A DNA stretch of 33,335 nt. It comes from Bacteroidota bacterium. GTDB lineage: Bacteria; Bacteroidota; Ignavibacteria; SZUA-365. A model generated the notes under the pieces. That model was not told the DNA's origin and ran no database searches. It worked only from the letters and a program-made list of their open reading frames with translations. This document shows positions 1 to 33,335 of the stretch, one piece after another. Where the stretch lies: assembly GCA_003246455.1 (NCBI GenBank), contig QKAF01000124.1, forward strand, positions 1 to 33,335. Direction: 5' to 3'. How positions within the stretch are numbered: position 1 is the first letter of the stretch; each line of letters begins with the position of its first letter. Made by a program: the position numbers and the translations under genes.

Positions 1-663
1 ACGTCGAGCAGTGGGCGCGTGTTCGTCTCCCAGTGCCCCGCACAGGGCTTCGGTGACATCACCATCGGGACCGGTACGGATCCCGTGCCTGTGGAACTCG
101 TCTCCTTCAGCGCCCGGTACATTGACCGTTCGGTGAATCTGAAATGGGAAACCGCCACGGAACTCAACAACTTCGGATTCGCCATCGAACGTTCGCCGAA
201 CGGCGAGGAGTGGGAAGAGGTCGGGTTTGTGCCGGGCTTCGGCACCTCGAGCAGCCCGAAGAGCTATGCCTACACGGATGAACTTGACGAGGAATTCGCC
301 CGCGTCCCGCAGCTGGCGTACCGTCTGCGCCAGATCGATCGCGACGGCACTACCGATTACTCCAATATCGTGTTTGTCAAAACGGGCGATCTGCCCACCG
401 ATGTCGAACTGTATGCTGCATACCCGAATCCCTTCAATCCCGCAACGACGCTCAGCTTTGCCATCAAGCAGCCGGCTGTCGTGACGCTCAAGGTATTCAA
501 TACCTTCGGCCAGGCGGTCGCAACACTGATGAACAATGAGGCGATGGATGCAGGCCTGCATACCGTCTCGTTCAACGGCGATCAGCTTCCGAGCGGCGTG
601 TACATGGCGGTACTCGAAGCGAACGGTGTCCCGCAGTATCAGAAACTTGTGCTCAACAAGTGA
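1..663 (+). CDS. T9SS-secreted protein, C-terminal part (5' end outside window)
   Basis: The reading frame is open from base 1, so this is the last 220 residues of a larger exported protein. The first 120 or so visible residues form a beta-rich, FN3-like module common just before sorting domains in this group, starting near VPVELVSFSA and including WETATELNNFGF and YRLRQIDRDG. The last 90 residues are a type A T9SS C-terminal sorting domain: YPNPFNPATTLSF, then FNTFGQAVATL, then LPSGVYMAVL, ending in a short basic tail. By family knowledge this domain directs passage through the outer membrane by the Por/T9SS machinery and is cleaved on the way. The catalytic or binding part lies upstream and cannot be seen, so the function of the cargo is unknown. 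The family call is strong. Confidence 0.9.
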   Translation, partial: TSSSGRVFVSQCPAQGFGDITIGTGTDPVPVELVSFSARYIDRSVNLKWETATELNNFGFAIERSPNGEEWEEVGFVPGFGTSSSPKSYAYTDELDEEFARVPQLAYRLRQIDRDGTTDYSNIVFVKTGDLPTDVELYAAYPNPFNPATTLSFAIKQPAVVTLKVFNTFGQAVATLMNNEAMDAGLHTVSFNGDQLPSGVYMAVLEANGVPQYQKLVLNK

Positions 664-702
664 GAGTGGATGAGAGAGAGCACAATTGCTGAACACGTGA
701 CA

Positions 703-720
703 GCGGGGCGCAAGCCCCGC
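703..720. other. Perfect 7-bp hairpin with GCAA tetraloop
   Basis: A perfect 7-bp GC stem (703-709 with 714-720) closes a GCAA loop, a stable GNRA-type tetraloop, 40 bases after the T9SS cargo stop codon. There is no T-run after it, so it does not look like a standard intrinsic terminator. It could stabilise the 3' end of the cargo mRNA. The remainder of 664-819 shows no gene. Confidence 0.4.
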
Positions 721-819
721 GTCGCGTGACCCAGCGCAGATTTCGTCACAAATGAGTATGAAGGAAATAACTTGGTCCGGTGAATGCAGCAGGGAACCGA
801 GTTGCGGAGCAGATAAATA

Positions 820-1098
820 ATGGAGATCCCGTTCACGTTTTCGCAGTACGCGTATCCGTTGAACCCGAGTGCCACGTTAACCTTTACCCTGGAAGAACAG
901 CAGGAAATCTCTTTGAGAATCTACAATACGTTCGGACAGGTCGTGCACACGCTATATGACAGGGTTCAGATGAAGCCCGGATACCATGAGCTCAGGCTGT
1001 ACGGTGAGACATTCCCTTCGGGCGGATGTTACGCGCGGCTTCATACAAGGAATGGTGTTCAGCAGCGCACGCTGGTGCTGAGCAGCGATACCCCCTGA
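820..1098 (+). CDS. Orphan T9SS sorting-domain-like ORF, probable gene remnant
   Basis: This 92-residue ORF is almost entirely a type A sorting domain. It aligns end to end with the C-terminus of the cargo gene 160 bases upstream: YPLNPSATLTFTL against YPNPFNPATTLSF, YNTFGQVVHTL against FNTFGQAVATL, FPSGGCYARL against LPSGVYMAVL, and NGVQQRTLVL against NGVPQYQKLVL. It has no signal peptide and no cargo region, and the usual YPNPFNP motif is damaged, so it cannot work as an ordinary T9SS substrate. A GGAG sits 10 bases before the ATG, so translation is possible. A stop in the same frame lies at 814-816. The simplest reading is the leftover end of a lost cargo gene or of a partial duplication. 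Real expression as a small protein cannot be excluded. Confidence 0.55.
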   Translation: MEIPFTFSQYAYPLNPSATLTFTLEEQQEISLRIYNTFGQVVHTLYDRVQMKPGYHELRLYGETFPSGGCYARLHTRNGVQQRTLVLSSDTP

Positions 1099-1134
1099 AA
1101 CAGGAGGTTTGATAAAGGAAAGCTGAGGAGAAAG

Positions 1135-1160
1135 AAGTCCGCCCCGTGCGGACTTTTTTC
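1135..1160 (+). terminator. Intrinsic terminator
   Basis: An 8-bp perfect stem (1135-1142 with 1148-1155, core GTCCGC/GCGGAC), a five-base loop and a six-T run at 1154-1159. It ends the T9SS-remnant region and separates it from the two-component genes. Confidence 0.85.
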
Positions 1161-1237
1161 TTTCCCCGCTCAGAAGTGTATACAGAGTTCCCTATATTAT
1201 CCTGAACACCGTTATTGGACGCAATCCCTCCTTCGAA

Positions 1238-2620
1238 ATGCCACATACTGAGAAACCTGACGTACTTATCGTCGACGACGAAAGTCTGATCTGTTTCGTA
1301 CTGACGCATCTCCTCAAAGTGCATGGGTTCGGGTCGCGCACCGCGTCGCGCGGCGATATCGCACTCCGGATGTTCGAGGATCAGCGTCCCGATCTCATCA
1401 TCATGGATATCCGCATGCCGGGAATGAGCGGCTTTGATGTGCTTGCCCGCATCAGGGAAGTCGATCCCTATGTTCCGGTGATTCTCATGACCGCGTTGTC
1501 CGGTGTCCGCGATGCGGTCGTGGCGATGAAGGCCGGAGCCTTCGATTACGTTGCGAAACCGTTCAATAACGATGATATGATCGCAACGGTGCGGCGGGCG
1601 ATGAGCGTCGCCGCGGAGATGCAGGCGCTCCACGCGGAAGAGGAAAAGGAAGACGACGCGCTTCATCCGCTGTTCGCCGCCATGGGCAGCAGCCTCGCCG
1701 TCCGCCGCCTCGCACGGGAATGCGGTCGCGCTGCGAAGACGGGCGCCCCCGTGATGATCGTCGGCGAGATCGGCGTGGGAAAGCGCCTGCTCGCACGCAC
1801 CCTGCATACCCTCAGCGAATGCAGCGGCGGGTTCTACGATATCGACTGCACCGGTGCGGATGAGCCGCTGCTCCGACACGAATTGTTCGGGACCGGAGCG
1901 GGAAACGGACATCGCGGGAAACTGGAACTGGCTCGCGAAGGAAGCCTCCTGCTCGATGAGGTATCGGACATTCCGTGGACATTCCAGGACATCCTCGCCG
2001 AAGATCTGCACATGAAGCAGTTTCATCGGCCGGGCGTGGAGGATGTCTTTCCCATGACAGCCCGGCTGATATTCTCCGCAAGCATCGGCCCCGGAAAGGG
2101 GATTGACGGGAACTACCTGACGCGAAGGTTTCGTGAACTGTATGGCGAAACCGTCCTCGAAGTACCGCCGCTGCGGGATCGTCACGAAGATATTCCGCTC
2201 CTCGCCGTTGATTTCCTCAAGGATGCGAACGAAGAGCTGAACCGGCAGGTCACGGGTATTTCGGACGCCGCACTCGAACTGCTGGTCGCGTATCACTGGC
2301 CGGGAAATGTCCATCAGCTGAAATCGACCATCCGCCGTGCTGTCCTGACCGCGAAAAAAAGCATCGATATAGATGATATCGAACTGCCGCGGTCCCGACA
2401 GAATACCCACGACGATCAGGAACTGTCCCCCCGGATCGCCGTCACAACCGCTCCGCTGAAAGACCAGGTCAGGCGCCATATCGCAGACGTCGAGCGGCAG
2501 CTCGTGTTCGATACGCTGATGAAAACCGGGTGGAACAAGGCACAGGCCTCGAGGGTGCTCGGGGTGACGTATAAAACCCTGCTGAAGAAAGTCAGCGAAT
2601 ACGGCATCGAGCATGGCTGA
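1238..2620 (+). CDS. NtrC-family response regulator with degenerate AAA+ domain
   Basis: A 460-residue REC / AAA+ / Fis-type HTH protein. REC (about 7-120) keeps the acidic pair D13-D14, phospho-acceptor D57 (IIMDIRMPG), T85 and K107. The AAA+ domain (about 145-385) has Walker A GEIGVGKR at 176-183, Walker B LLLDE at about 237-241, and the family end motif WPGNV. Between ELFG (about 215) and Walker B, where sigma54 activators carry GAFTGA, it reads TGAGNGHRGKLE and has no recognisable GAFTGA. The C-terminus (about 415-458) is a Fis-like helix-turn-helix (KAQASRVLGVTYKTLLKKV). By family knowledge GAFTGA contacts sigma54, so this protein may bind DNA but not remodel sigma54 polymerase. It probably acts as a repressor or sigma70-type regulator, as TyrR does. 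It lies 21 bases before its likely partner kinase. No strong SD is visible. Confidence 0.88.
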   Translation: MPHTEKPDVLIVDDESLICFVLTHLLKVHGFGSRTASRGDIALRMFEDQRPDLIIMDIRMPGMSGFDVLARIREVDPYVPVILMTALSGVRDAVVAMKAGAFDYVAKPFNNDDMIATVRRAMSVAAEMQALHAEEEKEDDALHPLFAAMGSSLAVRRLARECGRAAKTGAPVMIVGEIGVGKRLLARTLHTLSECSGGFYDIDCTGADEPLLRHELFGTGAGNGHRGKLELAREGSLLLDEVSDIPWTFQDILAEDLHMKQFHRPGVEDVFPMTARLIFSASIGPGKGIDGNYLTRRFRELYGETVLEVPPLRDRHEDIPLLAVDFLKDANEELNRQVTGISDAALELLVAYHWPGNVHQLKSTIRRAVLTAKKSIDIDDIELPRSRQNTHDDQELSPRIAVTTAPLKDQVRRHIADVERQLVFDTLMKTGWNKAQASRVLGVTYKTLLKKVSEYGIEHG

Positions 2621-2641
2621 AACCTGCGTGAGCCGTCCTGA

Positions 2642-3730
2642 ATGGGAGAAAACAACGTGAAAAAGAAAACGGCGTCGCTGCCGCAGGATTTTACGCAGGT
2701 TCTGGAAATGCTTCCCGATGCCGCGTACGTTCTTGACGATACGGGGATGATTCTCTACGTCAATGAAACGGTGTCCCAGCGTACGGGCTGGACGGCGGCA
2801 GATCTCATAGGCCAGTCCATCATCGATTCCCTGCTTTTTGCGCTGCCGTTCAGATCGACCCTGCTCGGCGCCATGCGAGACCATGGGAGCTGGCAGGGAG
2901 ATTCCGAGCGCATCATGCCTGACGGAAGCCTCCGGACGGTCAGGGCGCTCTGGCAGCGTCTCGCGCATCCGATCGGATCGGCCCATGTCGTCGGCATCGA
3001 ACATGACATCTCGGAATACCGCGCGCGGGAACTGGAATTCGAGCAGGCGCGGAAGCTGGCGAAAATCGGCATCCTCTCCGAAGGCATCGCCCATGAACTG
3101 CGCAATCCCTTGAGCTATGCGCTTTCCGCGGCGCAGCTCCTCAGTGACGCGGAACTTCCGGAGGAGGTGAGACAGAAGTGCATCCAGACGATTACCACCG
3201 GGGTGAAAAAAGCCGGATTGATCGTCGACAACATGCTCTCGCTCGGGAAGCCGAAATCGCAGTTCGCACGAAATCCGGTGAGTATCGAACGCGTGCTCTC
3301 CGAAGCGATCGATGCGGCAGCAGCGCATCCGAACTATTCGGACGTCAGGTTTACGACGGACTTCCCGCAGGAACCGCTTACCGTATCGGGCAATCACGAC
3401 ATGCTGGTGCAGGTGTTTCATAACGTGATCACCAACGCGCTGAACGAGATGCCTGACGGCGGCCAGATCGGCATCACGGGGAATTCGGAGGTGGATACCA
3501 TTCGGGTGCGTATCACGGATACGGGCCCCGGAGTAAGCGACGAACAGATGAAGCATCTGTTCGATCCGTTTTTTTCCGCCTCCACTTCCGGCACGGGAAC
3601 CGGTCTTGGTCTCACGCTGAGCTACTACATCATGAAGGAACATGCAGGGAGCATCGAAGTCGAATCGCAGCCGGGAGCCGGCGCCACGTTCGTGCTGACT
3701 TTCCCGCGTGTCGAAGTGGCAGGCGGCTGA
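2642..3730 (+). CDS. Soluble PAS-domain sensor histidine kinase
   Basis: A 362-residue kinase with no membrane segment, so it senses a cytoplasmic signal. A PAS domain covers about 15-128 (LPDAAYVLDDTGMILYVNE, TGWTAADLIG). The dimerisation/phospho-acceptor helix follows, with GILSEGIAHELRNPLSYA placing the phospho-histidine at H151. The ATPase domain (about 240-358) has an N box around VITNALNEMPDGG, G1 at ITDTGPGVSD and G2 at GTGTGLGLTLSYYI, so it should be active. It lies just after the NtrC-like regulator on the same strand and is presumably its kinase, like NtrB/AtoS-type pairs. What the PAS domain binds cannot be told from sequence. Confidence 0.9.
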   Translation: MGENNVKKKTASLPQDFTQVLEMLPDAAYVLDDTGMILYVNETVSQRTGWTAADLIGQSIIDSLLFALPFRSTLLGAMRDHGSWQGDSERIMPDGSLRTVRALWQRLAHPIGSAHVVGIEHDISEYRARELEFEQARKLAKIGILSEGIAHELRNPLSYALSAAQLLSDAELPEEVRQKCIQTITTGVKKAGLIVDNMLSLGKPKSQFARNPVSIERVLSEAIDAAAAHPNYSDVRFTTDFPQEPLTVSGNHDMLVQVFHNVITNALNEMPDGGQIGITGNSEVDTIRVRITDTGPGVSDEQMKHLFDPFFSASTSGTGTGLGLTLSYYIMKEHAGSIEVESQPGAGATFVLTFPRVEVAGG

Positions 3731-3806
3731 GAGCGCCCGCCCCGTCATGCCTCTTCGCGAGTCCTGAACCAGAAGCGCCGCAGGGATGTTCTTCTTATAT
3801 TGCGTC

Positions 3807-3844
3807 GTGTGCACTTCGGTGCATATCGGCGAATCGCGTTTTTT
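3807..3844 (+). promoter_or_regulatory. Candidate leader hairpin and T-run before mrp
   Basis: A UUCG-capped stem (3807-3814 with 3819-3826, including two G-U pairs) is followed 12 bases later by a six-T run at 3839-3844, ahead of the mrp SD at 3858. A TATATT box at 3796-3801 just upstream could be a -10 element. This may be the end signal of the kinase transcript or part of the mrp leader. The spacing to the T-run is too long for a standard terminator. Confidence 0.28.
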
Positions 3845-3868
3845 CTCATCCGTATCTGAGGTGTATTC

Positions 3869-4972
3869 ATGGCATCAGCCAGTTTTAACGAACAGGATGT
3901 TCTCAACGCACTGCGCGTCGTGCAGGCACCATATATGAATATTGACGTCGTCGCGGCGGACATGATCCAGGATATCGTAATCACGGATGCGAATATCCGT
4001 TTCACGGTCGACTTTAAAATCCCTCCCGCCTTCGTGCAGGATTCTCTCGAATCCGACCTTCGCAAAGCTCTGGCGAATCATATCCCGGGACTCGGAGACG
4101 TGACGATCGATCTCACTGTCAGCATCCCGTCAGCGGGAGATGCCATGGCCAGGAGCGTTGTGCCGGGCGTGCGGAACACGATTGCCGTATCGAGCGGCAA
4201 GGGAGGCGTCGGGAAGTCCACCGTCGCCGTAAACCTCGCCGTCGCTCTCGCGCAGTCGGGCGCGCGCGTCGGCCTGATCGATGCGGATATCTACGGTCCG
4301 AGCATCCCCCTGATGATGAACGTGCAGACTCAGCCGCGCGCTTACTCCGAAGGCGGAAAGACGCGCCTGCTTCCGACCGAGAGCTATGGCGTGCAGCTCA
4401 TGTCCATCGGATTCCTTGTGAAGCCGGAAGATGCGCTGATCTGGCGCGGACCGATGGCGAGCGGGGCGCTCAAGCAGTTCCTTACGGATGTGGACTGGGA
4501 GGAACTTGACTATCTGCTCTTCGACATGCCTCCGGGTACCGGCGACATCCAGCTCACGCTCTCGCAGTCACTGCCTCTCAGCGGCGCGCTGATCGTGACG
4601 ACCCCGCAGGACATCGCCCTTGCGGACGCGCGGAAGGGCGTGCGGATGTTTGAGAAGGTATCCGTGCCGATTCTCGGACTGATTGAAAACATGTCGTATT
4701 ACGTGTGCGCGCACTGCGGCGAGCGTGATGAAATTTTCGATTACGGCGGGGGTAAACGCACCTCGGAGGATCTCGATGTTCCATTCCTCGGAGAAATCCC
4801 CATCACCACCCGTGTGCGCGTCGGCGGCGACAAGGGCGTTCCCATCGTGGAACTGGAACCGGAGAGCGCGGTCGCGGTCAGTTTCCGCGATGCGGCGATG
4901 CGCCTTGCCGGGCAGATTTCGGAACGGAACATGACAGCGCCATCCGCGCCTGCCATTGACATCTCACTCTGA
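3869..4972 (+). CDS. mrp: Mrp/ApbC-family iron-sulfur cluster carrier ATPase
   Basis: A 367-residue protein of the Mrp/NBP35 P-loop family, which carries [4Fe-4S] clusters to apo-proteins in the cytoplasm. The N-terminal 90 residues form a MIP18/DUF59 domain (LNALRVVQAPYMNIDVV), which in this family helps in target or cluster handling. The deviant Walker A, SSGKGGVGKST, spans about 108-118 with the signature lysines K111 and K116. Further motifs are LIDADIYGPSIP, LLFDMPPGTGDIQLT and the C280-x-x-C283 pair (YVCAHCG), which bridges a cluster at the dimer interface. SD GAGGTG at 3858-3863 fixes the start. The next gene, 13 bases on, encodes a NifU-type cluster scaffold, which supports the role. 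Confidence 0.95.
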   Translation: MASASFNEQDVLNALRVVQAPYMNIDVVAADMIQDIVITDANIRFTVDFKIPPAFVQDSLESDLRKALANHIPGLGDVTIDLTVSIPSAGDAMARSVVPGVRNTIAVSSGKGGVGKSTVAVNLAVALAQSGARVGLIDADIYGPSIPLMMNVQTQPRAYSEGGKTRLLPTESYGVQLMSIGFLVKPEDALIWRGPMASGALKQFLTDVDWEELDYLLFDMPPGTGDIQLTLSQSLPLSGALIVTTPQDIALADARKGVRMFEKVSVPILGLIENMSYYVCAHCGERDEIFDYGGGKRTSEDLDVPFLGEIPITTRVRVGGDKGVPIVELEPESAVAVSFRDAAMRLAGQISERNMTAPSAPAIDISL

Positions 4973-4985
4973 TCAAGGAATCCGG

Positions 4986-5234
4986 ATGGCCTTCGAAGAT
5001 ACCGAAGCGGTGCGCGTACTCTTGACAGAGGCGCTGGAAAGCGTCCGCCCCTACCTGAAAGAAGACGGGGGCGACGTGGAACTCGTCTCCGTCTACCCCG
5101 ATGGAATCGTGGAGGTACGATTTCTGGGAGAATGCGCGCACTGCTCTCTATCGATCATGACATTGCGCGCGGGCATCGAACGGACACTGATGCTTGCGTG
5201 TCCCGATGTCCGCCGCATTGAAATGGTGAGCTAA
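4986..5234 (+). CDS. NifU C-terminal domain (Nfu) Fe-S scaffold protein
   Basis: An 82-residue protein made only of the NifU C-terminal domain: VRPYLKEDGGDVELV, then VRFLGECAHCSLSIMTLRAGIE with the cluster-binding C-x-x-C pair. Proteins of this type bind a [4Fe-4S] cluster as dimers and pass it on. The start is set by AAGGAA at 4975-4980, five bases before the ATG. An in-frame start at 4956 would overlap mrp and adds nothing conserved. The 13-base gap to mrp indicates one operon, pairing scaffold and carrier. Confidence 0.92.
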   Translation: MAFEDTEAVRVLLTEALESVRPYLKEDGGDVELVSVYPDGIVEVRFLGECAHCSLSIMTLRAGIERTLMLACPDVRRIEMVS

Positions 5235-5310
5235 GGCATTTGCCGGGGAAGCCGTTTTTTGGCAAGTTCCCTGTTGCCTCATGCATTCAGACAGGCCGGA
5301 GCGAAGCACC

Positions 5311-6219
5311 ATGGAGACAGGTTCCAGCGACACAGTGATTTTCGGAATTTTCGGTAATGTCGGGAAATCGGCCGCGATAGATGCGGTCAGGCAGACCATC
5401 GAGTTCATGGAGAAGCGCGGTATCCGCTATCTCCTTGAAGGGGATGTCGCCGCGATTATCCCGGAGATGGCCGCCCGGCAGGAAGCGGGCGCCTCCCGCG
5501 CGGACATTGCCCGCTATGCCGATGTGCTCATCGTCTTTGGCGGAGACGGGACCATGCTCGCCGGAGTACAGTACGCCCTTCCGCATGAAACCCCTGTCCT
5601 CGGCGTCAATCTGGGAAAGCTCGGGTTCCTTGCCGATGTGAGCGCGGAAGAAGTCTTCTGGGCGATCGACGAAATCATCGCATCGCGCTTCCACATCGAA
5701 CGACGCATGACTCTGGCAGGCCGGCACGCGGGACACGAGGCAAGCTATCACGCACTCAATGACATCGTCCTGGCGAAAAGCGGCACAGCGAAGGTGATCA
5801 GCATTGATGCCTACGTCGATGATGAGTTTCTCGCTTCGTTTCTCGCGGACGGAATCATCATTTCCACGCCGACGGGTTCAACCGCATACTCGCTTGCGAC
5901 AGGCGGCCCCGTCGTCGTGCCTTCCAGCGACGTCATCGTCATCAGCCCCATTAGCGCGCATACGCTGACAGCGCGGCCGGTTATCGTGAGCGGGAACAGC
6001 ACGATCACGATCTGCGGGAGTACCGACGAGGGTTCTGTCATCGCAATGGCGGATGGCGTGGCCTTGCTCCAGGACCAGACGAATATCGAACTCGAGATCT
6101 CCCGCGGAAAACACAGCGTCGCACTTGTCAAGGGGCTCGGTCCGAAGTATTTTGAAACCCTGCGAGCGAAATTGAGCTGGGCGCGTGACAACCGTTTCCA
6201 CGCAGAAACATCCGGATAG
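5311..6219 (+). CDS. nadK: NAD kinase
   Basis: This enzyme phosphorylates NAD to NADP with ATP and is the only route to NADP in most bacteria. The protein is 302 residues from this start. It has the opening strand IFGIFGNVGK, the NAD-kinase motif VFGGDGTML at about 75-83, VNLGKLGFLADV, and the second conserved region DGIIISTPTGSTAYSLATGGP with LTARPVIV after it. Length and motifs fit a complete enzyme. I prefer the ATG at 5311 because GGAG at 5298-5301 precedes it. An in-frame ATG at 5281 would add ten unconserved residues. The 76-base gap after nfu contains no evident terminator. Confidence 0.95.
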   Translation: METGSSDTVIFGIFGNVGKSAAIDAVRQTIEFMEKRGIRYLLEGDVAAIIPEMAARQEAGASRADIARYADVLIVFGGDGTMLAGVQYALPHETPVLGVNLGKLGFLADVSAEEVFWAIDEIIASRFHIERRMTLAGRHAGHEASYHALNDIVLAKSGTAKVISIDAYVDDEFLASFLADGIIISTPTGSTAYSLATGGPVVVPSSDVIVISPISAHTLTARPVIVSGNSTITICGSTDEGSVIAMADGVALLQDQTNIELEISRGKHSVALVKGLGPKYFETLRAKLSWARDNRFHAETSG

Positions 6220-6262
6220 CCCTGCACGTTGAATACGAATATTCTTTCTTGAGGTACCATAT

Positions 6263-6904
6263 ATGAAAAAGCTGCTCTTCATTGCCGTTTTTCTGATGCT
6301 CGGTTCCGCCGCCCCTGTACTAGCGCAGGAGGAACCAGTGCTCACCGGCCCCATCATGATTTCCGATCTTCTCGATCTTCCGAACTGGTTCGGGCAGGAA
6401 TACATGGAATACCAGCCCGAACGTCAGTATCTGGACCGCATCCCGGAATTTCTCGAAGATGTGGATGTCGTCTGCGTTCTCGGGACGTGGTGTTCCGACA
6501 GCCGCCGCGAGGTGCCGCGGATGATCCGCATTTTCCAGAGTAAGAATCTTCCCCCGGAGAAGCTCCAGCTGATCGGCGTGGACCGCGAGAAAAGAAGTCC
6601 CAACGGAGAAGCGGCGCAGTATAACGTCGAGCGTGTGCCCACCTTCATTTTCATTCGCAGCGGTAAGGAAATCGGCCGCATCGTGGAGACCCCGCTGGCG
6701 TCTCTGGAGAAGGACATGCTCGGAATCATCGATCCCAACGCCGGGAAGCGTGAGGTCGCGCCGCCCCCGCCGCCGGATATGAACGCGGGTGACGGTGCGG
6801 ACCATCCACAGGATGACGGCGGAATGCCCCGCGGTGCGGACGACGAACCCGGCCACATCGACCCGGATGCGCAGCGAAATCAATCGGATTCTCCGAAAAA
6901 ATAG
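6263..6904 (+). CDS. Exported thioredoxin-like protein with CxxS site
   Basis: A 213-residue protein with an N-terminal signal peptide (KKLLFIAVFLMLGSAAPVLA, probable cut near residue 21), so it acts in the periplasm or envelope. The thioredoxin fold spans about 35-155: VVCVLGTWCSDSRREVPR holds the active-site position and RVPTFIF the cis-proline P126. The active site reads C77-S-D-S80, so the second cysteine is replaced by serine. It may therefore act as a monothiol isomerase or binding protein instead of a dithiol reductase. The last 50 residues are rich in Pro, Asp, Gly and Gln and look disordered. SD GAGGT lies at 6251-6255. It sits 43 bases after nadK on the same strand. Confidence 0.82.
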   Translation: MKKLLFIAVFLMLGSAAPVLAQEEPVLTGPIMISDLLDLPNWFGQEYMEYQPERQYLDRIPEFLEDVDVVCVLGTWCSDSRREVPRMIRIFQSKNLPPEKLQLIGVDREKRSPNGEAAQYNVERVPTFIFIRSGKEIGRIVETPLASLEKDMLGIIDPNAGKREVAPPPPPDMNAGDGADHPQDDGGMPRGADDEPGHIDPDAQRNQSDSPKK

Positions 6905-6932
6905 TCACTTCCGACACACGTGAAGGGAAAGA

Positions 6933-6960
6933 GAGCGGCCCCGACAGGCCGCTCTTTCTT
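6933..6960 (+). terminator. Intrinsic terminator
   Basis: An 8-bp stem (6933-6940 GAGCGGCC with 6947-6954 GGCCGCTC), a loop of CCGACA and a T-rich tail at 6955-6960. It lies 28 bases after the thioredoxin-like gene and ends the mrp-nfu-nadK transcript. Confidence 0.8.
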
Positions 6961-7027
6961 GTGTTTGTACGCCGTCCTGCGTAACTTCAACGAATACGTC
7001 CGAGAGACGCCATTCCTCAACAGAGCC

Positions 7028-7055
7028 TGTACAAGATTATCCCAATCGTTATCAT
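7028..7055 (+). promoter_or_regulatory. Candidate sigma70-type promoter for the OPT transporter
   Basis: TGTACA (7028-7033) and TATCAT (7050-7055) are 16 bases apart, in the AT-richer stretch between the terminator and the OPT gene. The -10 matches consensus at five of six bases, the -35 at four of six. This was found by eye only. Confidence 0.35.
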
Positions 7056-7087
7056 ATCATCAACGTTTCTTTACTCAGGAGAATTGT

Positions 7088-9175
7088 ATGGCTGAGACGA
7101 AACACGTTCCGTTTGTCCCTGCGGACACGGATATGAAGGAGTTTACCCTTCGCGCGTTGCTCATCGGTCTCGTTCTCGCTGTCGTGCTGGGTGCGGCGAA
7201 CGCATACCTTGGCCTCAAGGCCGGTATGACCATCGCTGCAACCTATCCGGCTGCGGTTATCGGCATGGCGCTTCTCAAGGCCATGAAGGGAACGATTCTG
7301 GAAGAAAACATCGCGCGTACCGTCGGCTCCATCGGTGAATCTGTTGCAGCAGGCGCAATCTTTACGCTGCCCGCCTTCTTCATCGCCGGCATATGGCCGG
7401 AGTTTTTTACGACCTCGAACTACATTACCTCCACACTCATCCTGATTTCCGGTGGTGTGCTCGGTATCATGTTCGTGGCTCTTCTCCGTCGCGTCATGGT
7501 CGAAGATCCGGAACTTCCGTATCCGGAATCTGTCGCCGCGGCGGAAATTCACAAAGCAGGACGCGGTGGCGGCGGCGGTTCGAAGTACCTCTTCGGCGCC
7601 ATGCTCGGCGGCGGACTCGTCAAGGCACTCGGAGATTTCAAGCTCTTCATGCCGCTGTGGGAACGCTTCATCAGCTTCTCGAAAACCACGATCACCGGTA
7701 TGGAAAAAGTACCCCTCGCCTCCGGATCGGAAGGCGTCGCGGGAACCGGCGGCATGGTGCTCACTTCCTTCAAAATCAGCCCTGCGTACGTGGGCGTCGG
7801 GTACATTATCGGCCCGAAACTCGCGTCGCTGAACTTCTCGGGCGGCATCATTGCGTGGGGACTACTCACGCCGATCATCCTCTATTTCATCGCACCGTAT
7901 CTCAACATCGAAGCGATGGTGTCGGCCATCATGTCCGCGGACCCGGGCATGACGCACGCCGGTGCGACTGAAAAGGCCTGGATCGATTCCGCCTACCAGG
8001 TTTGGAAGTTCATCGTCCGTCCGATCGCCATCGGCGGAATGCTTGTCGGCGCCGGCTTTACGCTGTTCAAAATGCGCAACAGCCTCACGGCAGGTATCGC
8101 ACGCTCCATCAGCGATGTGAAGAAAGCGGCGTCGGGACATGTCGTCGATATCGAGCGCACGGAGAAGGACATTCCTTTCACGTGGACGCTCACCGGTATC
8201 TTCGGCGTCGCCGTCGCAACCTTCCTTATCACGTTCTACCTGTTCAACACGACCTTCCTCGTTGCCTTCGTGGCGGCGACGGTCATGATCGTGCTTGCAT
8301 TCTTCTTCGCTGCGGTCTCCGGTTACCTTGTCGGTATCATGGGATCGAGCAACAACCCGATCAGCGGTCTCACGCTCACGGCGCTTGTTGTCACCGCGCT
8401 TATCATGGTCGTTCTCGGCGTGGAAGAAGCCCATGGCGTCGCCTCGGTTCTCGGCGTCGCGGCAATCGTCTGCGTCGCAGCCGCGGTCGCGGGTGAAATG
8501 CTTCAGGATCTCAAGGCGGGACACATTCTCGGCGGTACGCCGTGGAAAATGCAGGTCGGTGATGTCATCGGCGTCGTTCTCGCCGGCTTTGTGATGTTCG
8601 GTGTGCTGGTGTTCCTCAACAACGGCGACATCGCCAACGGTATCCGCGAAGGATACACCGGCGGTTTCGGCAGCCGCGAACTCTCGGCGCCGCAGGCCAG
8701 TCTCATGGCCATCCTTTCCCGCGGTATCGTGGAACAGCAGATGGCGTGGCCCCTGATCATCGTCGGTATGCTCATGGGCGTATCCTTCATCCTCATGCAG
8801 GTGAAGAGCCCGATGCTCGTCAGCGTCGGTATGTACCTGCCGCTGGAAACCACCTTCGCGATCTTTATCGGTGGTCTCATGAAAGGCATGGTCGATCTCT
8901 ACAAAGCGAAGAGAAAGGTCAACGCCGCTCAGGAAGCCCGGATCGAGAACACAGGTGTGCTTCTCGCCTCCGGACTCATCGCGGGCGAGGCGCTCGTGGG
9001 TCTCATCTTCGCGGGCTTCGCGGCCTTCGAGATGTTCCCGGGTGCGATCTTCGAAAATCCGTCGTTCATCGCCGGACTCGTGGTGATGGGTCTCATCGGC
9101 TGGGTGCTCGTGCGCGTGCCGATGAACAACGCAGGCAGTCCTGACGAACCCGCACCGCCTTCCGCGGCGCACTAA
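7088..9175 (+). CDS. OPT-family oligopeptide transporter
   Basis: A 695-residue integral membrane protein with about 15 hydrophobic segments. The first cytoplasmic/membrane region, EFTLRALLIGLVLAVVLGAA then YLGLKAGMTIAATYPAA, and the following GSIGESVAAGAIFTLPAFF are hallmarks of the bacterial OPT family. Family members import di- to tetrapeptides or metal-peptide chelates by proton symport. The substrate here is not determinable. SD AGGAG at 7077-7081, six bases before this ATG, sets the start. An in-frame upstream start would run back through the terminator hairpin and has no conserved residues. The gene is flanked by terminators on both sides and is probably transcribed alone. Confidence 0.93.
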   Translation: MAETKHVPFVPADTDMKEFTLRALLIGLVLAVVLGAANAYLGLKAGMTIAATYPAAVIGMALLKAMKGTILEENIARTVGSIGESVAAGAIFTLPAFFIAGIWPEFFTTSNYITSTLILISGGVLGIMFVALLRRVMVEDPELPYPESVAAAEIHKAGRGGGGGSKYLFGAMLGGGLVKALGDFKLFMPLWERFISFSKTTITGMEKVPLASGSEGVAGTGGMVLTSFKISPAYVGVGYIIGPKLASLNFSGGIIAWGLLTPIILYFIAPYLNIEAMVSAIMSADPGMTHAGATEKAWIDSAYQVWKFIVRPIAIGGMLVGAGFTLFKMRNSLTAGIARSISDVKKAASGHVVDIERTEKDIPFTWTLTGIFGVAVATFLITFYLFNTTFLVAFVAATVMIVLAFFFAAVSGYLVGIMGSSNNPISGLTLTALVVTALIMVVLGVEEAHGVASVLGVAAIVCVAAAVAGEMLQDLKAGHILGGTPWKMQVGDVIGVVLAGFVMFGVLVFLNNGDIANGIREGYTGGFGSRELSAPQASLMAILSRGIVEQQMAWPLIIVGMLMGVSFILMQVKSPMLVSVGMYLPLETTFAIFIGGLMKGMVDLYKAKRKVNAAQEARIENTGVLLASGLIAGEALVGLIFAGFAAFEMFPGAIFENPSFIAGLVVMGLIGWVLVRVPMNNAGSPDEPAPPSAAH

Positions 9176-9197
9176 TCGTTCCTGATTTCAGGATGCT

Positions 9198-9234
9198 GAA
9201 GAATCTCCCGGCTATCCGGGAGATTCTTCGTTTT
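9198..9234 (+). terminator. Strong intrinsic terminator after the OPT gene
   Basis: A 13-bp perfect stem (9198-9210 GAAGAATCTCCCG with 9217-9229) with a six-base loop and TTTT at 9231-9234. Confidence 0.88.
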
Positions 9235-9305
9235 ATCCGCTGCGCGCATTAGTTTTCTGCATACACGTGCCCGGCACGACACCCTTCAACCGTTCCAGGA
9301 TTTCA

Positions 9306-9686
9306 ATGTTCGGAAAGAAAAAAGAAACAGAGGCAGTGAATCTCCTCGAACTCGTGCCGAAGCGTATCCGCGAATACAACACCGATGAAAACGGTGTCGT
9401 GACGGTGATGATGCCCCGGTTCGAGCATGACTGGATGATGCGGCATCTCGTCCCCAGATGGAAAAATCCCTATGTACGAACCCGTCTGGACGATGTCGGC
9501 TCATTCGTCTGGCTTCAATGCGACGGGGAAACGGCCGTGTCTGTCATCGCGGAGCGTATGCGCGATCAGTTCGGAGAGGCCGTGGAGCCGGTGCACGACC
9601 GGTTGAAGGTGTTCCTCCAGCAGCTGTCACGCCGCACCTGGCTGACGCTGCACCACTCCGACGGCAGGGAGGTCTTCAAGGATTGA
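9306..9686 (+). CDS. PqqD-family small protein
   Basis: A 126-residue protein of the PqqD-like winged-helix family. The diagnostic stretch is LDDVGSFVWLQCDGE (about 61-75), followed by a helical segment AERMRDQFGEAVEPVHDRL and a final LKVFLQQLSRRTWLTL. PqqD itself is a peptide-binding chaperone for a radical SAM enzyme. This stand-alone version, starting MFGKKK, is a form seen widely in Bacteroidota-like genomes, and its partner is not known to me. SD AGGA at 9297-9300 fixes the start at 9306; the longer form from 9267 is not supported. There is no precursor peptide or PQQ gene next to it. The nearest radical SAM/SPASM gene is 15 kb away on the other strand. Confidence 0.8.
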   Translation: MFGKKKETEAVNLLELVPKRIREYNTDENGVVTVMMPRFEHDWMMRHLVPRWKNPYVRTRLDDVGSFVWLQCDGETAVSVIAERMRDQFGEAVEPVHDRLKVFLQQLSRRTWLTLHHSDGREVFKD

Positions 9687-9739
9687 ACATTGTCGCCGTT
9701 TCAAGAGGATGAGCCTTCAGGTTCGTCCGGTATCAAAAA

Positions 9740-9769
9740 TGTAGGGGCGCAGCATGCTGCGCCCCTACA
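9740..9769. repeat. Perfect 30-bp palindrome with GTAGGGGCGC core
   Basis: Bases 9740-9754 are exactly repeated in reverse complement at 9755-9769, with no spacer. The arms start TGTAGGGGCGC and meet at an AGCATGCT centre. Palindromes with GTAGGGGC outer arms occur as scattered high-copy repeats in many bacterial genomes (from memory), and this looks like one copy of such a family. It lies between the convergent PqqD-family and MFS genes, where it could also stop transcription from both sides. The rest of 9687-9830 shows nothing. Confidence 0.75.
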
Positions 9770-9830
9770 ATGTTAATAACCAAAAGTCACGCTCGTGAAT
9801 GGACAAAAGCTTCGCAAAACGCGAACGCGA

Positions 9831-11132
9831 TTACACGACCCCGGTCTTCGTGGTGATGGTTTCCAGCCCGTGCCCCTTCGGTCCGAGTTCACGCTTGCGA
9901 AGCAGCCAGGCGAAGAGGAAGCCGACAAACCCGAGAATGCTGAAGATCCACATCCCGAGGTTGTATCCGTCCGGATTCACCGCGCTCGCCGCGGAAACAT
10001 CGTTCGCCCAGCCAATGACGATGTTGAATCCCGCGAGTCCGATGTTCTGGATCATGGTCATCAAGCCGTAGGCGGTTCCGAGCCGCGATCCGTCGACGAG
10101 ATAGGTCACCGACGGCCACATCACTGCGGGCACGAGAGAGAAGGCGATGCCCATCATCGCCATGGGGACGTAGAGCGTGATATCGAGATACGCCATCATG
10201 AGGTAGACCGGGATGATGAGCACGGAACCGAACATCATCATCAGCGCGCGTTTCCCGACGTTGTCCGCCAGAAGGCCGAACAGCGGAGTCGCGATCATCG
10301 CGAAAAGGGTCAGCATGCTGGAAAGGAATCCGGCGGTCTCGCGCGTAACGCCATGCGCGTGCTGGAAAAACTTGATCGCGAAGGTCTGGAACGGGAACAT
10401 CGCGGAATAAAAGGTGATGCACAGGGCGACGACAAGCCAGTACGAAGTTCCGAATTTGAAGATGTCCTTCATCGAGACCTTGTCGGTATCGCCCGTGAGG
10501 CCGAGGTGGTATTTCCTGGATGCGTATCCGTCCTGCGCGAAATACAGCAGGGCGGCAGCCACGCAGATCACGCCCGCACCGACGGAAAGCAGCAGCGGGT
10601 ACTGCCAGTACTCGTACATCGGCTTCGCCCATGTCGGGGAGTTAAGCGCGGCAAACGAGCCGAGTCGTGCGATGGTGAGATTGAGTCCGAAGGCAAAGCT
10701 GAGTTCCTTGCCCTTGAACCATCGCGCGAGCGAGGTCGTGACCGCCACGATGAGCGACTCCGCGCCGAGTCCGAAAATCAATCTCCCCGCAGCCATGGGG
10801 AACAGCTCTCCAGAACTCGCCGTCACGCCCGCACCGAGCAGACACAGCACCGCAAAGATCAGAATCGATTTTTTCGTGCCGATGCGATCGATGATGATGC
10901 CGCCGATCAGCACCATGAGGATGTTCGGGATGCTGTAAATGGCCTGCAGCAGGCCGATATTCGAGTCGGAGAAGCCGAGCTGCGACGAAAGCACGTCCGC
11001 CAGCGGACTGATGCTGTCGTAGATGTAGTAGTTGCCGAACATCGCGAGACTGATGACGACCAGAACCAGCCAGCGAAATGTCGCTGGGGGTTCGGGAAGC
11101 ATCGTCGTGGCGTTTCCAGGGGTTTGACTCAT
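9831..11132 (-). CDS. MFS transporter resembling MFSD1 (putative dipeptide carrier)
   Basis: A 433-residue protein with about 12 membrane helices and MFS features (GGIIIDRIGTKKS between helices 2 and 3). The stretch GRLIFGLGAESLIVAVTTSL followed by ARWFKGKELSFAFGLNL and TIARLGS strongly recalls animal MFSD1 (GRFVFGIGGESL, WFKGKELNLVFGLQL, ARIGS). MFSD1 is a lysosomal dipeptide uniporter, so a peptide substrate is plausible here by inference. SD AAGGAG at 11143-11148, ten bases upstream, supports the start at 11132; a longer form from 11174 is unlikely. It follows the cytoplasmic SpoIIE gene on the same strand after 117 bases. That gap holds a short GC hairpin (11234-11247) that is at best a weak terminator. 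Confidence 0.85.
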   Translation of the reverse strand: MSQTPGNATTMLPEPPATFRWLVLVVISLAMFGNYYIYDSISPLADVLSSQLGFSDSNIGLLQAIYSIPNILMVLIGGIIIDRIGTKKSILIFAVLCLLGAGVTASSGELFPMAAGRLIFGLGAESLIVAVTTSLARWFKGKELSFAFGLNLTIARLGSFAALNSPTWAKPMYEYWQYPLLLSVGAGVICVAAALLYFAQDGYASRKYHLGLTGDTDKVSMKDIFKFGTSYWLVVALCITFYSAMFPFQTFAIKFFQHAHGVTRETAGFLSSMLTLFAMIATPLFGLLADNVGKRALMMMFGSVLIIPVYLMMAYLDITLYVPMAMMGIAFSLVPAVMWPSVTYLVDGSRLGTAYGLMTMIQNIGLAGFNIVIGWANDVSAASAVNPDGYNLGMWIFSILGFVGFLFAWLLRKRELGPKGHGLETITTKTGVV

Positions 11133-11249
11133 CGTGATAATACTCCTTGTTTCGGTCGATACACGCAGACGCACTACGCGCTGCGTTCTATGCAGAGAAA
11201 GCAGAACAGTTCTTCCCCGTGATGGAAAAGGTACGGGAGCTCTCCCGGA

Positions 11250-13016
11250 TCAGGGACAGCGCCGAACGATCAGCATCGTGATATCATCGGACTGCGCGGC
11301 GCCGCGTGTGAAATCGACGATCTCATCCCGAATGCACTGGAGAAGATCGGCGGCGGAAAGATTCCTGTTATTGAGCAGGAGCTGCTCCAGGCGCTCGTCG
11401 CTGAATTCATCCATCTCCTTCGACATCGCCTCGTTCACCCCGTCGGTATAGCAGACGACAGTGTCCTCCGGGAGCAGCGGCACCGTCTCAACTCCGTATG
11501 GCGGCGGTGCCTGCATGATGCCGAGGATCAGTCCGCCCGCCTGAAGCGGGGTCATGCTGCCGTCGGCGTGGACGAGATACGGAGGATTGTGCCCGGCATT
11601 CACGTACGTGAATGTATGCGCACGGGTGTCGAGCAGACCCCAGAAAAACGTGATGAACTTGTCCGCCGCGGTATTCGCGTGGATGATTGCATTGATGCGC
11701 GCCGTCGCCTCCGGCATCGGGAGCCGAAGCGGGGCGATCGTTCTCAGCGCGGCCTGGACATTGGCCATGAGCAGCGAAGCGGGAACGCCTTTCCCCGCGA
11801 CGTCAGCGATGGCAAGGACGTACTCATGCTCGGTCAGGGGGATGACGTCGTAGTAATCGCCCCCGACCTGCTGCGACGATTCGTTGATCGCGGCGATCTG
11901 GTAAAGATCCGGCGCCGGGATGGATTTTGGGAGCAGGCCTTTCTGAATGGTCTTTGCGACGCTGAGCTCCTGCTCCATGCGCTGCTTGTCGATCGTTTCC
12001 TGGACAAGCCGCGCGTTTTCAAGCGCGGAGATGGTGATGTTCGCCAGTGCGTGCAGGTATTCCAGCTCCGGGCGGTCGAACGACGCTCCTCCCACGCGTT
12101 CTCCCAGGCAGAGGACGCCGCGGAGCCGATGCTGCGACATCATGGGGATGACGGTACTGAGCCCCGCGTCGGACAGCCATTGCTCCTGCGGATTTTCCGG
12201 CTTCCGCGTCTCGCTGAACACGATGGTCTCCCGCAGCTCACAGAGCGCCTGCTGAAGCTCCGGCCGGGGGGTGAAATCCGGCAGGCGAACCACGACGGGC
12301 TCGAGCGTTTCACCGCTTTTCGTGAATACCACATAGCGCAGAACGCGCAGCTGTCCCATAAGCGCGTAGCTGAGGATGCGAAGGATATCGTCCGGGACGA
12401 AGGTCGTGTTCATTTCCCGGCTGATTTCGAAGAGCGTGTTCATCTCCTGGATCTTCGTGTCGAGCCGCCGGTTCACCAGCCGGAGGTTCTCGATCGCCAG
12501 CGCGCTTTTCACCGCGGTCGCGGCGACGGCGGCGACGGACTCGAGGAAGGTCAGATCTGCGGAAGCGAATTCCTTTCCCGTGATCTTCCTGCCGAGACCG
12601 ATGATTCCGACCATGCGTTCCTCGAGAAGCATCGGAATGATGATATCCACCCCGCAGGATTCAACGCACTGTGCGAAATGGCGCAGCGACGCTTCGGGAA
12701 CATCTTTCAATGACGAAACCGGAACGACATGATCCCACCCGATCGGGATGGTGAATTCGCTTTCCATCTCCTCCGCGGAAAATCCCTTCACCGAGCGTAC
12801 CCGGTAGATCTGATCGTCTGCATCGAGCAGCACAACGCCGCGGCTGACCATGAGCTTGCCCATGGAGGAAAGCAGAATGTTGCCCAGGATGAAATCGAGA
12901 TCGGTCGAAGCATTCAATACCGTGCTGAGTTCCAGCAGCGCGGCGCTGTCGGAAATGATATCGTATGCGGAATGCGAATAATCAGCAGTCATGTGCCGGA
13001 CTTTCTGCATGTACAT
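11250..13016 (-). CDS. Cytoplasmic GAF-GAF-SpoIIE (PP2C) serine phosphatase
   Basis: A 588-residue soluble protein. Two GAF sensor domains cover about 15-175 and 190-340; the second begins near MNTLFEISREMNTTF. A linker helix (MEQELSVAKTIQKGLLP) leads into a SpoIIE/RsbU-type PP2C phosphatase at about 350-588. Metal-binding aspartates are visible in QQVGGDYYDVIP, AIADVAGKGVPASL, CYTDGVNEA and SDDITMLIV. In RsbU-type systems such enzymes remove phosphate from a STAS antagonist, freeing it to bind the RsbW-type kinase, and both partners are encoded just upstream. The GAF ligands are unknown. ATGs at 13016, 13010 and 12992 are all possible starts, none with a good SD. A TATATTTTG box at 13029-13037 could be promoter sequence. 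Confidence 0.9.
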   Translation of the reverse strand: MYMQKVRHMTADYSHSAYDIISDSAALLELSTVLNASTDLDFILGNILLSSMGKLMVSRGVVLLDADDQIYRVRSVKGFSAEEMESEFTIPIGWDHVVPVSSLKDVPEASLRHFAQCVESCGVDIIIPMLLEERMVGIIGLGRKITGKEFASADLTFLESVAAVAATAVKSALAIENLRLVNRRLDTKIQEMNTLFEISREMNTTFVPDDILRILSYALMGQLRVLRYVVFTKSGETLEPVVVRLPDFTPRPELQQALCELRETIVFSETRKPENPQEQWLSDAGLSTVIPMMSQHRLRGVLCLGERVGGASFDRPELEYLHALANITISALENARLVQETIDKQRMEQELSVAKTIQKGLLPKSIPAPDLYQIAAINESSQQVGGDYYDVIPLTEHEYVLAIADVAGKGVPASLLMANVQAALRTIAPLRLPMPEATARINAIIHANTAADKFITFFWGLLDTRAHTFTYVNAGHNPPYLVHADGSMTPLQAGGLILGIMQAPPPYGVETVPLLPEDTVVCYTDGVNEAMSKEMDEFSDERLEQLLLNNRNLSAADLLQCIRDEIVDFTRGAAQSDDITMLIVRRCP

Positions 13017-13059
13017 TGACCGTAATTACAAAATATACACATTCGCGCACTCGGGATAA

Positions 13060-13200
13060 AGATGACGAAAGCGAAGGGAGGGGACACCAGGATGCGGTCG
13101 AACGGAACAGGAGGAAGCGGGGAGAGAAGGAACGGAATGACGGGGAGGGAGGAAGAACGCGAGGAAGGGAGCGGGGAGGATTTCAGGCGGGGAGGTATTT
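13060..13200. other. Strand-biased purine tract between kinase and phosphatase genes
   Basis: On the + strand about 140 bases consist largely of G and A, with recurring short blocks such as GGGGAGG, GGAGGAAG and GAGAAGGAACGG. The - strand transcript would thus carry a long C/U-rich stretch. It covers the last codons of the RsbW-like gene and most of the gap before the SpoIIE gene. No ORF, hairpin or clean tandem unit explains it. It could be a leader, a site for a single-strand-binding protein, or neutral drift. Confidence 0.45.
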
Positions 13201-13635
13201 AATCAGGCGGATCGTGTTTCGATCACCGACGGACGGTCCGTATTCCACTTCATCCATCAGCTTCTTCATGAGGACGATGCCGAGGCCGCCGTGACGGAGT
13301 TTTTTGAAGTACTCGGTCATATCCGGTGCGGAGTACTTGCTGCTGTCGAACGAAATGCCGCTGTCATGGATTTCGACGACGAATTTCCGGTTGTGATCGG
13401 GGCCGGGCTGCATGCTGAGTCGGATTTCGATGATGCCATCCGGATTGTAGCGATAAGCGTGCTTGATGATGTTCGTGCAGGCTTCATCAATCGCGAGTTC
13501 GATCTTTCCGACATCCCCCTCGCCGAATCCGTACTGCCGCGCCGCGTCGGAAACGAATGTCCTCATGTCTGCCAGAAGCTCTGTTCTGCTCTGGATCTGA
13601 AGGATCTGTGTGGTATGTGGTGTGTTCGCTGCCAA
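13183..13635 (-). CDS. RsbW-type serine kinase / anti-sigma-like ATPase
   Basis: A 150-residue single-domain GHKL ATPase. It has the N box IELAIDEACTNIIKHAYR, G1 VVEIHDSGISFD and G2 HGGLGIVLMKKLMDEVEY. There is no dimerisation/histidine domain, so it belongs with RsbW/SpoIIAB, which phosphorylate a STAS antagonist on serine and sequester a sigma factor or other target. The gene begins at a TTG (13633-13635); an in-frame stop lies two codons upstream, so no earlier start exists. It lies between the STAS gene (40 bases upstream) and the cytoplasmic SpoIIE gene (166 bases downstream). The partner that it controls is not in the window. Confidence 0.9.
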   Translation of the reverse strand: MAANTPHTTQILQIQSRTELLADMRTFVSDAARQYGFGEGDVGKIELAIDEACTNIIKHAYRYNPDGIIEIRLSMQPGPDHNRKFVVEIHDSGISFDSSKYSAPDMTEYFKKLRHGGLGIVLMKKLMDEVEYGPSVGDRNTIRLIKYLPA

Positions 13636-13675
13636 GGGTTACCGTGGTGATATCACTTCTTTCCCACCGAACTGT

Positions 13676-14041
13676 TTACGAAGGATTTTCGGATTTGTTC
13701 AGGAATTTGCCGACGGCTTCCTCTTCATCCTTGAATATTTCGTACAGCATCGGAAAGCCGAGAAGATCGAACACGTTGTATACCCTCGTGGACATGTTGC
13801 TCAACTTGATATCCCCATCGTTTTTCCGGACATCCTCGATGAACTGCATCAGCACACCGAGGCCTGCGCTGCTGATGTAGGAGAGGTCGCTGAAATTGAC
13901 AACAATATTATACCGTGCCTCATTCAGATGCTTCTGGAAGGCCTTTTCCAGCTCTGGAGCAGTATGGGCGTCGAGATAGCCCTTCAGCTCCAGGATGGAC
14001 ACAGTATCCTGTTGTCGGATACCTACCGAGAATTCACTCAT
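13676..14041 (-). CDS. STAS-domain anti-sigma factor antagonist (RsbV/SpoIIAA type)
   Basis: A 121-residue single STAS domain. Aligned with SpoIIAA, the segment SDLSYISSAGLGVLMQF places the phosphorylatable serine at S58, the same position as in B. subtilis SpoIIAA. The opening ELKGYLDAHTAPELEKAF is also typical. When unphosphorylated it should bind the RsbW-type kinase encoded next. SD GAGGAG (14048-14053, complement) lies six bases before the ATG. The gene lies between the membrane-bound phosphatase (58 bases upstream) and the kinase, all on one strand, so the whole module is likely co-expressed. Confidence 0.93.
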   Translation of the reverse strand: MSEFSVGIRQQDTVSILELKGYLDAHTAPELEKAFQKHLNEARYNIVVNFSDLSYISSAGLGVLMQFIEDVRKNDGDIKLSNMSTRVYNVFDLLGFPMLYEIFKDEEEAVGKFLNKSENPS

Positions 14042-14099
14042 ACCTGGCTCCTCAATTCCGGATTATTCGCTTATCAAATTAATCGATTCTGAATGACAA

Positions 14100-16223
14100 T
14101 CAAACTCCGCCGATCCAGCGAAGGACCAGAACGGTGATATCGTCCTCGGCGTCCTCTCTCTCGCTGTGGTCACGGACGTCGTCGAGGATGGCATGCAGGA
14201 TCTCATCCGCGGGCCGCATCGCGTTGCGTGCCACCGTCTCGGCCAGGCGGCGGTACTGGAATTCCTCGTCCTGCTGGTTCCGGGCTTCCGTCACGCCGTC
14301 GGTATACATGACGATGACGTCGTCGGCGTCGAGCTGAATGGATTCCTCCTGCAGCGAATTCGCGAAACGCTCGGTCGCATCGAGTCCCAGCGCCATTCCT
14401 TCCGGCTGGAGATACCGTGCTTCGCCTGCATGGACATGCAGGAGGGGACAATGCCCCGCGCGCGAGAACGAAAGCCGGCCGCTGCCCGTGTTCAGAACCG
14501 CGTACAGCAGGCTGATGAAGGACTTTCGCTCCATGCTGTTGCACAGCGGTCCGTTCATCTTCACGAGGATGTCGCGCGTCGTGGCGCCGTTTCCGCTGAG
14601 CGACTGGAAGATTCCCTTCACCTGGGCCATGTACAGCGCCGCGGAGACTCCTTTCCCGGATACATCCCCGACGACGAAGCCCAGATGCGTCTCATCGAAA
14701 GGAAGCACGTCGTAATAGTCGCCGCCGACTTCGTATGCGGGAATGGACCGTGCGGCGATCTCGAAATGCGGAGAGGACGGCAGAATCTGCGGCAGCAGAC
14801 TGCGCTGCATCTGCTGGGCGACGATCAGCTCCTGCTCCATGCGTTCCTTGACGATGGATTCCCGGATGAGCGTGCTGTTTTCTATTGCAACAGAAACCAT
14901 GTCGGCAAAGGCGGTAAGGACGAGCACGGCGTCCTTGTCGAACGCATAGGCCTCCTTTTTGGTCACGCACAGCAGTCCGATGATCTCCCCATGACTGCTC
15001 AGGGGAACCATGACAAGAGTTCCGATCCCCTTGAAACTGCGCGTGGAAACGCTGAGCCGGCGGTCGGCCGCAAAATCCTGTATGAGCACCGGGCGCCCGG
15101 CTTCCAGCGCGAGCTGCTCGAAGGCCGCGCCGTCCGAGGTCTGCATGCGTGCGATCTCATCTGCCGTGATGTTTTTCAGCGAGTTGCGGACGATTCGAAA
15201 ATCAGCGGCGTCGCTTTCCTCGCGGCGGGATTTCCCGTTCGACGGCATCAGTTCGAGCCACGCGGCGTGTCCTTCGCTCACCTCGAGCGCGAGATGCGTG
15301 GTCGTGGCCATCAGTTCGTCGAAGTCGAATACCTGGGTAATGAGCCGACTGAGATTCTGGAGCGTGGAGATCTCCATTTTCTTCCGGTCGAACTCCTTCG
15401 CAGTCGGGAGATGCAGAAGCGTACTGGCGAAACCGATACCCATGTATGCCGTACCGAAGTGGAAGGAGAGAGTCACGAAGGCATACAGCATGGGATGATA
15501 GGCCCGGAGTCCGTCGTGCAGGGCCTCGCCGCCGCTGGCGTAGATGGCCAGGATGATGAAAAACACGAAGCCGAACAGGGAGAGGAGCAGGTTCAGGAGT
15601 TTTTCGCGCCGCGTCAGTACGAGTATCCAGGAGAAATGGAAGGCATTGACGAGTATGCCCGCGAAGGTGAGTCCGTATGCGATCACGGCGAGCGTCTCAA
15701 GGGATTTCAGCCCGAAGCCGTTCGGACTGGCAAGGAATTCCAGGAGAATGTAGGAAGCCGATGTCGCGACCAGGAAAATGAAATTCCGTCGCGTATTTTT
15801 CCGCCGCTTGATAAACACCAGTCGCGCGAGAGAAACGAACACGACCACGGCGCTCAATCCGCCCGTCGTGGCGATGATCATTGTCGTGACGAGGACAGAG
15901 AACGAGTCGGGCGCGACGAGTCCGTTGCGGGAGGTGAACTGGGTCGATACGGAGAGCTGAATAATCCCGAGAAGGAGCAGGAAGACCGTCGCGGCAATGA
16001 CCGTTCGGCCTATCAGCTGCATCGGCTGCTGCTCGTCGCTTTCCGAGGCACGCGTATAGTACAGCCCCGCGCCGCCGAAGGCGACGAGCATGAGGAGCGT
16101 GTGGAAGAGGTCCCCTTCAAGTGCGCCCGAAGTATTCAACGCCCGCTGGATGAAGACATACACAAAATCCAGCAGAAAGCCGGAAGCCGCGACGATGAAC
16201 AGTATGCGCTGGCGTAAATTCAT
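14100..16223 (-). CDS. Membrane-bound GAF-SpoIIE (PP2C) serine phosphatase
   Basis: A 707-residue protein. The first 260 residues hold about eight hydrophobic segments (for example NLRQRILFIVAASGFLLDFV and LLSLFGFVFFIILAIYASGG), resembling a 7TM-type sensory region. A GAF domain follows at about 280-450 (STLQNLSRLITQVFDFDELM). A short helix (MEQELIVAQQMQRSLLP) then leads to the PP2C domain at about 465-705, with VGGDYYDVLPFD, VVGDVSGKGVSAALYM, MYTDGVTEA and EDDITVLVLRW. It should dephosphorylate the STAS antagonist encoded directly downstream, giving the switch a membrane input besides the cytoplasmic one. The ATG at 16223 is preferred over a TTG at 16247. No good SD is visible for either. 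Confidence 0.9.
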   Translation of the reverse strand: MNLRQRILFIVAASGFLLDFVYVFIQRALNTSGALEGDLFHTLLMLVAFGGAGLYYTRASESDEQQPMQLIGRTVIAATVFLLLLGIIQLSVSTQFTSRNGLVAPDSFSVLVTTMIIATTGGLSAVVVFVSLARLVFIKRRKNTRRNFIFLVATSASYILLEFLASPNGFGLKSLETLAVIAYGLTFAGILVNAFHFSWILVLTRREKLLNLLLSLFGFVFFIILAIYASGGEALHDGLRAYHPMLYAFVTLSFHFGTAYMGIGFASTLLHLPTAKEFDRKKMEISTLQNLSRLITQVFDFDELMATTTHLALEVSEGHAAWLELMPSNGKSRREESDAADFRIVRNSLKNITADEIARMQTSDGAAFEQLALEAGRPVLIQDFAADRRLSVSTRSFKGIGTLVMVPLSSHGEIIGLLCVTKKEAYAFDKDAVLVLTAFADMVSVAIENSTLIRESIVKERMEQELIVAQQMQRSLLPQILPSSPHFEIAARSIPAYEVGGDYYDVLPFDETHLGFVVGDVSGKGVSAALYMAQVKGIFQSLSGNGATTRDILVKMNGPLCNSMERKSFISLLYAVLNTGSGRLSFSRAGHCPLLHVHAGEARYLQPEGMALGLDATERFANSLQEESIQLDADDVIVMYTDGVTEARNQQDEEFQYRRLAETVARNAMRPADEILHAILDDVRDHSEREDAEDDITVLVLRWIGGV

Positions 16224-16411
16224 GAGCGATGGTGTTTGACTCGGCAAGCAGGCTTTGGAAAAACGGGTACAAAATTCCGTATACGGGGCGAACGCGCTCT
16301 GGTTGCAGATCTAATATAGCCAATGCAGAACTGGAAGGGAAGGAATGCACCCGTGCTGGATGCGCATCCGGATGTTTGCTATTTTATCGGATCAGCAAAA
16401 TCGGACTTTCC

Positions 16412-17446
16412 GTGACACGCCCTCTGCTCGAAGTCGAAAATCTCAGAAAACTCTTCCCGGTGCGCGGCGGAATGCTGCGGACCTCGCTGCAGCATGTGCA
16501 TGCGGTGGATGGTGTGAGTTTTCACATCCGGAAGGGGGAAGTGCTCGGTCTGGTCGGGGAATCGGGGTGCGGCAAAAGCACCCTGGGACGCGTTCTGCTC
16601 CAGCTGCTTCCCGCAACCGCGGGGAAGGTGATCTTCCAGGACGAGGATATCACTCGCATCAGCAAATCGGATCTTCGCAAGCTGCGGAAGGAAATGCAGA
16701 TGGTGTTTCAGGATCCCTATTCCTCGCTCAATCCGCGCCTGACCGTGGGATCCGCGCTGCGCGAGGTGCTGATGGTGCATAACATCGTTCCGCGTGCGCA
16801 GCTGGCCGAACGCATCAGCAGCCTGCTTCGGATGGTGGGACTCAACGATTTTCATGCGCGAAGATATCCCCATGAATTCAGCAGCGGCCAGCGGCAGCGT
16901 ATCGGCATTGCCCGCGCGCTTGCAGTGGAACCGCAGTTCCTGGTATGCGACGAGCCCGTCTCGGCGCTTGACGTCTCGATCCAGGCGCAGATCCTGAATC
17001 TGCTCGCGGACCTGCGCGAAGCACTCGACCTGACCTACCTGTTCATCTCGCACGATCTGACTGTCGTCCGCCACATCTCCGACCGCATCGCTGTGATGTA
17101 TCTCGGTCGACTGGTCGAACTCGGTTCGGTGGAGGAAGTCATCCGTGCGCCGCGGCATCCGTACACCCGGGCGCTGCTCGAATCCGCTCCCGTGGCGGAC
17201 CCGGATCGCGTGCGAAATCGACCGCCGCTGTTCTCCGATGTTCCGAGCCCGGTGAACATACCCAAGGGCTGTGCGTTTCATACGCGATGTTCCGAGGTAT
17301 TCGCCGACTGCCGGCACGTCGTGCCGAAGATGGGCGCCGATTCTCGAGGCTCCCTGGTCAGCTGCCTGAAATACCCGGAGTCCTGGCCCGCTGCTCCACC
17401 CGAAAAACTGAAAGAAGCCTCGACGGATGAATACAGCAATGGATGA
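16412..17446 (+). CDS. OppF/DppF-like peptide ABC transporter ATPase
   Basis: A 344-residue ATPase of the peptide/nickel importer class, which energises uptake through two membrane permeases. It shows Walker A GESGCGKST at about 49-57, the Q-loop region MVFQDPYSSLNPR, Walker B FLVCDEPVSALDVS and switch histidine FISHDLTVV. The C-terminal oligo_HPY region ends in GCAFHTRC, typical of OppF/DppF. The signature reads FSSGQRQR, where FSGGQRQR is usual, so the first glycine is serine. The GTG at 16412 begins the conserved sequence; upstream in-frame residues look untranslated. No OppD, permease or binding protein gene is nearby, so the partners must be elsewhere. The 188-base divergent gap to the membrane phosphatase should hold both promoters. 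Confidence 0.9.
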   Translation: MTRPLLEVENLRKLFPVRGGMLRTSLQHVHAVDGVSFHIRKGEVLGLVGESGCGKSTLGRVLLQLLPATAGKVIFQDEDITRISKSDLRKLRKEMQMVFQDPYSSLNPRLTVGSALREVLMVHNIVPRAQLAERISSLLRMVGLNDFHARRYPHEFSSGQRQRIGIARALAVEPQFLVCDEPVSALDVSIQAQILNLLADLREALDLTYLFISHDLTVVRHISDRIAVMYLGRLVELGSVEEVIRAPRHPYTRALLESAPVADPDRVRNRPPLFSDVPSPVNIPKGCAFHTRCSEVFADCRHVVPKMGADSRGSLVSCLKYPESWPAAPPEKLKEASTDEYSNG

Positions 17447-18689
17447 CATTTTCAACTCTCTCAGCGAACCCATTCCCCAGCTCCGGCAGGACCTCGAGCT
17501 TCTGCCGATCCAGGAGGATGGAGAGGAACTGCTTGTATTGCGCGATCCGTCCGGCTACTCGGACGAAATGCTGGTTTTTCGTCCTGCCGCCCTGGCGCTG
17601 CTGCAGTTTTTCGACGGTCGAAAGAGCATCAACAGCCTGATGGATGAAATTCAGGCGGAGACCGGTGTTCGCATCGACGGAGCGCAGGTGCTCGATATCG
17701 TCCAGTCACTCGACCGTTACTACTTTCTCTCCAACACACGGAGCCAGGTACGACAGGAGGAAATCGACGCTGCCTGGCAGCGGCAGGAAACGCGTCCCGC
17801 TGTCCATGCCGGCGTATCCTATCCCGATGAACCCGAGGCATTGTCGGATTTCATGCATGAACTGTTCGATGCCGACAGCGGAGACTCCGACGGGAAGTCG
17901 CTCCTCGGGGTCATCACCCCCCATATCGATCTGCAGATCGGACCGCAGGTATACGTCCCGGCATTCCGCCGGCTGGAGCAGCAGGATGTCGATACCGTTG
18001 TGATCCTCGGCACGAGCCATTATTCCTACGAGGATCTGTTCATTCTCACTGAAAAGGATTTCGTGACGCCGCTCGGCACGATGCCGACGGACCGTGAATT
18101 CGTGCGCATGCTGCGCAAGGAGAGCGGCGACCGCTTCACACATCGCGACGTCGCACATCGGCAGGAACATTCGATCGAATTCCCCGTGGTGTTTCTGCAG
18201 CATGTATTCGGCAACGCCCGTATCCGTGTCGTCCCGATTCTCTGCACGTCGTTCGAGGAGTTCCTGGTCGAGGGAACCCGGGCGTCCGCGGATGAAAAGT
18301 ATGATGCGTTTCAGAAGGCATTTCGTACAACCGTCGAAAAACTCGGGCGGAAAGTGACATTCGTGCTGAGCGTCGACTGGTCACATATCGGGAGGAAATT
18401 CGGGGACGATTACGATGCGGCGGATCGACTCGATGAAGTGCGTGCATCGGACCACGCGCAGTTCTCCGCACTCGAGGCGGGGGATTATGATGCATTCTTC
18501 CGGCTGCTCCGGGAGACCCGGAACGCATCGAAGATCGACGGCTTCGCATGCATCACCACGTTCTTCGACCTGGTGGCTCCGCGGCGCGGGGTACTGCTCG
18601 ATTATCAGCAATGGCATGAAGAGGAACGCGCATCCGCGGTATCATTCGCGAGCATGGCCTTCTATTCCGACACGGGAGAAGAATCATGA
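17427..18689 (+). CDS. Memo-family protein (AmmeMemoRadiSam protein B) with PqqD-like N-terminus
   Basis: A 420-residue protein. Residues about 150-415 are a Memo domain, related to class III dioxygenases, with candidate metal-site residues H166 (VITPHIDLQIGP), H198 (LGTSHYS), H244 and H248 (HRQEHSIEFP) and C375 (GFACITTFFDL). The enzymatic role of bacterial Memo is not settled. The first 110 residues are a separate domain with LLQFFDGRKSINSLMDEI and VLDIVQSLDRYYFL, which resembles a PqqD-like winged helix. The usual partners AMMECR1 and its radical SAM protein are not in the window. It overlaps the OppF gene by 20 bases and TatD by four (ATGA), indicating one operon. An ATG at 17439 is an alternative start. 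Confidence 0.87.
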   Translation: MNTAMDDIFNSLSEPIPQLRQDLELLPIQEDGEELLVLRDPSGYSDEMLVFRPAALALLQFFDGRKSINSLMDEIQAETGVRIDGAQVLDIVQSLDRYYFLSNTRSQVRQEEIDAAWQRQETRPAVHAGVSYPDEPEALSDFMHELFDADSGDSDGKSLLGVITPHIDLQIGPQVYVPAFRRLEQQDVDTVVILGTSHYSYEDLFILTEKDFVTPLGTMPTDREFVRMLRKESGDRFTHRDVAHRQEHSIEFPVVFLQHVFGNARIRVVPILCTSFEEFLVEGTRASADEKYDAFQKAFRTTVEKLGRKVTFVLSVDWSHIGRKFGDDYDAADRLDEVRASDHAQFSALEAGDYDAFFRLLRETRNASKIDGFACITTFFDLVAPRRGVLLDYQQWHEEERASAVSFASMAFYSDTGEES

Positions 18690-19492
18690 GCACGCAGCGC
18701 GACCTCTTCATCGATACGCATTGCCATCTTTTCTGGGAGGACTTCCGAAGTGATCTCGCGGCGGTCCTCGCCCGGGCCCGGGATGCGGGCGTCACGCGAT
18801 GCATTATTCCCGCGACGGATTTCGAGACATTCCATCAGGCGAGGGAGATCGCCGCCCGTTTCGACGGCGTGTACCTGGCTGTTGGAATACACCCGCATGA
18901 CGCGGGGAAACTGTCTGCGGATTTTGCCGATGAACTGCGGCGTCACGCCCGGGATGAAAAGGTGGTCGCCATCGGAGAGATCGGGCTCGACTACTACTAT
19001 GATTTCTGCACCCCGTCGGTTCAGCAGCGCGTCCTTCACGCACAGCTGGACGTGGCGCGTGAGGTCGGACTGCCGGTCATTCTCCATAACCGCGAATCGG
19101 ATGACGACCTGCTCGCCGTCGTTCGGGAGCATCAGGACGGGACGCTTCGCGGACAGTTCCATTGCTTCAGTTCGGATGCGCGCTATGCGCGGGCCGTGCT
19201 CGAAGCCGGTTTCCACATTTCCTTCACCGGCAACGTGACCTTCAAGAAAAGCATTCTCGACCCGGTGCTTTCCTATGTTCCGGATGATCGCCTGCTCATA
19301 GAGACCGATGCCCCCTTCATGACCCCGGTGCCGTATCGCGGCAAACGGAACGAGCCGATGCACATTCCCCTGATCGCCAGCCGGTTCGCCCTGACCCGGC
19401 ATCAGTCCGTCGCGCACATATCGCGCATCACGACCCGCAACGCGGTGGACCTGTTTCAACTTGAAAGGAGTTCCAGAAATGAACGCAGCTGA
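18686..19492 (+). CDS. tatD: TatD-family metal-dependent DNase/hydrolase
   Basis: A 268-residue TIM-barrel hydrolase of usual family length. Metal ligands are all present: H12 and H14 in FIDTHCHL, E98 in AIGEIGLDYYYD, H134 in VILHNRES, H159 in GQFHCFS and D208 in LIETDAPF. The family motifs GIHPHD, TGN and RGKRNEP are also seen. Family members act as 3'-5' exonucleases in DNA repair or trimming. The start shares an ATGA with the Memo stop codon and has GGGAG at 18674-18678. The 3' end overlaps lptB by 14 bases. Confidence 0.94.
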   Translation: MSTQRDLFIDTHCHLFWEDFRSDLAAVLARARDAGVTRCIIPATDFETFHQAREIAARFDGVYLAVGIHPHDAGKLSADFADELRRHARDEKVVAIGEIGLDYYYDFCTPSVQQRVLHAQLDVAREVGLPVILHNRESDDDLLAVVREHQDGTLRGQFHCFSSDARYARAVLEAGFHISFTGNVTFKKSILDPVLSYVPDDRLLIETDAPFMTPVPYRGKRNEPMHIPLIASRFALTRHQSVAHISRITTRNAVDLFQLERSSRNERS

Positions 19493-20282
19493 TGCCACGA
19501 CGCCCAAAGCGGAAACACTGCAGTCCTCCCCGCTGGATAAACGCAGTGGCAGCCGCATTCTGCGGTCGGAGGAACTCAAGAAACGCTATAAAAAGCGCTA
19601 TGTGGTAAAAGGCGCCAGCGTTTCGGTTCAGCAGGGCGAGATTGTCGGTCTGCTCGGCCCCAACGGAGCGGGGAAAACCACGACATTCTACATGATCACG
19701 GGCATGATCCGTCCCACGGCGGGTAGCGTGTTCATCGACGACCAGGACATCACCCGCATGCCGATGTACAAGCGGTCGCGTCTCGGTATCGGGTATCTCC
19801 CGCAGGAAGCATCGGTGTTCCGTCAGCTCACCGTGGAGGAAAACCTGCTCGCCACGCTGGAGGTCATGGGGCTGGGGAGAAAAGAACGGAAGGCGAGAGC
19901 GGAGGAACTGCTCAGGGATTTCAATATCGAACACATCCGGGGCAGCAAGGGATACATGCTTTCAGGCGGTGAGCGCCGGCGCACGGAAATCGCGCGGGCC
20001 CTGACCACGAATCCGAGTTTCATCCTGCTCGACGAGCCCTTCGCCGGAGTGGATCCGATCGCGGTTGAGGACATCATGCGGATCGTCACCGAACTGAAGC
20101 AGCGCAACATCGGCGTATTGATCACGGATCACAACGTGCACGAGACGCTCTCCATCGTCGATCGCGCCTACCTGCTCTTTGACGGCAATATCCTGATGGA
20201 GGGTGATTCGGAAAAACTTGCAAACGACGAGGAGGCGCGGAAAATGTACCTCGGTGAGAGTTTCCGGCTCGACCGATACTGA
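19479..20282 (+). CDS. lptB: LPS export ABC transporter ATPase LptB
   Basis: A 267-residue ATPase that powers removal of lipopolysaccharide from the inner membrane and its transport to the outer membrane, with LptFG/LptC. It has Walker A GPNGAGKT (60-67), Q-loop GYLPQEASVFRQLTVEENL, signature LSGGERRR (161-168), Walker B ILLDEPFAGVDPIAVEDI and H218 in ITDHNV. GVDPIAVEDI and the final KMYLGESFR are characteristic of LptB. About 30 polar N-terminal residues precede the conserved start, an extension over the usual 240-residue form. SD AAGGAG at 19465-19470 supports the ATG at 19479. No other lpt gene is adjacent. Confidence 0.94.
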   Translation: MNAADATTPKAETLQSSPLDKRSGSRILRSEELKKRYKKRYVVKGASVSVQQGEIVGLLGPNGAGKTTTFYMITGMIRPTAGSVFIDDQDITRMPMYKRSRLGIGYLPQEASVFRQLTVEENLLATLEVMGLGRKERKARAEELLRDFNIEHIRGSKGYMLSGGERRRTEIARALTTNPSFILLDEPFAGVDPIAVEDIMRIVTELKQRNIGVLITDHNVHETLSIVDRAYLLFDGNILMEGDSEKLANDEEARKMYLGESFRLDRY

Positions 20283-20416
20283 TTTTGTCGCATAGGCCAG
20301 TCGGGGCGAAGGGAGCGTCGAATCAATTTTCCCGGCTTCACCGGACGGTGAACCAATCCGCAAAGCATGGTGTTTCGTTTTTGTATGCCATTCCCCAACG
20401 TATGAAACGACACCCT

Positions 20417-20800
20417 ATGCTTGCATATACAAAAACCACCGAAGGTCTGAAGGTTACGGTTCAAAGTTACTTTCTGGAAGACCGTTCAGATGTGATGAAG
20501 CGGAATTTCTTCTTCGTCTACTACATCAGCATTGAAAATCATGGGTCGTCGCCAGTCAAACTGCTGCGCCGCCACTGGTACATTCACGATGCCGCAGCCC
20601 AGGATTACGAAGTCGAAGGCGAAGGGGTGGTCGGCGAGCAGCCCCTGGTCAGGCCGGGCATGACCTACCATTACAACAGCTTCTGCGTGCTGAAGTCGTT
20701 CGAGGGATCGATGCAGGGGACATACACGATGCAGCGTGAGGACGGGACAACCTTCGAGGCGGAGATCCCGCGATTTTTCCTGCGCGCTCGGCTGAACTGA
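20417..20800 (+). CDS. apaG: ApaG-domain protein
   Basis: A 127-residue protein equal in length to ApaG and matching it throughout: TEGLKVTVQSYFLEDRSD, FFFVYYISIENHGSSPVKLLRRHW, and VVGEQPLVRPGMTYHYNSFC. ApaG folds as a fibronectin-like beta sandwich. It has been linked to Co2+ resistance and Mg2+ efflux in enterobacteria, but its biochemical role is unclear. ATGs at 20402 and 20417 are both possible; 20417 begins where similarity begins. No SD is visible. It lies 134 bases after lptB on the same strand. The gap has a short hairpin (20337-20352) but no T-run, so read-through from lptB is possible. Confidence 0.93.
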   Translation: MLAYTKTTEGLKVTVQSYFLEDRSDVMKRNFFFVYYISIENHGSSPVKLLRRHWYIHDAAAQDYEVEGEGVVGEQPLVRPGMTYHYNSFCVLKSFEGSMQGTYTMQREDGTTFEAEIPRFFLRARLN

Positions 20801-20810
20801 ACCTCCCTCC

Positions 20811-20850
20811 GAATGCAAAAAAAAAAGTGGCAGTTTCCTGCCACTTTTTT
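20811..20850. terminator. Bidirectional intrinsic terminator between apaG and clpC
   Basis: A 13-bp stem, 20821-20833 with 20838-20850, core GTGGCAG/CTGCCAC and loop TTTC. It is flanked by A-runs on the left and T-runs on the right, so it should stop transcription from both converging genes. Confidence 0.9.
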
Positions 20851-20870
20851 CATTTCATGCCGGTCGGCGT

Positions 20871-23432
20871 TCACGCATTGTCTTCGTCGCCGTGATCCAC
20901 CGTCGTATGCTCTTCATCAGACCCTTTCTCGCCGGCGTCACTTTCACCGGGAATTGAACTGAAGGAGAAGGCGTCTTTGTCTTCGTTCATCGCAACCATG
21001 ATGCGGCTGCCTTCGGGGAAGCGCCCTTTGAGAATCTCCTCCGCGAGAGGGTCCTCCACGAAATTCTGCAGCGCGCGGCGAAGCGGACGGGCCCCGTAAT
21101 TGGGATCGAATCCCTTCGACGCGAGGAAATCCTTCGCATCGTCGGTGAATTCAAGGGAGAGACCCATGTGTCCGAGGCGCGTGAACAGTTTTTTCGTCGA
21201 GATATCGATAATGACCTTGATGTGCTCCTTGGTGAGCGCATGGAAAACGATACTCTCGTCGATGCGGTTGAGAAACTCGGGATTGAACAGCTTCTTGAGC
21301 GAATCCTCGAGTGTTTTCTTCATGTCGCGGTAGGCGTGCTTCTCTTCGGGCTTTTCCCCGAAGCCGAAGACGCTTCCGTCCTGCTTGATATCGCGCGCCC
21401 CGATGTTCGAGGTCATGATCAGGATCGTGTTCTTGAAATCCACCCTGCGGCCCAGACCGTCGGTGATGATGCCGTCGTCAAGCACCTGGAGGAGGATGTT
21501 GAACACGTCGGGATGCGCTTTCTCGATTTCATCGAGAAGCACGACCGAATAGGGCTTGCGGCGAATCTTTTCGGTGAGCTGTCCGCCTTCCTCGTATCCG
21601 ACGTATCCGGGAGGAGCGCCGACAAGTCGCGACACGGAGAATTTCTCCATGTACTCACTCATGTCGATGCGTACGAGCGCGTCTTCGGAATCGAAGAGGT
21701 ACCGCGCCAGGACTTTCGCGAGTTCGGTTTTTCCGACGCCGGTCGGACCGAGAAAGATGAACGATCCGATCGGACGGGTGGGATCCTTCAGTCCGGCACG
21801 CGTGCGCCGGATAGCGCGCACGAGCTTGTCGATCGCCTCGTCCTGTCCGATGATTTCCCCTTTGAGCTCGTCGCCCATTTTGAGAAGCTTCTGCGATTCG
21901 GACTGGGCAATGCGATTGACCGGAATCCCGGTCATCATCGAGACGACATCGGCGATGACGTTGTCGTCCACTTCGTGCACGATGGACTGCGATTCGGTTT
22001 CCCAGACGCGCTTGGCTTCGTCGAGTTCGTGAAGCAGCTTCTTCTCGATATCACGGAGGCGCGCCGCTTCCTCGAAATTCTGATTGCGTACGACCTGGTT
22101 CTTTTCGCTCTTGATCTTTTCGATGTCTTCTTCCAGCTCGACGATATTCTTCGGAACGACGATATTCTCGAGATGCACACGTGCGCCGGATTCATCGAGC
22201 ACGTCGATCGCCTTGTCGGGAAGGAAACGGTCGGTGATGTAGCGGTCACTCAGCCGCACGCATTCCTGGATCGCCTTGTCGGTGTAGCGCACGTTGTGAT
22301 GCTCTTCGTACTTCGTCTTGATGTTTTCCAGGATCTGGATCGTCTCATCCACGCTCGTGGGATCGACCATGATTTTCTGGAACCGGCGGTCAAGCGCACC
22401 GTCTTTTTCGATGTTCTGCCGGTATTCATCGAGCGTGGTGGCGCCGATACACTGAATGTCGCCGCGCGCGAGAGCGGGTTTGAACATGTTCGACGCATCA
22501 AGCGAACCCGAAGCGCCGCCTGCGCCCACGATGGTGTGCAGCTCATCGATGAAGAGGATGATGTCGCGTGCCTTCTCGAGCTCGTTCATCACCGCTTTCA
22601 TCCGTTCCTCGAACTGTCCGCGGTATTTCGTGCCGGCGACGAGGGCGGCAAGATCGAGCGTGACCACCCGTTTGTTGTGGAGAACGCGGGAAACTTTCTT
22701 CTGGATGATCCGAAGCGCGAGTCCCTCGGCGATCGCGGTTTTCCCGACCCCGGGTTCGCCGATGAGCACCGGGTTGTTTTTCTTTCTCCGCGAGAGCACC
22801 TGCGCGACCCGTTCGATTTCCTTTTCGCGGCCGACGATGGGATCGAGTTTGTCTTCGATCGCCATCTTGGTCAGATCCCGGCCGAAGTTGTCGAGCACCG
22901 GCGTTTTCACGCGTTCGGCGCGCTTTTCGGACGGACCGCCGCTTTCGCCCTTCTCCGCTCCGCGCCCGGGTTCATTGGGCGTCGGCGTCGAGGGTTTGCC
23001 GCTGATGATGTTGTCGAGCTCGTTTCGTACGAGATCGTACTGCACGTTGAACTGGTTCAGGATCTGCGCTGCGATATTATCGTCGTCGCGAAGCAGGGAC
23101 AGCAGCAGGTGTTCGGTGCCGATGACCTCCGACTTGTACAGCTTTGCCTCGAGATAGGTGATTTTCAGCACCTTCTCCGCCTGCTTCGTCAGGGGAATGT
23201 TGCCGATCGTGATCGTCCCTCCGGATGACCGGACGGTGTCTTCGATACTCTTCTTCACCTGGTACAGATCGCTGCCGAGATTGCGGAGAATCTTCACGGC
23301 GATCCCTTCACCCTCGCGGATGATGCCCAGGAGCAGGTGCTCCGTGCCGATATAGTCGTGGCCGAGCCGAAGCGCCTCCTCGCGGCTGAGGCGGATCACT
23401 TCCTGCACTCTGTTTGAAAAATTGCCTTCCAT
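20871..23432 (-). CDS. clpC: ClpC-type AAA+ unfoldase of the Clp protease
   Basis: An 853-residue Hsp100 protein that unfolds substrates for ClpP in the cytoplasm. Two Clp-N repeats cover about 1-150 (DYIGTEHLLLGIIREGEG and EVIGTEHLLLSLLRDDDN). AAA+ domain 1 has Walker A GEPGVGKT at 225-232. A UVR-like linker (NQNFEEAARLRDIEKKL) marks ClpC rather than ClpA or ClpB. AAA+ domain 2 has GPTGVGKTELAK. The ClpP-docking loop position reads VFGFGEKPEE, so protease binding is probably kept. The C-terminal D2-small domain is followed by an acidic tail rich in Asp and Glu. A predicted promoter lies just upstream, and a bidirectional terminator downstream. Confidence 0.96.
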   Translation of the reverse strand: MEGNFSNRVQEVIRLSREEALRLGHDYIGTEHLLLGIIREGEGIAVKILRNLGSDLYQVKKSIEDTVRSSGGTITIGNIPLTKQAEKVLKITYLEAKLYKSEVIGTEHLLLSLLRDDDNIAAQILNQFNVQYDLVRNELDNIISGKPSTPTPNEPGRGAEKGESGGPSEKRAERVKTPVLDNFGRDLTKMAIEDKLDPIVGREKEIERVAQVLSRRKKNNPVLIGEPGVGKTAIAEGLALRIIQKKVSRVLHNKRVVTLDLAALVAGTKYRGQFEERMKAVMNELEKARDIILFIDELHTIVGAGGASGSLDASNMFKPALARGDIQCIGATTLDEYRQNIEKDGALDRRFQKIMVDPTSVDETIQILENIKTKYEEHHNVRYTDKAIQECVRLSDRYITDRFLPDKAIDVLDESGARVHLENIVVPKNIVELEEDIEKIKSEKNQVVRNQNFEEAARLRDIEKKLLHELDEAKRVWETESQSIVHEVDDNVIADVVSMMTGIPVNRIAQSESQKLLKMGDELKGEIIGQDEAIDKLVRAIRRTRAGLKDPTRPIGSFIFLGPTGVGKTELAKVLARYLFDSEDALVRIDMSEYMEKFSVSRLVGAPPGYVGYEEGGQLTEKIRRKPYSVVLLDEIEKAHPDVFNILLQVLDDGIITDGLGRRVDFKNTILIMTSNIGARDIKQDGSVFGFGEKPEEKHAYRDMKKTLEDSLKKLFNPEFLNRIDESIVFHALTKEHIKVIIDISTKKLFTRLGHMGLSLEFTDDAKDFLASKGFDPNYGARPLRRALQNFVEDPLAEEILKGRFPEGSRIMVAMNEDKDAFSFSSIPGESDAGEKGSDEEHTTVDHGDEDNA

Positions 23433-23489
23433 TGTATTTCCAGGTTGTATCTGTCAGAATCCAATTCGCCTCACGGCGATCGGCGCGTC

Positions 23490-23518
23490 ATTTTATCAGC
23501 GTGTTCACTTAACTACAA
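23490..23518 (-). promoter_or_regulatory. Candidate sigma70-type promoter of clpC
   Basis: On the - strand, TTGTAG (23513-23518) and TAAAAT (23490-23495) are separated by exactly 17 bases. The -10 matches consensus at five of six positions. It would give a leader of about 50 bases before the clpC ATG. No clear CtsR or CIRCE operator was recognised in this 182-base gap. Confidence 0.5.
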
Positions 23519-23614
23519 ATTTCGGTATCGCTAAGTTCCCTTCAAGATAGCGTCATCTCACCCTTTGATCAAGGCGAAAGGCGTGTCCCCATTCATCTCG
23601 CTTCCATGGGACCA

Positions 23615-24385
23615 TCAGAAGATGATGATCCACAGCGCATAATCCAGGATCAGAATCATCGCGGATGAAAGCACGAAGGAGCGGATCGTCGAGCGTCCGA
23701 CGCCCTCTGCGCCGCCGCTGGTTTTGAAGCCGATATGGCAGCCGAGGATGGACGTAACCCCGCCGAAGGCGATGGATTTGATAATCCCGGACACGATGTC
23801 CTTGGTCTCGAAGAACCGCTCGACACTGCCGAAAAAGACCTGCGATGTGAGGCCGAGAAAGAAATTCGAAACCAGGAACGCGCCGATGAGGGCGATGCTG
23901 TTGGCGAAGATCACCAGTACCGGCATCATGAGGACGGCGCCGAGAAAACGCGGCATTGCAAGGTAGCGCACCGGGTCGATCGCCATGCTTTCCAGCGCAT
24001 CGATCTGTTCGGTGACTTTCATTGTGCCGATTTCCGCTGCGATGGAAGCGCCGACGCGTCCTGCGATGACGATCGCGGTCAGGACGGGACCAAGTTCGAT
24101 GAAGATTGCCCGGCTCACAGCGCCTCCGATCAGCGAGAAGCTGATCATTCCCTGGAATTGGTACGCCGCCTGCCAGGCCGACACCATGCCGGTGAAAAGC
24201 CCGATGATCAGGACCAGCGGGAGGGAACCGACACCGATGTGCGCCATCTGCTCCAGGACGAGCCGCCGGTCGCGAAACAGGCGGTGCATGCTGCGCAGGA
24301 CGTTCACCTGCAGCGCACTAACCTGACCGATTTCCGTGAAGAAGCGGATCGTGCGGCGACCGATTATGTCGAGTCCGAAGGTCAT
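23615..24385 (-). CDS. mlaE: MlaE-family ABC transporter permease
   Basis: A 256-residue membrane protein of the MlaE/YrbE family, the inner-membrane permease for phospholipid movement between inner and outer membranes. The conserved core is LPLVLIIGLFTGMVSAWQAA, then ELGPVLTAIVIAGRVGASIAAEIGTM, then VTEQIDALESMAIDPVRYL, with about five hydrophobic segments. In most genomes the ATPase (mlaF) and the MCE protein (mlaD) follow directly. Here clpC follows, so the partners must be encoded elsewhere. It is the last gene of the leftward cassette, 93 bases after the radical SAM gene, and that gap is mostly a 9-bp minisatellite. Confidence 0.92.
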   Translation of the reverse strand: MTFGLDIIGRRTIRFFTEIGQVSALQVNVLRSMHRLFRDRRLVLEQMAHIGVGSLPLVLIIGLFTGMVSAWQAAYQFQGMISFSLIGGAVSRAIFIELGPVLTAIVIAGRVGASIAAEIGTMKVTEQIDALESMAIDPVRYLAMPRFLGAVLMMPVLVIFANSIALIGAFLVSNFFLGLTSQVFFGSVERFFETKDIVSGIIKSIAFGGVTSILGCHIGFKTSGGAEGVGRSTIRSFVLSSAMILILDYALWIIIF

Positions 24386-24420
24386 GCACCCAAATTACGG
24401 AATAAAGATCGGAAATCAGC

Positions 24421-24479
24421 AGGGGCGGAAGGAGCGGAAGGAGCGGAAGGGGCGGAAGGGGCGGAAGGGGCGGAAGGGC
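24421..24479. repeat. Minisatellite, 9-bp unit, about 6.5 copies
   Basis: Six full units, AGGGGCGGA or AGGAGCGGA, run from 24421 to 24474 and a partial unit reaches the first base of the radical SAM stop codon. The order is one GGGG-type unit, two GGAG-type, three GGGG-type. The unit length is a multiple of three but it lies outside both genes. In the - strand transcript it is C-rich and directly precedes mlaE. Confidence 0.9.
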
Positions 24480-25492
24480 TAGCGGTAAATGCGCAGCCCC
24501 TCGGTGCAGTTGCTGCACATGGGGATTTCGCGCCGGTCGGAGAGCACCCGATTGCGGAAGGCGTGGTACGCGGGCGATTGCCAGACATCGTCAAAACTCC
24601 GGTCGTTGATCGTTCCGAGCGGGTACTCGGCATCCTTGTCAAAGCAGCACGGAACCACGACGCCGTCCCACGTGATGACGCTGCGCTCCCACAGGCGGAC
24701 GCAGCGGTTATGCTGCGCATTCCGGGTTCGCAGTTCGCCGTCGATGACGCGGTAGCGGCTGAAGCGTTCGTCGCGCGGAAGGAAGCGTTCCGCGCCTTCG
24801 ATGGAATAGACCTGCATGGTTTTCAGCGATACGGCGGCACGATGTTGTCGCGCCAGCGCCTGCAGCTGAGGCAGCTGCGCTTCGTTCTGTCGTGTCACCA
24901 GGAGCTGCAGTGTCAGCTCGAGCGGTGCGCGCCAGCCGCGGGCTGCTCGTGCCGCATCGAGGTTCGCCAGTGCTTCATGAACCTTTGAGAGGGAGCCGCC
25001 GACGCGGTATTCTTCGTAGACCTCCTGGGTCATTCCGTCGATGGAAATGATGAGACGGTCGAGCCCGGCGTCGAGCAGTGCATCGACCACCTCCCTGCGC
25101 AGATAGTGCGCGTTGGTGCTGATCGAGACGTACATGCGCCGCGATCGCGCATACGCAATCATGTCCACGAGGCGATTGTTGATGAACGGCTCTCCCTGGA
25201 AAAACAGCTGCAGATAGAAGACGTCGCTGTGTACCGCATCAACGATCGCGCGAAAACGATCGAAGTCCATCATCCCGAGGGGACGCACCATCGCGCCGTT
25301 CCCGGAGGGGCATTCCGGGCATTTGAGATTGCAGCGGTTGGTGGGCTCGATCGTCAGGGTATACGGGCGGCCCCAGACGATGCTGCGCTTTCGGGAGACC
25401 GACAGCTGATAGGAAAGACCGACGAGCAGGAGGTTCCACGCACGTCTGAGGCTGAAGCAGCGGGAAAGATTGCGGAGAGTCCGCAGGGTCAT
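24479..25492 (-). CDS. Radical SAM protein with SPASM domain
   Basis: A 337-residue enzyme. The radical SAM core has the cluster motif C54-x3-C58-x2-C61 (CNLKCPEC). Further core strands are LQLFFQGEPFINN and ISTNAHYL, then RLIISIDGMTQEVYEEYR. The C-terminal SPASM region has C264, C282-C283 (GVVVPCC), C326 and C329, enough for an auxiliary cluster. Family members modify peptides, sugars or other small substrates; which one here is unknown. It overlaps the methyltransferase stop by one base (TAATG), so translation is coupled. The downstream stop touches the minisatellite. The context of glycosyltransferase, methyltransferase and MOP transporter suggests modification of an envelope glycan or lipid. 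Confidence 0.9.
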   Translation of the reverse strand: MTLRTLRNLSRCFSLRRAWNLLLVGLSYQLSVSRKRSIVWGRPYTLTIEPTNRCNLKCPECPSGNGAMVRPLGMMDFDRFRAIVDAVHSDVFYLQLFFQGEPFINNRLVDMIAYARSRRMYVSISTNAHYLRREVVDALLDAGLDRLIISIDGMTQEVYEEYRVGGSLSKVHEALANLDAARAARGWRAPLELTLQLLVTRQNEAQLPQLQALARQHRAAVSLKTMQVYSIEGAERFLPRDERFSRYRVIDGELRTRNAQHNRCVRLWERSVITWDGVVVPCCFDKDAEYPLGTINDRSFDDVWQSPAYHAFRNRVLSDRREIPMCSNCTEGLRIYR

Positions 25493-26325
25493 TACATGTC
25501 CTTTCTGCAGATCAGGTACCAGGCCGGATTGAGCCAGGAGTTGAACAGCCCCGGCTTGTCGCTCACGAGACGCAGGATCAGGCGCTTCAGTCCGCTGCGC
25601 TGCAGCAGACGGACGGCCCGCAGATGGCCGTCACTCCAGACCAGCGACTCCGGCTGTTCGAACAGGCGGCGGGCCATCGCCCGGTTGACGAACGTGGGTT
25701 TCAGGCCGCTCCACGACAGCAGTCCCGTCAGTTCCGAGAATCGCAGAAGCTGAGCGAGATCGTTGCGTCCCGCGTCGGCAGGACGCTTCCGGAGCAGCAG
25801 CGCGCGCAATGCCGCCCGATTCTTCAGGCTTGCGAACGGGAGGCCGAAGTGCGGGTCGGAGATGATATTCGTGATCGCGTTCCGGTTCGGCGTGCTCAGG
25901 TACAGCAAGCCCGTCGGGGTGAGGACGCGTGAGAGTTCCTTCAGCACGTCCGCGGGAGAGTCGACGTGCTCGAGCACATCCTGGAGGACGATGGCGTCAA
26001 AAGAAGCATCGGGGTAGGGAAGTGATGCGAGATCCGCCATGGCGGTCTCGACGTCGGGCAGACTCTCGCTGAGCGCGTCGAGTCGATCAGGGTTGCAGTC
26101 GACCGCGATCACGTCCGCGCCGCGCGCATGGAGCGCCGCGCTCGTCCCTCCGACGCCGCATCCGGCATCGAGCACGACGGCGCCTTCAAGCTCCAAGAAG
26201 CGGTCCAGCACGGCGCATACAGCGTCTCCGCGCAGACGGGCGCGGTCGATGGCGCGCTGCCAGCGCTCGAAATTAGGGTGATTCGTATCCAGGGTATATG
26301 TCGATTCGAAGGTTGTCTCAGTCAC
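25492..26325 (-). CDS. Class I SAM-dependent methyltransferase
   Basis: A 277-residue protein with a Rossmann methyltransferase domain over about 45-160. Motif I is VLDAGCGVGGTS (51-62), the acidic residue D76 lies in VIAVDCNPD, and IVLQDVLEHVDSP follows, with LLYLSTPNRNA after it. This is the Methyltransf_11/UbiE-like class; the substrate is not determinable. The last 110 residues are an extra region with no motif I know. The gene begins with GTG three bases after the glycosyltransferase stop codon and ends overlapping the radical SAM start, so the three genes form a coupled unit. Confidence 0.88.
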   Translation of the reverse strand: MTETTFESTYTLDTNHPNFERWQRAIDRARLRGDAVCAVLDRFLELEGAVVLDAGCGVGGTSAALHARGADVIAVDCNPDRLDALSESLPDVETAMADLASLPYPDASFDAIVLQDVLEHVDSPADVLKELSRVLTPTGLLYLSTPNRNAITNIISDPHFGLPFASLKNRAALRALLLRKRPADAGRNDLAQLLRFSELTGLLSWSGLKPTFVNRAMARRLFEQPESLVWSDGHLRAVRLLQRSGLKRLILRLVSDKPGLFNSWLNPAWYLICRKDM

Positions 26326-26328
26326 GTG

Positions 26329-27438
26329 TTACCAGCGGGGCGGTTTGACAAACGACGTTAAACCGGTCAAGGTTGAAAAGAAAATATGGAATCCTTCGGA
26401 GAACGCAAGACGGAGCCGAGCGTTTTCGCCTTCCATCCAACGGAAGGCATACGACAGAAATCCGGTGTCGTACCAGAGTTTCCAGAGCCACATGAGGGGA
26501 GGCAGTACGCGTTCGGGGCCAGGCATGACGGCCGTCAGAGCGAGGGCCGCAAGGGGCGTGAGGGTTTCGCTCAGAACGAAAAGGGCCAGCAGCACGGTAC
26601 CGCGCCCTCGATACGCCGACGATACACGGTAATGGCGCAGTTTCTGCCGGAGCAGCGCGGACCAGTCGGTCGCTGCGGCGGAAAACACCATTGCGTCCTG
26701 ACGAACGCAGGTCCCGGTCTTTGCACCGGAAGCGAGCATGCGCTGAAGCAGAAGGTCGTCGTCGCCGCCGAGATGCGCATAGATGGAAGGGAGTCCGCCA
26801 CAGCGTTCATAGATGCCGCGGGTGAATCCCCAGCTTCGGCCGCTGGCCATATACGGGAACCCGGATGCGGCGGCAGCGATCGCCAGTGCCATGGTTCTGC
26901 GCGATTCGAAAGCCGCGAAACGGGCTGCTCCGCCCCTCGAGCCGGAAAGCGGTGCGAGACCGATCACCGCATCCGCGCCCCCGGCGAGCGTCGCGGACAT
27001 CGCGCTGATCCATGCGGGGCGTGGACGGCAATCCGCGTCGGTGCAGAGCAGAAGCGGATTCCGCGCTTCGGAGATTCCCGCGTGCAGGGCGAATTTCTTC
27101 GGTGAGACCCCCGGAGGAACCGCGTCGACGCGCACAATGCGCAGCGGCAGCCTTTCGGTGAAGTCCTCTGCGACCGCCGCGGTCTCGTCATCGGAACGAT
27201 CGTCCACCAGAATGATTTCCACGAGTTCCCGCGGATGGTCCTGCTCTTCCAGCGCGAGAAGAAGCTCCCGCAGCGCATGCTCTTCATTGTGCGCGGCGAT
27301 GACCACGGAAACGGGCTGCGGATCCATGCGATGCGGCGGCCTGCGCAGGGCGTTCATCCATCCGCGGTAGACGAACACGAAAAAGAGCGAACTCATTACT
27401 GCGCTCAGGATCGCGATGACCTCGAGAACGACACTCAT
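26329..27438 (-). CDS. Membrane-anchored family 2 glycosyltransferase
   Basis: A 369-residue GT-A enzyme. An N-terminal membrane helix (about 4-24) precedes the catalytic domain: VSVVIAAHNEE (43-53), ILVDDRSDDET, the metal-binding LCTDADCRPRP (D134, D136) and LGGDDDLLLQRML (about 223-235) supplying the catalytic-base region. Two or more C-terminal hydrophobic segments follow (VLLALFVLSETLTPLAALAL). This layout fits enzymes that add a sugar to a lipid carrier at the inner membrane. Donor and acceptor are unknown. It overlaps the end of gatB by four bases (ATGA) and is followed directly by the methyltransferase. Confidence 0.88.
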   Translation of the reverse strand: MSVVLEVIAILSAVMSSLFFVFVYRGWMNALRRPPHRMDPQPVSVVIAAHNEEHALRELLLALEEQDHPRELVEIILVDDRSDDETAAVAEDFTERLPLRIVRVDAVPPGVSPKKFALHAGISEARNPLLLCTDADCRPRPAWISAMSATLAGGADAVIGLAPLSGSRGGAARFAAFESRRTMALAIAAAASGFPYMASGRSWGFTRGIYERCGGLPSIYAHLGGDDDLLLQRMLASGAKTGTCVRQDAMVFSAAATDWSALLRQKLRHYRVSSAYRGRGTVLLALFVLSETLTPLAALALTAVMPGPERVLPPLMWLWKLWYDTGFLSYAFRWMEGENARLRLAFSEGFHIFFSTLTGLTSFVKPPRW

Positions 27439-28955
27439 GGTCGAACTCCTCCGCGGCCGGGAATTTCCTCTTCCGGATCAGATCGTCTGCCGGCGCTTTC
27501 GCCCGGTTCCTGTCGTTCCGATTCGAGCAGAGCGCTGAGGATGCTGCTGCTCATCAGAGGATCAGCTTTTCCCTGGCTGAGCACCAGAATCTTCTGCATG
27601 AAAAAACCGAGAAGCCCTTTTTTCCCGTCACGATACGCCTGGACCTGTGCGGGATGTGCCTTGAGGATTTGACCGGCGAGCGTTCGCAGTGAATCTGCAT
27701 CCGATATCTGCCGGAGGTCGAGCGCGGCGATGACATGGTCGGGATGCTCCCCGCTTCGCCACATTCGATCGAATACCTGCTTCGACGCCGTCCGACTGAT
27801 GCTGCCCGCGGCGACATGTTCGAGAAGCAGGGCGAGGTGCGATGCCGGAACGGGGATTACTTCGCTTGCCTGCTCTTTCATCATGGCGAGCACTTCACCG
27901 CCCACCCAGTGCGCCGCTGCCGTCGCCATCGAAAGCCGGATGCCGTCAGGGAACGAGGCCAGGATTTCTTCAAAATAGTCCGCCACGAGCCGGGCTCCCG
28001 TGAGAACATCCGCATCGTATTTCGTCAGACCGAATGCGGCGACAAAGCGCGCGGCCCGAATCAGGGGCAGCTCCGGGAGGGATCCCGCGGCGATTTCCAT
28101 CTCCTCATCGTGGATGGACATCTCCGGCAGGTCGGGATCGTCGAGATAATGATAGTCGGCGGCGCTCTCCTTCCCGCGCATGATGCGTCCGGCTTTTCCC
28201 GCTTCATCCCACAGCAGGGTGACGGGCTGGACATCCATTCCCGCCGCGTGCAGTTCACGCTGCCGGGAGATTTCCCAGTGCAGCGCATGCTCGATATGTC
28301 GGAATGAATTCAGGTTTTTGATCTCGGTCCGCTGACCCGGAGTCCCCGAATTATCCCGGAGCGACACATTCGCATCGCAGCGAAAGGATGCGCGTTCCAT
28401 GCTCCCGTCGCTGATTCCGAGATACATCAGAACCCGGCGCAGTTCCTGCAAGAACGCCACGGCGGCTTCCGGTGACGCAAGCACCGGCTGGGTGACGATC
28501 TCGAGCAGCGGTATCCCGCTGCGGTTGTAGTCCGCCCGGACCCTCGATCCGTCGTGAAGCAGTTTCCCGGCATCTTCCTCGAGGTGGATGCGCTCGAATG
28601 CGGCATGGCCGTCGGTGCCGTCAGGAAGACGAAACCGCAGTGCTCCGCCCGTACAGAAAGGCCGTTCATACTGCGTGATCTGATAGCCTTTCGGAAGGTC
28701 GGGATAGAAATAGTGCTTTCGGGCGAAACGCGATGTATGGTGCAGGGCACCTCCGAATGCCGTACCCGCGCGCACGGCCATACGCGCCGCCTCCGGGTTC
28801 AGCACCGGCAGCGCACCGGGGTGCCCGAGACAGACGGGACACGTCCGAGTGTTCGGCAGGTCCTCACCCGCGGTCGCACAGACGCAGAACAGCTTGCTCC
28901 GCGTCAGCAGCTGTGCGTGCACCTCCAGTCCTATGACAGGGGCGGGGGCCAACAC
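27435..28955 (-). CDS. gatB: Aspartyl/glutamyl-tRNA amidotransferase subunit B
   Basis: A 506-residue GatB. In the GatCAB complex it binds tRNA and phosphorylates and amidates misacylated Glu-tRNA(Gln) or Asp-tRNA(Asn). Diagnostic stretches are PVIGLEVHAQLLT, CPVCLGHPGALPVLNP, ARKHYFYPDLPKGYQITQ, SFRCDANVSLR and TEIKNLNSFRHIEHAL. The C-terminal YqeY-like tail domain ends around GKKGLLGFFMQKI. About 30 extra residues rich in Glu, Arg and Gly follow, overlapping the glycosyltransferase start. The gene starts with GTG placed directly after the upstream stop (TGAGTG). gatA and gatC are not in the window. Confidence 0.96.
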   Translation of the reverse strand: MLAPAPVIGLEVHAQLLTRSKLFCVCATAGEDLPNTRTCPVCLGHPGALPVLNPEAARMAVRAGTAFGGALHHTSRFARKHYFYPDLPKGYQITQYERPFCTGGALRFRLPDGTDGHAAFERIHLEEDAGKLLHDGSRVRADYNRSGIPLLEIVTQPVLASPEAAVAFLQELRRVLMYLGISDGSMERASFRCDANVSLRDNSGTPGQRTEIKNLNSFRHIEHALHWEISRQRELHAAGMDVQPVTLLWDEAGKAGRIMRGKESAADYHYLDDPDLPEMSIHDEEMEIAAGSLPELPLIRAARFVAAFGLTKYDADVLTGARLVADYFEEILASFPDGIRLSMATAAAHWVGGEVLAMMKEQASEVIPVPASHLALLLEHVAAGSISRTASKQVFDRMWRSGEHPDHVIAALDLRQISDADSLRTLAGQILKAHPAQVQAYRDGKKGLLGFFMQKILVLSQGKADPLMSSSILSALLESERQEPGESAGRRSDPEEEIPGRGGVRP

Positions 28956-29513
28956 TCAATCTTCCGCCACAGGGATGGGTGCGGGCATTTCCTCCGTGAC
29001 GCCCTGTTCCTGCTCGACCGGCGCAAGGGATTGTTCCTGCATATGAAGCGTGAGCGCCTTGTTGATATCCTGACGCTGTGCGTACGAAAGGAAGGAAAGC
29101 GGAATGAAGGCATCCTGGCCGTCGAGAAGGGTGAAGCGGAAACCGGAGGCCTCCTTTTTCGCTGCGCGCAGTGCGGTCCAGCTGATCGTACGTTCCGAAA
29201 TTATCGGGCGCAGCAGCTGCATGGAGATGAAATTTTCGAACAGCCGCCACGAAACTCCTTCGTCATCGATTTTCACGTACTGCGATTTCAGGTAGCGGGC
29301 CCGGCGTGCAAGATGCACGGTATAGCCGACGAAATACAGCATCTGGATGATGATGAGCGGAGAGTCCTCGAACCTTCCGTCATTGAAGAAAATCCGGATG
29401 GCGATGGCTGCCAGACCCGCGAGGACAAAGAGCGCCGCCAGGCCTCCGAGAATGACCCCGAGCCAGTGCCATTTCTGCCAGGGGGCGAACATTTTGATTT
29501 CAAGCTCTCGCAT
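28956..29513 (-). CDS. Small membrane protein, function unknown
   Basis: A 185-residue protein with two N-terminal hydrophobic helices at about 16-41 and 52-68 (WLGVILGGLAALFVLAGLAA and LIIIQMLYFVGYTVHLA). A soluble part follows with a beta-strand pattern (QYVKIDDEGVSWRLF, ISERTISWTALRAAKKEASG, FRFTLLDGQDAFIPL), which could be a bacterial PH-like fold. I recognise no family with certainty. SD GGAGGGAA, seven bases before the ATG, supports the start. It lies 13 bases after the MOP transporter and its stop codon abuts the gatB start, so it belongs to the same transcript. The last 30 residues are acidic and Pro/Glu-rich. Confidence 0.75.
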   Translation of the reverse strand: MRELEIKMFAPWQKWHWLGVILGGLAALFVLAGLAAIAIRIFFNDGRFEDSPLIIIQMLYFVGYTVHLARRARYLKSQYVKIDDEGVSWRLFENFISMQLLRPIISERTISWTALRAAKKEASGFRFTLLDGQDAFIPLSFLSYAQRQDINKALTLHMQEQSLAPVEQEQGVTEEMPAPIPVAED

Positions 29514-29526
29514 GGAAATTCCCTCC

Positions 29527-30876
29527 TTACACGGACGAAGACGATGAATCAGTACTGCTGCGCGCGTCCCGGACGGCGCGGATCATGGGCGGCGTGAGCC
29601 AGACGTTCGCGGCGATCCGTCCGACCATCAGGGCGATGGCGGCGGCGACTGCGCCAACCGCGTCGAAGACAATGATCGCGACTGCGAGCGTGACGATGAT
29701 AAAGCCCACCTCCAGAACGGTGGCCAGGGTCACCGGACCGGTGCGCTTGGTGGCCACGAGCACCGATCGCTGGAACGAGAGCAGGACAGACGTACCGGGC
29801 ATGAGCACCAGCAGCTGCGCCGGAAGTATCGCGAACGCTGCAAGCACCGGTGAGAGGCCGGAGAGGTCGCGGAACCAGAAGTCGGCCAGCGGAGTCATGC
29901 TGATGCACGCAAGTCCGGTGACCGCCGCGGCGCCGAGTCCAACGGCGAAATTCCGCACGACGGGGAAATGCTCCATGCGGCGGCCGAAGCGCGCAATTGC
30001 AACTTCCTGATAGGATAATCCGAAACTTCGAAAAAGAAACACGAGCGAGTTCACCACCGGCATGACCGCCAGGGATTCGAGCGGCATGCGCGACTGCCCG
30101 AGAAAAAACGTGATCATCGGATGCACCCCCAGCGCAAGGATGGAGGTCATCGCGAGAGGATAATAGAACGCGAAAATCGAGCGGTAACTCATCGCAGCCG
30201 CGGGGTCGTCCTCGCCGTGCAGCAGGCGCCGCACCGTGGTGTGCACCATGAAACGGCTCGCCAGCGCCTCGATTGTCACGCCCGTGGAGAGCGCGAGTCC
30301 TCCCACGGCAGCGCCGGGGAGATCGGTCAGTGTTGATGCGAGCAGCGCGGCGGCGGACATCGAGACCAGCCGGATCACCGTGCCGTATGCCACGCGCCGC
30401 GTAAGGTTGTGCCGGATGAGAAGTCCCTGATAGAAGCGCCGGAAACCGATCGCCCCGGGCCAGAGCAGCAGGAGCGTTGTTGTGATGTGCGTCAGCCGGG
30501 CGACTTCGGGCGGCAGACCGATCAGATCCTCCGCGATGAACGTGAACACCGGAGGAATGACAAGGATCACCATCAGCGCGGTGATGCCGCCGTTGAGCAT
30601 CAGGGTGAAATTCCGGAGACGAAGATAGGAGGTGCGATCGGAAACGAGTGCGGTGGAAGCGCTCATCATCATGATGATCGGCGCCTCGACCATCAGCGCG
30701 AGGGAGAACGCGACGCCGTATGCCGCGAGGTTGAATTTCGGTTCCGCCAGTCGCGCGATGACTGCCGCGAGGAAAGGCCCTTCAACGGACATCATCAGCC
30801 ATGTCGCGAGAAGCGGCACCCAGAAGACAAACAGCGTCCGTGTCGTGACGGTGTTATGATCGGACGATTGCGGCAT
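29527..30876 (-). CDS. MOP-superfamily (MATE/ANKH-like) membrane transporter
   Basis: A 449-residue protein with about 12 membrane helices in two similar halves. The first half has FNLAAYGVAFSLALMVEAP and the second opens with IFAFYYPLAMTSILALGVHP, a layout of the MOP superfamily (MATE exporters, Wzx/MurJ flippases, ANKH). The AAYGVAFSL and FYYPLA stretches recall animal ANKH (ASYGLAYSL, FWWPLA), an exporter of citrate, ATP or pyrophosphate, but this likeness is from memory. As first gene of the cassette with a glycosyltransferase it could flip a lipid-linked product; drug or metabolite export is equally possible. The C-terminus is Ser-rich. It is divergent from the lipoprotein gene. The 215-base gap 30877-31091 should hold both promoters, but I saw no convincing one. 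Confidence 0.75.
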   Translation of the reverse strand: MPQSSDHNTVTTRTLFVFWVPLLATWLMMSVEGPFLAAVIARLAEPKFNLAAYGVAFSLALMVEAPIIMMMSASTALVSDRTSYLRLRNFTLMLNGGITALMVILVIPPVFTFIAEDLIGLPPEVARLTHITTTLLLLWPGAIGFRRFYQGLLIRHNLTRRVAYGTVIRLVSMSAAALLASTLTDLPGAAVGGLALSTGVTIEALASRFMVHTTVRRLLHGEDDPAAAMSYRSIFAFYYPLAMTSILALGVHPMITFFLGQSRMPLESLAVMPVVNSLVFLFRSFGLSYQEVAIARFGRRMEHFPVVRNFAVGLGAAAVTGLACISMTPLADFWFRDLSGLSPVLAAFAILPAQLLVLMPGTSVLLSFQRSVLVATKRTGPVTLATVLEVGFIIVTLAVAIIVFDAVGAVAAAIALMVGRIAANVWLTPPMIRAVRDARSSTDSSSSSV

Positions 30877-31091
30877 GGGGACTGAGACGGAGGAGACGCA
30901 TGATTTCTTCTGGTGAATCCAGCAGGCAGTCTAGCATTTCATCCGGCTTTTTCCAAGTCATGACATTTTCGGACGATAGTTTAACGTCCTTCTGACAAGG
31001 GGGATTCCGGGATTGCATACCATTGCAGCAGACACCGACCGAAGCCGTGAAACGCACAGTTTCGGCAATTTTCAAAGAAGGAGGAGTCATC

Positions 31092-31514
31092 ATGGTACGC
31101 AATGCACTGCTCTGCGTGCTGACGCTCGCGGTCATGGCCGTATTCAGCGGATGCAGTGAGGACGAGACGAACCCGGTTGTTCCGGTTCCGACGATTACCG
31201 GGACATGGGACCTGGTCATCCAGGATGTCGAGCAGGGAGAGATACGATTCGAGATCACCGAGGAGAATGGCGCGGTGAGCGGCAGCCTGTTTGCCGCGTC
31301 GAAGAGCTGTGCCATCACCGGTTCCGTCGACGGAGCCGGTAAAATCGACCTGACCTATGAGATGGAAACGGAAAGCTCCACGCTGATCGAACACGGGACA
31401 TTCACCGGCACGCTCAATGGAGAAAGAACCGTGTTTACCGGGACGTTGAAAATCGTCATCCTTCCCTTGGGGATGGAAGTCTTCAATGGTCCGTTCACTG
31501 CGACGAAACGGTGA
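31092..31514 (+). CDS. Small lipoprotein with beta-sandwich/lipocalin-like body
   Basis: A 140-residue protein. Its signal peptide ends in the lipobox VFSGC with the lipidated cysteine at C21, followed by SEDE. The mature part is nearly all beta-strand-like: ITGTWDLVIQDVEQGEIRFE, then GAVSGSLFA, GSVDGAGKIDLTYEM, GTFTGTLNGERTVFTGTL. This alternating pattern is common in calycin-like lipoproteins, but I can name no family. SD AAGGAGGAG at 31078-31086, five bases before this ATG, is one of the best in the window and rules out the longer in-frame start at 31023. A terminator follows. It appears to be a single-gene transcript. Confidence 0.85.
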   Translation: MVRNALLCVLTLAVMAVFSGCSEDETNPVVPVPTITGTWDLVIQDVEQGEIRFEITEENGAVSGSLFAASKSCAITGSVDGAGKIDLTYEMETESSTLIEHGTFTGTLNGERTVFTGTLKIVILPLGMEVFNGPFTATKR

Positions 31515-31536
31515 CGGTCCCGTCTGCCGTCGATGC

Positions 31537-31573
31537 TGAGCGACGGTCTGCCCCGACCGTCGCTCACATTTTT
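31537..31573 (+). terminator. Intrinsic terminator after the lipoprotein gene
   Basis: A 12-bp perfect stem (31537-31548 with 31555-31566, core GAGCGACGGTC), a six-base loop and five T at 31569-31573. Confidence 0.88.
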
Positions 31574-31588
31574 CCCGCTCTTCTGTGT

Positions 31589-33335
31589 CTAGCGCAGAAG
31601 CATCACGGGGCGATAGATCACATCGTGCCGCGTATGGACCGCAACGATATGCGGTCCGTTCGTGAAACGCGTGATGTCAAGAACGATCGGCTGACCTGCG
31701 GAGATCACGGCCTCGGTGGTTTCGTAGACGACTCTGCCCAGCATGTCCATGACCCTGATCTCCGCGGTTCCCGAACGGTCGGAAGGGAGATGAAGGGTCA
31801 GCACGCCGGCTGAAGGATTGGGAAACAGATCAAGCTGCGCCGGAGAGGGGGCGGACGATATTCCGAGCACGGTGACCTCGTAGTAGTCCGACATCGGTGA
31901 GACGCATCCGTGCTCGGTAATAAGGAGGACGTAGTATCGTCCCGGTTTGTCAATCGCAAGGAATCGCCCGCGCTCGTCCCGCAGCCATTCGGAATTCTGA
32001 TACCAGTTATGCTGGTAGGCCTCCGGTGCAACCAGGACATCGCCCGTGCGTGTGATGGTGGGTTTTTCCGGACGGAGGTTCATCTTCACCGCGACCGTAT
32101 CGGAATACCCGATGTTCCCGTCATGCGATTCTGTGATGCAGGAAAAGCTGCCGCTCGTCTGTACGTGGATTCCCGGGCTCGTCTCGCCCGATGACCACCG
32201 GTAGGACGCGTACCCCGGACCGGCGGTCAGGATGGTACTGCCCCCGTCGCAGAATTCTGTCTCTCCGTACACAAGCAAGGGGAGGTGGAAATTCCGTGGT
32301 GCCGGATTCGTCCCTTCGATGACGATCGGAATAATATTCGTCCCGGCAGGGACACTGCGCCCGGATTGATCCTTCCCGTGCAGGTCGAAGCGAAGCTGCT
32401 GCACGGTTTCTTCCGTCTCGCTTCCGGTCCACCGAAGCTGCCAGCGTACAGTCGGGAGCGTATCCCCGCTCTGCCACGGTGCTATCTGCGAGGGCGTAAA
32501 CGGGAGGGTCAGCGACTGATCCGGAGGATCGAGCAGCATTCCTGCCGGCAGCGAGATCGTGCCGCCTGCGTCGAACGCATCCGCCGCGCCGGAATTCCGT
32601 ATCCCGAGTTCCACGGTAAAGGGATTTGGATCGTAGGTCGCCGCCTGGCGGTCGTAGCGGATGGTGTCGGGTGCGGTGGATGCGGACGTGAGAAATGGAC
32701 CGCCCCAGCCGGGGATGAGAACATGGAAGCGGTACTGCACATCCGGGTGATTTTCGAAGGATGCGAAGACGGTAATGACGATCGAATCGTTCTCGGGGTT
32801 CGGAAGCGCGGTGCATTCCCAGGAGGCCTCCGCGGATTCCCCCGGGCGGATATCGACAGGGGTCGCTTTCTGTACCGGGTCTGTCGGCGTGACGAGCCCG
32901 ACTGCAGCGGAGTCGAAACACAGTTTGAACGATGCACCGGACGCCGTCGCGTCACCGGTATTCATGACGCGGGCCGTGACGCGAAAGGGATCGGGCCGGT
33001 AGCCGGCGGCGGTCGCGTCCCAGATGAGTGTCGCACTGGTGTCGCCCGCCGGCTGCACGACAGGCAGGTTGTCAATGAAGGAGACTGTCCCCGCGAACGG
33101 CGCCGGAATAATGCAGCCTTCGAGCAGCGTGAGCGAATCCGCTTTCAGGAGCGCACGCACGGTGTCGGTCCCGCCGCTGCCGCGTTCCCGGAACCGGAGC
33201 GCAAAGAGCGCTGTCTCCGAACGCGCGATAACCGCGGAACTGCTGCTGATGCGCACCCCGTCGGCGATGAACTCGAGCGTCGGGGGTTTTCCGCTGAGCA
33301 GGTCGCCCGGACGAGCCGTCACTCCCATGCATTCG
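31589..33335 (-). CDS. Large T9SS-secreted protein, C-terminal 581 residues (5' end outside window)
   Basis: The frame stays open to the last base of the window, so the N-terminus is missing. Visible residues form several beta-rich modules with repeated phrases: ATAAGYRPDPFRVTARVMNT and RQAATYDPNPFTVELGIRNS recur as two copies of a CARDB-like unit. An Ig/PKD-like module follows (FCDGGSTILTAGPGYASYRW, SSGETSPGIHVQTSGSF), and then another with HNWYQNSEWL. The C-terminus is a type A sorting domain: DLFPNPSAGVLTLHLP, RVMDMLGRVVYET and a basic end VMLLR. It should be exported by the T9SS and attached to or released from the cell surface. The kind of repeats suggests an adhesin-like or structural role; no enzyme domain is seen in this part. 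Confidence 0.88.
   Translation of the reverse strand, partial: ECMGVTARPGDLLSGKPPTLEFIADGVRISSSSAVIARSETALFALRFRERGSGGTDTVRALLKADSLTLLEGCIIPAPFAGTVSFIDNLPVVQPAGDTSATLIWDATAAGYRPDPFRVTARVMNTGDATASGASFKLCFDSAAVGLVTPTDPVQKATPVDIRPGESAEASWECTALPNPENDSIVITVFASFENHPDVQYRFHVLIPGWGGPFLTSASTAPDTIRYDRQAATYDPNPFTVELGIRNSGAADAFDAGGTISLPAGMLLDPPDQSLTLPFTPSQIAPWQSGDTLPTVRWQLRWTGSETEETVQQLRFDLHGKDQSGRSVPAGTNIIPIVIEGTNPAPRNFHLPLLVYGETEFCDGGSTILTAGPGYASYRWSSGETSPGIHVQTSGSFSCITESHDGNIGYSDTVAVKMNLRPEKPTITRTGDVLVAPEAYQHNWYQNSEWLRDERGRFLAIDKPGRYYVLLITEHGCVSPMSDYYEVTVLGISSAPSPAQLDLFPNPSAGVLTLHLPSDRSGTAEIRVMDMLGRVVYETTEAVISAGQPIVLDITRFTNGPHIVAVHTRHDVIYRPVMLLR

Follow-up and report, generated by a model that had tools for sequence, protein, structure and literature searches.

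The four-gene partner-switch locus

The stretch of DNA analysed here, called the window, comprises 33,335 nucleotides of contig QKAF01000124.1 from a bacterium of the class Ignavibacteria. Its minus strand carries, in this order, the genes for PhosM, a STAS antagonist, a switch kinase, PhosS and an MFS transporter:

16223-14100 (from ATG), minus strand: PhosM, membrane sensor phosphatase with eight predicted transmembrane (TM) helices, a GAF domain, a long linker helix and a SpoIIE/PP2C domain
14041-13676, minus strand: STAS antagonist of the RsbV/SpoIIAA type, candidate phospho-acceptor Ser58 (PF01740, E=3e-20; TIGR00377)
13635-13183, minus strand: serine kinase of the RsbW/SpoIIAB type, the switch protein (PF13581, HATPase_c_2, E=3e-30)
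13016-11250, minus strand: PhosS, soluble GAF-GAF-SpoIIE/PP2C phosphatase (GAF_3 in two stretches; SpoIIE 6e-48)
11174-9831, minus strand: MFS transporter (MFS_1, Pfam), after a 75-base gap downstream of PhosS
9740-9769, minus strand: strong terminator-like hairpin, 13 pairs and a T tail, 3' of the MFS gene (consensus match only)

Pfam searches bear out the initial annotation, which had placed a membrane GAF-SpoIIE phosphatase, a STAS protein, a kinase and a soluble GAF-GAF-SpoIIE phosphatase at the first four of these positions. GAF and SpoIIE domains were recovered in PhosM (SpoIIE E=1e-48), and hydropathy revealed no TM segment in PhosS. The MFS gene is possibly co-transcribed with the switch genes, and the hairpin, judged from its sequence, is the likely end of the transcript. 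An Rfam search of the window gave no match.

Ser58, already proposed as the serine of the STAS protein, aligns with the phospho-serine of the RsbV and SpoIIAA structures in the PDB. It lies in the motif ISSAGLG, and the run from Y55 through ISSAG is identical in 41/41 sequences. The PP2C motifs GGDYYDV, DV(S/A)GKG, YTDG and DDIT are found in both PhosM and PhosS. In the kinase, the N-box (DEACTN) and G-boxes are conserved in the alignment and the ATP boxes are intact, in agreement with the earlier description of the catalytic motifs. PDB matches were RsbW (6m36, E=3e-13) and SpoIIAB for the kinase, RsbV and SpoIIAA for the STAS protein, and RssB, the RsbU domain of Rv1364c and SpoIIE phosphatase domains for the phosphatases, PhosS matching the Rv1364c RsbU domain and SpoIIE. 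The AlphaFold2 model of the kinase has the RsbW/SpoIIAB fold according to a fold search. The model of PhosM (28-row alignment; mean pLDDT 84.6, pTM 0.48) contains eight membrane-length helices, against six by hydropathy alone, and its best Foldseek matches are the phosphatase domains of RssB, SiaA, SpoIIE and RsbU. Among the curated NCBIfam models, only the superfamily-level TIGR00377 passes its cut-off with the STAS protein. The RsbW, SpoIIAB, SpoIIAA and SpoIIE equivalog models score far below their cut-offs for the window proteins, and by NCBI's criterion these are therefore not orthologous to their Bacillus counterparts. As read from the sequence, the genes nevertheless supply the parts that define an RsbUVW-type switch, namely a phospho-serine STAS protein, a switch kinase and a SpoIIE/PP2C phosphatase with metal-binding aspartates.

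Two phosphatases on one antagonist are not new. In B. subtilis, RsbV is acted on by RsbU as well as by RsbP, and the sigma-B module resembles the window in combining two different PP2C phosphatases with a single pair of STAS antagonist and switch kinase (PMC7522486). In the window, both phosphatase genes flank the antagonist/kinase pair, whereas RsbP of B. subtilis is encoded apart, with RsbQ. Moreover, sigB, whose product contains region 3, is encoded alongside rsbVW in B. subtilis, whereas the genome of the window has no such sigma.

The gene order is old. PhosM-STAS-kinase-PhosS is kept in 30 of 40 loci of relatives, from 11 families of the class. Gene-order conservation was the check proposed with the initial annotation, and its proviso that the order might not be conserved falls away with these 11 families; its picture of a partner switch in which a membrane and a soluble phosphatase flank one antagonist/kinase pair stands. 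An adjacent PhosS is missing in two genera of the window's family and in f5, f8 and f16 loci, an f7 locus is without PhosM, and one of the 40 loci is interrupted by a contig end. The kinase query found a match in 52 of the 61 genomes searched, many of them weak; with the threshold set at E 1e-30, 201 of the 245 genomes of the class contain the kinase. The G221 kinase, which lies inside a long open frame, was taken as a case of spurious upstream frame extension. Outside the class, the order recurs in loci of f26, f29 and f34, and many other loci contain part of it. Homologue records come from Melioribacter, Stygiobacter and Ignavibacteria MAGs, and also from Balneolales and KSB1; the group belongs to the Ignavibacteria and their neighbours in the Bacteroidota/Chlorobiota group.

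The two phosphatases might also serve different STAS proteins, forming two pathways side by side and not one integrator. The genome contains 10 SpoIIE phosphatases and 6 STAS domains, five of them besides the one described here, and some families have one phosphatase only beside the pair. Such a division is rather unlikely in view of the compact arrangement, in which the genes of most families overlap or lie only short gaps apart, and of the flanking of the pair by both phosphatases in three quarters of the loci. Elsewhere in the same genome, a SpoIIE phosphatase whose N-terminal part resembles a receiver is encoded near a second STAS protein (G000 C91:3272-3841 and C91:4946-5221), which, from their sequences, are a possible second partner-switch pair.

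The transporter had been suggested as part of the response. Its co-oriented position downstream of the switch genes is confined to the window's genus and one genome of another genus, while several other genomes of the window's family have a more distant MFS gene there on the opposite strand. With linkage so limited, the MFS transporter was dismissed as a conserved output. Constant neighbour genes were likewise rejected as targets because the flanks vary by family, including leucyl-tRNA synthetase, MatE, a TPR protein, glycosyltransferases and purA.

Sigma factors in the genome

No sigma factor is encoded in the window. Across the genome, sigma-70 region 3 (PF04539) has a single match, the housekeeping sigma, and the genome-wide search found no sigB/sigF-group sigma with region 3 as a target. 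A target of the sigB, sigF or sigma28 type is therefore absent from this genome, which is 98% complete, and not merely unlinked. Relatives mostly have one region-3 sigma, some two or three. The initial statement that no sigma factor lies nearby is correct for the window, and for region 3 it extends to the whole genome except for the housekeeping sigma, but it does not extend to ECF sigmas: 20 genes contain Sigma70_r2, and the 19 besides the housekeeping gene are ECF-like by their size and lack of region 3. The accompanying suggestion that the output is not a linked sigma is likewise right for this locus, where none is linked, but some relatives carry an ECF sigma, a transcription switch of the envelope type, inside the same operon. 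A sigma encoded elsewhere is therefore the leading target.

Among the ECFs of the window's genome, the closest is encoded at G000 C128:191890-192498. It is followed, 4 bases on, by the gene of a protein of 566 residues that has an N-terminal region (~87 residues), a TM segment and an outer part. This outer part is homologous to the membrane protein found beside the ECF in the Melioribacteraceae, and the N-terminal region reads like an anti-sigma domain.

RsbW-type kinases are known to dock on sigmas that possess region 3, and ECFs are without region 3, which speaks against an ECF as the target. The kinase might hold back the housekeeping sigma, the sole region-3 sigma in this genome and in most relatives, and the switch would then tune general transcription. 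The precedent is the RsbU/V1/V2/W system of Chlamydia trachomatis, which resembles the window in having a membrane phosphatase and no sigB orthologue. It differs in that its reported target, supported by binding and in vivo data, is the housekeeping sigma66 and that no ECF is involved (PMC4552016). The housekeeping sigma is present in every genome, and as the target it appears improbable in the light of the ECF fusion and anti-sigma domain loss described below, both of which it leaves unexplained.

ECF genes joined to the operon in relatives

The comparison covered 101 ECF loci, of which 52 (eight families) are unlinked to the operon and 49 are linked (f11, taken to be the Melioribacteraceae, f21 and f23). 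In the Melioribacteraceae, PhosM is preceded by co-directional genes for the ECF and a membrane protein, separated by short gaps. In all three families the ECF is at the operon head on the same strand, and partner-switch genes lie downstream in 49/49 loci; in one of them, G463, only the start of a phosphatase lies within the stretch examined. Hydropathy and sequence reading showed that the ECF is followed in 52/52 unlinked loci by a protein with 75-112 residues before its first TM segment, although no anti-sigma motif was recognised in this protein in one of them, G004. The N-terminal cytoplasmic segment is kept in 18/18 linked loci of f21 (78-89 residues) and missing in 31/31 of f11 and f23. 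The membrane protein begins almost at its TM segment in 28 of the f11/f23 loci, and in G023, G472 and G059 its gene is absent and the ECF directly precedes PhosM.

In a tree of PhosM, STAS and kinase, f11, f21 and f23 group together as a clade (support 0.978). Within it, f21 is placed next to f11+f23, and the f11+f23 node has a support of only 0.28. The simplest history is that the two units were joined once, that the anti-sigma domain was lost in f11+f23 and that the whole protein was lost at least twice. This pattern of sequences suggests that the kinase may have taken over as anti-sigma in the linked families. Linkage and domain loss each represent one or two events, and the loci therefore provide few independent observations. 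An ECF without an anti-sigma could alternatively be controlled simply by transcription.

A locus combining partner-switch proteins with an ECF sigma is known from Bordetella, where BtrU, BtrV and BtrW are encoded together with BtrS. There, however, BtrA counteracts BtrS, and all three switch proteins are needed for secretion, none being negative (PMC7498569). In the f11 and f23 relatives, unlike Bordetella, no anti-sigma domain is left besides the kinase.

Further genes accompany the linked operons. Most loci of the linked families, e.g., L102:4073-6655, have at the operon end a third phosphatase of ~855 residues with TM, GAF and SpoIIE regions and a PDZ match below its cut-off. A second STAS family, marked by MNSSGLGML, is encoded divergently beside the ECF in linked families (L320, L321, L323, L330 and L331), and in f11 this STAS gene is followed by an adenylosuccinate synthetase gene. 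Two STAS proteins of the MNSSGLGML type are encoded elsewhere in the window's genome (L031, L035).

Motifs of the GGAAC-CGTC type are the kind that ECF sigmas use for self-activation. A promoter-like motif GGAAC-N15-18-CGTC was present upstream of the ECF in 94/101 loci. Because it precedes the ECF, it heads the whole operon in the linked families, as in a self-activating sigma operon, and the ECF would drive the entire operon in these lineages. Upstream of PhosM, the motif was found in 0/133 loci, with 0.56 expected from shuffling. Its absence there is expected in the linked loci, where PhosM is an internal gene of the operon. For lineages with an unlinked ECF, that of the window among them, it means that the ECF does not drive the operon via this motif, and ECF feedback on the window's operon was rejected on this result. 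One-mismatch matches across the window (34 vs 14 expected) were set aside because none lies within 350 bases upstream of PhosM on its strand and most are intragenic. The strict motif with CGTCTA has one and two matches in two Melioribacteraceae genomes, one of each being at the ECF, and 5 matches in the window's own genome vs 3 in the reversed control. Given these few strict matches, a wide ECF regulon was rejected.

Co-occurrence, other outputs and the proposed switch

An ECF orthologue (E of 1e-48 or better) is present in 97 of the 245 class genomes, all of them kinase-bearing. None of the 44 kinase-less genomes, those listed coming from few families, has one (Fisher p 1.4e-11, relatedness ignored). 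The ECF orthologue is absent from 104 of the 201 kinase-bearing class genomes, and the ECF is therefore not the sole or general target across the class. Either there are further targets or the connection with the ECF arose later.

These 104 genomes would also fit a target that is not a sigma factor, such as a diguanylate cyclase, another enzyme or a secretion component, as in SiaABCD and BtrUVW, or free STAS as the effector, as with RbaV. Outputs of this kind exist or have been proposed (PMC3999984, PMC7498569), and no constant neighbour gene is seen in most families. The RbaV/RbaW/RbaY system of Rhodobacter capsulatus is similar to the window in that no cognate sigma was found, ECFs and others having been tried in vain, and different in that it has one phosphatase only and is not reported to have an ECF fusion (PMC3999984). 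The Pseudomonas SiaABCD system shares with the window a membrane PP2C phosphatase, and the phosphatase domain of PhosM matches the SiaA fold. The output of SiaABCD is a diguanylate cyclase. Unlike in that system, no diguanylate cyclase is linked at the window's operon, nor was one linked in the families inspected. The window's genome has 2 GGDEF copies. A co-occurring diguanylate cyclase, as once envisaged for the window, finds no support, as GGDEF proteins do not track the operon; GGDEF beside the housekeeping sigma gene also occurs in kinase-less f12 and f16 genomes, for which reason this target was discarded. No non-sigma gene fused to the operon was seen in the families inspected, and a non-sigma output is on the whole unlikely.

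In the explanation favoured here, the kinase would bind a target protein and also phosphorylate the STAS protein on Ser58. PhosM, triggered via its 8-TM membrane module, and PhosS, triggered via its tandem GAF domains, would each remove the phosphate from STAS, and dephosphorylated STAS would then capture the kinase, so that the target would be freed. This target would most likely be the ECF sigma of one orthologous group, represented in the window's genome by the C128 gene. The sequences themselves show the proteins with their domains and motifs, the conserved gene order, the lack of any group-3 sigma, the stepwise ECF fusion in relatives and the co-occurrence. We infer kinase-ECF binding, the action of both phosphatases on this STAS protein and the transfer of the link to the window's lineage; the phosphorylation chemistry is predicted.

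An RsbUVW-type switch with an ECF sigma as its most likely target is held tentatively as a whole, at slightly less than an even chance. For the Melioribacteraceae, the ECF is probably the target. For the window's own genome, the same assignment is rather doubtful: the ECF of this lineage is encoded away from the operon, and its anti-sigma-like partner has retained the N-terminal region. As this anti-sigma is kept and the motif is absent before the operon, we only infer the ECF link in the window's lineage. It is possible, though open to some doubt, that an RsbW-type kinase acts as an ECF anti-sigma and replaced the membrane anti-sigma in the Melioribacteraceae and a sister family. The ECF would have joined an operon with two or three sensor phosphatases, after which the domain and sometimes the whole gene were lost, and the window's operon would represent the unlinked ancestral form.

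Several Gram-negative bacteria possess partner switches for which no target is recognisable, and finding the outputs has been difficult. The comparison names one candidate target and offers a natural series of loci along which a phosphorylation switch appears to have taken the place of a membrane anti-sigma. Were this true, RsbW-type control would reach the ECF class, although ECFs are without the sigma region on which the known RsbW relatives dock, and the series would illustrate how sigma control evolves from one type to another. A literature search with partial coverage turned up neither a description of an ECF as the target of an RsbW-type kinase nor a paper combining Ignavibacteria with partner switching.

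Other genes of the window were also noted. At 17427-18689, a Memo-like protein is encoded with ~120 residues ahead of the Memo domain. At 6920-9686, the gene of an OPT oligopeptide transporter precedes that of a standalone PqqD-like protein, and this pair is retained in several relatives.
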